Source: Nitrospirota bacterium (GTDB lineage Bacteria; Nitrospirota; Thermodesulfovibrionia; Thermodesulfovibrionales; UBA6898). From it: a stretch of DNA of 64,000 nucleotides. The DNA lies in NCBI GenBank assembly GCA_016235245.1, contig JACRLO010000020.1, positions 62,001-126,000 on the forward strand, in the 5' to 3' direction. Shown here one piece after another: positions 1 to 64,000 of the stretch. The notes under the pieces were generated by a model. That model was not told the DNA's origin and made no database searches. It saw nothing but the letters and a program-made list of their open reading frames with translations. How positions within the stretch are numbered: position 1 is the first letter of the stretch; every line of letters begins with the position of its first letter. Made by a program: the position numbers and the translations under genes.

Positions 1-393
<393 letters not shown>

Positions 394-479
394 TCAGCCC
401 TCCCGTGTAAAACGTATCGCTACTTTACCATGAATACAAGGCCGATTTCCTGCCCGGCTGCCCATGAAATTTGAAAAAA

Positions 480-509
480 TTGCTTTTTGAAGCGCCTTTT
501 TTTTATGCT
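480..509 (+). promoter_or_regulatory. Possible sigma-70 promoter of the HesB-like/hemB pair
   Basis: TTGCTT (480-485), an 18-base spacer and TATGCT (504-509) lie 28 bases upstream of the ATG at 537. A strong GGAGGT ribosome site at 527-532 follows. The -35 match is only moderate. Confidence 0.4.
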
Positions 510-536
510 AAAAGAAATCAAATTACGGAGGTCACT

Positions 537-881
537 ATGTTAAAAATTTCTGATAATGCAGCTGAAAAGGCGAAGGAGATACTGAAGGCTGAAGGCAAAG
601 AAGGCTGGGGTCTGAGAATATTTGTCCAGGGCGGAGGCTGCTGCGGCCCGAGCTACGGCATGGATATCGACGAACTCGCAGCTGCCGGAGACCAGACGGT
701 CGAGAAAAACGGACTGAAGGTCTTTGTCAATGACGAAACCTTTGCAAGCCTTACCGATAAGGAGATCGACTTCATCAAGACCGAACAGGGTGAAGGCTTT
801 GTCATCAACAATCTTGGCGGGGCGGCACCGTCATGCGGCTCAGGCTGCGGTTCCGGCTGCGGCAGCAGCAGCTGCGACTAA
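537..881 (+). CDS. HesB/IscA-type Fe-S cluster carrier with Cys-rich tail
   Basis: This 114-residue protein begins [16 protein letters not shown], the usual start of HesB/IscA/ErpA-like A-type carriers, which bind or deliver iron-sulfur clusters. The start at 537 is set by GGAGGT at 527-532; the open frame extends upstream without a ribosome site. The first conserved cysteine region is [11 protein letters not shown] (about residues 33-43). The usual C-terminal CxC is replaced by a tail alternating Cys with Gly/Ser ([15 protein letters not shown]). Seen: six cysteines in the last 16 or so residues, a potential multi-metal site. hemB starts 11 bases after the stop, suggesting co-transcription. 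Some HesB-like proteins carry selenocysteine near the first motif; here the codons are ordinary Cys. Confidence 0.85.
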
Positions 882-891
882 CAAACTTTCA

Positions 892-1863
892 ATGTTTCCG
901 TATCAGAGACCAAGAAGGCTCAGAAAGAACGCTACGATCCGGAGGATGGTGAGGGAAACCTCACTTTCTCCGGATAATTTCATTTACCCGCTTTTTATTA
1001 CCTACGGCAAAAATGTCCGCAAGGAAATTAAGTCCATGCCAGGCTGCTATCAGGAGTCTGTAGACATGGCGGTCAAACATGCGAAAGAGGTTTTTTCCCT
1101 CGGCATCCCGGCAATCATCCTCTTCGGCATCCCTGAACATAAGGATGAGACCGGTTCCGGGGCCTTTGACCCCCAGGGCGAGGTGCAGAAGGCCATCAAG
1201 GCGATTAAAAATAAGGTGCCCGAGCTGTATGTCATTACTGATGTCTGCCTGTGCGAATATACAAGCCACGGCCATTGCGGCGTTGTGCATAACGGTGATG
1301 TCCAGAACGACCCTACCCTTGAGCTTCTCGCACGGGAAGCGGTCTCTCATGCAGAGGCAGGCGCAGATATGGTCGCACCGTCAGACATGATGGACAACCG
1401 GGTGGAAGCGATCAGACTCGCCCTTGACGGGGAGGGTTTTTCCGAACTCCCGATCATGAGTTATGCGGCAAAGTATGCCTCTGCCTTTTATGGACCTTTC
1501 AGGGAGGCTGCAGAATCAACGCCACAATTTGGGGACCGCCGCTCTTACCAGATGGACCCTGCAAACAGACGGGAGGCGCTTAAGGAAGTCGTCCTCGATA
1601 TTGAAGAAGGCGCGGACATCGTGATGGTGAAGCCCGCCATGACCTATCTTGATATTATTTCAGACATACGGGAAAGTTTTGACCTGCCGGTAGCGGCCTA
1701 CAATGTGAGCGGCGAATACTCCTGCATCAAGGCCGCTGCAAAGCTGGGGTGGATTGACGAAGAGCGCGCCATGATGGAACTGCTCACCTCGATAAAGCGG
1801 GCAGGCGCTGATTTGATCCTCACGTATTTCGCCAAAGACGCTGCAAAGGTGCTCAACCGATAA
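892..1863 (+). CDS. hemB: Delta-aminolevulinic acid dehydratase (porphobilinogen synthase)
   Basis: This 323-residue protein condenses two 5-aminolevulinate molecules to porphobilinogen in tetrapyrrole synthesis. The Schiff-base lysines are visible as [12 protein letters not shown] (K194) and [11 protein letters not shown] (K247), almost exactly the numbering of E. coli HemB. The zinc-site cysteines are present as [14 protein letters not shown] (C119, C121, C129), so this is a zinc-type enzyme. I chose the ATG at 892, giving [11 protein letters not shown], because longer frames run back through the HesB-like gene in another frame. No clear ribosome site precedes it; translation may be coupled to the upstream gene, which ends at 881. 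Heme supply fits the c-type heme motifs elsewhere in the window. The gene converges on the kinase ending at 1883. Confidence 0.97.
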
Positions 1864-1882
1864 GAGTCAGGCTGGCCGGGTC

Positions 1883-4135
1883 TTAATGCTGCCTGTCCAG
1901 CATCTCCCGTATTTTGTTCAGAAGATCATGCGGCGTGACCGGTTTTGAGATAAAATCCATCTTTTCTTCCAGAACACCTTTTGTATTTATCACATCCGCG
2001 GTATACCCGCTGCTGAAGAGAACATCCATGTCTGGTCTATTCTTTTTAATCACATCACAGACCTCTTTCCCGTTCCTTTTCGGCATGATTACATCGAGCA
2101 TCACAAGCTGAATTATATCCTGGTTCTCAGTGAACTTATGTATCGCGTCCTCTCCGTCCACAGCCAATATAACTGTATAGCCGAAGCCTTCAAGCACATT
2201 TCTGATGAGGCCTCTCACCTCTTCGTTGTCCTCTGCAACCAGTATCGTCTCCTTTCCTCCCTTCGGCAGCGTCGCTGATGCAGTTTCCGCTTCTTCATGT
2301 TTTGTCCCGCACAGCGGCAGGTATATCCGAAACGTAGTCCCCTTGCCCAATTCGCTGTAGACGCTAATATGCCCATTATGCTGTTTGATGATTCCATAGG
2401 CCATCGAAAGTCCAAGTCCGGTACCCTTTCCAACCTCCTTGGTAGTAAAGAACGGATCAAAAATCTTCTGCCGTGTCTCTTCGTCCATGCCCTCGCCGGT
2501 ATCAGTCACTGACACAAGCGCATACAGGCCCGGCGTCTCGATAATGTTAGCCGCAATGTAGTCCCCGCCCAGCTGCACGGTTTCCGTGCCGATAGAAAGG
2601 TGGCCTCCGTCAGGCATTGCATCACGGGCATTCGTACAGAGATTCATCAGTACCTGCCCGATCTGACTCGGATCCACAACAACCATAAGATCCCTGTCTG
2701 CGAGATTGGTAATAAAATCAATGTCCTCACCAATAAGCCTGCGCAGGAGCTTCTCCATGCCCGTTATGAGCTGATTGAGTTCTATCTGCTTGGGACTTAT
2801 TACCTGTTTGCGGCTGAAGGCAAGAAGCTGTTTTGTCAGGTCGGACGATTTTTCTGATGAATTGAGGATCTCCGCGACATACGATTTTAGCGGGCTGTTC
2901 TTCTCCATACGCATATCCAGAAGGCTGGCGTACCCAATTATTGCCTGGAGCATGTTATTGAAATCATGGGCTATGCCGCCTGCAAGATGGCCTATCGCCT
3001 CCATCTTCTGTGCCTGCAGCAACTGGGCCTCGAGCTTCTGTTTCTCCTGTTCAGACTGGCGTCTTTCCGAAATATCCCGCGCAAGCCCCATCACAAAACG
3101 GTAGCCGCTAAACTCGATAATACCAAAGCTCATCTCTACCGGGAAATCCAAACCGTTATTTCTGCGATGTCGCGTCTCTACGGTCAGTGACATAAGGGGC
3201 TGCAGCCCGTGCCATGGCAACCGGTCAGCAAGCTCACCCTCCATCCCTGCATCTATGTCGCTGATGGTCATGCCACAGAGGAGTTCATCGCGCGTATAGC
3301 CAAGATCAGTGCATGCTTTCTGATTGACGTCGATAATAACCCCGGCGGTATCGAAGAGATAGAAGGCGTCAACAGCCTGATCAAGCAGCGCATGAAACCG
3401 GTTCTCACTTTCTGTTAACTCCTCATTTCTCTTTGCAATCTGGGAAATCATGGCATTAAATGCGTCAACAAGCTGACCCACCTCATCATTGCCCTGCTTC
3501 GGCGTCCTAAAAGAAAAATCCTGCTCACGGCTGATTCTGTCAGTCGCTGAGGCAAGGGCCAGAATCGGCCCCGAAATCAGCTTTTGCATGGGTGCAGCCA
3601 GGACTAAAGCAGCGATCATCGAAAGAGAGACTGCAAGAAACGCGGCGAGGACAGCGAACAGCCTCATGCGGTTTATGCTGCTCATATTATCATAGACCGT
3701 GAGTGTCCCGATGACATTATTTCCCAGACTGATATCCTCGCGAACCATCATATACCCGGATACGAAACCGCCGCTTTTTATGGCATCAGGAGGCTTGCCG
3801 TACGAAGCAAATCTATTTCCTTTCATGTCTGAAATAACGGCATAGACCACCGAGGGCCTGGCAGAAAGCGAAGATATCAGATGATCGGCCTCTTCAGGAA
3901 GCCTGAAGGCAAGCGAGGCCTGGCAGTTACTGGCCAGCACTTCCGCAAGTCCCGAAAGGGACTTTTCATACGACGACCTGAAATGGGTTACCATCATAAT
4001 ATAAAAAACAATACTGGCAAGCATAACGGCGACTGCGCTGGCTCCCATTATCATCAACGTGAGTTTTTTTCTGATCGTCATATCCCGGAACATCAGGCCT
4101 GCCGCGATCTTTCGGATAGGGGAAACCGTTTTCAT
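1883..4135 (-). CDS. Hybrid histidine kinase: HAMP, PAS, HisKA, HATPase, receiver
   Basis: This is a 750-residue membrane sensor when started at the ATG at 4135, one base after the yfiR-like stop; the frame extends 14 codons into that gene. Order: TM1 (about 24-50), a short periplasmic segment, TM2 (about 159-182), HAMP (183-236), PAS (245-355), HisKA with H390 in [11 protein letters not shown], HATPase with DTGEGMD and [10 protein letters not shown], then a C-terminal receiver with [11 protein letters not shown]. The layout is that of hybrid kinases that relay phosphate through their own receiver. No separate response regulator is adjacent. It is the last gene of an operon with two TonB-dependent receptors and a YfiR-like protein, suggesting it reports on uptake or periplasmic state. 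The ligand is unknown. Confidence 0.93.
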
Positions 4136-4136
4136 A

Positions 4137-4802
4137 TCAGTCCAACACCTTGACCGCAATGCTGAGCAATTGTGCATTGAGACGCAGTCCGGCCCTGTCT
4201 GCAGCAGGCCGGTTGATCATCCAGCGGACCTTATCCCCGCTCTGCACCATCGCTATCATACCGCCTGAAGCAAGGAAGTTCTCGTGTTCAGACACCGTAA
4301 GAACCGGAGCATCCTTAAGACCAGATATAATCTTCCTGAAATTTCTTCTTTCTGATGCGCTCACAAAAAGCAGATGGCATGAGCCAAGATCCATATCTTC
4401 CTGATACACTCCGTAGTAGATGATCCTTACCGGCTTCATTCCGCTCGTTCGGACATCAGCCTGCAGGTCCTCCAGGGCATCGCCAAACGGAGATTCACCA
4501 ACAACGCCGATCACCATAGCACCGTCTTTTGAAAGCATGCGCTTTGATTGGGGCCACTGGACAAACTGCAGAAAGTTATAAAGATATACGGCCTTCAGCT
4601 CGTATTCCTTCACTACCTGCTGCTGTGCATAGCTGACCTTCTGCAGCGGTACAGCCCAGACAAACGAAAACAGTGAGATCAGGAAAACGAAAAGTATTGC
4701 AAGCCGGCCAAACTGCACATATCCCGCCCTGGCAGCACGGTCCTCAGGACAGGGCAGAGACACCTTATCCGTAATCAGCAGATTTCTCTCAGGTGAACGC
4801 AT
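4137..4802 (-). CDS. YfiR/DUF4154-family exported protein
   Basis: This 221-residue protein has a membrane/signal segment at about 33-50 (FGRLAILFVFLISLFSF). The mature part starts near YELKAVYLYNFLQFVQWP, the hallmark start of the YfiR (DUF4154) family, and continues with VIGVVGESPFGDALE, LLFVSASER and MIAMVQSGDKVRWMINR. In Pseudomonas, YfiR is a periplasmic protein that restrains the diguanylate cyclase YfiN. No YfiN is adjacent here; the downstream partner is a hybrid kinase. The start codon overlaps the TonB receptor's stop by one base and the stop lies one base before the kinase start, so the three are probably co-translated. Inference: a periplasmic go-between from receptor to kinase. 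The real start may be internal, since about 30 residues precede the hydrophobic stretch. Confidence 0.85.
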   Translation of the reverse strand: MRSPERNLLITDKVSLPCPEDRAARAGYVQFGRLAILFVFLISLFSFVWAVPLQKVSYAQQQVVKEYELKAVYLYNFLQFVQWPQSKRMLSKDGAMVIGVVGESPFGDALEDLQADVRTSGMKPVRIIYYGVYQEDMDLGSCHLLFVSASERRNFRKIISGLKDAPVLTVSEHENFLASGGMIAMVQSGDKVRWMINRPAADRAGLRLNAQLLSIAVKVLD

Positions 4803-6889
4803 CAGAAATGATATCTCAGTTCAGCCCAGAAGCTGCGGTGCTCCAACGGGAAGTCGTTCGGAATTACGGCAGGAGAAGGTTCTCTGTTATCAGAATCAAA
4901 GAGATTGCGAACTGCAATCGAGAAGTCCCAATGTTTTGCAATATTCTTTTTCTGCAGGGTCATATTAACCAGGTCGTATGCCTTGAGGTCAGAACGGATA
5001 TCACCGACAGCTCTGTGCCTGCTGCCAATCCAGAAATACTGTCCATCCAAAGACCAGTCAGGCATAAATTTCCAATGAGCATTAACGTAAAATTTCGCTG
5101 CAGGAACATCGGGAACAATTGCATCTGCTGTTTCATCAAATGAACGCTGATACGAATAGTTGGCGCGGAAACGGAGCTCGTTGGTCGCCTGCCATTCGGC
5201 CTCAATCTCGACTCCCTGCCCCTTCTGATCACGGGCATTCTGCGCCGTCTTTGAAGCCGCTGGCGCAGGATCAGACACATAATCTATCAGTCCGTTGATC
5301 CGGTATTTAAAGAGATTCAGACCCAGTCTCATACGCTTGGTAGGGCGGTAATCAAAGGCAAACTCGTACATATCTATAGTTTCCGGTTCGAGATTTGTAT
5401 TGCCGAGTACCGCCGGATTATTCTGATTGTACAGTTCGGAAAATGCCGGTGCCCTGAATGCCCTGCCATACATAAGCTTGGCAGTCAGCTCAGGAGTTGC
5501 GCTCCATACAACTGCAATCCTCGGGTTAACTGCGCTTCCAAAGTCAGAATAACGGTCATATCTGACCCCCGTGGTTAGCTCCCAGCCTTTTGCAAAAGAC
5601 CATTCGTCCTGAATTCCAGCATAAAACATGCTGCGGTGCTGGTCCTTCATATATACATAAGGCGTGTCAGAAATATCGACAAGGGACCCAAACTGGACCG
5701 GCACGCCAAGTCCGTAATTCTTGTGCTGAAAGGTATCCGTCGTGTAATAGTTCGTCCCTAACGACAGCCTGACCCTGTGATTAATAAACCCGCGATAGTC
5801 AGCTCCCAGCTCAAGACCGCTGTTCAATTCAGTGCCTCCTGGCATTCCAATCATCCTGCGAATATGTTCAGGCAAGAAGAAGAACGTATTTTCGAAACGT
5901 CCGAATGTGCCGTTCACCGTTGCCGTCAAGTCAAAGTCCGGCAGAAGATCCTTTTCCTTATAACTCAGCGAACCAAGTAACAAAAAATTATCGGTATTGC
6001 TCTTCCCATCATTCAGAACACCACTAATACCGGCGCCGAGGCCATTATCGATCATCCAGCTGTTATAAAGCCGGAAGGTGAATTTTCCCTTCCGCGCCGA
6101 CATGCCTGCGTTAAAAGTTTCATGGTGGGTGTCAATAGGCCCCGGTGTCAGAGACGGCGGTCCACTGCCAAGCGCATCCTTTTCTATGATCCGTCTATGG
6201 TCACCATCTCCTTTGGCGTATTCGGCGCTGAACGCGACATCCCAACCATTATATGTTCCGCCGTGCTGGGCCCATACATCATAACTGCCGAAAGATCCCC
6301 CTCGTATACCCATGTTCATGCCGTTAATCTCATTGCCTTCTTTTGTAATAATGTTGATAGCGCCTGCAAAGGCATCAGCCCCGAGCACAGCAGAGCCCGG
6401 TCCCCGGATTATCTCTATCCGCGATATCATCGACACAGGCATTCTCAAGACAAAAGGTTTAGCTCCATTAGAGTTAATCTTTAAAGGCTGCCCGTCAATC
6501 AGCAGGAGCACCTGAGGATTAAGCTGAGTATAAATACCGCGAATGGACCATATGGACGAAAAAATATTGCCGCTGCCAGGCTGCACATGAAGGCCGGGAA
6601 CGGTTTCAAGCACCTCATCCAGAGTTGTTGCGCCCATATCTTCGATATCCTGAGAGGTAATGACCGTTGCCACAGAAGGCGCGAGTTTTAAGGGTTTGAG
6701 AGTACCCGTGGCAATGGCAACATCAAGCTCAATCAACTCTGCAAGGCCTTTTGTAAGGAGTGACGACATGGCTACCCGTTGTCCGGAGGGCTCCGCTGCC
6801 AAACCCGTGGCAGGAGCAACGAACACAATTGAGAGAATAAGGATCAGGCTGAAGAAATTCTTTTGCAGCGGTATGGTTATTCCTGACAT
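4802..6889 (-). CDS. TonB-dependent outer-membrane receptor (copy 1)
   Basis: This 695-residue protein has a signal peptide (hydrophobic core about 12-30, ending near GLAAEP). A plug domain follows, with VATVITSQDIEDMGATTL, VPGLHVQPG, LLLIDGQPL and IEIIRGPGSAVLGADAFAG. A long beta-barrel then ends in LRYHF with the C-terminal Phe used for outer-membrane insertion. The family imports siderophores, corrinoids, metals or oligomers with TonB-ExbBD energy; no TonB genes are here. The sequence before the plug (ELIELDVAIATGTLKPLKL) has no canonical TonB box that I can recognise. It is closely paralogous to the receptor at 7076-9169 and overlaps the YfiR-like gene by one base. The substrate cannot be read from the sequence. 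Confidence 0.95.
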   Translation of the reverse strand: MSGITIPLQKNFFSLILILSIVFVAPATGLAAEPSGQRVAMSSLLTKGLAELIELDVAIATGTLKPLKLAPSVATVITSQDIEDMGATTLDEVLETVPGLHVQPGSGNIFSSIWSIRGIYTQLNPQVLLLIDGQPLKINSNGAKPFVLRMPVSMISRIEIIRGPGSAVLGADAFAGAINIITKEGNEINGMNMGIRGGSFGSYDVWAQHGGTYNGWDVAFSAEYAKGDGDHRRIIEKDALGSGPPSLTPGPIDTHHETFNAGMSARKGKFTFRLYNSWMIDNGLGAGISGVLNDGKSNTDNFLLLGSLSYKEKDLLPDFDLTATVNGTFGRFENTFFFLPEHIRRMIGMPGGTELNSGLELGADYRGFINHRVRLSLGTNYYTTDTFQHKNYGLGVPVQFGSLVDISDTPYVYMKDQHRSMFYAGIQDEWSFAKGWELTTGVRYDRYSDFGSAVNPRIAVVWSATPELTAKLMYGRAFRAPAFSELYNQNNPAVLGNTNLEPETIDMYEFAFDYRPTKRMRLGLNLFKYRINGLIDYVSDPAPAASKTAQNARDQKGQGVEIEAEWQATNELRFRANYSYQRSFDETADAIVPDVPAAKFYVNAHWKFMPDWSLDGQYFWIGSRHRAVGDIRSDLKAYDLVNMTLQKKNIAKHWDFSIAVRNLFDSDNREPSPAVIPNDFPLEHRSFWAELRYHF

Positions 6890-7075
6890 AGTTATTTAAT
6901 CATCCTTAAATTATATAAATAATTTTTCGATAAGCGAATGCACATCTGTCATAATTCCGGCTTGTCCGGTCTCCTCAGCGACTTGCTCGGGCAAGAACTT
7001 TCCTGGTATTCATAGCACGGCCAATAAGACCGCTCATTTCAGGAGAGTTTAATTATAGCATTGTTTGAGAGCCCT

Positions 7076-9169
7076 TCAAAAGTTATACCGCAGTTCGGCC
7101 CATACGCTGCGGCTTTCCATCGGGTAATCATTCGGCACTGCAACAGGAGCCGGTTCGCGTGCGTCTTTATCAAAGAGATTGCGAACTGCAAGGGCAAAGT
7201 CCCAATGCTGCATTATGTTCTTTTTCCGCAGTGTCATATTGACGATGTCATAATCTTTGATATCCGTCCGCGTATCACCGGTTGCCCTGTGTCTGCCGCT
7301 TACCCATAAATACTGGCCGTCCAGTGACCACTCAGGCATGAACTTCCAGTGAGCATTGACGTAGAGCTTAGTATCCGGCACATCTGCTACAACAACCCCT
7401 GTTTTTGTATCAGTTGCACGCTGATATGAAAAATTGGCTCTGAACCTCAGGGTGTCGGTTGCCAACCACTCGGTCTCTACCTCAAAACCCCGTCCCTTCT
7501 GGTCGCGGGCATTCTGCGCAGTCTTTGTCGTAGCCGGCGCGGGGTCAGCAGTATAGTCAATCAAACCGCCTATACGGTATTCGAAAAGATTCAGGCCGAG
7601 ACGCAAGTTTTTGGTCAGGTGATAATCAAAGGCAAGCTCGCAGGTATCGATCGTCTCGGCGTCAAGATTGATATTGCCGATGGTGGCCGGGTTATTCTGC
7701 TGGTGCATCTCTCCGAATGTCGGAGGCCTGAAGGCCCGTCCGTAGAGCAGTTTCGTCACCAGTTCAGGCGTTGTGTTCCAGACAAGTGCTACTCGCGGAC
7801 TGATTGCGCTGCCGAAATCGGAATAATCGTCGTACCGTAAACCTGCGGTCAGTTCCCAGTTCTTGGCAAATGACCATTCATCCTGTACCCCAGTATAAAA
7901 CAGCTTGCGGTGCTGGTCAGGCAGATAGACATACGGCGTGTCGGAGATGTCTACAAGCGGCCCGAACTGCACAGGGATGCCAGGCCCATAGTTTTTTTTC
8001 TGAAAAGTGTCGATATTGTAATTGCTCATACCGAAGAAAAGCCTGATCCTGTGCTCATGGAATCTTCTGTAATCACCGGCAAACTCAATACTGCCATTCA
8101 AATCTTTTCCTCCCGGCTGGCCAATGGCATTTCTGTAATCAGTAGGGAAAAAATAGAAGGTGTTCCTTGACCAAGCTGATGAACCACTGATTTTGGCTAT
8201 GAAATCAAAATCACTCAAAAGGTCCTTTTCAACATACGTTAGAGAGCTCAGCAGGGAGTAACCATCGGACTTGCTCTTACCACCATTAAGAGTGTTGCTT
8301 ATTCCGGCCCCTATCCCGTTCCCCATCCTCCAGAACCCGCTGAGATTCAGCCTGAATTTGTCCTTTATTACGGTCAGACTCGCATTAAGAGTCTCATAAT
8401 GCGTATCAAGCGGACCCGGTGCAAAAGAGGGAGGACCGATGCCAAGAGCATCTTTCTCGATAATCCTCTTTTCGTCTCCGTCACCTTTTGAATATTCTGC
8501 CCCGAGCGCCACATTCCAGCCATTGTATGAGCCGCCATGCTGCACCCATAGGTCGTAGGCGCCGAAGGAACCTCCCCGAATGCCTGCACTGCTGCCATTT
8601 ATATCACCGGCTTCTTTAGTGATTATGTTTATCGCTCCGGCAAATGCGTCTGCACCGAGCAGAGCAGAGCCTGGTCCCCGTATTATCTCTATCCTGGCGA
8701 TCATAGAGACAGGCAGCCTGAGGCTGTGAGGTTTGTTCCCATTATTATTGGTCCTCAGGGGTTGGCCGTCAATCAGAAGGAGCACCTGGGGGTTCAACTG
8801 GGAGTAAACTCCGCGTATGGTCCAAATCGAAGAAAATGTATTGGTGGCCGAAGGCTGAACGTGCAGGCCGGGCACGCTTTCCAATGCCTCATCCAGTGTT
8901 GCAGCACCCATATCCTCAATATCCTGGGCAGTAATAACAGTTGCTACAGACGGTGCAAGCTTCAGAGGCTTTGACGTTCCTGTGGCAAGCGATACCTCAA
9001 GCTCTACCAGTTCTGCAAGGCCCTTTTTCAGAAGCGAAGACATCCCTAATGGCTCAGGAGAGGCAGCGCCCCAGGTCAAAACAGGGAGAAATAAAAGAAC
9101 TGCCACAGTGAAGCAAAGAGTCTTCCCTGATAAGACCATAATGCGCATTGGCATCGTATGTTTCATCAA
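7076..9169 (-). CDS. TonB-dependent outer-membrane receptor (copy 2)
   Basis: This 697-residue paralogue of the adjacent receptor shares the same plug sequence almost word for word (LAPSVATVITAQDIEDMG, LLLIDGQPL, IEIIRGPGSALLGADAFAG) and the same barrel end (LRYNF). A signal peptide spans about 14-35. The open frame starts MMKHTMPMRIM; the internal Met codons at 6, 8 and 11 are alternatives. Divergence is concentrated in mid-barrel stretches, where extracellular loops of these receptors lie, so the two copies may take different ligands. A 186-base gap separates it from copy 1, long enough for a separate promoter. The pair most simply reflects tandem duplication followed by divergence. Confidence 0.95.
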   Translation of the reverse strand: MMKHTMPMRIMVLSGKTLCFTVAVLLFLPVLTWGAASPEPLGMSSLLKKGLAELVELEVSLATGTSKPLKLAPSVATVITAQDIEDMGAATLDEALESVPGLHVQPSATNTFSSIWTIRGVYSQLNPQVLLLIDGQPLRTNNNGNKPHSLRLPVSMIARIEIIRGPGSALLGADAFAGAINIITKEAGDINGSSAGIRGGSFGAYDLWVQHGGSYNGWNVALGAEYSKGDGDEKRIIEKDALGIGPPSFAPGPLDTHYETLNASLTVIKDKFRLNLSGFWRMGNGIGAGISNTLNGGKSKSDGYSLLSSLTYVEKDLLSDFDFIAKISGSSAWSRNTFYFFPTDYRNAIGQPGGKDLNGSIEFAGDYRRFHEHRIRLFFGMSNYNIDTFQKKNYGPGIPVQFGPLVDISDTPYVYLPDQHRKLFYTGVQDEWSFAKNWELTAGLRYDDYSDFGSAISPRVALVWNTTPELVTKLLYGRAFRPPTFGEMHQQNNPATIGNINLDAETIDTCELAFDYHLTKNLRLGLNLFEYRIGGLIDYTADPAPATTKTAQNARDQKGRGFEVETEWLATDTLRFRANFSYQRATDTKTGVVVADVPDTKLYVNAHWKFMPEWSLDGQYLWVSGRHRATGDTRTDIKDYDIVNMTLRKKNIMQHWDFALAVRNLFDKDAREPAPVAVPNDYPMESRSVWAELRYNF

Positions 9170-9308
9170 TCCCCCGCGGATTCACAACATTAAGAAGTTA
9201 AGCTGCTATTGCCGGATTATATCATACCTATAAAGGGAACTCATATCTTCACAAACACCGGGGGAAAACTGCATCGCTGCCAAAGAAATAGACCGCAGGG
9301 AGTGCCCT

Positions 9309-9905
9309 CTAAATCCATACAACTTTATTGAAATCTGTCATGCCCTCGACTATATGATTTGTCGTTCCACGATAACCGACCTTAAGCTCTGATTCAAGGT
9401 CATAGTATTTGAGACAGGTGCCGCAGGAAAATATTTCTACCCCCATCTCTGCCAGGTCTTTCAGCACCGGGATGATCTCCTCATTTATCGTAGTCAGTTT
9501 TACTCCGGCGTTCAGAAAGAAGATCGTGTGAGGTATCTCCCTGGTCACCTTCATTGTCTCGAAAAACCCTTTGACCAGCATTTTGCCGAGTAATTCTTCC
9601 TTGCCGAGGGTATCACTGCCAACGATCAGCATGAGAGACTTATCGGTCTCCTGTCTTTCTTCCAACCTCTTGTCTGCTGAATCCGTTCTGCCGTCATAGC
9701 CCTTCACAATCTTTACACGCCATTGATCCGGTTCCTTGACCGTCTCGGAAAAGAATCCTCTTCTTTTTGCAAACCATTCAAGATTTCCGGCAGACCCTTC
9801 ATTGTCCACGAGAATTTCGACGATCCCCGCGTCCATTCCGCTTAACGCTTCCTCTGCCAGCATTACCGGCTTTGGACAGCCAACTCCTTTTGCATCAATA
9901 ATCAT
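9309..9905 (-). CDS. yedF: YedF: TusA-like plus DsrE-like selenium/sulfur protein
   Basis: This is a 198-residue two-domain protein. The N-terminal TusA/SirA-like domain starts MIIDAKGVGCPKP, with the sulfur/selenium-carrying Cys at residue 10 in the CPxP motif. The C-terminal part (about 90-198) is DsrE-like, with ILVGSDTLG-type phrasing (LMLIVGSDTLGKEELLGK) and a cysteine pair CGTC (161, 164). This architecture is annotated as sulfurtransferase-like selenium metabolism protein YedF and often accompanies selD/selA/selenoprotein genes. None of those is visible here, but a tRNA-Sec-like tRNA lies just upstream on the same strand. Role inferred: persulfide or selenide relay. There is a GGGAGGTGTTCAT-type ribosome site upstream of the ATG at 9905. 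Confidence 0.92.
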   Translation of the reverse strand: MIIDAKGVGCPKPVMLAEEALSGMDAGIVEILVDNEGSAGNLEWFAKRRGFFSETVKEPDQWRVKIVKGYDGRTDSADKRLEERQETDKSLMLIVGSDTLGKEELLGKMLVKGFFETMKVTREIPHTIFFLNAGVKLTTINEEIIPVLKDLAEMGVEIFSCGTCLKYYDLESELKVGYRGTTNHIVEGMTDFNKVVWI

Positions 9906-9938
9906 ATGAACACCTCCCTGGAGACGATTATACCTGAC

Positions 9939-10043
9939 TCATCGCTCAAAGGTGTCGATACGTTTGCAATCCGCTGCCTGAGAAACAAGAGTAATAAGAA
10001 CCAATAAAAGATAGCCGATTATTTTCCTGCTCATGCTTTTCAT
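9939..10043 (-). CDS. Tiny exported-peptide ORF (34 aa) upstream of yedF
   Basis: An ATG at 10043 preceded by AAAAGGAG at five-base spacing opens a 34-codon frame ending TGA at 9939. The peptide starts MKSMSRKIIGYLLLVLITLV and continues SQAADCKRIDTFER. It has a positive N-terminus, a hydrophobic core of about 12 residues and a single Cys (TGC) just after a possible signal-peptidase site, so it could be a small lipoprotein-like peptide although the lipobox is poor. It sits between the tRNA-Sec-like tRNA-Cys and yedF, same strand, 33 bases before yedF. It could also be a translated leader whose one Cys codon senses charged tRNA-Cys. Support is the ribosome site plus signal-like composition only; no homologue is recognised. 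Confidence 0.45.
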   Translation of the reverse strand: MKSMSRKIIGYLLLVLITLVSQAADCKRIDTFER

Positions 10044-10110
10044 TGCTGCTCCTTTTCATCCGGTTACTATGAGTTCAGTTTTCGTCAGTAATCAGACGGT
10101 ATATAGTTAG

Positions 10111-10204
10111 TGGAGGGGAGTAGTGCGAATCGAACACACAATAGCCATTGTATGACTATAACGCTGGTTTTGCAGACCAGGTGGGGACCATCCCCTTACC
10201 CCCC
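10111..10204 (-). tRNA. tRNA-Cys(GCA) with tRNA-Sec-like architecture (selC*-type)
   Basis: The reverse strand folds as a cloverleaf of 94 bases including encoded CCA (10113-10111). The acceptor stem has 8 pairs, GGGGGGTA (10204-10197) with TACTCCCC (10022-10115 region, 10122-10115). The D arm is GGGG-ATGGT-CCCC (10195-10183). The anticodon stem CTGGT/ACCAG encloses loop CTGCAAA (10175-10169), so the anticodon is GCA (10173-10171). The long variable arm ATAGTCAT-ACA-ATGGCTAT (10159-10141) pairs over 8 bp. The T arm is GTGTG-TTCGATT-CGCAC. The discriminator is T (U73), as in tRNA-Cys. An 8/5 acceptor/T-stem, missing U8 and a long variable arm are tRNA-Sec features, whereas GCA and U73 are CysRS identity elements. 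Such minor tRNA-Sec-mimicking tRNA-Cys species have been reported from metagenome surveys. yedF is just downstream. Confidence 0.88.
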
Positions 10205-10308
10205 ATGTAGACGTTCCATCGTCGCTTACTTTGCTATATATTATTACTATAAGTAAAATAGATATTACCTATGTAAAATGGAACAACCATAAGAACAGGA
10301 GAAGGATC

Positions 10309-10641
10309 ATGATTCTTGATGTAATAATTGATAACGAGTCTTTATCTATAGATATCGAAGACCCCTTCCATCCGGACATCAATGCGCTATTCTTTCGGAT
10401 CGAACAATTTGTCCATACAAAGGGTACCGACATTTCCAGTCTGGATATAAAAGAGCTTATCCTCAGAATGATCAAGGGGACGGCTGGATGTGAACGGGGA
10501 TGTCCGGCAGATGCAAAAGGCATCGTATCACAAGGGTTTGAAGGGTTTGCTCTGGAGTATATTGAAGGCGGCATCCTCTCGGCAGATGCCTTGCTCTGCG
10601 ATGGTCGCAGTCTGGCCCTCAAAATGTTCCCCGATTTCTGA
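10309..10641 (+). CDS. Small protein of unknown function, divergent from the tRNA/yedF unit
   Basis: This 110-residue protein is not recognised. The ATG at 10309 follows AGGAGAAGGA and is preferred over the frame's upstream extension. The sequence is acidic at the N-terminus (DVIIDNESLSIDIEDPFHPD), with no signal peptide or membrane segment. It contains CERGC near residue 66 and another Cys near 98 (LLCDG), a possible metal or redox site. It lies between the tRNA-Sec-like tRNA and the LysR gene, divergent from the tRNA, with which it shares a roughly 100-base AT-rich promoter region (10205-10308). Context suggests a link with sulfur/selenium metabolism, but that is only positional. Confidence 0.75.
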   Translation: MILDVIIDNESLSIDIEDPFHPDINALFFRIEQFVHTKGTDISSLDIKELILRMIKGTAGCERGCPADAKGIVSQGFEGFALEYIEGGILSADALLCDGRSLALKMFPDF

Positions 10642-10730
10642 AGGCCGGATCTGATAGCCCGGATGAAACGGGTTATTTCAGCAGATGGATTCCACCCGTC
10701 GGGTTCCTGGCAACAGGCTGCCTGGGTCTG

Positions 10731-11639
10731 TCAGACAGCCGTTACCGCTGAAGCTGATTTGAGATATTCGAGAAATACGCTGTACAGAAAGGGAAGGCTT
10801 CTTTTCTTATGCGTAAGGGCGTAAAACCGCCGTTTCATTTCGAGGCCTGCAATGGCAACCTCCCTCAGTGTCTGGTGCTTCAGCTCCTCCTGTAGGGCAT
10901 AACGGGAAAGTATCGAGAGACCCATCCCGGCCTTCACTGCCTGCTTCACCGCATCGGTTGAGCTGAAATATCCGGCGACATTGAGTTCATCAATTGAAAT
11001 ACCCTTATCCTCAAGACACCTTTCCATCTCTTTTCGCGTCCCTGATCCTTCCTCCCGTAATACCATAGGGAAATCGATCAGAGACCTCAGAGGCATGATC
11101 TTCCTGTGAGAAAACGAGGGTGCGGCAACAACAATCAGCTCGTCATCAAGGAGTACATGCGCAGTAAGTTCCTTATGCGAGCTTTTTGTTCCGACAATGC
11201 CGAGGATCAGCTCGTGGGCCAGCATCTTCTCCATGATCTCTCCGGAGTCTGCAACAATGACCTGAAAGAAGGCAGAGGGATACTCTTTTCGGAAGCCTGC
11301 AATGACTGGCGGCAGGAGATACGTCCCGGGGATGGTACTCGCACCGATCACCAGTTCACCGGCGATCTCCTTTTTCACGTTTCCTACCGCTTCCCTGAGA
11401 TGTGTAATTCGTTCAACAATTTCAGAGGCGTGAATAAAAAGCACCCCGGCCTCTTTGGTAGGCCTGATCGTTCTGCCAAGGCGGTCAAAGAGAATACATC
11501 CCAACTCGTCCTCGAGAGATCTGATATGGTCGCTGACCGTTGGCTGAGAGAGGTGGAGCTCTTCCGATGCCCTGGTGAAGCTTCTGTGTTTGAATACTGA
11601 CAGGAAAACTCTGAGCTGATGTATATCCATCAAAGTCAT
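10731..11639 (-). CDS. LysR-family transcriptional regulator
   Basis: This protein of about 302 residues starts at the ATG at 11639, which follows the comEC stop by one base; the next Met at 11630 (MDIHQLRVFLSVF) is equally possible. The N-terminal winged helix is classic LysR: SFTRASEELHLSQPTVSDHI and LEDELGCILFDRLGRTI. The C-terminal inducer domain begins ELVIGASTIPGTYLLPP and contains VLREEGSGTR and AVKAGMGLSILS. The effector domain resembles CysL/CBL-type regulators of sulfur assimilation and the LysR group that accompanies selenium genes, consistent with yedF 0.8 kb away; this is inference from context. It appears to be the last gene of the cdaA-cdaR-glmM-comEC run, so it could be co-transcribed with it. 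Confidence 0.93.
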   Translation of the reverse strand: MTLMDIHQLRVFLSVFKHRSFTRASEELHLSQPTVSDHIRSLEDELGCILFDRLGRTIRPTKEAGVLFIHASEIVERITHLREAVGNVKKEIAGELVIGASTIPGTYLLPPVIAGFRKEYPSAFFQVIVADSGEIMEKMLAHELILGIVGTKSSHKELTAHVLLDDELIVVAAPSFSHRKIMPLRSLIDFPMVLREEGSGTRKEMERCLEDKGISIDELNVAGYFSSTDAVKQAVKAGMGLSILSRYALQEELKHQTLREVAIAGLEMKRRFYALTHKKRSLPFLYSVFLEYLKSASAVTAV

Positions 11640-11640
11640 T

Positions 11641-13977
11641 TTACCATATCGCAAATAGTCTCTTTATATTCTTCAGTTCCTTCTTTACCGTATCCGCCTT
11701 CTCAAGGGCATAATCCTGATAGGTCTTGACTACCAGTCCCTTTTTTGTCTCGATGATCTTGACTGCCCCATCCTGATCCGTCCTGTAGATGCGTGCTCCT
11801 GACAAGGCATCGAGCATCTCAGGCCGCGGATGTCCGAAAGCGTTGTCCCTTCCTGCTGATATAACGGCAATCGAGGGCGATATCGCAAAGAGAACGTTCT
11901 CATGAACAGACGACCTCCCCCCATGATGGGGGACCTTCAGGACATCGCTTCTGAGCCGTATGCCGAGATTTGAGAGATCTTCCTCTGCCTCCTCCTCAAC
12001 ATCTCCGGCAAAGAGGATAGAAGAGATCTTGCCGTTAAGTTTAAGGACCATCGAGGAATTGTTATCTTCAACAAAATCATTTCCTTCCAGCGTGTAAAAT
12101 TCAGGATATGGATGAAGCACCTCAATCCTGTAGTTCTTGCCCTCCGCAATATCTCCCCGCTCAAGAGTTTGGTGCTTCGCAGACAGGATCGTATCGTCAG
12201 GGTACTCAATGCGACCGCTGTCCCAAAGCTCCTTTACCGTGAACTGCTTCAAAATGCGCTCCATGCCGCCCGTATGGTCAGGATGGGAATGGGTAATGAC
12301 AAGGGCATCGACGTTTCTTTTGCCGATATAGTTGAGGAAATGCGCCGTTTCATATCCGCTTCTGCCGGTATCCACTACCATCACCTTCCCGTCAGGAAGT
12401 TCTGCAACAGCGGAATCTCCCTGCCCCACGTCGATGAAGGTTACGCTGAGATCCTTCGTTGAAAATACACTGATTATCAGATAAAGCAGAAATGGCAGGA
12501 AAGGCAGCAGAAGCAAACGCTTCCTTCTCCCCCAGGCGAGATAACAGAAAAACCCGGCATAGAAGAAGACGACCAGTGCCAGGGGAAATGCAGGTATCTT
12601 TATATCAGCAAACGGTATCTTCGCCATCAGCCTCACAAGCCGGAGAGAAAGATCCGTTGTCAGACCGACCAGAGGTGCAAAGATATAATAGCCGGTGAGC
12701 AGATACGCAAATGACGAGACAAGGGCCAGGGGCAGGACAACAAATCCGATCAGCGGGGCAGCGATCAGATTCGAAAGAGGGGAGATAAGAGAAACATAAT
12801 GGAAGTGATATGCCACAAGCGGCGCCGTACCCGCCGTAGCGGTCAGCGTCAGTTTCAGGGAACTTTTGGCAAATTCCAGAAGCTTATTCGCAGCAGCGAT
12901 CTCTTGCGGCCTGTCAGTTTCCCCCGTGCGCTGCACAGCAAACCCGATACATAAAACTGCGATGAATGAAAGCTGGAAGGTCAGTGTCATAATGACTGCC
13001 GGGTCCCAAAGAACAATCGCAAAGGCTGCGAGAAGGACTGTATTGAGCCAAAATCCCTTTCTGCCTATCAGAAGACCGAGGAGAAAAAGACTGATCATCA
13101 CAAAGGACCTGACCGCTGGGACACTCCCTCCTGAAATGCCCAGATAGAGCACCATGAGCGGAAGACAGATCACTGCGGCAACCTGTCTCGGGCTCACGGA
13201 CAAGGTCAACCGCTGAAAAACAGTATATGGCAGCCTCCTGATCAGAAACAGGCAAAGGGTAAAGATAACGACTGACAAAAGGCCGAAGTGAGTGCCTGAA
13301 ATACTGAGGATATGGGCAAGACCTGTTGCATTGAAGGCATTCTTCTGATCTTCATCAAAATGAACCTCTCCAATAGTTACTGCCGAAATAAAATCAGCAC
13401 TATCCTTGTCGAAACGCCCCATAAGGTAATCATGCAGGGAAGCCCGCGACCGTTCGAAGATATTCCCGAAAACACTTTTGCCTTCTTCCTGCCCCATAAC
13501 CCCGATAACGCGTGCAGCGAGAGAAACCCTTCCGTTGCTGCCGGGGTTCAGGCGGCTTCTGTCCTTTCGCGTTTCAACAAGAAGCTCATAGGTATCGTCC
13601 GTATCGAACTCGTCATCGGCACGAAGCCTGATCGTCTCACCCTCCAGGGACCCGATCTCCTGGCCTGTCTCTCCATCAACGGCCTGTTCGACCACAAAGT
13701 TCTGCATGGCAGGAGCAGATGGAGGTGCTGCGCTCCCGGGAAGAAATCTGCCTGTTATCTCCATTTTCCTGTTCCAGGGCTGCGGTACCTGTTCCGCAAG
13801 AGGCGCTCTGAATTGCGCATAGACGATACCCATGACGACAATAATGATCCATATGCTTTTTTTCTCTTTGATAAGCCAGGCAGCAGAGCCAAGAAAAAAA
13901 AGAATACTGCAGAAGAAAAAATACCGGGAGATGAAAAACAGGATCGTGCCGGAAAGAAAACTCAGCAGGAAGGGCAT
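11641..13977 (-). CDS. comEC: ComEC/Rec2 DNA-uptake channel protein
   Basis: This 778-residue protein joins all three ComEC parts. There is an N-terminal membrane and OB-like DUF4131 region (about 1-190). The competence membrane core (about 200-490) has AHILSISGTHFGLL and YLGISGGSVPAVRSFVM. A C-terminal metallo-beta-lactamase-like domain (about 510-740) has FIDVGQGDSAV, VVDTG, THSHPDHTGG and KVPHHGG. ComEC carries single-stranded DNA across the inner membrane during natural transformation, and the lactamase-like domain is thought to degrade the other strand. Its length is normal and the metal-binding HxHxDH motif is intact, so it looks functional. The ATG at 13977 overlaps the glmM stop by one base. 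No other competence genes are in the window. Confidence 0.96.
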   Translation of the reverse strand: MPFLLSFLSGTILFFISRYFFFCSILFFLGSAAWLIKEKKSIWIIIVVMGIVYAQFRAPLAEQVPQPWNRKMEITGRFLPGSAAPPSAPAMQNFVVEQAVDGETGQEIGSLEGETIRLRADDEFDTDDTYELLVETRKDRSRLNPGSNGRVSLAARVIGVMGQEEGKSVFGNIFERSRASLHDYLMGRFDKDSADFISAVTIGEVHFDEDQKNAFNATGLAHILSISGTHFGLLSVVIFTLCLFLIRRLPYTVFQRLTLSVSPRQVAAVICLPLMVLYLGISGGSVPAVRSFVMISLFLLGLLIGRKGFWLNTVLLAAFAIVLWDPAVIMTLTFQLSFIAVLCIGFAVQRTGETDRPQEIAAANKLLEFAKSSLKLTLTATAGTAPLVAYHFHYVSLISPLSNLIAAPLIGFVVLPLALVSSFAYLLTGYYIFAPLVGLTTDLSLRLVRLMAKIPFADIKIPAFPLALVVFFYAGFFCYLAWGRRKRLLLLPFLPFLLYLIISVFSTKDLSVTFIDVGQGDSAVAELPDGKVMVVDTGRSGYETAHFLNYIGKRNVDALVITHSHPDHTGGMERILKQFTVKELWDSGRIEYPDDTILSAKHQTLERGDIAEGKNYRIEVLHPYPEFYTLEGNDFVEDNNSSMVLKLNGKISSILFAGDVEEEAEEDLSNLGIRLRSDVLKVPHHGGRSSVHENVLFAISPSIAVISAGRDNAFGHPRPEMLDALSGARIYRTDQDGAVKIIETKKGLVVKTYQDYALEKADTVKKELKNIKRLFAIW

Positions 13978-15326
13978 CAGGCCATCTTTTCTTTGATTAC
14001 CTTTGCAATGTTGCTGCCAAGCCTTTGGATCTCCTTCAGGCTCTCACCTTCAAGCATGACGCGTATCTTGGGCTCAGTGCCCGAGGCCCTGACAAGCACC
14101 CTGCCTTTGCCTGCCAGAGTTTCCTCAGCCTGCTGCACCGCACGTACTACAGCGGGAACGGAGCGGAAATCGTGCCTCTTTTCGATCTCAACATTGATCA
14201 GCACCTGAGGGAAAAGTTTTACGGGCGATGCCAGTTTCGAAAGCGGCAGATCTCTCGCCTTCATCAAATCCAGCACCTGGACAGCGGTGATCGGACCGTC
14301 ACCGGTCGTATTGTGATCGAGAAAGATAATATGGCCCGACTGCTCACCGCCGAAATTATAGTCACCATCCCGCATCTTCTCCACAACATAACGGTCGCCG
14401 ACCTTTGTCCTGACAAGACTGATATCCTGTTTCTTCAGAAAGATCTCAAGGCCGATATTGCTCATGACCGTTGCAACAACCGTGTTTCTTCTGAGGCCTC
14501 CCTGGGCAGCCATCTCGGCAGCACACATGCCCATAATCTGGTCGCCGTCAACGAGCCTGCCCTTTTCGTCGCAGAGAAGCACCCGGTCTGCGTCACCGTC
14601 GTGGGCAATGCCGATATCGGCCTTGTTCTTTATTACAGCCTTTACCAGATCGTTCGTATACAGGGAGCCGCAGTTGTCGTTAATATTTGTGCCGTTTGGG
14701 TGGTCGTGAATCGATATCACTTCGGCGCCCAGTTCGCGCAGAAGCCAGGGGGTCGTCTTGTATGCAGAACCGTTGGCGCAGTCCACAACCACTTTCATGC
14801 CTTCCAGCGTGACCCCTTTTCTCAGCGTTGACTTGATGTATTCGATATATCTCCCGGTTGCATCATCGAGTCTGAAGGCCTTGCCGACGTGTTCACCCTT
14901 TGCCCGGTACCGCTCAAGGCCGTCATCTTTCACCATGGCCTCGATCCTGGCCTCAAGGGAATCGGGAAGCTTGAACCCATTGTAGGAGAAAAACTTTATA
15001 CCGTTGTCATAAAAAGGATTATGCGATGCAGAGATCACTACGCCTGCATCGATCCGGAGGGCACGCGTCAGGAATGCTATGCCCGGCGTCGGAAGCGGGC
15101 CTACAAGCGTCACATTCATGCCCATGGAGCAGATGCCGGAGGTAAGAGCGCTTTCGATCATATAACCGGAAAGCCGTGTATCCTTGCCGATGAGGACCAT
15201 GTTCCTGCCGTGGTGCTCCTTCTTCAGCACAATCGCGGCTGCCATGCCAACCCTCAGGGCTATCTCAGGAGTTATGGGATATTTGTTCACCTTGCCCCGC
15301 ATGCCGTCAGTGCCGAACAGCTTCAT
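13977..15326 (-). CDS. glmM: Phosphoglucosamine mutase
   Basis: This 449-residue protein converts glucosamine-6-phosphate to glucosamine-1-phosphate for UDP-GlcNAc, feeding peptidoglycan and the glycan loci here. It starts MKLFGTDGMRG. The phosphoserine loop is GVVISASHNPFYDNGIK with S101, the metal loop is AHDGDADRVLL, the sugar loop is GGEQSGH and the phosphate loop is VRASGTEPKIRVM. All key residues and the length fit the family. The start overlaps cdaR by four bases. Coupling with cdaA and cdaR matches the conserved c-di-AMP operon in which CdaR and GlmM modulate the cyclase. Confidence 0.97.
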   Translation of the reverse strand: MKLFGTDGMRGKVNKYPITPEIALRVGMAAAIVLKKEHHGRNMVLIGKDTRLSGYMIESALTSGICSMGMNVTLVGPLPTPGIAFLTRALRIDAGVVISASHNPFYDNGIKFFSYNGFKLPDSLEARIEAMVKDDGLERYRAKGEHVGKAFRLDDATGRYIEYIKSTLRKGVTLEGMKVVVDCANGSAYKTTPWLLRELGAEVISIHDHPNGTNINDNCGSLYTNDLVKAVIKNKADIGIAHDGDADRVLLCDEKGRLVDGDQIMGMCAAEMAAQGGLRRNTVVATVMSNIGLEIFLKKQDISLVRTKVGDRYVVEKMRDGDYNFGGEQSGHIIFLDHNTTGDGPITAVQVLDLMKARDLPLSKLASPVKLFPQVLINVEIEKRHDFRSVPAVVRAVQQAEETLAGKGRVLVRASGTEPKIRVMLEGESLKEIQRLGSNIAKVIKEKMA

Positions 15327-15967
15327 CTCTTTTTCTCCGCAACGGTTATCTTCACTTTCACTTTCGAAATATCGGGTTTTACGTTCGTCCCTGACGTATC
15401 AAGATCAAGTTCTTCAGTCCTGGTGCCCGAAATATGCGACATGTCAAACGGTTCAGTCCTGACCATATCGATTTTTCTCAACTCTGACTTCAGTCCTTTA
15501 ATAACCGCAACCCGCGGTTCAACAATAATCGTAGTTACCACCCCCTTCTCAGGCAGGCCCAATAACTGCGGCCGGACAGGGACAGTCTTTTGCGCTATCT
15601 CTTCCAGCTTTACCCTTACGGAAGGAGGAGCGACATTCGTCACGGTCATGGCAAAGGGGAGTTTCACGTCTTCTTTATTTACCGGATAGACCGCCTCGCC
15701 GGGCTTTGCCCTGCCCAAATCCAGAAAAACCCTGAGGTCAGAGGCGTTGAGATTCTTCATGAAGCGCTCCTGACCTCGTATGGTGAGCGTTACCGCCTTG
15801 GCAGTGCTGCCGGCAATGCCGAGTTCAGCAGGGATATCCTTGAACTCAAGCGGCGCCTCAAGCGATATTTCAGACTGTCCCTGGGATGTGACAAAAAACC
15901 AGAGGAAGACGGCTATCAGCACCGCCGAAACTTTAAGCCCTATATTCTCAAAAATACGATGTTTCAC
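15323..15967 (-). CDS. cdaR: CdaR-like YbbR-domain protein
   Basis: This 214-residue protein has an N-terminal membrane anchor (ENIGLKVSAVLIAVFLWFFV, about 8-26) followed by extracytoplasmic YbbR repeats (about 30-205), seen in phrases such as LEFKDIPAELGI, SDLRVFLDLGRAKPG and VRVKLEEIAQKTVPVRPQLLG. CdaR proteins bind the membrane part of CdaA and tune c-di-AMP synthesis. The gene overlaps cdaA by four bases at its start and glmM by four bases at its end, so translation is coupled. It is shorter than many Firmicutes versions; I see roughly two YbbR units. Confidence 0.9.
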   Translation of the reverse strand: MKHRIFENIGLKVSAVLIAVFLWFFVTSQGQSEISLEAPLEFKDIPAELGIAGSTAKAVTLTIRGQERFMKNLNASDLRVFLDLGRAKPGEAVYPVNKEDVKLPFAMTVTNVAPPSVRVKLEEIAQKTVPVRPQLLGLPEKGVVTTIIVEPRVAVIKGLKSELRKIDMVRTEPFDMSHISGTRTEELDLDTSGTNVKPDISKVKVKITVAEKKR

Positions 15968-16734
15968 TTCTTGGCCTTTTTGCTCGCAAATATATCCGTC
16001 AGCATATCTCTCAGCGTCCCCATATCAAGTCTGCCTTCTATCTTGCCGTCCAGAACAATGGAGATCTGACCGGTCTCCTCGGACACAATGACCGCCACCG
16101 CATCCGTATCTTCCGTAAGACCGATACCGGCCCTGTGGCGTGTGCCAAAGGACTTGCTTACTTCAGCGCTCAGGGTAATCGGCAGAAAACATCCGGCCGC
16201 AGCAATCCTGTTGCCTTTGATGATAACAGCGCCGTCATGGATCGGCGACGACGGATGAAAAATGCTCAGAAGAAGCTCCCGGGAGACCTTGGCATCAAGG
16301 GGCGTGCCGACTTCAATGAAGTCCTTGAGGCTCGTCTCCCGCTCGATGACAATAAGTGCGCCGATCTTTTTGTTTGCAAGCGAAACCGCAGCCCTGACAA
16401 TCTCCTCATGGGAACGCAGCTCCTCGGCAGTGGTAAATGAGGTCAGAAATTGCGTTTCACCCATATGGGCCAGAGCCTTGCGTATCTCCGGCTGAAACAG
16501 GACGATGATGGCCAGGACGATCTGTGCCCAGAAGCTCTGGACGAGCCAGTCTATGGTAAACAGCTCAAGATGGCGGGAGGCAATGGAAGCAACGAGCAGA
16601 ACACCGAGCCCAAGCAGCATCTGGACAGCCTTTGTCCCCTTGATGATCAGGAGAAGGCGATAGAGGATCATTGACATCACAAGGATGTCAAGGATGTCAA
16701 GAATCCAGCGATGCTGTCTCAGGAGTTCAATCAT
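15964..16734 (-). CDS. cdaA: Diadenylate cyclase CdaA
   Basis: This 256-residue enzyme makes c-di-AMP from two ATP. Three membrane helices lie at about 12-32, 37-53 and 61-80. The DAC domain (about 95-245) has both catalytic motifs: DGA at 167-169 (PIHDGAVIIKGN) and RHR at 199-201 (FGTRHRAGIGLTE). The first gene of the cdaA-cdaR-glmM set, it is divergent from the initiator tRNA at 16911. In Gram-positive bacteria this nucleotide controls potassium and cell-wall homeostasis; targets in this organism are unknown. No c-di-AMP riboswitch is apparent in the window. Confidence 0.96.
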   Translation of the reverse strand: MIELLRQHRWILDILDILVMSMILYRLLLIIKGTKAVQMLLGLGVLLVASIASRHLELFTIDWLVQSFWAQIVLAIIVLFQPEIRKALAHMGETQFLTSFTTAEELRSHEEIVRAAVSLANKKIGALIVIERETSLKDFIEVGTPLDAKVSRELLLSIFHPSSPIHDGAVIIKGNRIAAAGCFLPITLSAEVSKSFGTRHRAGIGLTEDTDAVAVIVSEETGQISIVLDGKIEGRLDMGTLRDMLTDIFASKKAKK

Positions 16735-16870
16735 TGTATAAAAGAGCCTGCCTCTGCGATGAAGATGGCATATTATATATTATGCCCTGCATAAAATTAC
16801 AGAAGGGCGGCCGGTGTGATGCATAAATCCCTGTCCTGCTGGAGTAATAAGGGATAAAGCATCCACACAT

Positions 16871-16900
16871 TTGACAAGACAGGAAACAATAAGGTATTTT
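16871..16900 (+). promoter_or_regulatory. Sigma-70 promoter of the initiator tRNA
   Basis: A perfect TTGACA (16871-16876), an 18-base spacer and TATTTT (16895-16900) end 10 bases before the mature tRNA 5' end. A short leader would be removed by RNase P. Confidence 0.75.
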
Positions 16901-16910
16901 ATAGGTCTGA

Positions 16911-16987
<77 letters not shown>

Positions 16988-16999
16988 ATTAAAATCAAG

Positions 17000-17027
17000 G
17001 GTCTGCAGAAATGCAGGCCTTTTTTTT
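17000..17027 (+). terminator. Rho-independent terminator after the initiator tRNA
   Basis: An 8-bp stem GGTCTGCA (17000-17007) pairs with TGCAGGCC (17012-17019) around a GAAA tetraloop, followed by eight T (17020-17027). It lies 13 bases after the tRNA CCA. Confidence 0.9.
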
Positions 17028-17176
17028 GTATGCAAAGCCTTTTGCAGCGGGCTGCGTCTTTAAAACTTTCCTGTCAGTGAGTCGCTACGGCCGCGTTATC
17101 ACTATTGCAGGTTATAGATAAAAGCATTTTTTGTCGTATGGCATGTATCAACCTGTCCATCGGACGATCAAGGAAT

Positions 17177-18253
17177 CTAACGCGCCGGCCCCTTTGCTGC
17201 CGGACATACGGTAAGCCGGTTTTTCCCTGCAGCCTTGCTGGCGTACATCGCTTCATCTGCCTTGAGCATAACCGCCCTGACATCTTCTCCGTCTTTGGGA
17301 AATGACGCTATGCCGGCCGAGATAGTCGAGGAAAGCTCCTTCCCGTGATATAAAAGCGGGGTGTCGGCAAACGATCTGACGATCCTTTCGACCGCTACGC
17401 ATGCCAGGTCTGCTGACGTTTCGCTGAAGAGAATAATGAACTCGTCTCCTCCGTAGCGGGCAACAATGTCTGTGGCACGAACATTCCTGCCGATCATATC
17501 CCCCATATGCCGTATCAGCTCAGTACCGGCCATATGCCCGTTGGCGTCATTGATCTTCTTCAGGTTGTCGGCATCGAGCATGCATACTGAAAACTCCCGG
17601 TTGTACCTTTTGGCAAGGGCTTCCTGGGTTTTTGCGAGGCCCGCAAAACTCCGCATATTATTGAAGCCTGTTATTTCGTCCGTCATGGAAAGCCGCTCTA
17701 CTTCTTTGCGCGCGTGCTCGGTCTCGCCTGCGAGCATCGCACCCAGATGTGCTATCAGCATGAACGGAAACAGCTGAAGAAGACTTTCCAAAATACTGCT
17801 CCTGCCCAAAAAAGCAACGTTCTCCTGAACTGCAAGATAGGTATAGGAGGTGACGGTAAGTGCCGCCATTAAATAGGTTACCCTCTTTCCCTGCGTCAGT
17901 GCTGCAGCCATCAGCCCGAGATACAGCAGTGAAATAAAGGGACTGGCGGTCATGCCCGTAAACCAGCTGACCGCAATGGTAAAGAGGAGAAATATGATCA
18001 GGTCGATAAAAGTCTTGGCCCTTCCGTAAAATCCATGGCGAAGACTGTACCGGGCAAGGGCATTATAGATGAACAGAAGGATGCAGATAACTGCCAGGGG
18101 AAAGCTGCTGGAATCATCGCGGCTCAGCAGTTTGATATCAAGTGCAACGATAGCGATCAGGAGCCAGGCAATGTTCCCGATAATCCTGTCATACCCTTTA
18201 TACCGAAGAGTATCTGATGGCAGATTTTCAATGCCTGCGGTCGTTTGATCCAA
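17177..18253 (-). CDS. Membrane diguanylate cyclase (GGDEF)
   Basis: This protein of about 358 residues has five or six N-terminal membrane helices (about 28-170) followed by a GGDEF domain. The active site is ARYGGDEFIIL and the inhibitory I-site RATD lies five residues before it, so product feedback is expected. It makes c-di-GMP, which normally promotes sessile growth and exopolysaccharide, consistent with the EPS operon at 28 kb. Start choice: a perfect AGGAGG lies five bases before the TTG at 18253 in this frame. The ATG between them (18257-18255) is out of frame, and the longer in-frame extension to 18298 lacks a ribosome site. No EAL domain or separate sensor domain is seen. Confidence 0.92.
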   Translation of the reverse strand: MDQTTAGIENLPSDTLRYKGYDRIIGNIAWLLIAIVALDIKLLSRDDSSSFPLAVICILLFIYNALARYSLRHGFYGRAKTFIDLIIFLLFTIAVSWFTGMTASPFISLLYLGLMAAALTQGKRVTYLMAALTVTSYTYLAVQENVAFLGRSSILESLLQLFPFMLIAHLGAMLAGETEHARKEVERLSMTDEITGFNNMRSFAGLAKTQEALAKRYNREFSVCMLDADNLKKINDANGHMAGTELIRHMGDMIGRNVRATDIVARYGGDEFIILFSETSADLACVAVERIVRSFADTPLLYHGKELSSTISAGIASFPKDGEDVRAVMLKADEAMYASKAAGKNRLTVCPAAKGPAR

Positions 18254-18298
18254 ACATGCCTCCTTAGATAACGATCCGGAAACACAAGGACAGAGCAC

Positions 18299-19552
18299 CT
18301 ACTCTATCTTCATCGTAACCAGGATTGAACTGCCCGTAGAATCAGTAACGGTATACGTCACCGTTGCAGCAACAGAACTTGCCGGCACCTCAGCAGAGAA
18401 CGTCCCCCCGCTTTGAGATACACTTGCCGGGGAAGGCGGATATGTGCTGTTATCTGACAAAACAGCGTATGGGGGGAACCCACCGGTTATCGTGTATAGT
18501 GCAGAGCCGCCGGCGGTCATATTGACCGAGGTCGTAGCCGGCTGGACGTCGAGTTTGCTGTTGACAGTTATATCAACAGAACCGATCGGGGCATTGCTGA
18601 CAGAAGCCGTAACCGTGCACGTGCCTGCCGGGGGAACCGCTGCTGGGGCCGTAAAATCGGCTGTCGCTGCCCCGGAACTGGTGAGAGAAGATGGACTGAC
18701 GCTTCCGCAGGACGCAGAGAAATTAACCGCAGTACCATCCGGGACAGGTTCTCCGCTGCTGCCTCTTACATAGGTGGCAATGACTGATTTACTGCCTGCA
18801 ACGACAGCTGCAGGCGTAGCCGTTATGGAAGAATTCGTAGGAGAGGCAATAAATACGGAAAGTGTCGTCCGGCCTACGGTCACAGAATCAATAACCGCGG
18901 TTACCGCGCATTGAGTGTCCGTGGAGACAACGGGCGCCTTAAATGTCGCTTTGGCAACTCCTGCAAGCGTCGTAGAAGACAGCGTGACGGTGCCGCAGGT
19001 GGAGGAGTAGAAAACTACGGTGCCGTCAGGCACATAGGTATCCATATTGGTCTTTGCCACGACCGTAATCAATGACTGCGCTCCGACAAAAACATCCTCG
19101 GGAGTCGCTGATATGGCTGAGGCGGCGGATGAGACCGTGACAGGGCGGAGATGCAGGAGGAGGGCATTTTTTACAGACCCTTCGGCAGCGGCGATACTGA
19201 CCGTTGTCGTGACATTTCGAAGGACAGCCGGTGTTACCTTCACCAGCATGAATGCCTCGCCCCTGCTGTCTGTAGTAACGGCAGCTCCCAGAGGGAACGT
19301 CACCTCAGTGCTGTCGGAACTGAAGGCGATAGACTTTCCCTGAAGTGCCTGGCCGTCCTTGGCTTTATACACAACCTTAAGGGACACCTGTGTGTCCCGG
19401 CTATTTTGAAGAAGGGTAACGTCCTCAGGTTCGTTGAAAATCCCGTTATTATTCTTGTCCGCATACAGACTGATCGTGTCTGTTTTCGTATTCGAATCAG
19501 ACCCGCATGAAGCAATAAAAAGAAGTGCCAGGACAACTAATATTTTTTTCAT
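18299..19552 (-). CDS. Lipoprotein with bacterial Ig-like repeats
   Basis: This 417-residue protein has a clear lipoprotein signal, MKKILVVLALLFIASCGSD, with the lipid-bearing Cys at residue 16. The mature part holds an EF-like stretch (DKNNNGIFNEPED), then three invasin/intimin-type Ig-like units of about 90-100 residues (about 40-135, 140-235, 238-330), marked by repeated phrases such as ATPEDVFVGAQSLITVVAK and ATPAAVVAGSKSVIATYV, then a C-terminal Ig-like unit starting near LDVQPATTSVNMTAGG. Each middle unit has a Cys pair that could form a disulfide (STCGTV...QCAV; ASCGSV...TCTV). Such proteins are surface or periplasmic structural or adhesive elements. The function is not specified by neighbours. 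Confidence 0.85.
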   Translation of the reverse strand: MKKILVVLALLFIASCGSDSNTKTDTISLYADKNNNGIFNEPEDVTLLQNSRDTQVSLKVVYKAKDGQALQGKSIAFSSDSTEVTFPLGAAVTTDSRGEAFMLVKVTPAVLRNVTTTVSIAAAEGSVKNALLLHLRPVTVSSAASAISATPEDVFVGAQSLITVVAKTNMDTYVPDGTVVFYSSTCGTVTLSSTTLAGVAKATFKAPVVSTDTQCAVTAVIDSVTVGRTTLSVFIASPTNSSITATPAAVVAGSKSVIATYVRGSSGEPVPDGTAVNFSASCGSVSPSSLTSSGAATADFTAPAAVPPAGTCTVTASVSNAPIGSVDITVNSKLDVQPATTSVNMTAGGSALYTITGGFPPYAVLSDNSTYPPSPASVSQSGGTFSAEVPASSVAATVTYTVTDSTGSSILVTMKIE

Positions 19553-19673
19553 TGATTTTCCCCCGCCGCATTTTCAATAATTCTGCTTCAAAATTCCTGT
19601 TCCGGCGAACCTTCTGCCCGAACGTTCCTTTTTTAGCACAGGAAGAAAGACAAAGTCAAAAGCGAAATCATGC

Positions 19674-20777
19674 TCACCTGACTATTTTTCTCACTGCGCT
19701 GCCAAGCATCGTCTCCCGGGCTGAAAGAGCGCCATACGGGCATACCTCAATACAGCAGAAACACCGGATACATTTGTCATAATCGAACTTCAAACCTTTG
19801 ATCAGGGGCTCGATAGCCTTTGCAGGACAGTATCGCCAGCATTCTCCGCAATGTTTGCAGCGTGATGCATCACAGACCGGCCGCTGAACAAGATGCTTTC
19901 TCATGAAACCATGAAGCCCCTTTGGCCCAAACACCAGCGGAGACATAGCGGGGAACTGCATCTCCGCAACTGCAGGCAGCTGTCCGTCAATGACTATTTC
20001 CCCCGGTACAAGTCCCATGCGTGCCGCCGCTCTGCCGGTAAGAAGCTCCTCATCCCCAATCCCAAGCATCCTGCAGACCACCCTATCAAGCGCCACGGCA
20101 TCATCACTGGCCATGACGATATCCAGTTCTCTGGGACTTCCGCCCCTCCCCGGGCCCTGACCTTCCATGGCAAGGATGCCGTCAAGGATCGTGATCGCAG
20201 GCCTGATTGCTGCATATACGGTGACAAGAAGCTCTGCAAACCTGTCCCTGTCAATGCCGGTCCTGAAATGCCACTCAGGCTTTCTCATCCCGACAATGCA
20301 GCCGAACATGTTTTTCACGCCAAGGGTCAGGAGCATCTGGGTATGTGTCTTAAGCTTGGGAAGATTGATAACAATATCAGCATTCATTACATCAGCAGCG
20401 ATTTCGATCTTCTGAAACGGCGGACCAACCGTCACGAAAACGGATTCCGTAAAGGGCCGGCAGTCAACAGGCAGCCCCTTCAGCGCGGCAGCAATGCCGC
20501 TGTCTCTCATAACTTTGTCAAAGGTCCCCATGGCAGGGCTGTCAGATACCTGCGGAAGGCCACCCTGCTCAAGCACATACTCCACAACTGCCCTGATTAC
20601 CAGGGGATGGGTGATCATGGCCCTTTCGGGTGCAGCAGGAGCAAGAAGATTCGGCTTAATGAGGACACGGCTGTTCTTTCGGATGCCGCCGCGCTCAAGC
20701 GAACTGATGAGCTCGAAAAGAAGCGGTTTCAGCGTCTCATAGGTGTACGCCGTCTTCCTGACAAGGACTCTGGCCAA
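19674..20777 (-). CDS. DUF362 protein with C-terminal 2x[4Fe-4S] ferredoxin domain
   Basis: This 367-residue protein has an N-terminal DUF362 domain (about 1-290; VLIKPNLLAPAAPERA, INLPKLKTHTQMLLTLGVKNMFG). A C-terminal ferredoxin region carries two complete cluster motifs: CKHCGECWRYCP and CIRCFCCIEVCP. It is therefore a soluble iron-sulfur electron carrier or enzyme of unknown reaction. It starts seven bases after the heme-type kinase ends, so it is probably part of the unit formed by two binding proteins and the kinase upstream. The DUF362 family has no general assigned function; some annotations treat members as Fe-S oxidoreductases. All eight cluster cysteines are present. Confidence 0.9.
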   Translation of the reverse strand: MARVLVRKTAYTYETLKPLLFELISSLERGGIRKNSRVLIKPNLLAPAAPERAMITHPLVIRAVVEYVLEQGGLPQVSDSPAMGTFDKVMRDSGIAAALKGLPVDCRPFTESVFVTVGPPFQKIEIAADVMNADIVINLPKLKTHTQMLLTLGVKNMFGCIVGMRKPEWHFRTGIDRDRFAELLVTVYAAIRPAITILDGILAMEGQGPGRGGSPRELDIVMASDDAVALDRVVCRMLGIGDEELLTGRAAARMGLVPGEIVIDGQLPAVAEMQFPAMSPLVFGPKGLHGFMRKHLVQRPVCDASRCKHCGECWRYCPAKAIEPLIKGLKFDYDKCIRCFCCIEVCPYGALSARETMLGSAVRKIVR

Positions 20778-20784
20778 GGGCTGG

Positions 20785-22758
20785 CTAAACGGTCTTTACC
20801 GGCAGCTTTTGTGACAGGCGGACCGTAAACGTAGTGCCTTTGCCCGGCTCGCTCTCCACGTCTATCCTGCCGCCGTGGTCCTGTATGATGCGATAGCTGA
20901 TCGAAAGGCCAAGGCCGGTCCCCTTCTCCTTCTTGGTCGAAAAGAACGGTTCGAAGATACGATTTCTGACCTCGCTTGAAATACCCTGGCCTGTATCAGA
21001 GAAGCTGATCATGATATACTCGCCCATGGTGAACGTCCTGACGGTAATACTGCCGCCCTCAGGCATCGCATGGATGGCATTGGTAATTATGTTCAGGAAG
21101 ACCTGCTTCAACTGGTCAACATCCCCTGTTGTCATCGGGACGTCGCCGTATTGCTCCGTCACTCTGACCTTGCCCATGCGCGTCTGCGAAGAAGAAAAGA
21201 CAATAACTTCCCTGACGACGACATTGATATCCACTTCAGTCAGTTGAAGCGGCTTCTTTCGTGCAAACCCCAGCAGCTGTTTTACAATGTCCCTGGCGCG
21301 GAGTGACTCCTTCTCGATTATGTCGAGACTCTTCCGTATGGATTCAATGTCATCGTCTTCCCTGGAAAGCTCGGCAAAGCCGATAATGCTGGTAAGAGGA
21401 TTATTGATCTCGTGGGCAACGTTCGAGGCAAGCTCTCCAATGGCCGCCAGCTTTGCCGATTGAATAAGCTGCTCCTGGGTTTCTCTGAGTTCTGCCATCT
21501 TATTTTGGAGATTTCGGTAGAGGTCCGCGTTCTCCATGGCAACTGCCATATGGTTTGCAAGAATAATAAGGATCTTGGCATCCTCATCCGTGAAAGAGCC
21601 GTTTTTGCCGGAGACACGTATCGCACCGAGGATCTTTTCCTTGGTCAAAAGCCAGGCAAGCATCATATTCCGCTCCTGTTCCTCTTCCGGAACAAGCGCT
21701 CTGAACTGTGCAACATGGCCGGCATCGTTAATGACAACAGGCCGGCCCTCTGATTTCTGATACAGGTCAACGACTTTTTCAAGAGGCATCCGCATTGCCG
21801 TCCGTAAACCCTCAGAGACCTGCTGTGCAGAAGCAAATGGCGCAAAGATCTTCTGTTTTTCATCAAAGAGCAGGAGGATCGTCTGGTTCACCTTCAGGAT
21901 ATCGGCGATATTGGAGCAGACTTCCTGGAATGCCTGCTCCATTTCAAATATGTCGTAAAATGAAAGCGTTACCCTGTACAGGCCTGACAGCTGTTCAATG
22001 TAATGGTCTGTTTTGTCATGCTCTTCCTGCAGCGCGCTGCTCATGGCATTGAAACTGTTTGCAACCTCGCCGAATTCAGTATTGTCCCTGTACCCGGTCT
22101 TATACCCGAGTTTCCCTGAGGCGATCATTCTGGCAGCGTTTACGAGTTCATATACAGGCCGCGTTATCTGCCTGGTGAGCATTACGGCAATAAAAAAAGC
22201 CAGCACAAAAGATACGATTAGGGTGACGATCAGGATAAGCCTTGATTTGCTGATGGCATTAAGGGCCTCAATCGTACGGCCCCTCAAGGTCTTGTCCGCA
22301 ATCGTGGCCATTTCCTGTGTTTTTGAAAGAAGGGAATCTCCAATGCTCACCGCGACCATTTTGAGCCGCTCTATCCTCTCCTCGTTCGCCGTGCTGGTCA
22401 CCAGATAGCTGATCGCATTCTCATACTGTTCCACCATACTGTGCACATTATTCAACCGGTCGGTCATCTCGGGGTTGTGATGACATTTCAGGCAGTTCCG
22501 GATAGACTCATCCATGGCAGTTACATTGTCCACGATCGTGTCCAGTTCCTTGCCGAAGACCGTTCCCGTAGCGTAGAGATTCGACTGTACATTCTGGACA
22601 TTGATCACAAAGCTCTGCCGTATAATCTCTATCCGGTGAAGGTTGATAACAGACTCGAGGTCCCGGGAAATCCGGTAGGTATAATGCATGGAAAGCCCGG
22701 CTCCCAACGTAAACAGTAGAAACAGCAATGAGAGCGAGTATAAAAGACGTTTCTTCAT
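20785..22758 (-). CDS. Histidine kinase with periplasmic c-type heme motif, HAMP and GAF
   Basis: This 657-residue sensor has TM1 (about 4-24), a periplasmic helical region, TM2 (about 173-193), HAMP (194-247), GAF (about 270-410), HisKA with His in SNVAHEINNPL, and HATPase with DTGQGISS and [10 protein letters not shown]. The periplasmic part contains CLKCHH (C89, C92, H93), a canonical CxxCH site for covalent heme c. Inferred function: sensing redox state, oxygen, NO or another heme ligand. Its start overlaps the upstream PhnD-like binding-protein gene by four bases, so binding proteins, kinase and DUF362 protein form one unit. No response regulator is adjacent. All catalytic residues look intact. 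Confidence 0.93.
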   Translation of the reverse strand: MKKRLLYSLSLLFLLFTLGAGLSMHYTYRISRDLESVINLHRIEIIRQSFVINVQNVQSNLYATGTVFGKELDTIVDNVTAMDESIRNCLKCHHNPEMTDRLNNVHSMVEQYENAISYLVTSTANEERIERLKMVAVSIGDSLLSKTQEMATIADKTLRGRTIEALNAISKSRLILIVTLIVSFVLAFFIAVMLTRQITRPVYELVNAARMIASGKLGYKTGYRDNTEFGEVANSFNAMSSALQEEHDKTDHYIEQLSGLYRVTLSFYDIFEMEQAFQEVCSNIADILKVNQTILLLFDEKQKIFAPFASAQQVSEGLRTAMRMPLEKVVDLYQKSEGRPVVINDAGHVAQFRALVPEEEQERNMMLAWLLTKEKILGAIRVSGKNGSFTDEDAKILIILANHMAVAMENADLYRNLQNKMAELRETQEQLIQSAKLAAIGELASNVAHEINNPLTSIIGFAELSREDDDIESIRKSLDIIEKESLRARDIVKQLLGFARKKPLQLTEVDINVVVREVIVFSSSQTRMGKVRVTEQYGDVPMTTGDVDQLKQVFLNIITNAIHAMPEGGSITVRTFTMGEYIMISFSDTGQGISSEVRNRIFEPFFSTKKEKGTGLGLSISYRIIQDHGGRIDVESEPGKGTTFTVRLSQKLPVKTV

Positions 22759-23639
22759 CGGTATTTATACGTCTTCACTATAATGCCGGCCTTCTGCACA
22801 ACTTCATAAAAAGGCCTGAAATCACTCTTTCTGGCCTCGATAAACATCTGTGCTTCGAGTTTTTTCAGGACCTCTTTCCCCTCGGCATTCCTGTCCATTT
22901 CAACAAGGATTGTGCGGATTTGTGAACGGATGGCTGCCGGGAGATCCTTTCTCAGAAAAAGCGTGGCGTCAGGGAATTCACGCGACTTCGCGATGATCGT
23001 CAGTTCCTCTTTCATGCCGGGGTCCTTTTTAAGCAGCTGGTTGAAGATTCTGCTCTTGGCAGTCCCGATGTCAGCCCTGCCGTCAAGCACCGCATAAATC
23101 GTTGAACCGTGGCTCCCCGTAAAAGAGATATCCGAAAAGAATGTCCGGATATCCTTTACGCCGTGTTCCCTGATAAAGGAAAGGGCATACAGATAGCCGG
23201 TAACCGTTACCTTGTCCACAAAGGCTATCCTCCGGCCTTTCATGTCCGCAATGCTCCGGATATTACTGTCCTTTCTGGCAAAGATATAACTCTGTACTGC
23301 GGACGTGCCGTCGAGGCTGACAGGATGCACGATCGGTTCAGCATCGAGGTGCTCCATTGCGAGAACTCCGGTAAAAACACCGAAAAAAGCCCCATCCATC
23401 CGGCGAGACATAAACCGGTCCAGAACGTCACCATACCGGGAAAGAATGGTAAACCTGACCTTTATCCCAAGCTTCTTTGAGAGATATTCCGCAAGCGGAC
23501 GATGCCTGTCCATCTGCTTAAATATATTTTCTTCGGGAATAAGGCCGATGAGAATCTCGTCTTCCGCGCTTGCCAGCCCGGCATAGGCGAGAAACACCAG
23601 AGGAAAAGCCAGGAGAATTATCCAATATCGCCAGTTCAT
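22755..23639 (-). CDS. PhnD-like periplasmic substrate-binding protein (orphan)
   Basis: This 294-residue protein has a signal peptide (MNWRYWIILLAFPLVFLAYAGLASA) and a phosphate/phosphite/phosphonate-type binding fold: IGLIPEENIFKQMDRHRPLAEYLSKKLG, FGVFTGVLAMEHLDAEPIV and GRRIAFVDKVTVTGYLY. Classic PhnD feeds a PhnCE transporter, but no permease or ATPase is present. It overlaps the kinase gene downstream and another binding-protein gene upstream by four bases each. Inference: a sensory binding protein presenting a ligand (oxyanion or organic) to the kinase. The ligand cannot be read from the sequence, and phosphonate specificity should not be assumed. Confidence 0.88.
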   Translation of the reverse strand: MNWRYWIILLAFPLVFLAYAGLASAEDEILIGLIPEENIFKQMDRHRPLAEYLSKKLGIKVRFTILSRYGDVLDRFMSRRMDGAFFGVFTGVLAMEHLDAEPIVHPVSLDGTSAVQSYIFARKDSNIRSIADMKGRRIAFVDKVTVTGYLYALSFIREHGVKDIRTFFSDISFTGSHGSTIYAVLDGRADIGTAKSRIFNQLLKKDPGMKEELTIIAKSREFPDATLFLRKDLPAAIRSQIRTILVEMDRNAEGKEVLKKLEAQMFIEARKSDFRPFYEVVQKAGIIVKTYKYR

Positions 23640-24604
23640 TTTATCAGCCGCGTAGCCTCGGTTACGAGGTCCATCGGCAATTTCCAGCCCATATTGGTGG
23701 CTTCCCTGAAATTAAATATCAGCTCAACGTTATGGGCTGTTTCTACCCTGATCTTTTCAGGTGGAGTTCTCTCGAGGATCTTAATAACTTTTTCCGCAGT
23801 CTTTTCGCCCTGTTCAACAGGACTTACGGCCAGGGTTACAACGGCGCGGGAATCCCTTCCGAGCATGAACGGAGCAAGCGGCACCTTCCGTTCTTTGGCA
23901 AATTCACTGATCGCCGGCATTGCCATATGCGCAATAGAACTTCCGGTAAGCAGCAAGGCATCAGCCTTTATGCCGCCGAGTTTTGCACCGGCGTCCTGAT
24001 GTCTCTTCAGATTAACCCCTTCGGTCCTGATGCCATACTGTCCTGCGAGTTTCGCAATCTCACTGAACTGTGCAACCGAATCTTCCTCGTTAGAACTGTA
24101 GATAACGCCAAGCGTCGTTATCTGCTTCAATTCCCTCAAATACCTGAGCAGACTCGAAATAGAAAGCTTGACGTTGGTCCCGGTGCTGTTCCTCATTTTA
24201 AGCTGAGATATGAACGGCTCGTATACAGAAGCATAGACCATAGGGATCTTCGTCTGTTCATGCAGCACCGAAACAACTGCAGGGGCCCCGTACACAACAA
24301 TGACGTCCACATCGGTAGCAATAAGCTTTCTGGCGGCATTACTCAGGGAAATGGCATCGGGATACGGCTTCTGGACGATCACTTCGGTAATGGCAGAGAT
24401 TCCTTCCCTGCCGAGACGGGACATAAATGCCTGATGAAGCTCCTGGTAATACGGGATGTCGCCGGTCATAATAACACCGATCGTGTTTTCCGCAGCATAA
24501 CAGGCAGGGGGAAGAACCAGGAATACCAGCAGGAGTATTCCGGAAAGCAGAGAGACCATATTTTTCTTAATCACAAACATGCATTCCTTCTCATGAGAGA
24601 ACAA
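23636..24604 (-). CDS. ABC-type substrate-binding protein, TrpX-like (orphan)
   Basis: This 322-residue protein has an N-terminal hydrophobic signal segment (about 13-35). Its family signature belongs to the TrpX/YtrB-like binding proteins (PF04392-type): IGVIMTGDIPYYQELHQAFM, IVVYGAPAVVSVLHEQTKIPMVYASVY and a C-terminal VEQGEKTAEKVIKILE. Family members usually pair with a two-gene ABC importer; none is here. It is first in a four-gene unit with the PhnD-like protein, heme-type kinase and DUF362 protein. The N-terminal MFSHEKECMFVIKKN part is atypical, and translation could start at a later Met (residue 9 or 16). Confidence 0.85.
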   Translation of the reverse strand: MFSHEKECMFVIKKNMVSLLSGILLLVFLVLPPACYAAENTIGVIMTGDIPYYQELHQAFMSRLGREGISAITEVIVQKPYPDAISLSNAARKLIATDVDVIVVYGAPAVVSVLHEQTKIPMVYASVYEPFISQLKMRNSTGTNVKLSISSLLRYLRELKQITTLGVIYSSNEEDSVAQFSEIAKLAGQYGIRTEGVNLKRHQDAGAKLGGIKADALLLTGSSIAHMAMPAISEFAKERKVPLAPFMLGRDSRAVVTLAVSPVEQGEKTAEKVIKILERTPPEKIRVETAHNVELIFNFREATNMGWKLPMDLVTEATRLIK

Positions 24605-24702
24605 TTTGTATTATATATATCAGCTTTTTCCGGGGCTGTAAATAATAATCCCGCCATCCACATATGCTTGGGCCGGTTTTATGGTAAACAGCGCTGCATC
24701 GA

Positions 24703-25695
24703 TTACATCTTCAGTGCAGATGTAATAATACTATAGACGGCAAGAAGAAAAAAGCCTGCGTATCCTGACAGGGCAGTCAACGATAGTCTTTTCTGTATCC
24801 CCGGAACAAAACTTCGCATGCTGCTGACCTTTGTAAACGGCTGGAGCAGACCGACACCCAGGCCGGAAATAACCCCCGTAAAAAGCGTCATATAAAACGG
24901 ATATCCGATATAGGCATATTCCTTCTTGAAGATGCAGAAGGGGCAGTGATGTGTAGGAAGTTCGTAAATGTACAGCACAACGACATGCACCAGGAACCAT
25001 GCGGCTGTCACGAAGCCAAGCAGGCTGAAGGCCGAAAAAAGATACGCGCCCTTCCCCCTCCGGTACAGCAGAAGTCCGGACATGCCTGTGCCTGCCATCG
25101 CCGTATAAAACAGCAGTTTCATCGGAACTGGGGGTACCACATACAAAAGAGGAAGCGCATCCCTCCCCTCTTTACTGAAGAGGCTGCCGCAGCAGGAGGT
25201 TATTACCTCGGCCTCAAGGCTCAGGAAATACCGTGTCTGGAGAAAGGTCTCGGCAAGCACAAAAGGGGTGATGAAAAGGAGCAGAAGATATTTTTTCCGT
25301 ATGAGCGGATAGTCATAGGCCTTGTTATCGGCATGGTTCAGGATCAGCCAAAGGCCGGCAAAGATAAAGGTAAGCAGCTTCAGGACAAAGGTGGGATACC
25401 CGTAGCTGTTGACATTGAGCGTTCCGGCAGCACACATTGCCCCCACAAAAAGACTGCACAGACTGTCGGCAGTATAGATAAAAAGAAAGAGGGAGACGAG
25501 CTGGAACCCAAAGACATAGGACATAATGGTCGATATGAGATACGTTCGCTTTTCGAGGCCGAGCTGCTCCTCGCTGCCCGATTGCAGATCCCATCTTCTG
25601 ATGATCCGGCTGCCGAACCAGGAAGAATATAGAAGCATGGCCGAGGCCATGAATGACCCGGCAAGAAGCGCAAGTATCGCAGGGTGGAGAATCAT
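24703..25695 (-). CDS. Polytopic membrane protein with conserved-looking CPFC motif
   Basis: This 330-residue integral membrane protein with about eight hydrophobic helices is not recognised by name. Notable cysteines are MCAAG in the third helix, SCCGS in a loop (about 169-171) and HHCPFC (about 253-258), which looks like a thioredoxin-type or metal-binding pair near a membrane edge. It is downstream, same strand, of an ABC ATPase, an FtsX-like permease and a small anchored protein, and probably belongs to that cassette. Possible roles are thiol/disulfide exchange or metal handling for the exporter; this is inference. The start at 25695 lacks a clear ribosome site; Met16 and Met20 are alternatives. 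Confidence 0.7.
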   Translation of the reverse strand: MILHPAILALLAGSFMASAMLLYSSWFGSRIIRRWDLQSGSEEQLGLEKRTYLISTIMSYVFGFQLVSLFLFIYTADSLCSLFVGAMCAAGTLNVNSYGYPTFVLKLLTFIFAGLWLILNHADNKAYDYPLIRKKYLLLLFITPFVLAETFLQTRYFLSLEAEVITSCCGSLFSKEGRDALPLLYVVPPVPMKLLFYTAMAGTGMSGLLLYRRGKGAYLFSAFSLLGFVTAAWFLVHVVVLYIYELPTHHCPFCIFKKEYAYIGYPFYMTLFTGVISGLGVGLLQPFTKVSSMRSFVPGIQKRLSLTALSGYAGFFLLAVYSIITSALKM

Positions 25696-25786
25696 GAATA
25701 AAACAGATGCCCAATGGCTGCGGCGAAACGACGATCCGTGAGGGCATGCCCGTCATCGGATCTCGGCAAGTCAGGACTCCTGAGCT

Positions 25787-26458
25787 TCATGGCACGATCT
25801 TCCCGTCACGCATCTCAACAATCCTGTCCACCAGAGAGGAGTCATACACAATGGGGTCATGGCTTGCAATGATGATCGTCCGGCCTTCCCGGTGAAGCCC
25901 TGCCATGATCTCCATAAACTCTCCCGAAAGCTTTGTATCAAGATGGGCAGTGGGTTCGTCAGCGATAAGGATAGACGGGTTGTTGATAAGGGCACGCGCT
26001 ATGGCAACCCGTTGGGCCTCCCCGCCTGAAAGCCACTCCGCCTTCGAGGCTGACTTATCGGCGAGATTGAACATGGCCAGAAGGCTCATCGCCCTTCCCT
26101 TGAGCGCGCTGTACCGTTCCCCCTTCGGATAGGCAGGTATCATCACATTCTCAAGCGCCGTTATACCCCGGATAAGGTTGAACTGCTGGAAGATAAAACC
26201 GAAGGTTTCCCCGCGGACTGCAGTCAGAAAACGCTCGGGAAGACTCGTTATCTCCCGGGCATTGAAATGTATCCTGCCGGCCGTAGGCCGCGTCATACAG
26301 CCGATAATGCTGAGCAGCGTAGTCTTGCCGGAACCGCTCGGCCCCTTGAGCACCGTCACCTTTGAAGACTCGATCGACAGGCTGGCATCAACTACCGCGG
26401 CGAGCTCATTCGGTCTGCCCTGATTGAAAACCTTTCTGATGTTCTCAAGAACGATCAT
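25787..26458 (-). CDS. ABC transporter ATPase, LolD/MacB type
   Basis: This 223-residue ATPase has Walker A GPSGSGKTT, Q-loop FIFQQFNLI, signature LSGGEAQRVAIARA, Walker B ILIADEPTAHLD and H-loop IIASHDP. The sequence closely follows the LolD/MacB/FtsE class, which powers FtsX-like permeases in lipoprotein sorting, efflux or envelope signalling rather than classical transport. The downstream membrane protein and the upstream permease (73 bases away) are its likely partners. No membrane-fusion (MacA-like) protein or TolC is present, which argues against a standard MacAB pump. Confidence 0.93.
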   Translation of the reverse strand: MIVLENIRKVFNQGRPNELAAVVDASLSIESSKVTVLKGPSGSGKTTLLSIIGCMTRPTAGRIHFNAREITSLPERFLTAVRGETFGFIFQQFNLIRGITALENVMIPAYPKGERYSALKGRAMSLLAMFNLADKSASKAEWLSGGEAQRVAIARALINNPSILIADEPTAHLDTKLSGEFMEIMAGLHREGRTIIIASHDPIVYDSSLVDRIVEMRDGKIVP

Positions 26459-26531
26459 TGATCAATTATATGCCACACAGGTCATATCAGTCTCTGCCGT
26501 TGCCTTTTTCTCATCCCGGATCACGGTCTTT

Positions 26532-27665
26532 TCAGGTCCTCATGACCGAATCAGGGTCCACAATGGCAGCCCTCCAGGTAGGGATTATGGTAGCCGTCGT
26601 ATAGGGGACTACGGTAAGAAAAAAAAGAGTGGCCACCTGATATGCGTTGATATACGGCACAAGCCTGAACTGGGGATACAGCACGGCCCACCCTTTGAGC
26701 ACAGGCTCGAATAATACCGCTGAGCTGAAGAAGACATGCAGATAGGCGAATATTATGCCGGTCAGAAATGACGTAAGCGATATGACCGTGCCTTCCCAGA
26801 ACTTCATCAGTATAACGTCAGCCGTCTCCCAGCCTGTTGCCTTGAGAATGCCGATCTCTTTCCTCTCCTCGGCGCTCAGTCCGGAGGCCTTGTCCCAGGC
26901 AAAAATGATAAAAGCCAGCAAAGCGCCCGAGAAGATAACGAGCATAATCCCGCCCCGCCAGTCAAAGATCGTATCATATGTCCTGATAATCTCTTCGCGG
27001 ATAATAGGCCGGGTGTCCGGGAACTCTTTCTTTATCTTGCCTGCAATGGTCACGACTTCCTGGGGATTGCCTACGGTCACGGCAAGATCGGTCACCATCA
27101 TTTTCGGTATGCCGAAGAGCCCCCGGAAATCCTGCTCTGACATGAGCACAAGATCAGACGTTACCAGTTCTGACTCGGAAGATAACAACTCACTGATCCT
27201 AAAACTCGTAAGCCGGCCGTCTATGCCGAAAAAAGGCATAATATTGCCTTCCTCAGTGACCGCAGACCTCGATACCCCCTGACCAACCGCGATCTCTCCC
27301 TGCTGATATTTGAATTCGGGAGGGACCATCAGCGTGTAGTTTGCCCTGAAAAGCGGGTCATAGTAATATCCCCACAGCCTTCCTTCCACACTGCTGACGC
27401 CCGTGATCTTCTTTATCCCATCCCGATATTTCAGGTCCATCAGATCATGCCTGCCTGCAACCATCCGCTGGACAACGATCTCGGGCGCATCCTTGAGTAT
27501 GAGCATCGCCTCTTTCCTGATGGCATGGGTAAAAAACATGGTTGAGGCAAGTACAAAAACCACAACTGCGTACACAAAGGCAAGGGCAGCGTTCTTACCC
27601 TTCCTCCTCAAAAGAGACGAAAGGGTAAAGTCCAGAATATTTTTCTGTTTGTCGATCCAGGCCAT
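26532..27665 (-). CDS. FtsX/MacB-like ABC permease
   Basis: This 377-residue protein has one N-terminal helix (about 26-48), a large extracytoplasmic domain (about 50-240) and three C-terminal helices (about 243-262, 295-320, 345-365) with FtsX-type phrases (EERKEIGILKATGWETADVILM). That is the MacB/LolC topology. The partner ATPase follows 73 bases downstream. The extracytoplasmic domain is long and not recognised beyond the MacB periplasmic core. Its substrate is unknown; the context is a small anchored protein upstream and a CPFC membrane protein at the operon end. Confidence 0.9.
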   Translation of the reverse strand: MAWIDKQKNILDFTLSSLLRRKGKNAALAFVYAVVVFVLASTMFFTHAIRKEAMLILKDAPEIVVQRMVAGRHDLMDLKYRDGIKKITGVSSVEGRLWGYYYDPLFRANYTLMVPPEFKYQQGEIAVGQGVSRSAVTEEGNIMPFFGIDGRLTSFRISELLSSESELVTSDLVLMSEQDFRGLFGIPKMMVTDLAVTVGNPQEVVTIAGKIKKEFPDTRPIIREEIIRTYDTIFDWRGGIMLVIFSGALLAFIIFAWDKASGLSAEERKEIGILKATGWETADVILMKFWEGTVISLTSFLTGIIFAYLHVFFSSAVLFEPVLKGWAVLYPQFRLVPYINAYQVATLFFLTVVPYTTATIIPTWRAAIVDPDSVMRT

Positions 27666-27748
27666 TTTGGAACTATCCTCTATTGCACGTTCTCTGCCGA
27701 ACGTTTTTTTATTGTCCGTTCTTCAGCGTGACAGTCCGCCTTTTACCG

Positions 27749-28039
27749 TCACTTCCTCAGAATTTCCGGAACAGGCATGAGCGAGCCGGACGGGAAATGT
27801 TCGAAAGAAAACGGGTAATCCTGAAACGCAGTGTTGCGGTCCGCCATGGATGGGTGGCGGGTATAGCGCGCCTCAGTGAAAAGACAAAGGTCAGTAAGCT
27901 TCAATGAAGAGACCAGGCGATTTTCGCGCTCCAATCGGGGCCCGGCTGCCTTTCTCCCGGCCGCGGCGTGCATCATAAGAGCAACCGCTATTGCCGCCTG
28001 GACGACAACCACAACAACATAAACCATAGACCTTCTCAT
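27749..28039 (-). CDS. Small anchored protein of the ABC cassette
   Basis: This 96-residue protein starts at the Met in MRRSMVYVVVVVVQAAIA; the frame extends 17 codons upstream without a ribosome site. One membrane helix (about 5-24) is followed by a polar tail containing LTDLCLFTEARYTRHPSM and FSFEHFPSGSLMPVP. I have a sense that this tail pattern recurs beside MacB-like cassettes in Geobacter-type genomes, but I cannot verify that here. It is the first gene of the unit 28039-24703, 83 bases before the permease, and divergent from the exopolysaccharide operon. Function unknown; an anchored accessory or substrate-presenting subunit is possible. Confidence 0.65.
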   Translation of the reverse strand: MRRSMVYVVVVVVQAAIAVALMMHAAAGRKAAGPRLERENRLVSSLKLTDLCLFTEARYTRHPSMADRNTAFQDYPFSFEHFPSGSLMPVPEILRK

Positions 28040-28218
28040 CAACTCAGCTGCGCCATATTCAGATTGGAACCATTTTACCACAAATAGCACATAACATTAT
28101 TTATGATTATTGGTATGCAGCCCTGCGCTGCCCCCTCAGCCATTCCTTCACTTCATCGACTTTGAGAGGGGACAATATTAATCTGCTATTGAAAAAACTG
28201 ATAAGAAACAAAAACAAT

Positions 28219-28247
28219 TTGACTTTCTCAACATTATGCTGTAAATT
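28219..28247 (+). promoter_or_regulatory. Sigma-70-like promoter of the exopolysaccharide operon
   Basis: TTGACT (28219-28224), a 17-base spacer and TAAATT (28242-28247) lie about 44 bases upstream of the first start codon at 28291. The surrounding 250 bases (28040-28290) hold no gene and separate two divergent operons. Confidence 0.6.
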
Positions 28248-28290
28248 TCTGAATATGGACGCGTTACGCAGAATCTCATGGAGGGATGCA

Positions 28291-29052
28291 ATGAGGGCGT
28301 GTAAGAGTTTAATTGCAGGTCTGCTGGTGGCTATGTTTTCTTTCTCAGTAATAGCTCCTGTTTCTGCCCAGAGCATAGCCGTTCTGGGCGAGGTCAGGGC
28401 AAACGGCAAGGTATCCATAGAATCAACCAGCGGCCAGTGGCTGTCAGCCCCTGCAACCTATCCCCTGCTGCAGAACACAGGCATCAGGACCGATGACGGG
28501 ACTGCCTCCCTCTACCTTAAAGAGGGCTCAAGGATCGACCTTTCAAAGGATTCTCTTGCCCTTATAGACGGCAGCAGCAGCAATTATGCGATTCATATGA
28601 GCAATGGCACATTGGCCTTTAATGTGGCTCCGGGAGCATCCCTGTCCGTGCAGACAACATCAACAACCATCTCGGTAAACAGGAAGAGTTCTCTCGTTCA
28701 GAAAGTGAGCCTTGAAAAATCAGGGCGGGTTCTGGGTGTCATTTCGGCAACCGATAAGGGGACAGAGGTCAGATGCATTTCCGGACGCGTTGCGATCGAA
28801 GTCACCCCTGCCGAGACAAAACTTCTTTCCTCCGGAGAGAGCATTTTTGTTGATGCAAACAGCACCTATAAAGTCTACCATACCCAGGCCCTGGCCTCTG
28901 AAGAAGAGAAAAGCGGCCCAGACCCGGGGTCTTCCAGGGGAAAGCTCACGGCCGCAATTATCGGCGGAGTTTTCCTGACGACCGCCGGGATTATATCATT
29001 CGACGTCTGGAGAGGCAGCAACAGAAAGCTTGCAAGCCCGTCGTCACCCTAA
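28291..29052 (+). CDS. FecR-domain secreted/anchored protein
   Basis: This 253-residue protein starts at 28291 because GGAGGG lies five bases upstream; two in-frame Met codons further up lack one. A signal peptide (MRACKSLIAGLLVAMFSFSVIAPVSAQ) is followed by a FecR-like domain (about 28-190): GEVRANGKVSIESTSGQW, LLQNTGIRTDDGTASLYLKEGSRIDL, IRCISGRVAIEV-type phrases. A C-terminal hydrophobic segment (LTAAIIGGVFLTTAGIISF) could be a tail anchor. Unlike FecR proper there is no cytoplasmic anti-sigma part. FecR-like proteins head many exopolysaccharide loci in these phyla; their role is unknown, perhaps polymer or peptidoglycan binding. Confidence 0.85.
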   Translation: MRACKSLIAGLLVAMFSFSVIAPVSAQSIAVLGEVRANGKVSIESTSGQWLSAPATYPLLQNTGIRTDDGTASLYLKEGSRIDLSKDSLALIDGSSSNYAIHMSNGTLAFNVAPGASLSVQTTSTTISVNRKSSLVQKVSLEKSGRVLGVISATDKGTEVRCISGRVAIEVTPAETKLLSSGESIFVDANSTYKVYHTQALASEEEKSGPDPGSSRGKLTAAIIGGVFLTTAGIISFDVWRGSNRKLASPSSP

Positions 29053-29085
29053 ATTAATACATCCCGTAACAGTATCTTGCAATAC

Positions 29086-30099
29086 ATGAAAAGCATAATT
29101 TCCCGAGTTGCGTTTTTTTTCCTTGCGGCCGCATTCTTTGCCGGATGCGGAGGCTCTCCTGCAGTTAAAACTCCATCACCGGAAACAGCCATGGCATCTT
29201 CCAAAAAAACGGATAAGCTCAATGAAGCCCTCATGATGTCAGCGATCACCCAGCAGACTCCCTTGGAGGAGAGCTATCTGATAGGACCTGAAGACCTTCT
29301 CGATATTGAAGCGTATAATGTCGAGGAACTGAAAAAGACGGTCAGGGTCAACTCTCAGGGTGATATAGCCCTGCCCCTTGTCGGCATTCTCACTATCAAA
29401 GGGCTGACGACTGCCGAGGCCGAAAAGCTTATCGCCAAAAGGCTCGACAAATACGTACAGGAGACCGTAGTAACGGTCTTTGTTAAGGAATACAAAAGCC
29501 AGAGGATTTCGGTCATCGGCGCGGTCAAAAGGTCTCAGGTCTTTGCCATTACCGGTCAGCGATATCTTCTTGACATGCTGTTGATGGCAGAGGGACTGGC
29601 TGCCGAAGCCGGCAGCATCTGTTATGTCGTCAGGCCGACGCTCAAGACAAACACGGGCAGCAAGGCAGAGACCATAGTCATAGACCTTGATGAACTTGTC
29701 ATGAGAGGCAATTTCAGCCTGAATATCCCCGTCTTTGCGGGGGATATCATTAATGTGCCGAAGGGCGGCGTCTTCTTTGTTGATGGAGAGGTGAGAACTC
29801 CCGGCGTATATACGATGAAGGGAAAAACAACACTTGTCCAGGCCATTAGCATGGCTCAGGGCGTGGGGCCGAACGCGTCGACCGACGACGTGCGGATCTT
29901 TCGGGACAATGGCAAAGGTGAGAGGGAGATCATCGTAGCCAATTACGATGACATCACGAGCGGCAGCAAGCCGGACACGATAATCGCTGAAAATGATATC
30001 ATTATTGTGGCTGCAAGCGGCACAAAAACCTTTTTTAACAACTTCGTCAGAACGATCAGGGGCGCGGTCAGCTTCGGCGGCGCAAGTATGGGATTCTAG
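29086..30099 (+). CDS. Polysaccharide export outer-membrane lipoprotein (Wza-like)
   Basis: This 337-residue lipoprotein has a signal sequence ending AAAFFAGCGGSP, so Cys near residue 19 would be lipidated. A Poly_export domain (YLIGPEDLLDIEAYNVEELKKTVRVNSQGDIALPLVG) and two SLBB-type domains (RISVIGAVKRSQVF...; GVFFVDGEVRTPGVYTMKGKTTLVQAI) follow. Members form the outer-membrane channel for exopolysaccharide. The ATG at 29086 is chosen over the in-frame TTG at 29077. It is immediately followed by the Wzc-type co-polymerase, its usual partner. Confidence 0.95.
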   Translation: MKSIISRVAFFFLAAAFFAGCGGSPAVKTPSPETAMASSKKTDKLNEALMMSAITQQTPLEESYLIGPEDLLDIEAYNVEELKKTVRVNSQGDIALPLVGILTIKGLTTAEAEKLIAKRLDKYVQETVVTVFVKEYKSQRISVIGAVKRSQVFAITGQRYLLDMLLMAEGLAAEAGSICYVVRPTLKTNTGSKAETIVIDLDELVMRGNFSLNIPVFAGDIINVPKGGVFFVDGEVRTPGVYTMKGKTTLVQAISMAQGVGPNASTDDVRIFRDNGKGEREIIVANYDDITSGSKPDTIIAENDIIIVAASGTKTFFNNFVRTIRGAVSFGGASMGF

Positions 30100-30104
30100 A
30101 AACT

Positions 30105-32411
30105 ATGGCAGACGACAGAACAAATTCTTCGCAGGAAGACAACAAAAGCAGGGCCCTGGAAAAAGTAAGCGAACACCCCCTCGTTCCCGGTTCCTATTAT
30201 CCTTATGGCGAAGACGACGTCCATATCAGGGATTATCTCCAGATCATTCTCAGAAGAAAGTGGATCGTCATCACCTTCCTGCTGACGATCTTCACGACCG
30301 TAACGATCGGCACCTTTATGATGAAGCCGCAGTATAAGTCAACGGTCACCCTGAGGATTGACAAGGAAAACCCCAACATCCTCACCTTCAAGGATGTCTA
30401 TGCGGTAGAACGGCCGGAAGAGGACTACTACCAGACCCAGTTCAAGGTCCTCAAATCGAGAAATCTTGCCAAACGAGTAATCCGGCAGATGAAGCTTGAC
30501 GCAAACCCTGAGTTTTCAGGACAGAAAGCGGAACTCAAGGCTGCCTCCTTTCTCAAAAAGCCTGACAATCTGCTCAAGGAAGAAGGCATTGACTCAACCC
30601 TTGTAGACGGCTTTCTCAAAAGAGTAGAGGTCATCCCCCAGCAGAAGTCACGCCTCGTTAATGTCAGTTTTACCTCTTACAACCCGGAGCTTGCGGCAAA
30701 AGTGACCGATTCCATCGCCAAGTCCTTCATTGACCTGAACATCGAATCGAAGTTCGAGGCAACGCAGCAGGCACGCGAATGGCTCGAAAAACAGCTTGAG
30801 GCGATGAAGGCCAAGGTCGAACAGGCAGAGGAAAAGCTGAACGAGTATGCAGGGAAAAACGAGATCATCTTCCTTGAGACAAAGGTCGATGAAAAGGACG
30901 GCAAAAGCGGCGGCAGTGAAAACCTTGTCTCAAAAAAACTTGGTGCGCTCTCCACCGAGATGATCACGGCAACGTCCGAGCGGATACAAAAAGAAGCGAT
31001 TTATAACGAAGTAAAATCCGGCGATGCCGAGGCCAGCCCCATCGTGCTTAACAATGCCCTGGTCATGGCCATGCGGAAAGATTACGCTGCCCTCGAATCA
31101 GACTACAATCAGAACCTCAAGACCTACAAGCCCGACTATCCCAAGATGGTAAAGCTCAAGGAACTGATGGACCAGGTAAAGAAGCGGCTGGATACCGAGA
31201 CCAGGAGGGTCGTCTCGAGCATAAAGAAAGACTATGAGGCGGCAGTCAAACGCGAGGCATATCTCAAGTCAGCCTTTGAAAAGCAGAAGCAGGAAGCACT
31301 TGACCTCAATAACCGCTCTGTCCAGTATCAGATCCTGAAGCGCGAGGCTGATACGAACAAGGAACTCTACCATGGTCTGCTGCAGCGGCTGAAAGAGACC
31401 GGCATATCGGCAAGCCTCACCTCAAGCAACATACAGATCCTTGATCGCGCTGAGGTCCCGAAAGGTCCTTTCACCCCCAAGAAAGGCAGGAACCTTCTGC
31501 TTGCTCTGATCATCGGCCTGTTCGGGGGGATCGGACTTGCCTTCTTTACTGAATATCTGGATAACACGATCAAAACACCCGAAGATATCGAAAAGAAAAT
31601 GTACATGCCTTCGCTCGGCCTTGTGCCGCTCTACGCCCCGGAGAAAATATCCCTGAAGTCCGGCAGAGGAAAAGATAAGGTCACCGCGAAACAGCAACAG
31701 ACCAAGGCTTCGCCCGTCGAATACATAAGCCATTCTGACAGCAAGAGCCAGCTGAGCGAGGCGTACTCGTCCATCAGGACATTTCTCCTTTTCTCTACGG
31801 CAGGAAAACCGCCGAAGGTAATGATGGTCACCAGCGCACGGAGGGAGGAAGGAAAGACAACGACGGCGATCAATACAGCCATCAGCCTTACCAAGTCGGA
31901 CGCAAAAGTGGTAATCCTTGACGCTGACATGCGCAGACCAAGACTCCATAAGGTCTTCAAGATGAGCAATACGACGGGGCTGTCGTCCTATCTTTCCGGA
32001 AACGATGAGTTCGGCGATGCCCTGGTGAAGCATACAGACATCCCGAACCTCGATGTCATAACATCAGGCCCTTTGCCGCCTAATCCTGCAGAACTGCTCG
32101 GTTCCTACCGGCTGAGGGAACTGATTGACGGCCTGTACCCGCTTTACAATTATATCATCTTCGATACGCCGCCCATTCTCGGGCTTGCTGATGCCGCGGT
32201 AGCAAGCACACAGACAGACGGCGTAATCATGGTCGTACGGTCTGGTCTGACCCCAAAAGATGCTGCGGTGCAGGCAAAAAAGATACTCGAAAGCGTCAAT
32301 GCAAAGGTCCTGGGTGTTGTACTGAATGCCATCAACGAGCCGAACATGAAATACGGCTATTACTCCTACTACCAGTATTACTACCAGAATTATACGAGTG
32401 ATGAAAAATAG
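30105..32411 (+). CDS. Wzc-type polysaccharide co-polymerase with BY-kinase domain
   Basis: This 768-residue protein has two membrane helices (about 50-72 and 462-482) bracketing a large periplasmic coiled-coil region (about 90-450), as in Wzz/GumC. A cytoplasmic bacterial tyrosine kinase domain follows: Walker A-type SARREEGKTTTAINTA (about 575-590), Walker A' VVILDADMRRPR and Walker B YIIFDTPPILG. The C-terminus has a tyrosine cluster (KYGYYSYYQYYYQNY), the usual autophosphorylation sites. It controls chain length and export through the Wza-like pore. The CpsB-type phosphatase at 37018 is the likely antagonist. The next gene starts inside its last codons. Confidence 0.95.
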   Translation: MADDRTNSSQEDNKSRALEKVSEHPLVPGSYYPYGEDDVHIRDYLQIILRRKWIVITFLLTIFTTVTIGTFMMKPQYKSTVTLRIDKENPNILTFKDVYAVERPEEDYYQTQFKVLKSRNLAKRVIRQMKLDANPEFSGQKAELKAASFLKKPDNLLKEEGIDSTLVDGFLKRVEVIPQQKSRLVNVSFTSYNPELAAKVTDSIAKSFIDLNIESKFEATQQAREWLEKQLEAMKAKVEQAEEKLNEYAGKNEIIFLETKVDEKDGKSGGSENLVSKKLGALSTEMITATSERIQKEAIYNEVKSGDAEASPIVLNNALVMAMRKDYAALESDYNQNLKTYKPDYPKMVKLKELMDQVKKRLDTETRRVVSSIKKDYEAAVKREAYLKSAFEKQKQEALDLNNRSVQYQILKREADTNKELYHGLLQRLKETGISASLTSSNIQILDRAEVPKGPFTPKKGRNLLLALIIGLFGGIGLAFFTEYLDNTIKTPEDIEKKMYMPSLGLVPLYAPEKISLKSGRGKDKVTAKQQQTKASPVEYISHSDSKSQLSEAYSSIRTFLLFSTAGKPPKVMMVTSARREEGKTTTAINTAISLTKSDAKVVILDADMRRPRLHKVFKMSNTTGLSSYLSGNDEFGDALVKHTDIPNLDVITSGPLPPNPAELLGSYRLRELIDGLYPLYNYIIFDTPPILGLADAAVASTQTDGVIMVVRSGLTPKDAAVQAKKILESVNAKVLGVVLNAINEPNMKYGYYSYYQYYYQNYTSDEK

Positions 32412-33588
32412 CCAATCCGGCAGGGGAGGAGCTGCCCCGGCAGCGCTTATCTCTGTCGTTGCGCTTGTCCTTTTCATCGCATCTCTCCTGCCCCTTGCCA
32501 CCAGGGTCCTTGGCTGGTATCACTTCAGGGAACAGGACGAAAACGCCCTCCGCTCGGCAATCCGCTGGGACAACGGAAACGCATCGTATCACTATATGCT
32601 CGGCAAGTACTACCACCTGAGCCTGGAGAACCCTGATATGCCGAAGGCTATCGAAGCGTATCAGGAATCCCTCAGGCGCAGCCCTCTTCAGCCTGGCGTC
32701 TGGATCGACCTTTCAAAGGCGTACCAGCTGAACAATCAGCAGACAGAGGCTGAGCATGCTCTCGAGAGGGCGGTCAGACTGAACCCCAACAACCCCCCGC
32801 TCCTGTGGGAAGCGGGGACGTTCTATCTCATGAACAACATGACCGAAAAGGCTGTGGCTGTACTCAGGCAGTATCTTCTCCTTGACCCTGCGATGCAGTC
32901 AATGGTCTATGACCTCTGCTGGAAGCTCAAGCTTGAAAACAGTTTTATTATCGCCAATATTGTTCCGCAGTCATACCGGTATCAGGCAGGGTATCTGTCA
33001 TACCTGATCTCTGCGAAAAAGGCTGCAGAATCGGCAGATGCATGGAAAACGCTTGATCCAGGCAGCATCGAAAAGAAGGATTTTATGGCCTATACGAACT
33101 TTCTGATCCAGCAGGACCTGTATGGTCAGGCAGAGTCTGTCTGGAACGAGGTCACGGCAAAGATCGAGGGCATGCATGGACGCGAAGCGAACTCCCTTCT
33201 CTGGAATCACGGATTTGAAAACGAACCCCTCAACGGTGGATTTGACTGGAAGATAACCGAGGTCCAGGGGGTAAATGTCTTTATCGATGATTCGGTCAAG
33301 ATGACCGGCACCCGTTCCCTGGGAGTTTCGTTCGACGGGCAGAATAATCCGGACGTCACAATTGCACAGCAGGTGGTGCCGATCGTTGCCGGCACCTATT
33401 ACTCGCTGCGGACCTACATAAAAACTGACGGCATCACCACGAAAAACGGGGTATTTATTCAGGTACAGGGGCACCACTGCGCTCAAAAGCTTGACAACAA
33501 AATCGAGGGAACGGCATGGATAGACGGGATAATCCTGAAACCACAAACAGCCAATCAGACGAGCAGTTCCAAAAAGCATACCAGGTAA
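32401..33588 (+). CDS. TPR protein with C-terminal carbohydrate-binding-like domain
   Basis: This 395-residue protein has one N-terminal membrane helix (about 12-35), tetratricopeptide repeats (about 60-200: YHYMLGKYYHLSLENPDMPKAIEAYQESLRR, AEHALERAVRLNPNNPPLLWEAGTFYL), and a C-terminal domain (about 265-380) beginning LLWNHGFENEPLNGGFDW. The latter resembles the CBM/jelly-roll module often found in EPS-locus TPR proteins (GFENEP...TGTRSLGVSFDG). It overlaps the kinase gene (start at 32401; a GTG at 32398 is also possible) and the DnaJ gene. Such proteins are thought to organise polymer assembly, but evidence is contextual. Confidence 0.82.
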   Translation: MKNSQSGRGGAAPAALISVVALVLFIASLLPLATRVLGWYHFREQDENALRSAIRWDNGNASYHYMLGKYYHLSLENPDMPKAIEAYQESLRRSPLQPGVWIDLSKAYQLNNQQTEAEHALERAVRLNPNNPPLLWEAGTFYLMNNMTEKAVAVLRQYLLLDPAMQSMVYDLCWKLKLENSFIIANIVPQSYRYQAGYLSYLISAKKAAESADAWKTLDPGSIEKKDFMAYTNFLIQQDLYGQAESVWNEVTAKIEGMHGREANSLLWNHGFENEPLNGGFDWKITEVQGVNVFIDDSVKMTGTRSLGVSFDGQNNPDVTIAQQVVPIVAGTYYSLRTYIKTDGITTKNGVFIQVQGHHCAQKLDNKIEGTAWIDGIILKPQTANQTSSSKKHTR

Positions 33589-35033
33589 TCTCCCTGTCAT
33601 ACAGGGGGGATGAACCTGAACGCCTGTACCGCGAGGCGATCAACTGCTTTGACACCCTCATTGAGATCTCTCAGGGCAATGAGACAATAAGGGAATTTGC
33701 ACACCGGCATAGCATCGACATGAAATATCTTGTCGACGGCGCCAGCTTCGTCATCTCCAAAATGCACTTTAACCATGAAAATAACTTCTACGTCACCCTC
33801 GGTCTGCCGCAGCATGCAACACCGGAAGAATTGAGCAGAAGATGGAAAAAGTTCATGCTCCTCTATCATCCGGACAAGCAGGTCGGCAACGAAGAATGGG
33901 TATCAGAGCGGGCAAAGAAGGTCAATGAGGCATATACGGCGCTGAAGGACGAAGCAAAGCGGGCGGAATACGACCGCAGGCTCAATGAGCAGATGCTGAG
34001 CCGGAAATTCTCACCGGCGAATGCACACGGGATCTTTCCTCATCTGCAGCCGTCAAGGACGGCCGGCCGGCGGCGCAGGCATGAGGGTTCTTCTGCGGCG
34101 TGGAACAGCATCCGTCCCTACATGCCAAAGATCCTGTTTGCACTCTATGCCCTCACTGCCTTGATCGTCTTCGGATTCATATACAACCAGAATAAGTCGT
34201 CGCACCTTGAAGCGGAACTTGCCCCGGAAGCGGCCAGAGCAGGAAGCGGTGAGGGAAAATCGAAAGCTGCCGTTCAGGAACATGCTCAGGAACACTCGCC
34301 TGCGGCTCCTGTTGAACGGAGTAATGATCCAGTCCCTCCGGCCCAGGAAACAAAAAACCGTTCAGCCGCTGCTTCACCTCTTCAGACAATACGGCATTGG
34401 TTCAAACCAAATGGACCGAAGCAGGCTGAAGAAAAAGTCAGGACTGACACCAGAGCCGACAGACAGACCGCAGCCGCAAAAAAAGAAGACAGGCCCCAGG
34501 ATAACACAACCCCTCAGCAGCTTCCGCTCAGGCCTGCAAACGCAGAGCAGCCCCAAAGAGAAACCCCTCAGCAGCTGCATGCCGACATCCAGAAGGCCCC
34601 GGCTGAATCTGCCGAGCCGGTCAGACCGTTGCAGGAAGCCAGACGGCAGACAGCCGCAGAGCCTAAGACGGAGCAGATCACAAAAGAAGAGGTTGAGGAA
34701 TTTATGCAGAGATATATCGGTGTATATACAAAAAACGATCTGAACGCCTTTCTGGCGCTCTTCTCCCGCTCTGCCGTAGAAAACAATACCCTGACCTATA
34801 ACGAGATGCGCAGCGCCTATAAAGCGACTTTCAGCGAGAAGATCAATAACTATAAGATCAGCAATATGGATATCCGGACAGATGGCCAGACCACAACCGT
34901 GTCCGGCACCTATACGATTAACCGGTACATCTCTGCCGAAGACCGTTGGGCACGATACAGCGGAAAAATCGTATGGAAACTGATCAGGGAAAACTCCCAG
35001 CTGAGGATCATCAGCATAAATTATGATAAGTAA
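33516..35033 (+). CDS. Membrane protein with J-domain and C-terminal NTF2/SnoaL-like domain
   Basis: This 505-residue protein has an N-terminal unknown region (1-90), a J-domain (about 92-155) with the catalytic HPD in LLYHPDKQ, one membrane helix (about 207-225, ILFALYALTALIVFGFIY), and a long low-complexity linker rich in Gln, Ala, Glu and Pro (230-385). A C-terminal domain (about 390-505; VEEFMQRYIGVYTKNDLNAFLALFS) resembles SnoaL/NTF2-like folds seen at the end of other cell-surface proteins. The J-domain should recruit DnaK in the cytoplasm while the linker and C-terminal domain would be periplasmic. It overlaps the TPR gene by 73 bases and the ligase gene by 11, so it is firmly inside the operon. 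Confidence 0.85.
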   Translation: MDRRDNPETTNSQSDEQFQKAYQVISLSYRGDEPERLYREAINCFDTLIEISQGNETIREFAHRHSIDMKYLVDGASFVISKMHFNHENNFYVTLGLPQHATPEELSRRWKKFMLLYHPDKQVGNEEWVSERAKKVNEAYTALKDEAKRAEYDRRLNEQMLSRKFSPANAHGIFPHLQPSRTAGRRRRHEGSSAAWNSIRPYMPKILFALYALTALIVFGFIYNQNKSSHLEAELAPEAARAGSGEGKSKAAVQEHAQEHSPAAPVERSNDPVPPAQETKNRSAAASPLQTIRHWFKPNGPKQAEEKVRTDTRADRQTAAAKKEDRPQDNTTPQQLPLRPANAEQPQRETPQQLHADIQKAPAESAEPVRPLQEARRQTAAEPKTEQITKEEVEEFMQRYIGVYTKNDLNAFLALFSRSAVENNTLTYNEMRSAYKATFSEKINNYKISNMDIRTDGQTTTVSGTYTINRYISAEDRWARYSGKIVWKLIRENSQLRIISINYDK

Positions 35034-36453
35034 TATGCTGGCAGTCATCATTGTGCTTGCAACGCTCCTGTTCGGGGCAGTTGAGGTCTGGTCCGCCGCA
35101 GCCGTAATAAGTCTCGTCTTTGCCACAGGCCTTTTCTGGTCCTTCACGAATCGGAAAAATAAGGGGAATCTGCCTGAAAACACCGGGAGATTGTTTCTCG
35201 TGGCGCTCATGTTCTGCGGCTATATCGGTCTTCAGCTCGTTCCCCTTCCTGCAGCAGTAGTCAGTATTATCTCCCCTGCCACGGCAGGCACGAGGGACTT
35301 CTACCGCGTCTCCGACATGGCATTCATACCGCTCAGTTTTGACCCTTACCTGACCTTACATGAACTTCTCAGGGCAGCCGCGTTTTTCGTGGTGTTCTTC
35401 ATCTCTTCGATCGTCTTCAGGGACAGAGAAAACCTGACAAAGATGATCGTCACGCTGATTGTCTTTGGCTTCTGCCTCGCAGTCTTTGGGATTGTGCAGA
35501 AGGCGACCTGGAACGATAAGATCTACTGGATCCGGCAGCTGACAGCCGGCGGCTCTCCCTTTGGCCCTTTTGTAAACAGAAACCATTTTGCCGGGTTCAT
35601 CGGCATGCTCATCCCTCTCGGGCTCGGCTATACCCTGACCCGGGAAAACCGGGAGAAGTTCATCTTCTTCGGCTTTCTGACAGTCATCATGACCGTATCG
35701 CTTATCGCTGCCCTCTCGCGGGGCGGCATCATCAGCTTCTTTTCGAGCATGGCGCTCTTCAGTCTGCTCGTTGTAATTACACGAGTGCGGACACGCTCTC
35801 TCTGGGCGATCTCCGTTTTTCTGATCATCGTTGCCGCATACGTTGTGTACATCGGCATCGACCCAATCATAAATCGTTTCTATGCAACCGATATCACGAA
35901 AGATCAGCGTCTTATTGTCTGGCAATCTACCCTTGCCGCAGGCAGGGACTTCTGGTTCACCGGTACGGGGTTGGGCACGTTTATCGATATGTTCCACCTT
36001 TATTCTCCTGCCTCCGTTCAGAGCATCATTGACCATGCGCATAATGACTATCTCGAATTTATGCTCGAAACCGGAACGATCGGCATGGCGCTGCTCCTGA
36101 CCTTTGCCGGCTTTCTCCTCTATTCCTTTGCAAAAGCGGATTTTCAGGGGAAGCGGGGTCTGATACGGATCGCCGTGATTGCCTCAGTTTTTTCTATGAT
36201 GATGCACAGCATCGTTGATTTCAACCTCCATATCCTTTCGAACATGCTGCTGTTTGCTGTCGTGCTCGGCATGCTCTCGTCTCTCAGCATAACCTCAGGA
36301 GAGAAATACCATAGAAGAAAATCGAAGGGCACGGAGGCAAAGGGCAATGGACTGCAGGACAACGACAGGGAACAGGCAGCAGGCGACAGAACACAGGAGG
36401 GATTGCTTGACCATGGTGCAGAGGACTGGGAAAAGGAGCTAACGCAAAAATAA
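35023..36453 (+). CDS. O-antigen ligase/polymerase family membrane protein
   Basis: This 476-residue polytopic protein has about ten or eleven helices and the Wzy_C/O-antigen ligase signature: the segment RNHFAGFIGMLIPLGLG, ALSRGGIISFFSSM, and the periplasmic loop with FWFTGTGLGTF followed by HAHNDYLEFMLETG. Such enzymes polymerise repeat units or ligate glycan to lipid A. With Wza and Wzc here and no WaaL context, an EPS polymerase role is more likely. The C-terminal tail (about 425-476) is hydrophilic and charged. It overlaps genes on both sides by 11 and 1 bases. Confidence 0.92.
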   Translation: MISNMLAVIIVLATLLFGAVEVWSAAAVISLVFATGLFWSFTNRKNKGNLPENTGRLFLVALMFCGYIGLQLVPLPAAVVSIISPATAGTRDFYRVSDMAFIPLSFDPYLTLHELLRAAAFFVVFFISSIVFRDRENLTKMIVTLIVFGFCLAVFGIVQKATWNDKIYWIRQLTAGGSPFGPFVNRNHFAGFIGMLIPLGLGYTLTRENREKFIFFGFLTVIMTVSLIAALSRGGIISFFSSMALFSLLVVITRVRTRSLWAISVFLIIVAAYVVYIGIDPIINRFYATDITKDQRLIVWQSTLAAGRDFWFTGTGLGTFIDMFHLYSPASVQSIIDHAHNDYLEFMLETGTIGMALLLTFAGFLLYSFAKADFQGKRGLIRIAVIASVFSMMMHSIVDFNLHILSNMLLFAVVLGMLSSLSITSGEKYHRRKSKGTEAKGNGLQDNDREQAAGDRTQEGLLDHGAEDWEKELTQK

Positions 36454-37016
36454 TGCATGCACGGGCGATTCGACAGGTGCCTATCCGTTATTTCGATCAG
36501 AACAATGTTCCGGGTTACGCCGTTGCGCTTCTGCGCCTCTGCCTGCTTCTGTTTCTCGTGCTGTCTGCAATGGCCGTTTCCTGCGCTGCAGAAACTTCGA
36601 CGTCAGCAGGACCGACCCTCAAAAAAGCTGTGTTTCGTAAACCATCGGGAGCAGCCCAAGACCTGTCGGGAGAAAAGGCCGGAGAGACCTTCCTTGTTGA
36701 GGTGATTCGAGATAAGGAGGGCCTGAGAAAGGGGCTTTCCTCCAGAGATGGCATGCCGGAGGAGCAGGGCATGCTCTTTGTGCTTGAAGCCTCAGAGGAT
36801 CACGTATTCTGGATGAAAGGCATGCGGATCCCGCTTGACATCATCTTTATGGGAAAGGATAAGCAGATCACCGAGATCCTCGAAAACCTCCAACCCTGCA
36901 GACAGTGCCCCTTATATTTTCCCAGAAAGCGGCCGTCCTACGCTCTTGAACTTAATGCGGGCATGGCCCGGAAACAGGGTCTGTCCGTCGGCGACACCAT
37001 GGTCATTGAAGAATGA
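36453..37016 (+). CDS. DUF192-family exported protein
   Basis: This 187-residue protein has an N-terminal membrane/signal segment (VALLRLCLLLFLVLSAMAVSC; Cys near 44 could be lipidated). A DUF192 domain (about 75-185) follows: RKGLSSRDGMPEEQGMLFV, VFWMKGMRIPLDIIFM, PCRQCPLY and YALELNAGMARKQGLSVGD. DUF192 proteins are small beta-barrels of unknown function, generally periplasmic. The ATG overlaps the ligase stop (TAATG), so it is translated with the EPS operon, an unusual place for the family. Confidence 0.88.
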   Translation: MHARAIRQVPIRYFDQNNVPGYAVALLRLCLLLFLVLSAMAVSCAAETSTSAGPTLKKAVFRKPSGAAQDLSGEKAGETFLVEVIRDKEGLRKGLSSRDGMPEEQGMLFVLEASEDHVFWMKGMRIPLDIIFMGKDKQITEILENLQPCRQCPLYFPRKRPSYALELNAGMARKQGLSVGDTMVIEE

Positions 37017-37017
37017 A

Positions 37018-37731
37018 ATGATTGATATCCACTGTCATATACTGCCTGCCATTGATGACGGCTCTCCTGACATGGAGGCGACCATGAAGATGCTCGAGAT
37101 TGCAGCCGGAGACGGTATCGGTCATATTGTGGCCTCACCCCACTTCAGTCGGGGAGAGGGCCCCTCTTTTCTGAATATCCTGGCTAACCTCAGGGCAGTT
37201 CAGGATGAAGCAGCAAGACACGGCAGCCCGGTCAGACTGTACAGCGGAGCGGATGTCAGGCTCACCTACGAGCTGTTCGAAGCCATGGAAAAGAGGGAAC
37301 TGCCGACGATCAACGATTCACGGTATTTTCTGCTCGAACTTCCTGACCTCATCCCTCCGCATCTTGATGATTTCATCTTTGAATCAAAGATCAAGGGGTA
37401 CGTCCCGATCATCACGCACCCCGAGCGCAACTACAGTCTGCTTTCCGTATTCGAAAAAGCCGATACTCTCAGGGAATCCGGCGCATTGTTTCAGCTGACT
37501 GCCATGAGTATTACCGGCGATTTCGGCAGGCATATCAGAAAGTTCTCGCTGCACCTGCTCAAAAAGGGATATGTGGATTTTGTGGCCACAGACGCCCACG
37601 GCACAGAAGGGAGAGTCCCTGTTCTTTCCCGCGCCTACCGCGAAGTAACCGATATCCTTGACGCGGACGAGGCCCTGAGGATGTTCACCGCCAACCCGGG
37701 GGCTGTTCTCCAAAACAGAGAGCTGCCTTGA
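37018..37731 (+). CDS. CpsB/CapC-type (PHP) tyrosine phosphatase
   Basis: This 237-residue protein starts MIDIHCHILPAIDDGSPDMEA, the metal-binding motif of PHP-fold phosphatases such as CpsB/YwqE. Further metal ligands appear in ASPHFSRGEGP, ITHPERN and ATDAHGTEGR. These enzymes dephosphorylate BY-kinases, resetting the Wzc-type protein at 30105. The ATG at 37018 is chosen because longer frames run back through the DUF192 gene and the conserved domain begins here. It is one base after the upstream stop and overlaps the NusG-like gene. Confidence 0.94.
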   Translation: MIDIHCHILPAIDDGSPDMEATMKMLEIAAGDGIGHIVASPHFSRGEGPSFLNILANLRAVQDEAARHGSPVRLYSGADVRLTYELFEAMEKRELPTINDSRYFLLELPDLIPPHLDDFIFESKIKGYVPIITHPERNYSLLSVFEKADTLRESGALFQLTAMSITGDFGRHIRKFSLHLLKKGYVDFVATDAHGTEGRVPVLSRAYREVTDILDADEALRMFTANPGAVLQNRELP

Positions 37732-38210
37732 ACTGGTATGCCATATATACCAAACCGCAGTGTGAAGAGTCCGTATCACTGATGCTCAGAAATGCCGGGC
37801 TTCAGGTGCTCAGCCCGAAGATCCGCATCAGGAAATATCGCCAGGGCAGGTATGAACAGGTCATTGAAGCCCTGTTTAAGAATTACATCTTCGCCTGTTT
37901 CGACAGCGATACCCACCATCACATGATCCGCTACACCCGGGGCGTCAAATACATCGTCGGCAAAGACCATCCTATTGTTGTGCCAAAGGAAATCATCGAC
38001 GCCATGCAGCAGCAGATGGAAGACGACATCATAACGCCTGCGCTGGAGAGCCTGATAAAAGGCGACCGCGTCGTCATACGGGAAGGCCCCTTTGCGAGCT
38101 TCTACGGTATCTTTCAGCATCCTGTGCCGGGCAGAGACAGGGTTGTCATCCTCCTTGAAGCCCTCAACTCACGCCTTGAAGTCGAGGAAGTATCGCTCAG
38201 AAAGGCATAG
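37728..38210 (+). CDS. NusG/RfaH-like transcription elongation factor
   Basis: This 160-residue protein has an N-terminal NGN domain (NWYAIYTKPQCEESVSLML, ALFKNYIFACFD) and a C-terminal KOW-type segment (IKGDRVVIREGPFASFYGIFQHP). The family (RfaH, LoaP, UpxY) promotes read-through of long polysaccharide operons. Its start is the TTG at 37728 overlapping the phosphatase stop; no upstream ATG fits. Location near the end of the EPS operon rather than at its head is unusual for an autogenous antiterminator, so it may act on other glycan operons too. No ops-like element was recognised. Confidence 0.92.
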   Translation: MNWYAIYTKPQCEESVSLMLRNAGLQVLSPKIRIRKYRQGRYEQVIEALFKNYIFACFDSDTHHHMIRYTRGVKYIVGKDHPIVVPKEIIDAMQQQMEDDIITPALESLIKGDRVVIREGPFASFYGIFQHPVPGRDRVVILLEALNSRLEVEEVSLRKA

Positions 38211-38268
38211 ATATTACAGGAGACTGTGTTATTATTTTTATCTCTACTCGTGCTTGTAAGGAGTTTTT

Positions 38269-39279
38269 ATGTCTACGATACTCGTCACCGGCGCTGCCGG
38301 CTTCATCGGTTTTCATCTTTCCCGGAGACTGCTCGAACGGGGAGACCAGGTTGTAGGCCTGGACAACCTCAACGACTACTACGACGTCAACCTCAAGCTC
38401 AGCCGGCTCAAGCAGATTGCCATGAACCCTGACTTCAAGCCTGTGCGCATTGATCTTGCAGACAGAGACGCCATGAAGAGGCTTTTCGAAGAGGAGAAGT
38501 TCGATGTCGTGGTGAACCTTGCGGCCCAGGCAGGCGTGCGCTACTCCCTCATCAACCCGCATTCGTATGTGGACACCAACCTGAGCGGCTTCTGCAACAT
38601 CCTTGAGGGATGCAGACACGGCAGCGTGAAGCATCTCGTCTTTGCCTCATCGAGTTCGGTGTACGGCGCAAACACGAAGATGCCTTTTTCCGTGCATGAC
38701 AACGTGGACCATCCTGTCTCGCTCTATGCAGCCACAAAAAAGGCGAACGAGCTGATGGCCCATACCTATGCCAGCCTCTTTAAGATACCCTGCACCGGCC
38801 TGCGGTTTTTTACGGTCTACGGGCCGTGGGGACGGCCTGACATGGCGCTCTTCCTTTTTACCAGGGCGATAATCGAGGGCAGACCGATCGATGTCTTCAA
38901 TTACGGAAAGATGCAGCGCGACTTTACCTACATAGACGATATTGTCGAGGGAATTGTCAGGGTCATGGACAGGGTACCTGCACCGGACCCTGAGTGGTCA
39001 GGAGATAAACCTGACTCTGCCACCAGTTATGCCCCGTACAAGCTCTACAATATCGGCAACAACAACCCGGTCGAACTCATGCACTACATAGAAGTGCTTG
39101 AAACCTGCCTCGGTAGGAAGGCGGAGAAAAATCTTCTTCCGATGCAGGCAGGTGACGTTCCGGCCACCTATGCAGATGTCAACGATCTGATCAATGACGT
39201 CGGGTTCAAGCCCTCCACCTCGATAGAAGAAGGCATAAGGAAATTTGTCGAGTGGTATCAATGGTATTACAAAAGCTGA
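38269..39279 (+). CDS. UDP-glucuronate 4-epimerase (extended SDR)
   Basis: This 336-residue enzyme has an NAD-binding motif at 7-14 (TGAAGFIG), catalytic S129/Y153/K157 context (SSSSVYG and YAATKKANE), and the motif [13 protein letters not shown] typical of UDP-glucuronate and UDP-galacturonate 4-epimerases (CapI/LpsL). It supplies UDP-galacturonate for an acidic exopolysaccharide. A GGAG-type site (AAGGAG) lies eight or so bases before the ATG. It is separated from the NusG-like gene by 58 bases and is the last gene of the EPS run. Confidence 0.93.
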
Positions 39280-39335
39280 GCGCCGGGACAGGCAGAGGGC
39301 TGAAACCCCAACCTGCCTTGCCTGGCAACTAAACC

Positions 39336-41570
39336 ATGTTCACCCAAAAACCTGATACGAAAACAAGGGTCAGTGACTTCATAGTGCAGCGGCTGCCAAT
39401 AGCGCTCCTTTTCCTGGGCATCGCCTCAATCGGACTCATTGCCGCAGTAGACCATATCAGCAGAAGCATGCGGCAGGCTTATCTCTATACCGACGTTGTC
39501 CATGAGATGGAGATCGAACTGAGCAAGGCCCATCTCGCACTGGAAGAGGACCTGCGGGGCATAGGAGGTCAGGACATCGCCCTGGTATGGCAGGGCATTG
39601 ACCGGACAGAGGCGATGGCCTCGGCAGTGCTTCACGGAGGGGTGTCACTCCACGGTCATACGATCAAACCCCTGCCTGATGGCAGCTTCAGGGATGATAT
39701 GGAAAACCTCCGATCCCTGGTAGTAAGGTTCAGAGAACTGGCACGGAATGTGTACAAAGACAAGTCCCTGTCTGAGATAAACAGCATGGACCGCGTATAC
39801 CATCAATTTCTTGTAAAGGCATTCATTCTTGACGAACAGCTTGAGGAACTTCAGGCCATAGATGAGCAGCGATCGAAAAAACTGATCATTCTCATTCTTA
39901 TTGCGTGGACCACAATTATCAGCGCTGCCGTAGCCGGGCTCTGGTACAGGGAACGGCTGAACAGGCGTATGCAGGCTGCAATCCTTAATGCGAAACACCA
40001 ATGGGAGCACACCTTTGACGTTATTCCCGACCTGATCGCGGTCATCGATAAAGACCACAGGATCGTCCGCGCCAACAGGGCAATGGCAGAGAAGGTGGGC
40101 CTTGAGCTGAAGGACATCCTCGGGAAAAAATGTTATGAGCTGTTCCATAAGACATCCGCCCCGATCGAATCCTGTCCCCATGCATTCCTGTTGCATGACA
40201 TGCAGGGACACGCAGCAGAGATCTACGAAAAGGAATTTGACGCATACTTTCTCGTAACCGTCTCACCCCTGATCGACGATTCCGGGACCTTTATCGGGTC
40301 TGTCCATGTTGCCAGGGACATCACCGCGCAGAAGAAGAATGCAGAGGAACTCCTGAACTACCGCAACAGACTTGAGAAACTGGTAGATCAGCGCACCAAT
40401 GAACTTGCAAAGACCAATGAGAAACTCAGCCGGGAGATTATCGGACATGAGCAGACCGCAGAAGCACTGCGCCAAAGTGAGGGCAGGTTCAGGCAGCTTT
40501 CTCAGCAATTCAACGTACTCCTTGATGAGATACCTGACAGCCTGATTGTCCTGTCGCCTGACCTGAAGGTCAAGTGGGCGAATAAAAGCGCACTTCAGGC
40601 GCTCATGCCTGCGGCAGATCAGGGCTCCGGACATTGCTATACGCTCTGGCATGATCAGGACAGACCCTGTGACGACTGTCCTGTGCTGAAAAGTATTCAG
40701 TCAGGGAATCCGGAAACAAGCCAGATAACAACGCCTGACGGCAGACTCTGGGCAGTGCGTTCCTATCCGATAAAAAACGAGAAGGGCGAAGTCGAGAGTG
40801 TCATGGAACTGAGCACCGATATCACCGAAAAAAAGAGTATCCAGGCAGAGCAGATGAGGGCAAACCATCTCGCATCGATCGGCGAGCTGGCAGCCGGCGT
40901 TGCCCGTGAGATCAATAACCCGATCAACGGCATCATCAACTATGCCCAGATTATTGTCAACAGCACTGACCCTGAGGCCAGACAATACGATATTGCAAAG
41001 AGGATTATCAAAGAGGGCGAGCGGATTTCGTTCATTGTGACAAGCCTGCTCTCCTTTGCCCGCGAGCGGAAAGAAGAGAAAATACCGGTATCGGTCCATC
41101 AGGTCCTCTCCGATGCCCTTGCCCTGACCGAGGTGCAGCTGAAGAAAAGCGGCATTGATCTGAGGCTGGATATAGGCGCGCAGGTCCCTCTCATAAAGGT
41201 CCATGCGCAGCAGATACAGCAGGTCTTCCTGAACATCATCAATAACGCCAGATACGCGCTCAGAGAAAAGTATCCCCAGACTGACCCTGACAAGATTATT
41301 CTCATAACAGCAGGGGAATCGGTAATCAACGGAGAACACCTTGTGCAGATCGTTTTCGAAGACCACGGCATTGGCATCCCCAGCCCTAATATCGATAAGG
41401 TGATGAACCCCTTTTATACGACAAAGCCGGTCGGCATCGGCACCGGACTCGGCCTGAGCATAAGCCACGGGATCATCGTTGACCATGGCGGCAGGTTGTC
41501 TGTCGAGAGCGAGGAAGGCGCCTATACCCGTATTATCGTATCCCTGCCGGCATATAAGGAACCCGTATGA
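39336..41570 (+). CDS. PAS histidine kinase with His-to-Arg change in the H-box
   Basis: This 744-residue protein has TM1 (about 20-38), a periplasmic helical domain (about 40-185), TM2 (about 187-207), two PAS domains (about 225-340 and 395-510) and HisKA/HATPase (about 515-740; FEDHGIGIP, GIGTGLGLSIS). The H-box reads ELAAGVAREINNP: residue 524 is Arg (CGT at 40905-40907) where kinases of this class have His (CAT/CAC), so autophosphorylation should fail unless another residue serves. The ATP-binding motifs are intact. Both PAS domains carry Cys/His patterns (CYELFHKTSAPIESCPH; CYTLWHDQDRPCDDCP) that could bind a cofactor or metal. It overlaps the sigma-54 regulator gene by four bases. Confidence 0.92.
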   Translation: MFTQKPDTKTRVSDFIVQRLPIALLFLGIASIGLIAAVDHISRSMRQAYLYTDVVHEMEIELSKAHLALEEDLRGIGGQDIALVWQGIDRTEAMASAVLHGGVSLHGHTIKPLPDGSFRDDMENLRSLVVRFRELARNVYKDKSLSEINSMDRVYHQFLVKAFILDEQLEELQAIDEQRSKKLIILILIAWTTIISAAVAGLWYRERLNRRMQAAILNAKHQWEHTFDVIPDLIAVIDKDHRIVRANRAMAEKVGLELKDILGKKCYELFHKTSAPIESCPHAFLLHDMQGHAAEIYEKEFDAYFLVTVSPLIDDSGTFIGSVHVARDITAQKKNAEELLNYRNRLEKLVDQRTNELAKTNEKLSREIIGHEQTAEALRQSEGRFRQLSQQFNVLLDEIPDSLIVLSPDLKVKWANKSALQALMPAADQGSGHCYTLWHDQDRPCDDCPVLKSIQSGNPETSQITTPDGRLWAVRSYPIKNEKGEVESVMELSTDITEKKSIQAEQMRANHLASIGELAAGVAREINNPINGIINYAQIIVNSTDPEARQYDIAKRIIKEGERISFIVTSLLSFARERKEEKIPVSVHQVLSDALALTEVQLKKSGIDLRLDIGAQVPLIKVHAQQIQQVFLNIINNARYALREKYPQTDPDKIILITAGESVINGEHLVQIVFEDHGIGIPSPNIDKVMNPFYTTKPVGIGTGLGLSISHGIIVDHGGRLSVESEEGAYTRIIVSLPAYKEPV

Positions 41571-43267
41571 AACAGAAAATATTGATCATTGACGACGAAG
41601 AGAGCCTGCGGTACACCTTTGCGGCGTTTCTGACAGACGAAGGATACGAGGTTGCTTCTGCAGAGACCTTCGATGCAGGCATTACGCACCTCGCGGAAGA
41701 AAGTGTTGATCTTATCTTTGCAGATATCCTTCTGGGGGACAAGACAGGGATCGACCTCCTGCGGGAGATCAGGACAAGAAACCTCACCTGCCCGGTCGTT
41801 ATGGTGACCGGTTCGCCGAATTTTGAGACCGCTTCCGAGGCGCTGCGCCTGGGCGCCTTCGACTATCTGGCAAAGCCCGTAACACAGAAGGCCCTGCTTC
41901 ATACTGCGGCCCTGGCGCTGAAGCAGAAAGCACTTCTTGACGAAAACGAGCGTATCAGGACCAACCTTGAGGCGGTATTCAGGAGCGTCAGGGACGGCAT
42001 TATCACGGTAGACTCTGGCATGCTGGTCATTGAGATGAATAACGCTGCCCAGGCCATCTGCGGCTATTCCCGCAACAGCGCGCAGGGGCAGCCGATAGCA
42101 TCTCTGCCGACCGGCTGCATGAAGAAATGCCTTGAAGCGCTGACAAAGACCATACAGGAAAAGAAGACGGTTGAACTCTTTCGCATCGACTGCCGCCACA
42201 AAGACAGGCCTGGACAGGTGGTCAACGTCGCGACCTCTCCCCTGATCGGGCCTCACCATGAATTTTCAGGCGCCGTCATGGTGCTCAGTGATGAAACCCG
42301 CATTGCAGACCTTGAATCCGACATGGGACAGCGCAAGCAGTTCCATGGCATGATCGGAAAGAGCGAGCAGATGCAGAATATCTACAGCCTTGTGGAGCAG
42401 GTTGCCGACTTCCCGACTACCGTGCTGATCAGGGGTGAAAGCGGCACAGGCAAGGAGCTTGTTGCCGAGGCGCTCCACTACCGGGGGACACGAAGCGCAA
42501 AGTCCCTGATCAGGGTCAACTGCGCATCGCTGCCTGAAAACCTTCTTGAGAGCGAACTCTTCGGCCATGTAAAGGGTGCATTTACCGGCGCAATCAGCGA
42601 CAGGGCAGGCAGGTTCGAGCTTGCGGACAAGGGAACGATCTTCCTCGACGAGATCGGAGACATGCCGCTGTCTGTCCAGGTGCGTCTGCTCAGGGTCCTC
42701 CAGGAAAGGGAGTTCGAACGGGTCGGCAGTGCAGCACCGATCAAGGTAGATGTCAGGGTAATCGCTGCTACCAACAATAATCTGCTCGAAAAAATACAGA
42801 AGGGTGAGTTCAGGGAAGATCTCTATTACCGCCTGAAGGTGGTCGAGATGGCCATCCCTCCGCTGAGGCAGAGAAAAGAGGACATCCCGCTTCTTACAGC
42901 ACATTTTATCCGGCGTTTCAGCAGGAAGTTCAGCAAAGACATACGGGATGTTTCTGCTGCAGTGATGGACCTGTTTATGCACCATAACTGGCCCGGCAAT
43001 ATCCGTGAACTTGAGCATGTCCTTGAGCATGCCTGTATCCTCTGCAGGGACGGCATCATAACAGCCGAATGTCTGCCAAAGGATTTTATCGGGCAGGGAC
43101 GGAATATTGAAAGCAGCCCTGATCAGGCCGGCGAAAAAGAAAAGATCATACAGGCGCTCAGGAAGGCCGGAGGAAACAAGGCAAAGGCCGCCCGCCTTTT
43201 AGGCATCAGCAGAAGAACCATGTACCGCAAAATTGAAGACCTCCAGATTCCTGACACTGAGCCCTAA
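41567..43267 (+). CDS. Sigma-54-dependent response regulator (REC-PAS-AAA-HTH)
   Basis: This 566-residue NtrC-type activator has a receiver with phospho-Asp D53 (LIFADILLGDKTG), a PAS domain (about 130-250), an AAA+ domain with Walker A GESGTGKE, the sigma-54 contact loop ELFGHVKGAFTGA, Walker B TIFLDEIGDM and an R-finger region, then a C-terminal Fis-type HTH (NKAKAARLLGISRRTMYRKI). It activates sigma-54 promoters, plausibly of the EPS operon upstream or the metal-redox operon downstream. No strong -24/-12 site was found in either promoter region. It is translationally coupled to the H-box-altered kinase. Confidence 0.95.
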   Translation: MKQKILIIDDEESLRYTFAAFLTDEGYEVASAETFDAGITHLAEESVDLIFADILLGDKTGIDLLREIRTRNLTCPVVMVTGSPNFETASEALRLGAFDYLAKPVTQKALLHTAALALKQKALLDENERIRTNLEAVFRSVRDGIITVDSGMLVIEMNNAAQAICGYSRNSAQGQPIASLPTGCMKKCLEALTKTIQEKKTVELFRIDCRHKDRPGQVVNVATSPLIGPHHEFSGAVMVLSDETRIADLESDMGQRKQFHGMIGKSEQMQNIYSLVEQVADFPTTVLIRGESGTGKELVAEALHYRGTRSAKSLIRVNCASLPENLLESELFGHVKGAFTGAISDRAGRFELADKGTIFLDEIGDMPLSVQVRLLRVLQEREFERVGSAAPIKVDVRVIAATNNNLLEKIQKGEFREDLYYRLKVVEMAIPPLRQRKEDIPLLTAHFIRRFSRKFSKDIRDVSAAVMDLFMHHNWPGNIRELEHVLEHACILCRDGIITAECLPKDFIGQGRNIESSPDQAGEKEKIIQALRKAGGNKAKAARLLGISRRTMYRKIEDLQIPDTEP

Positions 43268-43466
43268 CCTGCCATAACACCCAAGGCAAAGACACATAAG
43301 TGTGCCGCGCACTACTGTGTCATGGCACATATTTAGTTTCATCACCCCTGCGTCAGTCTGCCCTCCTCTAATTTCAACCCGTTGTTTTTAAATCATAAAA
43401 ATCCATAGTCTTGCCAAATGAACTTTTCTTAATTTCGGGCACACTAATTGTTATTACTTTATTGCG

Positions 43467-43694
43467 ATGCAGAATAATAATGAATTAAAAGATGGCAATA
43501 AATCTGGTACGCAGGGCCTGACAAGGTTTATTGCCATGGTGAGATGCCCTTATCTTTTGCATCCCTTTTCTGACTGTTACTGTTCGCAGATGAACAGCCA
43601 GATGACCGAAAAAGCAGTTAAATTTTGCGGTGGTGACTTCAAGGATTGTGATGTCTATCAAAATCATCTCACACAGGAGATTCAGCCTGCCTGA
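43467..43694 (+). CDS. Small Cys-rich protein of unknown function
   Basis: This 75-residue soluble protein has five cysteines in the order C-x10-C-x-C-x15-C-x5-C (RCPYLLHPF, DCYCSQM, KFCGGDFKDC). The spacing suggests a zinc or Fe-S site. The ATG at 43467 has no good ribosome site; MVRCPYLLHPF at 43536 is an alternative start. It precedes the FKBP gene by 40 bases and is probably the first gene of the metal-redox operon. I recognise the general pattern of small Cys-cluster proteins but no named family. Confidence 0.65.
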   Translation: MQNNNELKDGNKSGTQGLTRFIAMVRCPYLLHPFSDCYCSQMNSQMTEKAVKFCGGDFKDCDVYQNHLTQEIQPA

Positions 43695-43734
43695 TGCATG
43701 GGCCGGGCTCTTTAAAAAAGAGGAAATAAGGACT

Positions 43735-44403
43735 ATGAAACGTATTGTAATCTTGTTGTCCCTGATCGCAGCGCTGACCGTGCCGGCGTTTGGAGCAGAC
43801 GCTCCGATGACTGAGGAGCAGAAAACACTCTATGCCATTGGATTGAGTGTGGCAAAATCGCTTGTTCCCTTCAGCCTCACCCCTGCTGAACTCGAATTTG
43901 TGAAACAGGGTCTGACCGATGCTATTACGGGCAGCAAACCGGGCATCGAGCTGAGCGCCTACAATACCAGGATACAGGAAATGGCGCGTGCCCGCCGCAA
44001 GGTCCAGGGCGAAAAACTGGAACCGGAGAATAAGGCCGCCCTGGAGAAGGTAGCGGCTGAAAAAGGCGCCGTAAAGACCGCCTCCGGCCTGGTCTATCTG
44101 TCACTCAGGGAAGGGACCGGAACAGGTCCGATGGCGGCTGACACAGTCAGGGCCAACTATCGCGGCACGCTCCCTGACGGCAGGGAGTTCGACAGTTCCG
44201 CCAAACGCGGCAAGCCCCTTGAGTTCAAGCTGGAGAGCGTCATAAAGTGCTGGTCAGAAGGCCTGCAGATGATGAAGCCGGGCGGCAAGGCAATAATAGC
44301 CTGCCCTGCAGCACTCGCCTATGGCGACATCGGCGCAGGAGACCTGATTCTCCCCGGCGCCACATTAACGTTCGAAATCGAGCTGCTTGAGGTGAAGAAA
44401 TAG
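43735..44403 (+). CDS. Exported FKBP-type peptidyl-prolyl isomerase
   Basis: This 222-residue protein starts at 43735 after a GAGGAAATAAGG ribosome region; the frame's upstream extension overlaps the small Cys protein. A signal peptide (MKRIVILLSLIAALTVPAFGA), an N-terminal dimerisation-type helical region (FKBP_N, about 25-110), and an FKBP domain (about 125-222; VRANYRGTLPDGREFDSS, GLQMMKPGGKA, LPGATLTFEIELLEV) follow. These periplasmic isomerases help fold outer-membrane or secreted proteins; here the likely client is the multicopper oxidase of the same operon. The GTG start of the SCO gene overlaps its stop. Confidence 0.94.
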   Translation: MKRIVILLSLIAALTVPAFGADAPMTEEQKTLYAIGLSVAKSLVPFSLTPAELEFVKQGLTDAITGSKPGIELSAYNTRIQEMARARRKVQGEKLEPENKAALEKVAAEKGAVKTASGLVYLSLREGTGTGPMAADTVRANYRGTLPDGREFDSSAKRGKPLEFKLESVIKCWSEGLQMMKPGGKAIIACPAALAYGDIGAGDLILPGATLTFEIELLEVKK

Positions 44404-45041
44404 TGATAGCTGCGAATCAAACATTGGGTGATCAGCTCTCAGCTTTCAGCTGTCAGTTGTCAGCTTTCTCACGCATTACTCATTACGCATTACTCATTAC
44501 GGCAGTTCTCTTCCTGCTTCTAACGCCTGCTGCCTCTGCCGATACCAGGACCTATCAGCGCTCTGTCGAAAAATATGCGGTACCTGATGTCACCCTGATC
44601 AACCAGGACGGCAACAAGGTCCGCTTCAAAAACTTCCTCTCAGAAGACAAACCGGTTGTCGTTGACTTTATTTTCGGCACCTGCACCACCATCTGCCCGG
44701 TACTGTCGGCCGGCTATGCCAGCCTGCAGCAGAAACTGGGAGGGGGGTCGGAAAAAGTCCATCTTGTCTCCATATCGATCGATCCTGAAAATGACAAGCC
44801 CGCTGTGCTTAAGGACTACCTGAAGCGCTATCGCTCAAAGCCGGGATGGGACTTTCTGACCGGGTCGCGCAAAGATATCGAAAGGGTCATGAAGGCCTTC
44901 AATGCCAATATCCCGGATAAGATGTCACACTATGCGCTCACCTTTATCCGCATGCCGAAGGAAGAGAGCTGGATCAGGATCAACGGCATGATGAGCACCT
45001 CGGAGTTCCTTGCCGAGAGCCAGAAGGCAGGCATACGATGA
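44403..45041 (+). CDS. SCO1/SenC-family copper chaperone-like protein
   Basis: This 212-residue protein has a thioredoxin-like SCO domain (about 55-210). The copper/redox cysteines are FGTCTTICPVL (CxxxC) and the distal His is in DKMSHYALTFI. SCO proteins deliver copper or reduce cysteines during assembly of cupredoxin sites. With a multicopper oxidase downstream, that is its probable client. Start is the GTG at 44403 overlapping the FKBP stop. The N-terminal 45 residues are odd: repeated QLSAFSCQLSAFS and THYALLIT-like sequence produced by tandem DNA repeats (44431-44498) precede or replace a normal signal peptide; hydrophobic residues about 29-43 still form an export signal. Confidence 0.9.
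   Translation: MIAANQTLGDQLSAFSCQLSAFSRITHYALLITAVLFLLLTPAASADTRTYQRSVEKYAVPDVTLINQDGNKVRFKNFLSEDKPVVVDFIFGTCTTICPVLSAGYASLQQKLGGGSEKVHLVSISIDPENDKPAVLKDYLKRYRSKPGWDFLTGSRKDIERVMKAFNANIPDKMSHYALTFIRMPKEESWIRINGMMSTSEFLAESQKAGIR
44431..44498 (+). repeat. Tandem and interspersed short repeats inside a signal-peptide region
   Basis: TCAGCTTTCAGCTGTCAGT-like repeats (44432-44468) are followed by two exact copies of the 14-mer ACGCATTACTCATT (44471-44484, 44485-44498). They lie in frame in the SCO gene's signal region. Related TCAGC-rich sequence recurs at 45047-45080 and 46802-46845, at the starts of the next two genes. Confidence 0.8.
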
Positions 45042-46792
45042 TGACGACCGCTGTCAGCTCCAGGCTATCAGCCCGTAATTTTTGGCGTCTGACTGTTTTA
45101 CTGTTTACTCACTGCTCAGTAATCATCACGGCAGTTATCGTGCTGCCGTTTACTGCACAGGCGGCTGATACGAAGAACTCACTCCTTGCCGGTATGGATC
45201 AGGCAGAGATCCTGAGGCTCGGCCAGCGCATATACCGTGAGGGCATCCTGCCTGACGGCAAGCCCCTTCCCGGCTTTGTGAGCGGTGATGTGCCTGTGGA
45301 CGGGACAGCATTTACCTGCGTCAGCTGCCATCTCAGAAGCGGTCTCGGCTCGTTTGAAGGGAACGTCGTAACACCGCCGACCAACGGCCGCATTCTCTAT
45401 CAGCCCCGCGAACCGTTTATCAAGGGATCGGAGTTCGTGCCCTACATACATAATTATGCTGTTTATCTGCCGGTCCGTCCTGCCTATACCTATGAAACGC
45501 TCGCTGCGCTGATCAGCACCGGCTACGACCCTACCGGCCGCTCTATGGTAGGCGTGATGCCGAGATACGACCTGAGCAGCCGCGATATGGCGATCCTGAT
45601 TTCCTATCTTGAGACGCTCTCGGACAAGCCGTCACCGGGAGTCGCCAAAGAAGAGATCAAATTTGCAGCCGTAATTGCCGAGGGCGCTGATCCAACCGCG
45701 GTGAGGTCCATGCTTACCCCTATCGAGTTTGGCATTGAAAGAAAAAACAGCCTTGCCCTTGCGGCAAAAAAGGATTCCCGGGTCTCCCGCATGTCCTATA
45801 ACATGTCAGGGAATCTGACCTATATGCAGTTTACCCTTTCACGCTGGATATTGAAGGGGCCTTCAACCACTTGGCGGAAGCAGCTTGAGGACTACTATAA
45901 GGCAGAGCCGGTCTTTGCCCTCCTTGGCGGCATCACCAATGGCGACTGGGAGCCTGTCCACCGATTCTGCGAGGATAACGGGATTCCCGATCTCTTTCCC
46001 ATTGTCGATTATCCGGTCATTTCGCAAAAAGACTGGTATACCCTCTACCCCTCGCGCGGTATTCAGCAGGAGGGAGAATCTGCAGCCGGGTACATCCACG
46101 GCATGTATGAGCTCTTCAAGGGCCGTCCGATCGTCCAGATCATCAGGGCTGACCACAGGGCAGAGGCCCTTGCTGCAGGATTCCGCAGCACCTGGCAGCA
46201 GACAGGCCATGCTCCGGCAAAAGAGATCATGGTCGCAAAGGGAGAGAAACTCACGGCTGAAAAACTTCAGCAGATCGTCTCGGAGGAGAAGCCTGCCGTC
46301 CTGCTCATATGGGATGATGAATCTTTTCTGCCGGCCCTCAGCAGCCTGGCCGGAAAGCCGGACAGTCCCGGACTGGTCATCGCATCGGCGCCGTATCTCG
46401 GCAAGGCCCTCTGGAGCGTCCCGGAGGAACTGAGGACAATGCTCTATATGACCTATCCCTACCGGCTGCCGCAGGACGATGCCCGCTATGACAAGACGGT
46501 AAAAAGAATATTGGCCGGCAAGGCGCTCGAGATATTTGACCCGGTCGTTATCAGGCAGTCTTATGTCACCAACGAGGTCCTGGGCAAGGCGTTGCTGGAT
46601 ATGCGCGGGGAATACTACCGTGACTTTCTGCTCGATACGATCGGCATGATGGCTGACCAGTATTTCCCGCTCTATGAGCGTGTCAGCTTCGGCCCCGGTC
46701 AGCGCTATGCCTCAAAAGGCTGCTTTATTGTACAGCTCGGCAAGGGCAAGGTCCCGCAGCTTGAACGCCGCAGTGAATGGGTGGCGCAATGA
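45038..46792 (+). CDS. Cytochrome c domain fused to type 1 periplasmic binding protein
   Basis: This 584-residue exported protein has a signal segment (about 17-43). Next is a cytochrome c domain (about 50-200) with heme site CVSCH (C94, C97, H98) and a likely axial Met in VGVMPRYDLSS. A type 1 periplasmic-binding fold (about 205-570), as in branched-chain amino-acid binding proteins and ligand-sensing domains, follows: FALLGGITNGDWEPVHRFCEDNGIPDLFP, AAGYIHGMYELFKGRPIVQIIR, AVLLIWDDESFLPAL. Seen: both domains complete in one frame. The fusion suggests ligand-gated electron transfer or a heme-bearing sensor/receptor. It overlaps the SCO gene by four bases and the next gene by four, so it belongs to the multicopper oxidase operon. 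Confidence 0.88.
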   Translation: MMTTAVSSRLSARNFWRLTVLLFTHCSVIITAVIVLPFTAQAADTKNSLLAGMDQAEILRLGQRIYREGILPDGKPLPGFVSGDVPVDGTAFTCVSCHLRSGLGSFEGNVVTPPTNGRILYQPREPFIKGSEFVPYIHNYAVYLPVRPAYTYETLAALISTGYDPTGRSMVGVMPRYDLSSRDMAILISYLETLSDKPSPGVAKEEIKFAAVIAEGADPTAVRSMLTPIEFGIERKNSLALAAKKDSRVSRMSYNMSGNLTYMQFTLSRWILKGPSTTWRKQLEDYYKAEPVFALLGGITNGDWEPVHRFCEDNGIPDLFPIVDYPVISQKDWYTLYPSRGIQQEGESAAGYIHGMYELFKGRPIVQIIRADHRAEALAAGFRSTWQQTGHAPAKEIMVAKGEKLTAEKLQQIVSEEKPAVLLIWDDESFLPALSSLAGKPDSPGLVIASAPYLGKALWSVPEELRTMLYMTYPYRLPQDDARYDKTVKRILAGKALEIFDPVVIRQSYVTNEVLGKALLDMRGEYYRDFLLDTIGMMADQYFPLYERVSFGPGQRYASKGCFIVQLGKGKVPQLERRSEWVAQ

Positions 46793-47199
46793 GCTCCCCG
46801 TTGTCAGCCATCAGCGCTCAGCTATCGGCTATCAGTCTGCTCATGGCCATAACCCTCCTGCTGGTGCTGACAGCGGCTGAAGCGGCACAGGGGCAGCAGA
46901 CGCCTGAGAAGGTCTATGTCGTAAACGATTACCGATACATACCGACCAGCGCCTCGGATGACAAGGACACAGGGCTTTCCCTCTGCGGGACCCGCTGCAA
47001 TGCCCTTACCACTGACTATCTGAATATCACTGAAGTGGGAGGCTGGCAGCTGATGAAGGGTGTGGTGAACAGGGAACTGACCTTGGAACTCAACAGCCCC
47101 TTTCTCAAAGGGCAGTGCATATGCATAGGCGATGAATATGAGGTGAGGATCGATGACCGCTATGGTGAAGATAGAAGGCGGCCGCCGAGGCAGAAATGA
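46789..47199 (+). CDS. Small exported protein, unknown
   Basis: This 136-residue protein starts at the ATG at 46789 that overlaps the upstream stop. The first 35 residues form a signal peptide containing a repeat-derived stretch (SPLSAISAQLSAISLLMAI). The mature part has four cysteines (LCGTRC and QCICIG), enough for two disulfides or a metal site, a plausible compact beta-domain (GWQLMKGVVNRELTLELNSPF), and a basic tail (RYGEDRRRPPRQK). No family is recognised. Its place between the cytochrome fusion and the multicopper oxidase suggests an accessory role. Confidence 0.75.
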   Translation: MSSPLSAISAQLSAISLLMAITLLLVLTAAEAAQGQQTPEKVYVVNDYRYIPTSASDDKDTGLSLCGTRCNALTTDYLNITEVGGWQLMKGVVNRELTLELNSPFLKGQCICIGDEYEVRIDDRYGEDRRRPPRQK

Positions 47200-47253
47200 T
47201 CCGGGGCCGGAAGAATGAAAATATCGCAGTATTACACAAGGAGGTGTAAGGTT

Positions 47254-47517
47254 ATGAAAAAACTGTTGGCAGTAGTATCAGGAATGTTGCTGGTAGGTTT
47301 CCTGCTCGCAACAGTAATGGCAGGCAGCACTATACCGAATCAGGGCAGCGTTCAGCAGGGCTCAGCTGAGCAGACTGCTGTTTCTCAGACCCAGATAGAT
47401 ACGGTCAGTAAACGTGAGGAAGCAAGAAAACAGCGCGACAAGAAGTTGAAAATACGGGCCAAAAATGTCCAGAACGGCACAAATACAGGCAACCAGCTTC
47501 AAGTGCCTTCGAAGTAG
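47254..47517 (+). CDS. Small secreted Gln/Lys-rich protein
   Basis: This 87-residue protein is preceded by AAGGAGGTGTAAGG and starts MKKLLAVVSGMLLVGFLLATVMAG, a clean signal peptide. The mature 63 residues are hydrophilic, without Cys, with a Gln/Ser-rich first half and a basic second half (KREEARKQRDKKLKIRAKN) likely helical. It is not recognised. It lies 54 bases after the preceding gene and 95 bases before the multicopper oxidase start. It might be a periplasmic adaptor or a component of the secreted complex; no direct evidence. Confidence 0.7.
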   Translation: MKKLLAVVSGMLLVGFLLATVMAGSTIPNQGSVQQGSAEQTAVSQTQIDTVSKREEARKQRDKKLKIRAKNVQNGTNTGNQLQVPSK

Positions 47518-47612
47518 TATGTGCAACAAGGCGTACATGATTGGCACCACGTTAGCAGACGCAGACAACGAATCATATTTGGAATTTGAGAACCAGTATA
47601 ATGGAGGGAGTT

Positions 47613-50600
47613 ATGCGTAATCGATCATTCAATTCAATTTTAGTTGCAGTTCTGTCTGTGCTGATCCTTCTTTCGGATGGGCTCGCAGAGGCCTATCTCA
47701 GTACAGACTACAGTTATTATACGGCCCCAGGGCAATTTGTAATCGGCCCGGGCGTTCTTCCGGACTATCTGACAACCCCCAACTGGGCCTTTTCACCGCC
47801 CCTTACGAAATTTATTGACCCTCTGCCGAATCTCTGTGATCCGAAAACAGCTGTTGACCACTGTGTTGGCGGCAAAAGGATCCCGATTGCCGTGCCGGAT
47901 AAGGTCACATATCCCGGCTCTGACTATTATGAGATCGAACTGCAACAGTACACAGAAGTAATGCATTCTGAACTGCCTGCTACTACATTGCGCGGCTATG
48001 TTCAGACAAACCCAGGCACAAATACTACGAGCTGCAATGTCCCTGTTGCATTACCCCTTGTCAGCGGAGACTGCACCGTAGCTGACAACACTATAACCCC
48101 TGGAGGTATTCACTTCCTCGGCCCGATCATCATTGCAACAAAGGGCCGGCCAGTGCGGGTGCTCTTCAAAAACAAAATCAATCCCGGTGGGGGAGATGGC
48201 GACCTCTTCCTCCCGGTAGATGACACTGTCATGGGCGCAGGCCCTTACAAAATCAATTTCGATCCTGCTGCCAAATACGATCCCCTGGTAACGCCAGTCC
48301 CTCCAACGTTTTCCCCATCAAAAGAGGGATTTTTTAGCACGAATCGCGCTACCCTGCACCTCCATGGCGGCAGAAGCCCCTGGATCAGTGACGGAACTCC
48401 GCACCAGTGGATTGCCCCTGCTACGGACCAGGACCCGAATTACCCTCAGGGCGTAAGTGTCGAAAACGTTCCTGACATGCCGGCTCCGGGTGTCGGCGAG
48501 CAGACCTTTTTTTGGACCAACCAGCAGAGCTCCCGCATGATGTTCTACCATGATCATGCCTGGGGCATCACCCGCCTTAATGTGTACGCAGGTGAGGCAG
48601 CAGGATACCTGATAACAGACGATGTTGAGCAGGGCCTCGTCGGTAGTGGAATCATCCCCTCGGATATGATCCCGCTCGTGATTATGGACAAGACCTTTGT
48701 TAATGCGGATCCGTTAAGCCCTACCTATATCGGGTTAACTGACCCCACCTGGAACTGGGGACCTGGGACAGCTGCCCCGGCTGATCAGGGTGTCGTTACG
48801 TTTATTAATGTTACCAATGGCGGATCCGGTTATACGGCCGTACCCACCGTCGATATTACAGAGCCTGGAAAAACCGGCGCAACTGCCAAGGCAGCCTTAT
48901 CAACAGTGGTTTCGGCTGTTGCAATAGTAGACCCTGTGGGTACCCCTGCGAACAAGGGCTTAGGTTATGTCTCACCTATAGTCATCATTGACCCTCCACT
49001 AAGCGGCATCGGCGCAACTGCGGATGCCACAATAGATGGCACAGGAGCTATTACCGGCATCGTAGTAACAAATGGAGGCTCAGGGTATGACCCGGGTACC
49101 CCGCCCCTGGTCACCATTTTTGATCTCAATAATGATAACTATACTCCAGCTGTTGCCACGGCCACAGTCGTATCCACCGTTTCCTCCATATCGGTTTTAT
49201 CCGGAGGCTCAGGGTACGTCAATCCAACGGTTACTATTACGCCTGCAGGCGGCGACACCACCGGAGGTGGTGCCCAGGCATCGGCAACAGTAACTGACAT
49301 CAAGCCATTACAAACCGGCGATCTCTGGTGGCCTCATGTGTATATGCCTGCGCAGAACCCTTATGACGTAAGCGGTATCGCACCTATGGGCAGATGGGCC
49401 TACGGCCCCTATTTCTATCCTGCCACCAATAATCCGTTTCAGCCGATACCGAACCCGTATTACAGCCCTCTCTGCGACCCTGCAGATGACGCCACTCCGG
49501 GAAGCTTTGGCGGTTTCTGTCAGGCGCCTGAAATTCCGTCTACGCCTAACCCCTCATGGGGAGCAGAGGCGTTCATGGATACTCCGCTCGTAAACGGCAC
49601 TGCATACCCGTATGTTGACGTTGACCCAAAGGCATATCGTCTGCGCATTCTGAATGCTGCGCATGACCGGTTCATGGCCCTCTCGCTCTTTACGGCAGTC
49701 GATAAGACCGGCTATACCAATCCGACACCAGCACCGTTTGACTTTACCGGCGCGGCAACCGATCTTACTGAAGTCGCCATGATCGATGCCTCTGCTTCAG
49801 GCCTTGCTGCTGATGGGACCTGCCCCGGTACCTGGCCTGCAGACGGTCGCGCAGGTGGTGTGCCGGCCTGCAGCACCAAAGGCCCTGACTGGATCATGAT
49901 CGGCAACGAAGGCGGCTTCCTGCCGATGCCGGTGGTGATCCCTCCGCAACCGATAACATGGAACATGAACCCCAGTATGTTCAACGTGGGCAACGTCAAT
50001 GGCGGCTCGCTGATCCTCGGCCCTGCTGAGAGGGCAGACGTCATCGTCGACTTCTCTGCTTACAGAGGCAAGACACTGATCTTATACAATGACGGCTCAG
50101 CTCCATGGCCTGCGCTTAATCCTCAGTACGACTTTTATACCGGCAACCCTGACGGAACTGCATCAGGCAGCGCTCCCTCAACCGCTCCCGGCAAAGGCCC
50201 CAACACAAGGACCATCATGCAGTTTAGGGTCGCTGATATAGCTCCTGCTGCAACCTATGATACTGCGCCTTTGATCACTGCCTTTACCTCGACCTATGTC
50301 CCTGGACCTACGCCAAGCGGCACAAAGGGCGTATTCCAGCAAGCGCAGGACCCGATCATCGTAGCACAGGGTAATATGAACCCCACAGGTGACCCGGTTT
50401 TGTATGAGGCATTTTTGGGTTCACAGGACTATAGTGCCTATAATAAGGCCTATAACAAGACCTTCCCGGCCACGTATCCAAACTGGGGAATAGTCCCAAA
50501 GATCAATGATAAGATCATCAGTTTCAAGACCCTTACCGATTCTAATGGTACCGTGGCCCCAACAACGCAGAGCATCGCAATGAAGAACAAGTCAATCCAT

Positions 50601-52457
50601 GATGAAATGGGCGCGACTTTTGATGACTATGGCCGCATGCGCGCTGCCCTCGGTCTCGAAAAATCCGGTGGAGGCGGACTTCAGGTGAATTTCGTTGTGC
50701 AGACTTACAGCTCTCCGGCCACAGAGAACCTGACAGCCAACGGAGTTCAGGTCTGGAAGATCACCCATAACGGTGTGGATACGCATCCGATCCATTTCCA
50801 TCTCTTTGACGTACAGGTCTTAAACAGAATCGGCTGGGACGGCTTTGTCCGCCTGCCTGACCCGACCGAGCTGGGATGGAAAGAAACGGTCAGGATCAGC
50901 CCGCTTGAAGACACCATCGTTGCCATTAAGCCGATAGCGCCGACTCTTCCGTTTGGAGTGCCATCAAGCTTTCGGCCACTGAACCCGGCAACGGAAATTG
51001 GCTCCACGACAGAGATAACACAGATCGACCCGGTAACCGGCAATGCTTATGCAACGCCACTTACCAACTCCTGGGCTAATTTCAAGTGGGAATATGTCTG
51101 GCATTGCCATATCCTCAGTCATGAAGAAAACGACATGATGAGGGCAATGTCATTGCATGTAGTCGAGGCAGTACCCGCAGCACCGACGTGGGGATCGGCT
51201 GTGATAGTAGCAGGCCCTCCTTATCATGTTGATCTTACTTGGAATGACAAATCAGCTACCGAATATCTGTTCCGTTTAGATCGTTCAGTGGACGGTGGAG
51301 CATTTACCAAACTCGTAGATGTGCCGGCCAATACTACTACCTATTCGGATTTGACTGCAACTAATCTCCACATATACAGATACACGGTAACAGCTGTGGG
51401 TGCTCAAGGCTCAGCAACGTCAGGAATAATCACGGCATCACCTCCACCGCCTGGGGCGTCAACACTCACATCGCCTGTAGCGGGTGCTACTATTGCTACC
51501 ACAACGCCATCCTATACATGGACAGTGGGAGCATCAGAGGGGGCTACCCAATATCGACTCTATATTGCACGGCAGGGTGCAGGAGTTATTCCAGGTGGTG
51601 ATCAGACATTTAATGCAGCAGCTATCTGCACAGGAACAACAGCTGTGGATACCTGCACAGTGAACACACCACCAATGCCGACTTTGACGAATAATACGAC
51701 ATATACCTGGAATGTTCAGGGGAGTAATGTGGGGGGTGCTGGCCTGTGGGCTGGAGCGAGATTATTCACCGTAACAACAGCGACAGTTCCTGGTGTTCCG
51801 ACACTCACGTCACCTGTAGCGGGGGCAGTTATCGCTTCTACTACCCCGTCTTATACCTGGACAGTGGGAGCATCTGCAGGGGCAACCCAGTATCGGATCT
51901 ATCTTACACAGTCGGGAGGGGGCGTCATTCCTGGTGGTGACCAGACGTTTAACGCTGCTGCCATCTGCACAGGAACAACGGCAGGGGATACCTGCACAGT
52001 GAACACACCGCCAATGCCAACATTGACGAATAATACGACTTACAGTTGGAACGTGCGAGGTATTAATGCAGCTGGTAATGGTGCATGGGCAGGCTCCAGA
52101 TCGTTCACCGTAACAACAGCGACTGTGCCTGGGGTGCCTACTCCCACACCGCCTATTGGTGGGATAATCGTAGGCTCCACGACGCCGTCCTATACATGGA
52201 CAGTGGGAGCATCTGCAGGGGCAACCCAGTATCGGATCTATCTTACGCGGCAGGGGGCTGGCGGAGTGCCAGGCGGCGATCGGACGTTTAATGCTGCAGC
52301 CATCTGCACAGGAACAACAGCAGTGGATACCTGCACAGTGAATACACCGCCAATGCCGACCTTGACAGGCAATACCACTTATTTCTGGAATCTTCGTGGC
52401 ATAAATGCAGCAGGTTCAGGCGCTTGGGCGGGCGCTCAACAGTTTAAAACACCATAA
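47613..52457 (+). CDS. Giant secreted multicopper oxidase with Ig/Fn3-like repeats
   Basis: This 1614-residue protein starts at 47613 after GGAGGG. A signal peptide (about 8-28) leads into cupredoxin domains with all four copper motifs: HLHGG (H249, H251), YHDHAWG (H313, H315), HPIHFHLF (H1058, H1061, H1063) and WHCHILSHEENDM (H1164, C1165, H1166, H1170, M1175). Types 1, 2 and 3 copper sites are therefore complete. Residues about 395-570 are an insertion with three GGSGY-centred repeats. After the oxidase come one Fn3-like domain (about 1190-1280) and three 113-residue near-identical units (1284-1614). Family knowledge: large bacterial multicopper oxidases of this sort include Mn(II)/Fe(II) oxidases and Geobacter OmpB, a secreted protein needed for Fe(III)-oxide reduction. 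The substrate here is unknown. Confidence 0.94.
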   Translation: MRNRSFNSILVAVLSVLILLSDGLAEAYLSTDYSYYTAPGQFVIGPGVLPDYLTTPNWAFSPPLTKFIDPLPNLCDPKTAVDHCVGGKRIPIAVPDKVTYPGSDYYEIELQQYTEVMHSELPATTLRGYVQTNPGTNTTSCNVPVALPLVSGDCTVADNTITPGGIHFLGPIIIATKGRPVRVLFKNKINPGGGDGDLFLPVDDTVMGAGPYKINFDPAAKYDPLVTPVPPTFSPSKEGFFSTNRATLHLHGGRSPWISDGTPHQWIAPATDQDPNYPQGVSVENVPDMPAPGVGEQTFFWTNQQSSRMMFYHDHAWGITRLNVYAGEAAGYLITDDVEQGLVGSGIIPSDMIPLVIMDKTFVNADPLSPTYIGLTDPTWNWGPGTAAPADQGVVTFINVTNGGSGYTAVPTVDITEPGKTGATAKAALSTVVSAVAIVDPVGTPANKGLGYVSPIVIIDPPLSGIGATADATIDGTGAITGIVVTNGGSGYDPGTPPLVTIFDLNNDNYTPAVATATVVSTVSSISVLSGGSGYVNPTVTITPAGGDTTGGGAQASATVTDIKPLQTGDLWWPHVYMPAQNPYDVSGIAPMGRWAYGPYFYPATNNPFQPIPNPYYSPLCDPADDATPGSFGGFCQAPEIPSTPNPSWGAEAFMDTPLVNGTAYPYVDVDPKAYRLRILNAAHDRFMALSLFTAVDKTGYTNPTPAPFDFTGAATDLTEVAMIDASASGLAADGTCPGTWPADGRAGGVPACSTKGPDWIMIGNEGGFLPMPVVIPPQPITWNMNPSMFNVGNVNGGSLILGPAERADVIVDFSAYRGKTLILYNDGSAPWPALNPQYDFYTGNPDGTASGSAPSTAPGKGPNTRTIMQFRVADIAPAATYDTAPLITAFTSTYVPGPTPSGTKGVFQQAQDPIIVAQGNMNPTGDPVLYEAFLGSQDYSAYNKAYNKTFPATYPNWGIVPKINDKIISFKTLTDSNGTVAPTTQSIAMKNKSIHDEMGATFDDYGRMRAALGLEKSGGGGLQVNFVVQTYSSPATENLTANGVQVWKITHNGVDTHPIHFHLFDVQVLNRIGWDGFVRLPDPTELGWKETVRISPLEDTIVAIKPIAPTLPFGVPSSFRPLNPATEIGSTTEITQIDPVTGNAYATPLTNSWANFKWEYVWHCHILSHEENDMMRAMSLHVVEAVPAAPTWGSAVIVAGPPYHVDLTWNDKSATEYLFRLDRSVDGGAFTKLVDVPANTTTYSDLTATNLHIYRYTVTAVGAQGSATSGIITASPPPPGASTLTSPVAGATIATTTPSYTWTVGASEGATQYRLYIARQGAGVIPGGDQTFNAAAICTGTTAVDTCTVNTPPMPTLTNNTTYTWNVQGSNVGGAGLWAGARLFTVTTATVPGVPTLTSPVAGAVIASTTPSYTWTVGASAGATQYRIYLTQSGGGVIPGGDQTFNAAAICTGTTAGDTCTVNTPPMPTLTNNTTYSWNVRGINAAGNGAWAGSRSFTVTTATVPGVPTPTPPIGGIIVGSTTPSYTWTVGASAGATQYRIYLTRQGAGGVPGGDRTFNAAAICTGTTAVDTCTVNTPPMPTLTGNTTYFWNLRGINAAGSGAWAGAQQFKTP
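51462..52457 (+). repeat. Three tandem 339-bp coding repeats at the oxidase C-terminus
   Basis: Units at 51462-51800, 51801-52139 and 52140-52457 (the last 21 bases shorter) encode 113-residue blocks starting TLTSPVAGA or equivalent and sharing PSYTWTVGAS, ATQYR and AAICTGTTA. DNA identity is high, so the array probably expands and contracts by recombination. Confidence 0.9.
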
Positions 52458-52475
52458 GTTATATGGTCTAATCAG

Positions 52476-52504
52476 TCCGGGGAGCGGATCACACGCTCCC
52501 CGGA
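52476..52504. terminator. Strong hairpin terminator between converging operons
   Basis: A perfect 11-bp inverted repeat, TCCGGGGAGCG (52476-52486) and CGCTCCCCGGA (52494-52504), with a 7-base loop lies 19 bases after the oxidase stop. The following T tract is weak (TCCCTTCTCC). The rest of 52505-52669 shows no gene. Confidence 0.7.
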
Positions 52505-52669
52505 TCCCTTCTCCTGTTGGACACGTCACACGTTATAAATATTAATACCTCCCTCCATTGCGGCATTGAGTTTTTGGACATGCCTGTATGACAACATCAG
52601 GTGTCTACTTTTTAGGGAAGCTTACGCTACTGCCTTCAGCAGAACGCAAAAGAGGTCGTAAAAAAGGGA

Positions 52670-53776
52670 CTATGAGGCGAGGAGGATAGCGACAAGCCTC
52701 TGAGCAGTTCTTCCATCCCAGAGCGCAGGAATGCAACCGGTCTTTCGCAGACCCTTCTTAAAGTCAGCATACGCATTGAGGATCCCCTGCTGAGTTATTC
52801 CCACAAGAAGATTGGAGCCTTCCCCGATAGTGATCGGTCTTTCCGTATTCTCGCGTATCGTGAAGCAGGGGATGCCAAGCGCAGTCGTCTCTTCCTGAAG
52901 ACCGCCGCTGTCAGTAAGGACAAGGGCAGCATCTTTCCATACAGCAAGGAAGTCGAGGTAAGACTGGGGCGGCATCGTCTTTATATTTGAACGGTCAATG
53001 ATATGCATAAGCCCGCATGCCTCGACATGCTTCTGGGTTCTCGGATGGATCGGAAATATGATCGGCATATCCTGCGAGATCTCCGCAAGGGCATTCAGTA
53101 TTCCGGTTAATGTTTCCGGGAAATCAACATTCGACGGCCTGTGCAAGGTACATACAGCATAGGGTTTAGAGACTGTCAGCCTGCCAGTTTTAGAGCCTGT
53201 CAACTTATTCAAGCAGTAATGCAATGTATCTATCATGATATTGCCGACGTGATGTACATGGCCGGCAGCCTTTCCCTCTTTTTTAAGATTTTCCAGCCCG
53301 CTCGGTTCAGAAACAAAGAGAAGATCGGATATCGAATCTGTCACGATCCTGTTGATCTCCTCTGGCATGGTCATGTCTCCGCTTCTCAGTCCGGCTTCGA
53401 CGTGTGCCACTTTTATGTTCAACTTCTTTGCTGTTATGGAACAGGCCAGTGTGGAGTTCACGTCGCCGACAACCACTACAAGATCAGGAGTTTCGCTCTG
53501 ACATACCTTTTCAAATTCGACCATGATTTTTGCGGTCTGTTCAGCATGAGAGCCTGATCCCACATTCAAAAAATAGTCTGGCTCAGGAATGTCAAAGTCC
53601 TCAAGGAAGACCCTGGACATCTCATAGTCATAATGCTGCCCGGTATGCACGAGCCTCCAGCTAACATTGCCTGACGGCTTCCTAGCTTGCTGGCTTGATA
53701 GCTTATTTAGTTCATGGATCAGCGGTGCGATCTTCATAAAGTTTGGACGGGCGCCCGCAACAAGGAGTAGTTTCAT
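52670..53776 (-). CDS. wecB: UDP-N-acetylglucosamine 2-epimerase (non-hydrolysing)
   Basis: This 368-residue enzyme converts UDP-GlcNAc to UDP-ManNAc. Signature phrases: LVAGARPNFMKIAPLIHEL, VHTGQHYDYEMS, VVGDVNSTLACSI, HVEAGLRSGDMTMPEEINR, TLHRPSNVD and LTDSGGLQEETTALGIPC. All catalytic-region motifs are intact. Two short repeat-like insertions occur at the DNA level: around 53665-53710 (KLSSQQARKPSGNVSW) and 53158-53208 (NKLTGSKTGRLTVSK), both in surface loops. It is coupled with the WecG/TagA gene, which would use the ManNAc product. Confidence 0.95.
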   Translation of the reverse strand: MKLLLVAGARPNFMKIAPLIHELNKLSSQQARKPSGNVSWRLVHTGQHYDYEMSRVFLEDFDIPEPDYFLNVGSGSHAEQTAKIMVEFEKVCQSETPDLVVVVGDVNSTLACSITAKKLNIKVAHVEAGLRSGDMTMPEEINRIVTDSISDLLFVSEPSGLENLKKEGKAAGHVHHVGNIMIDTLHYCLNKLTGSKTGRLTVSKPYAVCTLHRPSNVDFPETLTGILNALAEISQDMPIIFPIHPRTQKHVEACGLMHIIDRSNIKTMPPQSYLDFLAVWKDAALVLTDSGGLQEETTALGIPCFTIRENTERPITIGEGSNLLVGITQQGILNAYADFKKGLRKTGCIPALWDGRTAQRLVAILLAS

Positions 53777-54501
53777 TTTTTTGCAAAGACCATATCCTTT
53801 AAAAAAATAAAACCGTATTTCAATATATTTAGGGCCTTGCTCTTGTCATAAATGCTTCTGTACAACCATTCCAGCCCTACCTTTTGAATTGCCTTTGGCG
53901 TTCTCTGCTTTACTCCGGCCCAAACATCTATTGCTCCTCCAATGGTCAAACAGAAGCCAACGTTCAGATCCTTTTGATAACGGTGAATAAAATATTCCTT
54001 CTGCGGCATTCCCAAGCCTAAAAAAAGAATGTCAGGTCGGGCCTGGTTAATTTGTTTAACGATTTGAGGTGTTTCCTCTGCCTTAAAATATCCATGTCTG
54101 GTGCCTACTATCTGAAGACCGGCAAAACGCATTTGAAAATTGTCGACTGCTTTTTTAAGATTCATGGGTGATGCACCGAAAACAAACAATCTCCAGCCTT
54201 CAGCTTTAGAACGTGTCATAAGGGCTTCTGCGAGGTCTATCCCTGTCACTCTCTGAACACTATCATATCCCAATCGTCTGCTAAGCCAAACAATAGGAAC
54301 ACCATCTGCGATTATCAGGTCTGAAGAATTTACTGCATCCCGAAGTTGAGGGTCTTTCTTTGCAAACACATACTTGGTCAGATTTAGGGGAATACAGCGA
54401 GACTTTTTCCCTTGGATAATACGTTCTTCGATATAGGCAAGCATCTCGTCTATATTCCCTGAACTGATCTTCAGGTGGACTAATGGATGCCGGTCAATCA
54501 T
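53773..54501 (-). CDS. WecG/TagA/CpsF-family glycosyltransferase
   Basis: This 242-residue transferase has the family core: IPLNLTKYVFAKKDPQLRDAVNSSDLIIADGVPIVWLSRRLG, RVTGIDLAEALM, FVFGASP, LQIVGTRHGYF, ILFLGLGMPQKEYFI and IGGAIDVWAGVKQRTPKAIQKVGLEWLYR. Members add ManNAc or ManNAcA to lipid-linked intermediates in teichoic acid, ECA and EPS synthesis. With wecB directly downstream (four-base overlap), donor synthesis and transfer are coupled. It also overlaps the carbamoyltransferase gene by four bases. Confidence 0.93.
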   Translation of the reverse strand: MIDRHPLVHLKISSGNIDEMLAYIEERIIQGKKSRCIPLNLTKYVFAKKDPQLRDAVNSSDLIIADGVPIVWLSRRLGYDSVQRVTGIDLAEALMTRSKAEGWRLFVFGASPMNLKKAVDNFQMRFAGLQIVGTRHGYFKAEETPQIVKQINQARPDILFLGLGMPQKEYFIHRYQKDLNVGFCLTIGGAIDVWAGVKQRTPKAIQKVGLEWLYRSIYDKSKALNILKYGFIFLKDMVFAKK

Positions 54502-56228
54502 TTTTCAACAAGGATATTTTCAAGCTGCAGCACGTCAAGATCTGATCTCAAAAAAGTGCTGATCGCATCGGAAGGCGTACACACAATAGGTTCACCATGC
54601 AGATTGAAGGACGTGTTCAATACCCCTCCTACTCCTGTGAGCTTTTCAAACTCGGAAACGAGCTCGTGAAACGAAGGGTGATTTACAGGATCAAGTATCT
54701 GGGCCCGTGCCGACTTATCAAAGGGATGGAGTCCCGCCGCTATGGCATCCCATGCAGCCTCTTTTGTGTCGGAAGCAATGGTCATGAACGGGCACTTGTA
54801 GTCAGCACGGAGTTCAAGATATATCTCGCGGTATTCCTGAAGAATCGCAGGAGCAAAAGGCATCCAGAAGTCCCTCATTTTGATGGCTTTGTTTATCCGG
54901 TGAATAATATTCGGATTTTGTGGATCGGCAATTATAGATCTGTTGCCCAAGGCTCTTGCGCCCCATTCCATTTTTCCAGTGAATCTGCCGACGATCTTCT
55001 TGTCCGCAACTTTTTGAGCAACAACGCTATTGATATTCTTATGCTCGCTGATCTTCATGCCTGAAGATGCAAGATGTGTATCTATGGCGGCTCTGATATC
55101 ATTATCGCTGTATGACATACCCCAATAGATCATGCCAAGCGGCTTTATAGTATCTTCAGGAAACCCTGCTTTTAGAGCTGCCAGAATTGCTGCTCCCACC
55201 GGGTTAGACTCATCACCGCAACTCGGAAAGACGAACAAAGACTTCACTTCAGGCAGTTTTGAAATAAGATAATTTACCTTTACATTCATGAAGCCGCCTC
55301 CGGAAAGGGCAAGGTCGCCACAGCCCGTAGCCTTTATGGCATTTCTGATCCACTGTAGCACGATCTCCTCAAAGAAATCCTGCACTCCACCAGCCACCCA
55401 GTCAAATCTCTTTTCTGCAAGGGTATCCCTGAATTCCTTCATGAACTGCCACTTCCATAAACCCGAAGTATTATGAAAAACCAAAGGATTTTTCTCTGTG
55501 ATCCTAAAATATCGTCGGAAGATCTCAAGGATCTCTTTTCGTCTGCTCTCGGATGCATATGGTGCCATGCCCATAACCTTGTATTCATGAGACATCGGCT
55601 TCATTCCCAAAAATTGGGTTATTCGCGTATAAAATTCACAGATGGAGTTATAGTTGAACACCTCTGCAATTCTTGTCAGTTCCCCGTTTGTTCCAATATT
55701 TACAGTCCCGCAGACAGCATCCCCGGAGCCATCAAGGGTTATCACAAGATTCTTATCCTTCTTATACCAGTTCATGTAGTAGGCTGTAGCTGCATGCGAG
55801 AGATGATGTTCAAAGAAAAAGATATTCTGAGTCCTAATTCCAAGCTCTGCAATGTGTGCAAGCATCAGTTCCTTTCTCCGGCGGATAATTGATCCACTGA
55901 GACTATGGATGAGCTTGATGTTGCCTGATCCCTGCAACAGATTGCCGGGGCATACCTTTGCTGCATACGAAAAAAGTTTTTTGTAGCCTTGGGGGTTGAA
56001 ATAATGCTCGGAGCCAATCTGGGGCATGAGGGAGCAGACCCCAACTGCATCGATGTCATTATAGCCCTTACCCGCAGTTTCAAGACATTTCCTTATGGCA
56101 GCTGCAGGAAAGCCTGTCCATTCCTTTTCCCTGTTTAGTCTTTCCTCGGATATGCAGGCAACGATTTCGCCGTCTTCAAGCAAACAGGCTGTTGCGGTAT
56201 GCCCATCATGAATACCAAGCGTCAACAT
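54498..56228 (-). CDS. Carbamoyltransferase (NodU/CmcH family)
   Basis: This 576-residue protein begins LTLGIHDGHTATACLLEDGEIVACISEERLNR, the Kae1-like ATP-binding N-terminal domain. It has FFEHHLSHAATAYY and GMAPYA, and a C-terminal YrdC-like part (GRFTGKMEWGARALGNRSIIADP, LNTSFNLHGEPIVCTP). The family transfers carbamoyl groups from carbamoyl phosphate onto hydroxyls of sugars, antibiotics or Nod factors. In this cluster it probably decorates a surface glycan. Length and motifs are complete. Confidence 0.94.
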   Translation of the reverse strand: MLTLGIHDGHTATACLLEDGEIVACISEERLNREKEWTGFPAAAIRKCLETAGKGYNDIDAVGVCSLMPQIGSEHYFNPQGYKKLFSYAAKVCPGNLLQGSGNIKLIHSLSGSIIRRRKELMLAHIAELGIRTQNIFFFEHHLSHAATAYYMNWYKKDKNLVITLDGSGDAVCGTVNIGTNGELTRIAEVFNYNSICEFYTRITQFLGMKPMSHEYKVMGMAPYASESRRKEILEIFRRYFRITEKNPLVFHNTSGLWKWQFMKEFRDTLAEKRFDWVAGGVQDFFEEIVLQWIRNAIKATGCGDLALSGGGFMNVKVNYLISKLPEVKSLFVFPSCGDESNPVGAAILAALKAGFPEDTIKPLGMIYWGMSYSDNDIRAAIDTHLASSGMKISEHKNINSVVAQKVADKKIVGRFTGKMEWGARALGNRSIIADPQNPNIIHRINKAIKMRDFWMPFAPAILQEYREIYLELRADYKCPFMTIASDTKEAAWDAIAAGLHPFDKSARAQILDPVNHPSFHELVSEFEKLTGVGGVLNTSFNLHGEPIVCTPSDAISTFLRSDLDVLQLENILVEK

Positions 56229-56229
56229 T

Positions 56230-57381
56230 TTATCTTTCTCTCATATAATACTCAGTTAGTGCATGGAAAGCCCATGCCTGGCCCCATCGCATATAGGGTA
56301 ATTTGTTCGTATAATTAGGCTTCTTCTGGAAATAAAAAAAACCACTCTCATCCTGAAGATTGTTTGTCATCCATTGCACTATCTTACCGGTCAGACTTTG
56401 ATATTCTGCACCCAATCGGGAGAAAAAGGCTATGGCCTGTGCAGGCGAATGAATATCTATGGGATATAGCTTATCATGAAAATACTTAGGCGCGCCGTCA
56501 TCAAGAAAAAACTGGTTGCGATAGAACTCCACCCCTTTTTCAAAATTAGTGCGGTATTCCGGGCAAAGGCCCTCATCAAGAAAATACAGAATGCTCTGGA
56601 GATTAAAACCGGTATGAAATGAATCAATCCAATGGGCTCTCTCTTTTTCGGCATAATACCAAGAACCGTCTTCTCTTTGATGGTGAATACTGTAGTGCAG
56701 GCTCGAGAGCGCTGCATCCTTCATGCTGCTGTCAGCCGTATACTTCATCAACCTCGCGAGCAGTGAAGAGCCAAGCAAATTCGCATTATGGACGTAATAA
56801 TGATCGAAAGGGGTGTAGCTGAAACAGAGCATGTCGCCATATACTTCCCTGTTGAGGTCTCTTGTAATGAAGTCCTTAATTGAAAGGGCCATTGATAAGG
56901 CCTTTTCTTTTCCGGTGTATTGATAGGCATCAAGCAGGGCATGACCGATGAAAGAGGAATTGACTATGGTCGGTGTATATTTCGGAACGAAGAAGGCCCT
57001 CGACTGCCAGTCGAAATTATATCCCCAGCAGCTGCCTGCATAGCCCTGACTTTTTGTCTGTTCGAGCAATCCAAGAATATGTTCTATCTGCCGCAAATAT
57101 TCCGTCTTCTTCTCGACTGCATAGAGCTTTGCATACCCCCAGAGGAACAACCCGAGACCCTTGGGATTATATCCCTTTTTAATCAGCAGCAGTGGCCGCA
57201 GGTTTATCGGGAGCTTTTTCAACGCCTGGATAAAGGCAATTCTGGGATACTTGCTGCCAAAAGATAATGCCCTGAGGATCGGCGAGTTGAGTGCATCATA
57301 AGGATCGTAGCCGGAGAATTTCTCAGCTTCGATGTAATTTCTTAACTTATGAAGTGAATGTTCGATATTCATGTTTACCAT
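56230..57381 (-). CDS. Alpha/alpha-toroid-like protein of glycan clusters
   Basis: This 383-residue protein is predicted to be mostly helical with repeated aromatic-rich motifs (GLGLFLWGYAKLY, CWGYNFDWQSRAFF, TPTIVNSSFIGHALLDAY, DGSWYYAEKERAHWIDSFHTGF, LYPIDIHSPAQAIAFF, YMRWGQAWAFHALTEYY). This is the pattern of six-hairpin (alpha/alpha) toroids such as glycoside hydrolases, lyases and glucuronyl epimerases. Proteins like this are often labelled delta-aminolevulinic acid dehydratase in databases, which is a misnomer; the real hemB is at 892. It lies one base after the carbamoyltransferase start. Catalytic activity is unknown. Confidence 0.72.
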   Translation of the reverse strand: MVNMNIEHSLHKLRNYIEAEKFSGYDPYDALNSPILRALSFGSKYPRIAFIQALKKLPINLRPLLLIKKGYNPKGLGLFLWGYAKLYAVEKKTEYLRQIEHILGLLEQTKSQGYAGSCWGYNFDWQSRAFFVPKYTPTIVNSSFIGHALLDAYQYTGKEKALSMALSIKDFITRDLNREVYGDMLCFSYTPFDHYYVHNANLLGSSLLARLMKYTADSSMKDAALSSLHYSIHHQREDGSWYYAEKERAHWIDSFHTGFNLQSILYFLDEGLCPEYRTNFEKGVEFYRNQFFLDDGAPKYFHDKLYPIDIHSPAQAIAFFSRLGAEYQSLTGKIVQWMTNNLQDESGFFYFQKKPNYTNKLPYMRWGQAWAFHALTEYYMRER

Positions 57382-57423
57382 TTTTGCGACGATGTCTGGG
57401 AAACGGTGAAGCGCGTCACCCTC

Positions 57424-59751
57424 TCATCCTATTTTGATTGCCTTTCCCATTCTCAGCGATTCGAGCACCTTAAATGTGGCCAGTGTAGCAGCATAGATCT
57501 CTTCAAAAGGAATGGGAGCTGCTGTCCCTTTTCTAATCGAGTCAATAAAGGTCCTTACCATCTCCTTCTGTCCCTTATCCTGGCTGAGGAGGTTTTTGGT
57601 GTATGGTTTCCCGGAGCCGAAGACCTGGAGCTCTTTGAAATCTTTCAGTATAACTGTCGTGCCAGCCCGGTAAATCTCGATATATTCCTTGAACAAAGAC
57701 TTTGGACCGTTTGCAAAATACGCAACAGTCCCTATCGATCCATTCTCAAAGGAGATATTGATATTCAACGTGTCCTGTTTATTTCCGGGATCAGGCAATG
57801 CAGTTGCAAAGACAGTGACCGGCAGAGAGCCGTTCATATAGATCAGGAAATCAATAAAGTGGCATACCTCGCCGACGATCCGGCCGCCGCCAATCTTCAT
57901 ATCCTGTATCCATGAGTCGGCAGGGATATGTCCGGCATTTATACGGTATATCATGGACATGGGACCTATGCCTGTCTTTTCTTTCATAACTTGCGTCAAG
58001 GGAGAGAATCGGCGATTAAAACCAACCAACAGCAAAGGGAATGAAGAATGAGGAATGAAGAATGAGGAATTTGATTTATCAATTCCTGATAATGATGTTC
58101 CTTCGTCATCCTGCTTTCCGCATTTTACATTAGCTTCTGCAATCGTATTTCTGCATTCTGCAATCTCTTCTAATTCGGATTCCCTTAGGCATAAAGGTTT
58201 TTCAACGAAAATGTGTTTGCCGGCAGACAGCGCTTTCTTTACGTAATCAGCGTGGCTGTCATGACGTGTGGCGATAAATACAGTATTGATCCCGGCGTTG
58301 CCGAGAATGTCAGTTTCAGATGAGGCGCAGAATTCAAAGCCGTATTTGTCCGCAACAGTTCTTGAACTGGTACCAGATGAGGTCATAACCCCTTTCAGCA
58401 GGATATCCTTTCCCTTCGGGATATTGGGGAGAAGATTACCCGTGGCATAACTGCCTGCACCGATAAAGGCAATGTTGACTGTTGACTGTTGAAAGTTGAA
58501 GGTTGAGGGGTTAATGGCATTCTGACCCCTGAATTCTGAATTCTGAATTCTGAAAATTGGTTTGTTCTCAATTTTCTTATCAACTTCATATTCGATCAGG
58601 ATACCGAGGAATGGCTCGCCTTTCCCCATGATCAGGTTGTACGCAGAGAGTGCATCATCGAGCTTGAATATATGTGTTGTCAGATAATCCATATCCAGTT
58701 TCCCGCTTTGGGCAAGTGCCTGAAAAGCCTTCATGTTCCTGTTTTCGGTCCATCTCACATAGCCTGCAGGATAGTCGATCCCTTTTTCCTCGTAATTCAG
58801 ATCGTATCGCCCTGGTCCGTATGAGCAGGACATTTTGAGTTCAAGCTCTTTCTTGTAGTAGTGCGGATCCCGGTCAAAACCCGTTGCCACGTCACCGACA
58901 ATGACCACCTTTCCTTTTTTCTTCGCTAAACGGCCCGCAAGATTTATAGGGTCAGTGCTGTCGGTCGCTGCGGTGATGATCGCGGCATCTGCTCCAATGC
59001 CATCTGTAAATTCATCTATCTTCTCGGCAAGCCCGGCATCTTTGCGCTCAAAACAGAGATCTGTGCAATGCTTTTGCGCAAGCTCGGCCATGAGGGGGTC
59101 AATGTCTATCCCGATAACTCTTATGCCGGAGGCTCTTAGCATGAGGCAGGTCAGATGCCCTATAAGGCCGAGGCCGATAACAACGCAGGTTTCCCCGAGC
59201 TTCAGGTCTGCCTGGCGGATGCCCTGAAGAGCGATCGCCCCCAGTGTGTTATATGCAGCCCGTTTCAGAACCGTTTGCACAAGATCGGAACCATTCTGTA
59301 TTTTGACTTCCGAGTTCTGAATTGCCGAGAGTTTAACGCACAGGTTTCGCGGAACAGCTACCACCTCCGCATGACTTGCATATCCTCCCCCGGCGCAGGC
59401 AACAAGATCGCCGGCAGCAAACCCCTGAACTTCCGATCCGACTTCAATAACCACTCCGGCAGAACTGTACCCCAGCGGCGAGTACGCATCAAGCTTCTTC
59501 ATCACAGCCCGGTATGCCTGAACCGGCCCCTGCTGCATCACAACGTCGATCACCTGCTTCACCTGCTGTGGCCGTTCCTTTGCCTTGCCGATAAGACTCT
59601 TCCGTGCAGCACTGACCGTGCTTCCCTCTGTGCCTGCGCTGATCAGGGAAAAATGGTTCATTACAAGGAGCATGCCTTTTCCCACCACAGGGATTGGTAC
59701 CTCCAGCACCTGCATCTTTCCATCTTTAAGTTTTTGGGTTAATTGTTTCAT
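57424..59751 (-). CDS. Two-domain dehydrogenase: Zn-ADH-like plus Gfo/Idh/MocA
   Basis: This 775-residue protein has an N-terminal medium-chain dehydrogenase-like half (about 1-395; GYSSAGVVIEVGSEVQGFAAGDLVACAGGGYASHAE, VIGLGLIGHLTCLMLRASG) and a C-terminal Gfo/Idh/MocA half (about 425-775; IAFIGAGSYATGNLLPNI, IATRHDSHADYVKKALSAGKHIFVEKPLC, GGGRIVGEVCHFIDF). Such bi-domain oxidoreductases recur in surface-glycan clusters. Three segments look inserted in frame from simple DNA repeats: AIQNSEVKIQNG (59299-59334), PIFRIQNSEFRGQ...STFNFQQSTVN (58474-58556) and KSNSSFFIPHSSFP (58035-58075). Its first 54 codons are duplicated at 60457-60618 and its first 23 codons again at 61595-61663. It may still work, as the insertions sit in linkers or loops, but this is uncertain. 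Confidence 0.85.
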   Translation of the reverse strand: MKQLTQKLKDGKMQVLEVPIPVVGKGMLLVMNHFSLISAGTEGSTVSAARKSLIGKAKERPQQVKQVIDVVMQQGPVQAYRAVMKKLDAYSPLGYSSAGVVIEVGSEVQGFAAGDLVACAGGGYASHAEVVAVPRNLCVKLSAIQNSEVKIQNGSDLVQTVLKRAAYNTLGAIALQGIRQADLKLGETCVVIGLGLIGHLTCLMLRASGIRVIGIDIDPLMAELAQKHCTDLCFERKDAGLAEKIDEFTDGIGADAAIITAATDSTDPINLAGRLAKKKGKVVIVGDVATGFDRDPHYYKKELELKMSCSYGPGRYDLNYEEKGIDYPAGYVRWTENRNMKAFQALAQSGKLDMDYLTTHIFKLDDALSAYNLIMGKGEPFLGILIEYEVDKKIENKPIFRIQNSEFRGQNAINPSTFNFQQSTVNIAFIGAGSYATGNLLPNIPKGKDILLKGVMTSSGTSSRTVADKYGFEFCASSETDILGNAGINTVFIATRHDSHADYVKKALSAGKHIFVEKPLCLRESELEEIAECRNTIAEANVKCGKQDDEGTSLSGIDKSNSSFFIPHSSFPLLLVGFNRRFSPLTQVMKEKTGIGPMSMIYRINAGHIPADSWIQDMKIGGGRIVGEVCHFIDFLIYMNGSLPVTVFATALPDPGNKQDTLNINISFENGSIGTVAYFANGPKSLFKEYIEIYRAGTTVILKDFKELQVFGSGKPYTKNLLSQDKGQKEMVRTFIDSIRKGTAAPIPFEEIYAATLATFKVLESLRMGKAIKIG
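58039..58066 (+). repeat. Two tandem 14-mers inside the two-domain dehydrogenase gene
   Basis: GAATGAAGAATGAG occurs twice in a row (58039-58052, 58053-58066). On the coding strand it gives SSFFIPHSSF-type peptide in a loop of the MocA half. The unit length equals that of the 14-mer tandem in the SCO gene at 44471. Confidence 0.85.
58474..58551 (+). repeat. Simple repeats at the inter-domain linker
   Basis: GTTGACT/GTTGAAA-type heptamer runs (58474-58509) and three exact GAATTCT heptamers (58531-58551) fill the linker between the two enzyme domains while keeping the frame open. Confidence 0.85.
59590..59751 (-). repeat. Direct repeat copy 1 (162 bp, start of the two-domain gene)
   Basis: This copy matches 60457-60618 at 160 of 162 bases by direct reading. 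It encodes the first 54 codons of the full-length gene. The two differences (around 59700 and 59707) match the third, partial copy at 61595-61663 in copy 2 but not here. The repeats flank the DUF4926/DUF6883 cassette. Confidence 0.95.
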
Positions 59752-59843
59752 GACAATATCAAAAAACGGTTACGGACAGTGGGGTCAGGGTAAAGGGGAG
59801 CGTAAACCACATTGCTACAGTTAGCCAAAGAATAGCAGAAATT

Positions 59844-60074
59844 TCACGCAGCAGAAAGTTCTCTCACATGCGTAATATCCCTGTTTCCTACCGATCGCAC
59901 AGAGGAGGAAGGCAATGTCACGACTGCAACAGTCCCCCCGTCGAGCGTCATAAATTCAACTTCGAATGCTTCACCGTCACGGTATATATGAACAACAGTA
60001 CCAACATCACCCGTCTTCAACCCTTCATCAGGCATGTCTTTCAGTAAAACAATACGGTCATGCTCCCTTATCAT
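59844..60074 (-). CDS. DUF4926 protein
   Basis: This 76-residue protein starts MIREHDRIVLLKDMPDEGLKTGDVGTVVHIY, the characteristic DUF4926 sequence, a small SH3/KOW-like beta-barrel. A strong GGAGGAGATT site precedes the ATG. It lies nine bases after the DUF6883 gene, and the two families are frequent partners, an arrangement like toxin-antitoxin or immunity pairs, although no biochemical role is established. The pair lies between the 162-bp direct repeats, implying arrival as one unit. Confidence 0.88.
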   Translation of the reverse strand: MIREHDRIVLLKDMPDEGLKTGDVGTVVHIYRDGEAFEVEFMTLDGGTVAVVTLPSSSVRSVGNRDITHVRELSAA

Positions 60075-60083
60075 AATCTCCTC

Positions 60084-60413
60084 CTACACTGGATAAGCAG
60101 TTATTAATCGCGGCTCTGAAGAGCCTTCTTCAATTATCCAGACTGTCCTTATCGAAGGCTTAACGCCAGCTGGCGTCTCAACGGGTCCGTCTACGCAATA
60201 CCGCATTCCATATTCAGTCCTCACTGTTTTTACGACAGGATGAGTCATCCCATGTTTTCTTAACATTTCAGCCATTACTTCCCACTGATTTACTGCAAAG
60301 CCGAGTTTCATGAAAAAAGCTGCCTTTGTCCGACCGTCAGGATGAGATTCACATAAAAGATATTCAATAATCTTTTTGCGATCAACCCTCGCACTCCCAG
60401 CATTCGGTACCAT
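60084..60413 (-). CDS. DUF6883 protein, partner of the DUF4926 gene
   Basis: This 109-residue protein starts MVPNAGSARVDRKKIIEYLLCESHPDGRTKAAFFMKLGF, the usual DUF6883 start (PNA...V...KI.EYLL...HP.GR.KA.FF...GF). It ends with a beta-rich part TVWIIEEGSSEPRLITAYP resembling small RelE/BECR-like nucleases in outline; that comparison is tentative. I prefer the ATG at 60413 with GGAAG upstream to those at 60425 or 60479. It begins 38 bases after the truncated copy 2 of the dehydrogenase start, so it may be read from the glycan operon's promoter. Confidence 0.82.
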   Translation of the reverse strand: MVPNAGSARVDRKKIIEYLLCESHPDGRTKAAFFMKLGFAVNQWEVMAEMLRKHGMTHPVVKTVRTEYGMRYCVDGPVETPAGVKPSIRTVWIIEEGSSEPRLITAYPV

Positions 60414-60450
60414 GACTGCTTCCATTATATTATAAAATGTCCAAAATAGC

Positions 60451-60618
60451 CTAATCGATAAGACTCTTCCGTGCAGCACTGACCGTGCTTCCCTCTGTGC
60501 CTGCGCTGATCAGGGAAAAATGGTTCATTACAAGGAGCATGCCTTTTCCCACCACAGGGATTGGTATCTCCAGAACCTGCATCTTTCCATCTTTAAGTTT
60601 TTGGGTTAATTGTTTCAT
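60451..60618 (-). pseudogene. Truncated duplicate of the two-domain dehydrogenase start
   Basis: This 55-codon frame identical in its first 54 codons, except two base changes, to the full gene stops at TAG (60453-60451) just past the repeat end. Its ATG overlaps the methyltransferase stop as ATGA, which is probably the ancestral junction between methyltransferase and dehydrogenase. The fragment lacks both domains and cannot be an enzyme. Confidence 0.9.
60457..60618 (-). repeat. Direct repeat copy 2 (162 bp)
   Basis: Same orientation as copy 1 at 59590-59751, 705 bases of unique sequence between them carrying only the DUF4926/DUF6883 pair. Homologous recombination between the copies would cleanly delete the cassette and restore methyltransferase-dehydrogenase coupling. 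Confidence 0.95.
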
Positions 60619-61466
60619 CTCTTTTTAGCCCATACAAACTGATAGAAGCCGATAAATTGAGCGAGATAGCGCTCGACAATAGGATATTTCCCGCCAGTGA
60701 ATGGAAAGTGGGCTTTCTTCATATTTGTCACGATGAAGCCTGCTTTTTCCAGCATATCGACTATCTCTTGTCGATGGTAGATATTGGCGATTTTGCAATT
60801 CGGTCCATCCGTGCAGTGATGGTACCATCCGTTCCATGAAAAATACGAGGGTCCTTCTCTTCTGAAATTGGAAATATGCCCGGTCCAGGGCTCTGAAGTC
60901 CGGAGACTTATGCTGGTCTTGAGAAGTGCCAATAAGAACCGGAGCCTGAAATAAAACTGTATGCGGCCCCAATAATTAAAAGAGTCCTTTGAATATAACA
61001 TCAGGACAATTTCCCCTTCTGACCTTGTTACGCGGAAGATCTCGCTCAGGGCCTTCATGATATCGGTTGTATGATGGATAACGCCGTGAGAGTATACTAA
61101 GTCAAAGGAGTTATCAGCAAACGGCAATGCCTCCGCATTTCCCTTCAGAATCGATCCTTTTAAATCCAATATTTCAAAATGACGTTTTGTTGCTTCGACA
61201 GATTCCGTGGTCAGATCAACGCCGGTATAAGACATTGCATATGCTGCCCATCGCGATGCATCTGCACCAACACCAAGACCTATTTCGAGCAGGTCCTTCC
61301 CTGCTGCGGATCTCCAGTTGATAAGCCAGTCCAGATGGTGTTCTTTCCCGTATCTGAATCGGCGGTATTGCTCAAAAAACTCCGCGCTCGGGTATTTCGC
61401 AGTAATAAAATGCCGCCCGCAGAGGTTTTGGTTCCAGAAGTCTTCTACCTGTTTTAAGTTATCCAT
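60615..61466 (-). CDS. SAM-dependent methyltransferase
   Basis: This 283-residue class I methyltransferase (Methyltransf_11 type) has motif I DLLEIGLGVGADASRWA, the acidic residue after strand 2 in YTGVDLTTES, and the post-motif LPFADNSFDLVYSHGVIHHT. The C-terminal region is aromatic and unlike ubiquinone or menaquinone methyltransferases (YFSWNGWYHHCTDGPNCKIANIYHRQEIVDML). Within a glycan cluster it probably methylates a sugar or its lipid carrier. Its stop overlaps the start of the truncated dehydrogenase copy. Confidence 0.9.
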   Translation of the reverse strand: MDNLKQVEDFWNQNLCGRHFITAKYPSAEFFEQYRRFRYGKEHHLDWLINWRSAAGKDLLEIGLGVGADASRWAAYAMSYTGVDLTTESVEATKRHFEILDLKGSILKGNAEALPFADNSFDLVYSHGVIHHTTDIMKALSEIFRVTRSEGEIVLMLYSKDSFNYWGRIQFYFRLRFLLALLKTSISLRTSEPWTGHISNFRREGPSYFSWNGWYHHCTDGPNCKIANIYHRQEIVDMLEKAGFIVTNMKKAHFPFTGGKYPIVERYLAQFIGFYQFVWAKKR

Positions 61467-61519
61467 TGTATCGTAATGACCAATTAATACTGGATAGAAG
61501 AATTATCGTGAGAAATGGA

Positions 61520-61663
61520 TTATTCACCGACAATGTCACGGATAACCTTTGCCGGATTTCCGGCAACGATCACATTCGGCGGCACGTCTTTTGTCACCAC
61601 CGGGATTGGTATCTCCAGAACCTGCATCTCGCCGTTCTTAAGTTTTTGCGTAAGTTGTTTCAT
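61520..61663 (-). pseudogene. Chimeric 47-aa ORF: dehydrogenase start fused to acyltransferase tail
   Basis: From the ATG at 61663 (overlapping the upstream acyltransferase stop as ATGA) the frame reads MKQLTQKLKNGEMQVLEIPI then PVV, the start of the two-domain dehydrogenase. It continues without a break as TKDVPPNVIVAGNPAKVIRD plus IVGE, the typical C-terminal end of hexapeptide-repeat sugar O-acyltransferases, and stops at 61520. The junction falls at GTGGTG, which fits both parents (PVVGKG and VVTKDVPP), so a microhomology deletion or replacement is likely. Two genes have been collapsed into one short frame. A function for the peptide is doubtful. Confidence 0.85.
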
Positions 61664-62697
61664 TCCATCACCATGCGGTAAGCATTATTTATAGTATGTG
61701 ACCTATTTCTTAATCGCTCTAAAGTCAACGTGCAGAGCACGAGGAGCATGCCGCTCACCACAATACTTATCCCATAATAGGCATATCCTGGAATATCAAA
61801 TCTTCTTATGAACATGTACACTATTCTGATAATCAACATCTGTAGGATATATCCAAAAAGAGTATATCGTCCCAGAAGTCTTATAAAATGGTTCAAACTG
61901 CCGGGAATAAGTTTGAAAAAAAAGACAAACAGGAGAAACCAGAGCAGCGCATCAATGCTATAGGCAATCCATAGTTTGCCGATATATTTCATTATATAAT
62001 GAATATCATTATAAAGTAATTGATATAGGCCAAATATGATTACTACCGGGATACCCCTGGTATTTTCGAGCATGCTCCAAATATCCTCAAATCTTCCCTG
62101 AATGGTCATCATTCCAATAACCATGCCAAACAGGCCAAGCCCTACTACCATTGTCACTCCTTTGGCGGGCCCCACAATAAGCATACCCATGGTTAATCCA
62201 AGCAGGAGCCATACGTTAACCCGTCCAAGGAGCATTGATGCTGCCAGAAGCAAAAGGCCGATATAATACAGGATCTCAAAGGATACAAGGCTGCCATTTA
62301 CGCTGATCACCAGATTGCGCATTAGTCCTCCAGGCGATGCGATGGCCTTGATCAGCGCATCTAATCGGTGGCCTACTCCAAGTGAATACAGAATGAAATT
62401 AAGTCCTATCACCAGGCCGATGATCTTGAAGCCCCTTTTCCTCAATCTCTGCCTTACCTTGCCGGGCTCTTTCTCTACTTTCGGAAGATAGTGCCAGCCG
62501 CAGAGGAAACCGCTGATGATCAAAAATGCAAAGTGGATAAAGGCGATCCGCTTCGGTATCCACTGAATGGCTTGCCAATAATGCGAGCCCTCAGCTACCG
62601 AAGCAGAGTGATACAGCAGCATGACCACAACCAGCATGCCTTTTACCACATCGAGATCGGCATTTCGACTAAACGGCTGCTGAAGAGTTGAATTCAT
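61660..62697 (-). CDS. Acyltransferase-3/OpgC-like membrane protein
   Basis: This 345-residue protein has about ten membrane helices and begins NADLDVVKGMLVVVMLLYHS, resembling the LD.LKG...M...H start of acyltransferase-3 and DUF1624/OpgC proteins (RLDVIKGIAILLVVLYH). It has HFAFLIISGFLCGWHY and a C-terminal LLGRYTLFGYILQMLIIR. The family O-acylates extracellular glycans. The catalytic His would be H31 in YHSAS. It is translationally coupled to the chimeric ORF downstream. Confidence 0.82.
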   Translation of the reverse strand: MNSTLQQPFSRNADLDVVKGMLVVVMLLYHSASVAEGSHYWQAIQWIPKRIAFIHFAFLIISGFLCGWHYLPKVEKEPGKVRQRLRKRGFKIIGLVIGLNFILYSLGVGHRLDALIKAIASPGGLMRNLVISVNGSLVSFEILYYIGLLLLAASMLLGRVNVWLLLGLTMGMLIVGPAKGVTMVVGLGLFGMVIGMMTIQGRFEDIWSMLENTRGIPVVIIFGLYQLLYNDIHYIMKYIGKLWIAYSIDALLWFLLFVFFFKLIPGSLNHFIRLLGRYTLFGYILQMLIIRIVYMFIRRFDIPGYAYYGISIVVSGMLLVLCTLTLERLRNRSHTINNAYRMVME

Positions 62698-62782
62698 TGG
62701 AGGTCTCCCGCTATTTCAGTACCCGCTGAGACATTGTGCGACTTATGCATGAGTGCTTCAAAAAACCCAACATTGTTGCTGA

Positions 62783-64000
62783 TCACCGATCGATAAAGGT
62801 CTGGTGCCAGACTTCAAGCCAAAGAAGCTGCCAGAGCTGATTTGCGTTATATTCGAAACCATCCAGATGCCGGTCGATCAATTTCTTCACAAAAGGATAC
62901 CTGAAATATCCCCGACGCTTAATCGTCTCCTCCGAAAGAAGATCCAGCATCATTTCTTTTGCCTGATCCTTTAACCAGGCGCCGACCGGCGCTCCGAAGC
63001 CTGCCTTCTTTCTCCAGACGATCTCCTTCGGCAGATACTTGTCGGCAATCTTCTTGAGTAGATACTTTCGCTCCAGCCGTCTGAGCTTCATCGTGGACGG
63101 CATTGCAGCTGCCTTCTCAATAAGCAGGTGATCAAGAAAGGGGACCCGCACTTCGACCGAAGCCGCACTGCTCATTTTGTCCGTGTAGAGCAGATTGAGG
63201 TTAGGCAGAAAGGTCTTAAGATCGATGTTCATCATAGACTGAACTGGATTGGTCTTGCCGTATTCATCATAGACATTCCTATGACCTGAAAAGATATCCG
63301 CCCATTTAAAATCATTGTTCAGAAGTTGTTGCATTTCACCCTCGGAGTAATATGACAGATATCCGAAATAGCGATCGAGAAAAGGCATATTTGCATTCTT
63401 AATAAATTTCTTGGCATTTCTGATAAAAGGGCTCGATCCTCCGGCTGCCCTTCGGACCCACCATTCAATAGCTGTCGTCCTGAGAAACCCAGGAATATGC
63501 TTGTACCAATCGGCAATCTGATTGGCAAGATATCTCGGATACCCTCCGAAAACCTCATCTCCGCCGACTCCGGAGAGCATGACCGTACACCGCTCTTTTG
63601 CGGCCTTGCAGATAAGATACGTGGTAATAGCCGCAGAATCAGCAACCGGCTCATCCATATGCCAGACAAGTTTGGACAGTAGGTCTACAACATCTGTTGA
63701 AAGGATCAGCTCATTGTACGCAACATTTAGATGCTTTGCAGCAATGCGTGCATGCTCAAGGTCGGAAAGAATAACATCCTTAGCCATATCTTCCGGTCGA
63801 AAGCCGGTAGTATATGTTGTCACCGGCTGATCCGATACTTGGTTCATATACGCGATGATCAGCGAGGAATCAACACCGCCCGACAGAAATGCGCCGAGCG
63901 GCACATCGCTGATCATCTGCTCCTTTACGGTGCGGCGCAGTTCTTTGTCGATCAGATCCATCCACTGTTTTTCTGATCTGGTGCTGTCGCAGGAGGTGAG
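62783..64000 (-). CDS. asnB: Asparagine synthase (glutamine-hydrolysing), C-terminal part
   Basis: The frame is open from the stop at 62783 to the window edge (406 codons); the glutaminase domain lies beyond. The synthetase domain shows the ATP-binding PP-loop GAFLSGGVDSSLI, the motif SGVGGDEVFGGYPRY and ASVEVRVPFLDHLLIE, and ends in WLEVWHQTFIDR. The in-frame Met at 63961 is internal, not the start, because the reading frame continues upstream with sequence (TSCDSTRSEKQW) before MDLIDKELR. AsnB-like proteins in glycan clusters often amidate sugars or are paired with exosortase loci. Confidence 0.92.
   Translation of the reverse strand, partial: LTSCDSTRSEKQWMDLIDKELRRTVKEQMISDVPLGAFLSGGVDSSLIIAYMNQVSDQPVTTYTTGFRPEDMAKDVILSDLEHARIAAKHLNVAYNELILSTDVVDLLSKLVWHMDEPVADSAAITTYLICKAAKERCTVMLSGVGGDEVFGGYPRYLANQIADWYKHIPGFLRTTAIEWWVRRAAGGSSPFIRNAKKFIKNANMPFLDRYFGYLSYYSEGEMQQLLNNDFKWADIFSGHRNVYDEYGKTNPVQSMMNIDLKTFLPNLNLLYTDKMSSAASVEVRVPFLDHLLIEKAAAMPSTMKLRRLERKYLLKKIADKYLPKEIVWRKKAGFGAPVGAWLKDQAKEMMLDLLSEETIKRRGYFRYPFVKKLIDRHLDGFEYNANQLWQLLWLEVWHQTFIDR

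Follow-up and report, generated by a model that had tools for sequence, protein, structure and literature searches.

A tRNA that joins a Sec-like body to Cys identity has reportedly been named tRNA-ReC by Vargas-Rodriguez et al. (2018), and CysRS is said to charge it. The tRNA-ReC of Desulfotomaculum nigrificans carries a GCA anticodon on a Sec-like body and, in the portion of PMC11415595 that deals with it (citing earlier work), the Desulfotomaculum homologue is delivered by SelB instead of EF-Tu and decodes Sec UGA with Cys. The selC* tRNA-Cys of Mukai et al. (2017) are likewise Sec-like tRNAs with Cys identity, from phyla including Nitrospirae; the relevant excerpts of PMC7609411 describe a modified 8/4 form with a bulged A51a, with selB* or cysS* neighbours in some deltaproteobacteria. 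Finally, a tRNA-Sec with a GCA anticodon, inserting Sec at UGC, is mentioned for Aeromonas salmonicida in the same portion of PMC11415595.

The window considered here, i.e. the whole stretch of 64,000 nucleotides that was analysed (C20:62001-126000 of a 3.25-Mb assembly in 41 contigs, about 96% complete), carries a tRNA that belongs to this known class. The function of tRNA-ReC was tested in D. nigrificans; the Nitrospirota member is described from its sequence. The original prediction had read it as a hybrid of tRNA-Sec and tRNA-Cys and connected it with the work of Mukai and colleagues, and rightly so: a Sec-type fold goes together with U73 and GCA, and the genome has a separate tRNA-Cys and tRNA-Sec. 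Its description of the role as unsettled is somewhat outdated in view of the SelB delivery and UGA-to-Cys decoding reported for the Desulfotomaculum homologue in the part of PMC11415595 cited above. The hybrid is quite probably a recoding tRNA of the tRNA-ReC / selC* tRNA-Cys class, providing a Cys fallback at Sec UGA codons.

Structure and identity elements of the hybrid tRNA

The elements of the tRNA, with the means by which each was located, are the following:

10111-10204 (-): tRNA-Sec-like tRNA-Cys (tRNA-ReC type), 94 nt, CCA-complete (ARAGORN, fold, covariance models)
10197-10204 (-): 5' side of the acceptor stem (8 bp), GGGGGGUA, paired to UACUCCCC at 10115-10122 (fold, covariation)
10171-10173 (-): anticodon GCA, in the loop CUGCAAA (ARAGORN, sequence)
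10141-10159 (-): long variable arm, 8 bp in the MFE fold (fold, covariation)
10123-10139 (-): T arm, 5-bp stem without bulge, loop UUCGAUU (fold, T-stem comparison)
10114 (-): discriminator U73, followed by an encoded CCA at 10111-10113 (sequence)

A tRNA-Cys(GCA) was called by ARAGORN at exactly 10111-10204 (-), and all the Sec-like traits that had been predicted, as well as the Cys anticodon and discriminator, were located by ARAGORN, folding and the sequence itself. The MFE is -38.3 kcal/mol (z -3.4 against shuffles), and in this fold the junction between acceptor and D stem consists of one unpaired A, with no U8. The only credible Rfam model is that of tRNA-Sec, RF01852, with 43.5 bits (E 1e-7), slightly below its gathering score of 47; the general tRNA model RF00005 remained below its threshold at 10111-10204.

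Whereas an ordinary tRNA-Cys has a 7-bp acceptor and a short variable loop, the hybrid has 8 bp and a long arm. It shares with the canonical bacterial tRNA-Sec (RF01852) the 8-bp acceptor, the 5-bp T stem and the long variable arm, and differs from it in having GCA instead of UCA, U73 instead of G73 and a shorter D stem. Three features of the broad tRNA-ReC / selC* class are found: a Sec-type body (8-bp acceptor, long variable arm), Cys identity in the form of U73 and GCA (the class allows GCA or UCA), and a canonical tRNA-Sec plus a normal tRNA-Cys in the same genome. Related Desulfotomaculia members also share the 8-bp acceptor and U73 with the window tRNA.

Two T-stem forms can be distinguished. 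Because its T stem is unbroken, the window tRNA has the plain 8/5 form; it has neither the bulged A51a of the modified 8/4 deltaproteobacterial selC* subtype nor an adjoining selB* or cysS* (nor an adjoining selB or cysS), both being traits given for that subtype in the excerpts of PMC7609411. An unbroken 5-bp T stem was found in 43 of the 44 Nitrospirota hybrids and in both Chloroflexota members found; unlike these Nitrospirota members, most of the Desulfotomaculia-type members found are bulged, as are about half of the Bacillota members (mostly with C) and 10 of the 11 deltaproteobacterial ones (with A in nine of the 11). The bulge is described as dispensable in the published excerpts.

The perfect pairing of GCA with UGC/UGU, and the suitability of U73 and GCA for CysRS, would also be expected of a minor Cys isoacceptor of the ordinary kind, which EF-Tu would bring to UGC/UGU and which would have a Sec-like body only incidentally. 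This explanation is unlikely: a normal tRNA-Cys is already available in the host, acceptors of 8 bp persist throughout the order and beyond, and the linkage to selenium genes would be left without explanation. Moreover, E. coli EF-Tu is stated to bind Ser-tRNA-Sec about 100-fold more weakly, the 8-bp acceptor being the reason given in the relevant excerpt of PMC7609411.

Host tRNAs and selenium machinery

Far from being the genome's only tRNA-Cys with a normal structure in its relatives, the hybrid keeps its Sec-like fold in relatives and coexists in the host with an ordinary tRNA-Cys(GCA) at C20:27745-27817 and a canonical tRNA-Sec(UCA), carrying G73, at C7:39335-39428. A second hybrid copy, 97% identical, lies at C1:168864-168957. 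The anticodon-arm segment of the hybrid, GGUCUGCAAAACC, is the same in the host tRNA-Cys, and a full-length CysRS is encoded in the genome.

These data also bear on an anticodon-changed tRNA-Sec inserting Sec at chosen Cys codons. Such a tRNA would have a Sec-type body and GCA, as the hybrid does, and the A. salmonicida tRNA, a Sec-type tRNA with a Cys anticodon, offers a similar case in the portion of PMC11415595 that treats it. It is nevertheless a highly improbable explanation here: the window tRNA bears U73, as opposed to the SerRS-recognised G73 of the host tRNA-Sec, a normal UCA-bearing tRNA-Sec coexists with it, and GGUCUGCAAAACC is an exact match to the host tRNA-Cys.

The recoding tRNA remains the preferred explanation, and the literature on its homologues indicates how it would most likely work. 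CysRS would charge the hybrid via U73 and GCA; the 8-bp acceptor and Sec-type body would make it a ligand of SelB instead of EF-Tu; and SelB, together with a SECIS hairpin, would deliver Cys-tRNA to the UGA codons meant for Sec. Selenoproteins would then be made with Cys instead, as a fallback for times when Sec-tRNA runs short. The LysR_Se/yedF setting suggests that expression of the hybrid may be under selenium control. In favour of this reading are the Sec-type fold with U73 and GCA, the tRNA-Sec, tRNA-Cys and CysRS of the host, the UGA in SelD and the linkage to selenium genes; against it stand the lack of selA and selB in the host assembly, the retention of the tRNA in one of eight genomes of the genus and the near-universal presence of Sec-type SelD in non-carriers, as well as the fact that GCA has no regular pairing with UGA.

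Neither selA nor selB was found in the host assembly (SelB by its profile cut-off), while 58 of the order's 61 genomes have a SelB above the cut-off. In relatives from the same genus, selA and selB adjoin queC (gene names in this block come from the sequence, and from the profile model in the case of selB); when a 7.7-kb selB-selA-queC stretch was compared with the host assembly, no more than two matches resulted, both short and weak (cf. L255, L256). Since the block around them, including queC, is absent too, the simplest reading, not a proven one, is that selA and selB are probably missing through an assembly gap; true loss is unsupported, the neighbouring genes being absent as well. The assembly that lacks the selB-selA-queC block does contain tRNA-Sec and a SelD with a UGA.

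The host also encodes a truncated CysRS paralogue (C18:14133-15353) of 405 aa, with no anticodon-binding domain and a score of 289.7 bits, below the cysS cut-off of 340 bits. Relatives of this paralogue occur in about 19 of the 61 genomes of the order, and its candidacy as a dedicated charging enzyme for the hybrid was rejected, as its distribution does not track the tRNA.

Conservation and distribution

A covariance model based on 21 relatives separated hybrids (74-107 bits) from tRNA-Sec (62 bits at most), with no score in between, and by this model the hybrid is present in 28 of the 61 genomes of the order. Within the genus, it is kept in one genome out of eight, that of the host, and is therefore dispensable. 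In another genome of the genus, the 3' half of a hybrid (L069, G003:C12:39103-39148), 93% identical over 46 bases, persists as a decaying remnant.

The fold is conserved and supported by compensatory changes: 108 cells changed on both sides, versus 29 in shuffles and 4-12 in slid controls. Changes on both sides affect 17 of 28 pairs, and paired cells amount to 97.3% versus 86.3% in shuffles, in an alignment of 31 sequences (the host tRNA-Sec among them) that was fitted to the model, so that structure is somewhat favoured. In the variable arm, all four modelled pairs covary among relatives. A chance origin is excluded, because homologues occur in 28 of the 61 genomes and the pairs covary. With the variable arm left out, identity is 85% among Nitrospirota hybrids, 68-74% between these and hybrids from other phyla, and 70% between these and the tRNA-Sec of the order.

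A pattern scan of genome contigs gave, among the matches listed (at least 119), about 65 true hybrids, from Nitrospirota, Bacillota, Desulfobacterota, Actinomycetota and Chloroflexota (phyla as indicated by the record titles). The word "rare", which the original prediction had applied to such tRNAs, is too strong for at least about 65 real examples, among the at least 119 matches listed, in at least five phyla. Compared with what the consulted portions of PMC11415595 and PMC7609411 describe, the unbulged Nitrospirota form, the Actinomycetota and Chloroflexota members, the occurrence in two copies and the selenium-regulon setting are new, although the 2017 and 2018 originals may include part of this. 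The small class of natural recoding tRNAs hereby gains a Nitrospirota branch that is well conserved, an 8/5 form without a bulge, additional phyla and a selenium-regulon setting.

Some members deviate in size or sequence. The hybrids L308, L309, L310, L312 and L301 are 119-127 nt long, the variable region forming longer or extra hairpins in L309 and L310, and at position 33 of the anticodon loop, where U is near-universal, L300 (G024:C115:5663-5757) has a C. Spread of the hybrid by plasmids was also considered and dropped, the plasmid search giving no match, and none of nine matches in viral contigs has the full 8/5 hybrid fold. One tRNA-rich IMG/VR contig of 236 kb (L360) encodes at 5328-5420 (-) a class II tRNA with GCA and U73; its Ser/Leu-like body and 7-bp acceptor make it a different kind of long-armed tRNA-Cys.

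SelD with an in-frame UGA

In the SelD of the host, the active-site motif (CAG-UGA-AAKF) includes a UGA in frame, which makes it a target dependent on decoding by SelB. All 28 hybrid carriers of the order, and 44 of the 45 carriers outside it, have a SelD with TGA in frame, the exception being a 1.5-Mb assembly with no SelD over the cut-off. As a discriminating correlate of the hybrid, however, this SelD bootstrap was discarded, for nearly all non-carriers have a UGA-containing SelD too: in the order, the 29 non-carriers with a detected SelD all have the Sec type. In a Bacillota sample, about 95 of 99 SelD-bearing genomes have the in-frame UGA. Sec is found in 19% of the SelD genes of 223 reference prokaryotes, a figure whose comparison with the carriers is confounded by lineage. 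A Sec-containing SelD is, then, a precondition that the carriers satisfy and not a discriminating trait; a special link between hybrid and SelD is possible.

Selenium-gene setting

The genes and reading frames nearest to the tRNA are the following:

9309-9905 (-): yedF, selenium-metabolism sulfurtransferase-like protein, downstream of the tRNA (TIGR03527, 186.6 bits)
10731-11654 (-): selenium-metabolism-associated LysR regulator (LysR_Se), upstream of the tRNA, start codon uncertain (NF040786, 294.5 bits)
10309-10641 (+): divergent ORF of 110 aa between regulator and tRNA (no NCBIfam or Pfam match)

LysR_Se, tRNA and yedF thus follow one another on one strand, both proteins scoring above their cut-offs (250 bits for NF040786, 110 bits for NCBIfam TIGR03527). 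The proximity of yedF, predicted at about 0.2 kb, was borne out: the gene starts 205 nt beyond the tRNA and has the same orientation. A 44% identical relative of the 110-aa ORF (L217) is divergent to the second hybrid copy.

LysR_Se or YedF lies within 1.5 kb of 14 of the 30 hybrid loci of the order, versus none of 30 tRNA-Sec loci and none of 36 loci of other host tRNAs (some of the 36 overlap). Further frequent neighbours are a double-cubane reductase with its activase (also at the second copy of the host), a split-Soret / C_GCAxxG_C_C protein and a TsuA/YeeE-type transporter, and in other phyla YedE, YedF and SelB. As the neighbour families were drawn from the hybrid loci themselves, only LysR_Se and YedF were used as evidence of linkage, because these are selenium families on independent grounds. 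Judged from gene order, their position suggests that the hybrid may be expressed under selenium control. A more specific proposal, possible but doubtful, is that tRNA-ReC belongs to a selenium-responsive regulon (LysR_Se, YedF, YedE) and serves chiefly to have Cys inserted by SelB at the SelD UGA; a cell that makes its selenophosphate synthetase as a selenoprotein could in this way resume Sec synthesis once selenium starvation ends.

Gene order also touches on a non-decoding role, as a sensor of selenium or cysteine charging or a tRNA-like leader controlling the selenium gene behind it. Of 89 loci (some duplicate loci being in the set), 56 have their first downstream ORF on the strand of the tRNA, and in 27 it lies at most 60 nt away; between tRNA and yedF of the window lies a 34-codon ORF (10043-9939) whose terminal UGA shares the frame of the yedF start, 12 codons further on. 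Such a role is nonetheless improbable, since the tRNA retains its full cloverleaf, its anticodon, U73 and CCA, which charging and decoding require, the downstream genes vary widely, and the leader ORF is not conserved at other tRNA-yedF loci, for which reason it was also set aside as a candidate in its own right.

Two minor observations concern the surroundings of yedF. The 34-codon ORF (9939-10043, minus strand) has an SD-like AAGGAG, a signal-peptide-like sequence and one Cys codon. Past yedF, the minus strand encodes two similar proteins in tandem, at 4802-6889 and 7076-9169 (695 and 697 aa), which appear to be TonB-receptor-like.

Follow-up and report, generated by a model that had tools for sequence, protein, structure and literature searches.

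A candidate MofC-like electron carrier, combining cytochrome c and type 1 periplasmic-binding domains, encoded beside a multicopper oxidase in a Nitrospirota-type genome

Proteins that join a cytochrome c domain to a periplasmic-binding domain are already known as MofC-like proteins. PMC5566968 describes MofC of Leptothrix discophora, GSU1397 of Geobacter sulfurreducens and homologues from iron oxidisers, whose genes adjoin those for SCO1/SenC, a MofB-type isomerase and an extracellular multicopper oxidase; the functions given there are putative. The copper enzymes found beside them are thought to oxidise manganese or iron. In the Mn-oxidising Rubrivivax A210, a putative five-gene mof operon is described as comprising mofA, mofB, mofC, a copper metallochaperone and an exported unknown (PMC8218464). 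The cluster Slit_1812-1818 of Sideroxydans ES-1, which encodes cupredoxin proteins, SCO1 and a predicted cytochrome, is reported to be more highly expressed on magnetite (PMC12016527), and from the accounts in the two sources we infer that this is the ES-1 cluster with the mofC-like gene of PMC5566968.

A second setting is the mnxG operon of Pseudomonas putida GB-1. Gene 641547574, listed in Table 4 of PMC11409713 as a cytochrome c domain substrate-binding protein, lies there beside SCO1/SenC genes and a Mn-oxidising multicopper oxidase. The phylum Nitrospirota includes manganese lithotrophs, and for 'Candidatus Manganitrophaceae' it is stated that its multicopper oxidases could support Mn(II) lithotrophy only with such a carrier in the periplasm (PMC9040806).

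We analysed a 64,000-nucleotide stretch of DNA (the window) from a Nitrospirota-type genome. It contains the gene set of the mof/ompB clusters, namely an FKBP isomerase, SCO1, a cytochrome protein, a small cysteine-containing protein and a multicopper oxidase (Table 1). The cytochrome protein (45038–46792) shares with the MofC-like proteins a cytochrome c domain, a periplasmic-binding domain and, as judged by eye, export; it has the same annotated architecture as GB-1 gene 641547574. The link to MofA, OmpB and MofC rests on cluster content and domain make-up, and, compared with MofC and GSU1397, the window cluster belongs to a Nitrospirota-type genome. In contrast to the window, the GB-1 operon, as tabulated, has an oxidase of the MnxG class and a beta-propeller gene. 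Because such proteins have already been described beside copper enzymes, and both the domain fusion and the gene setting are in print, we count it as a further MofC-like protein and not as a novel type.

Table 1. Coordinates of the cytochrome protein, its parts and neighbouring genes in the window
Feature	Position	Strand	Basis
PAS histidine kinase, possible cluster regulator	39336..41570	+	profile match; kept upstream in L031, L032
NtrC-type sigma-54 response regulator, possible cluster regulator	41567..43267	+	profile match; kept upstream in L031, L032
FKBP-type prolyl isomerase (MofB-like role)	43630..44403	+	PF00254 E 6.2e-25; true start may be internal
SCO1/SenC family copper chaperone	44403..45041	+	Pfam PF02630 E 6.9e-21
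Cytochrome c – type 1 periplasmic-binding protein (MofC-like), 584 aa	45038..46792	+	frame, relatives, Pfam, fold matches
Probable Sec signal peptide, residues 1–42, cleavage after AQA	45038..45163	+	translation judged by eye
CVSCH haem c attachment site, residues 94–98	45317..45331	+	C, C, H invariant, 35/35 rows
Met174-Pro175, probable distal haem ligand	45557..45562	+	invariant, 35/35 rows
Type 1 periplasmic-binding (LivJ-like) fold, residues 203–584	45644..46789	+	fold and Pfam matches
Small exported protein, four invariant Cys (LCGTRCNA ... GxCxC)	46777..47199	+	kept in L029, L031, L032, L046
Small exported charged protein	47215..47517	+	relatives in L031, L032, L046
Multicopper oxidase, 1623 aa, C-terminal Ig-like repeats	47586..52457	+	profile matches, copper motifs

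Architecture of the cytochrome–binding protein

The gene runs from an ATG at 45038 to a stop codon ending at 46792, with zero internal stops. The sequence-only reading had described it as one exported protein in which an intact CVSCH haem domain precedes a type 1 periplasmic binding fold, and the frame, the Pfam matches of family members and the fold matches bear this out. When the cytochrome parts of 35 sequences were aligned, Cys94, Cys97 and His98 proved invariant, as did Met174 and Pro175. These residues are the ones expected of a monohaem, His/Met-ligated cytochrome c of class I, in which, by analogy with other members of the class, Met174 is the probable distal haem ligand. The domain shares with class I monohaem cytochromes c the CXXCH and Met-Pro motifs, the helix order and the fold matches; unlike them, it is enlarged (∼160 residues) and has a long variable insert before an RPAYT motif.

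The 584-residue protein alone gave no Pfam match at E 0.01, its one hit being Cytochrom_C at E 0.075, under the cut-off for that profile. A domain-architecture search with 17 aligned members recovered both halves: Peripla_BP_6 in 12 (best 1.4e-9) and Cytochrom_C in six (best 8e-6). Sequence searches of the PDB, with the protein and with its alignment, returned weak matches only, the best being cytochromes.

The full-length model had a mean pLDDT of 75; it is free of haem, and the haem loop (residues 87–104) was modelled poorly, at pLDDT <50. Residues 203–584 resembled LivJ/LBP and other type 1 binding proteins (Foldseek best E 2e-11; VIA Z 23–27 and rmsd 3.7–5.8 Å against the best PDB chains). 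When modelled alone, the cytochrome domain reached a mean pLDDT of 86, and its best PDB matches were almost all c-type cytochrome domains, with Z up to 9.3 and an rmsd of 2.5 Å over 96 residues, which supports a cytochrome c fold for the CVSCH region. Foldseek gave no match to this model at E ≤ 0.001, the best being cytochrome c551 at 0.037. The binding part thus has the fold of the LivJ/LBP-type proteins (Peripla_BP_6); unlike them, the protein carries a haem domain in front, has no cognate permease nearby and, in the core family, does not keep the LivJ-type first binding loop, which reads 'LSGP.A..G' in the distant relatives inspected.

A frameshift joining two genes, which would have accounted for the fusion, was excluded because 16 full-length relatives have both domains in one frame, at identities of 83% down to 38%. 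The exception is genome G004, where the gene appears as two overlapping frames (L046 1483–3185), either through a frameshift or through an assembly error.

Relatives and their gene neighbourhoods

Matches to the protein were found in 21 of the 230 genomes of the class. Seventeen of these have most of the gene (in G001 a contig end truncates it, and in G004 it is in two frames); G020, G022 and G113 have apparent remnants with stops or short frames, and G207 matches in the cytochrome part only. The G020 and G022 remnants lie ∼4 kb from a multicopper-oxidase frame of 1500 residues, and short C-terminal family remnants with a conserved GQRY.SKG motif, some with stops, occur at L017, L018 and L071. 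A wider sample of the phylum gave matches in 48 of 395 genomes, many over the cytochrome alone.

Beyond the phylum sample, a contig binned as Chromatiales carries the same cluster, at 62%, and weaker relatives (29–33% over 89% of the protein) were found on eight Paraburkholderia and Cupriavidus replicons, among them homologues in Cupriavidus metallidurans CH34 and Paraburkholderia (L081, L082). The four Paraburkholderia neighbours scanned held no recognised multicopper oxidase. There the homologue adjoins a LolA-like protein and a giant Ig/cadherin-type protein; the Cupriavidus setting looks similar by eye, with a SCO1-like frame 3′ of the gene.

We then compared 25 core loci, counting the window and leaving out L001, L028 and L030, which duplicate the window, L031 and L046. 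SCO1 was a same-strand neighbour at 21 of the 24 testable loci, L037 being left out on account of a contig end. It lies downstream in L043 and upstream at the other SCO1-bearing loci, ∼0.5 kb away in L046; no SCO1 was found nearby in L033, L038 or L103. A large multicopper oxidase was present in the fetched stretch at eight of the 25 (the window, L029, L032, L033, L036, L038, L046 and L104), and two loci have oxidases of other types, with two Cu-oxidase_3 genes in L045 and an MnxG-like gene in L044. At the other 15, several with stretches that stop at contig ends, no multicopper oxidase was seen; these include L103, whose 31% oxidase fragment was left uncounted.

Among distant relatives in the same phylum, 12 of the 16 loci with long frames in the phylum sample were fetched; all 12 have a large multicopper oxidase nearby, and nine have SCO1 (not L107, L109 or L113). 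Distant relatives adjoin large MnxG-like oxidases; the MnxG-type arrangement within Nitrospirota is that of L044 and L106, together with distant relatives, and not that of the window. Against the NCBIfam MnxG profile NF041487, the large oxidases of L106 and L044 scored E 3e-260 and 0 (867 and 1671 bits). The curated cut-off of that profile is 3100 bits, which was passed in 0 of 34 genomes; we therefore call these oxidases only MnxG-like. Longer relatives at L107 (8292–11036), L109 and L113, with frames of 913–967 residues, have ∼400 extra N-terminal residues before the cytochrome and directly adjoin a large multicopper oxidase.

The oxidase of the window has all four copper motifs (HLHG, HDH, HPIHFH and HCHILSH) and is the only Cu-oxidase_2 match in its genome at a threshold of E 0.001. 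In this protein an Ig-like Rha78A_N domain scored over the cut-off and fn3 under it (E 0.006). The EXXE Fe(III)-binding motif named for OmpB occurs nowhere in the protein, and for this reason we have not filed it as OmpB itself. A tblastn search of plasmids with the oxidase core returned 72 records, none covering 80% of the core.

Relatives of the FKBP isomerase occupy the same place in L031 and L032 (75% and 78%) and in L104 (67%). The small protein downstream of the cytochrome gene gave no match in Pfam, NCBIfam or PHROGs; its four cysteines are invariant across the sequences from five loci, always with the cytochrome cluster, and the LCGTRCNA and GxCxC motifs are a possible metal site.

Across the class, a Cu-oxidase_2 gene was present in 16 of the 17 genomes with a full-length cytochrome gene compared with 54 of the 213 others (Fisher p 2e-8), and within the genome's own family in 14 of 14 with the gene compared with eight of 13 without it (p 0.016), an association that at genome level is inflated or confounded by relatedness. 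Cu-oxidase_2 frames of at least 1450 residues occur in at least 10 genomes; among the matches listed, 10 of 10 have the cytochrome gene, two of them as remnants.

Proposed role and rival explanations

The sequence supplies a probable export signal (judged by eye), one predicted site for haem c with His/Met ligation, a binding domain of the type 1 fold and a place in the gene cluster. With moderate confidence, we propose a MofC-like role for the protein: it would be an accessory that carries electrons for a secreted multicopper-oxidase system of metal redox chemistry, and it perhaps also serves copper loading of the oxidase. We favour an electron carrier because of the conservation of the haem ligands and domains, the published mof/ompB gene set, the SCO1 and oxidase neighbours and the genome co-occurrence; counted against it are the 15 of 25 core loci where no oxidase was seen, the missing EXXE motif and the Paraburkholderia neighbours. 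In such a system the FKBP isomerase would help the oxidase to fold and SCO1 would help to load its copper. The oxidase would have a metal as its substrate, with Mn(II) and Fe(II) as the leading candidates, and would work at the outer membrane or beyond it. Electrons would pass, in one direction or the other, between the haem and either the type 1 copper of the oxidase or the next carrier in line. The binding domain may dock the cytochrome or hold a small ligand, for example a metal chelate.

A broader proposal, offered only as speculation and rather unlikely at present, is that one cytochrome–binding-protein family is the partner of both MofA/OmpB-like and MnxG-like oxidases in Nitrospirota, its haem carrying the electrons of metal oxidation into the periplasm. 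If this were true, such oxidases could supply electrons to respiration, and not all of the electrons would go to oxygen. In the open-licence literature we did not find it stated that one family is common to mof-type and mnxG-type clusters, so that this sharing between MofA-like and MnxG-like oxidases within a single phylum may be new. The repeated occurrence of SCO1 and the two large-oxidase settings make the family a concrete candidate for an electron or copper route to or from these enzymes.

The constancy of SCO1 could also be read as pointing to biogenesis rather than turnover, in which the cytochrome would keep SCO1, or copper itself, in the reduced state and the binding domain would hold copper or a copper chelate for insertion into the oxidase. 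No other neighbour, the oxidase included, is as constant as SCO1 (21 of 24), and in the window the SCO1 stop codon overlaps the start of the cytochrome gene by 4 bp. However, L033, L038 and L103 have no SCO1 nearby, and L033 and L038 still have a large multicopper oxidase. SCO1 is also widespread in the class where the cytochrome is missing: 156 of 230 genomes have it, compared with 21 that match the cytochrome. We consider a copper-insertion partner the main rival, possible but doubtful.

The sequence-only reading had offered two roles. Its electron carrier fits a neighbourhood of SCO1 and a multicopper oxidase; its redox-gated receptor found little support. On the receptor reading, the protein would be a co-receptor for the histidine kinase and NtrC-type regulator, which would then control the cluster. 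This pair (39336–43267) lies directly upstream, as it does in L031 and L032, and Mn oxidation by P. putida GB-1 is reported to need two sensor kinases and a response regulator (PMC11409713). However, L031 and L032, the only loci at which the pair is kept in place, belong to the same genus; among the other neighbourhoods compared, kinase or NtrC matches were seen only in L038, L042 and L044, where they either were weak or lay several kb from the gene. The window's sigma-54-like sites were also at the level of chance (11 found, 10.6 expected). A co-receptor role is thus quite improbable.

An ordinary ABC-importer solute-binding protein that happens to bear haem is very improbable: the fold and the distant family matches are those of branched-chain amino-acid binding proteins, but the canonical first loop is not kept in the core family and the genome's four Liv-type permease matches lie on contigs C12 and C30, with zero on the window's contig C20, and we rejected it on context, there being no permease genes near 45038–46792.

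Tandem repeats in the window

A search of the whole window with Rfam returned one tRNA and nothing else. At the 3′ end of the oxidase gene (51449–52366), a 339-bp repeat (113 residues) is present in 2.7 copies within the stretch of Ig-like domains. Heptanucleotide tandem repeats occur at 44426–44505, 58021–58085 and 58461–58555, the first of them within the part of the SCO1 gene that encodes the signal peptide. A period-7 signal is also found in L031 and L032, at the 5′ ends of SCO1 and neighbouring genes, as though the 7-bp repeat were rewriting signal peptides.
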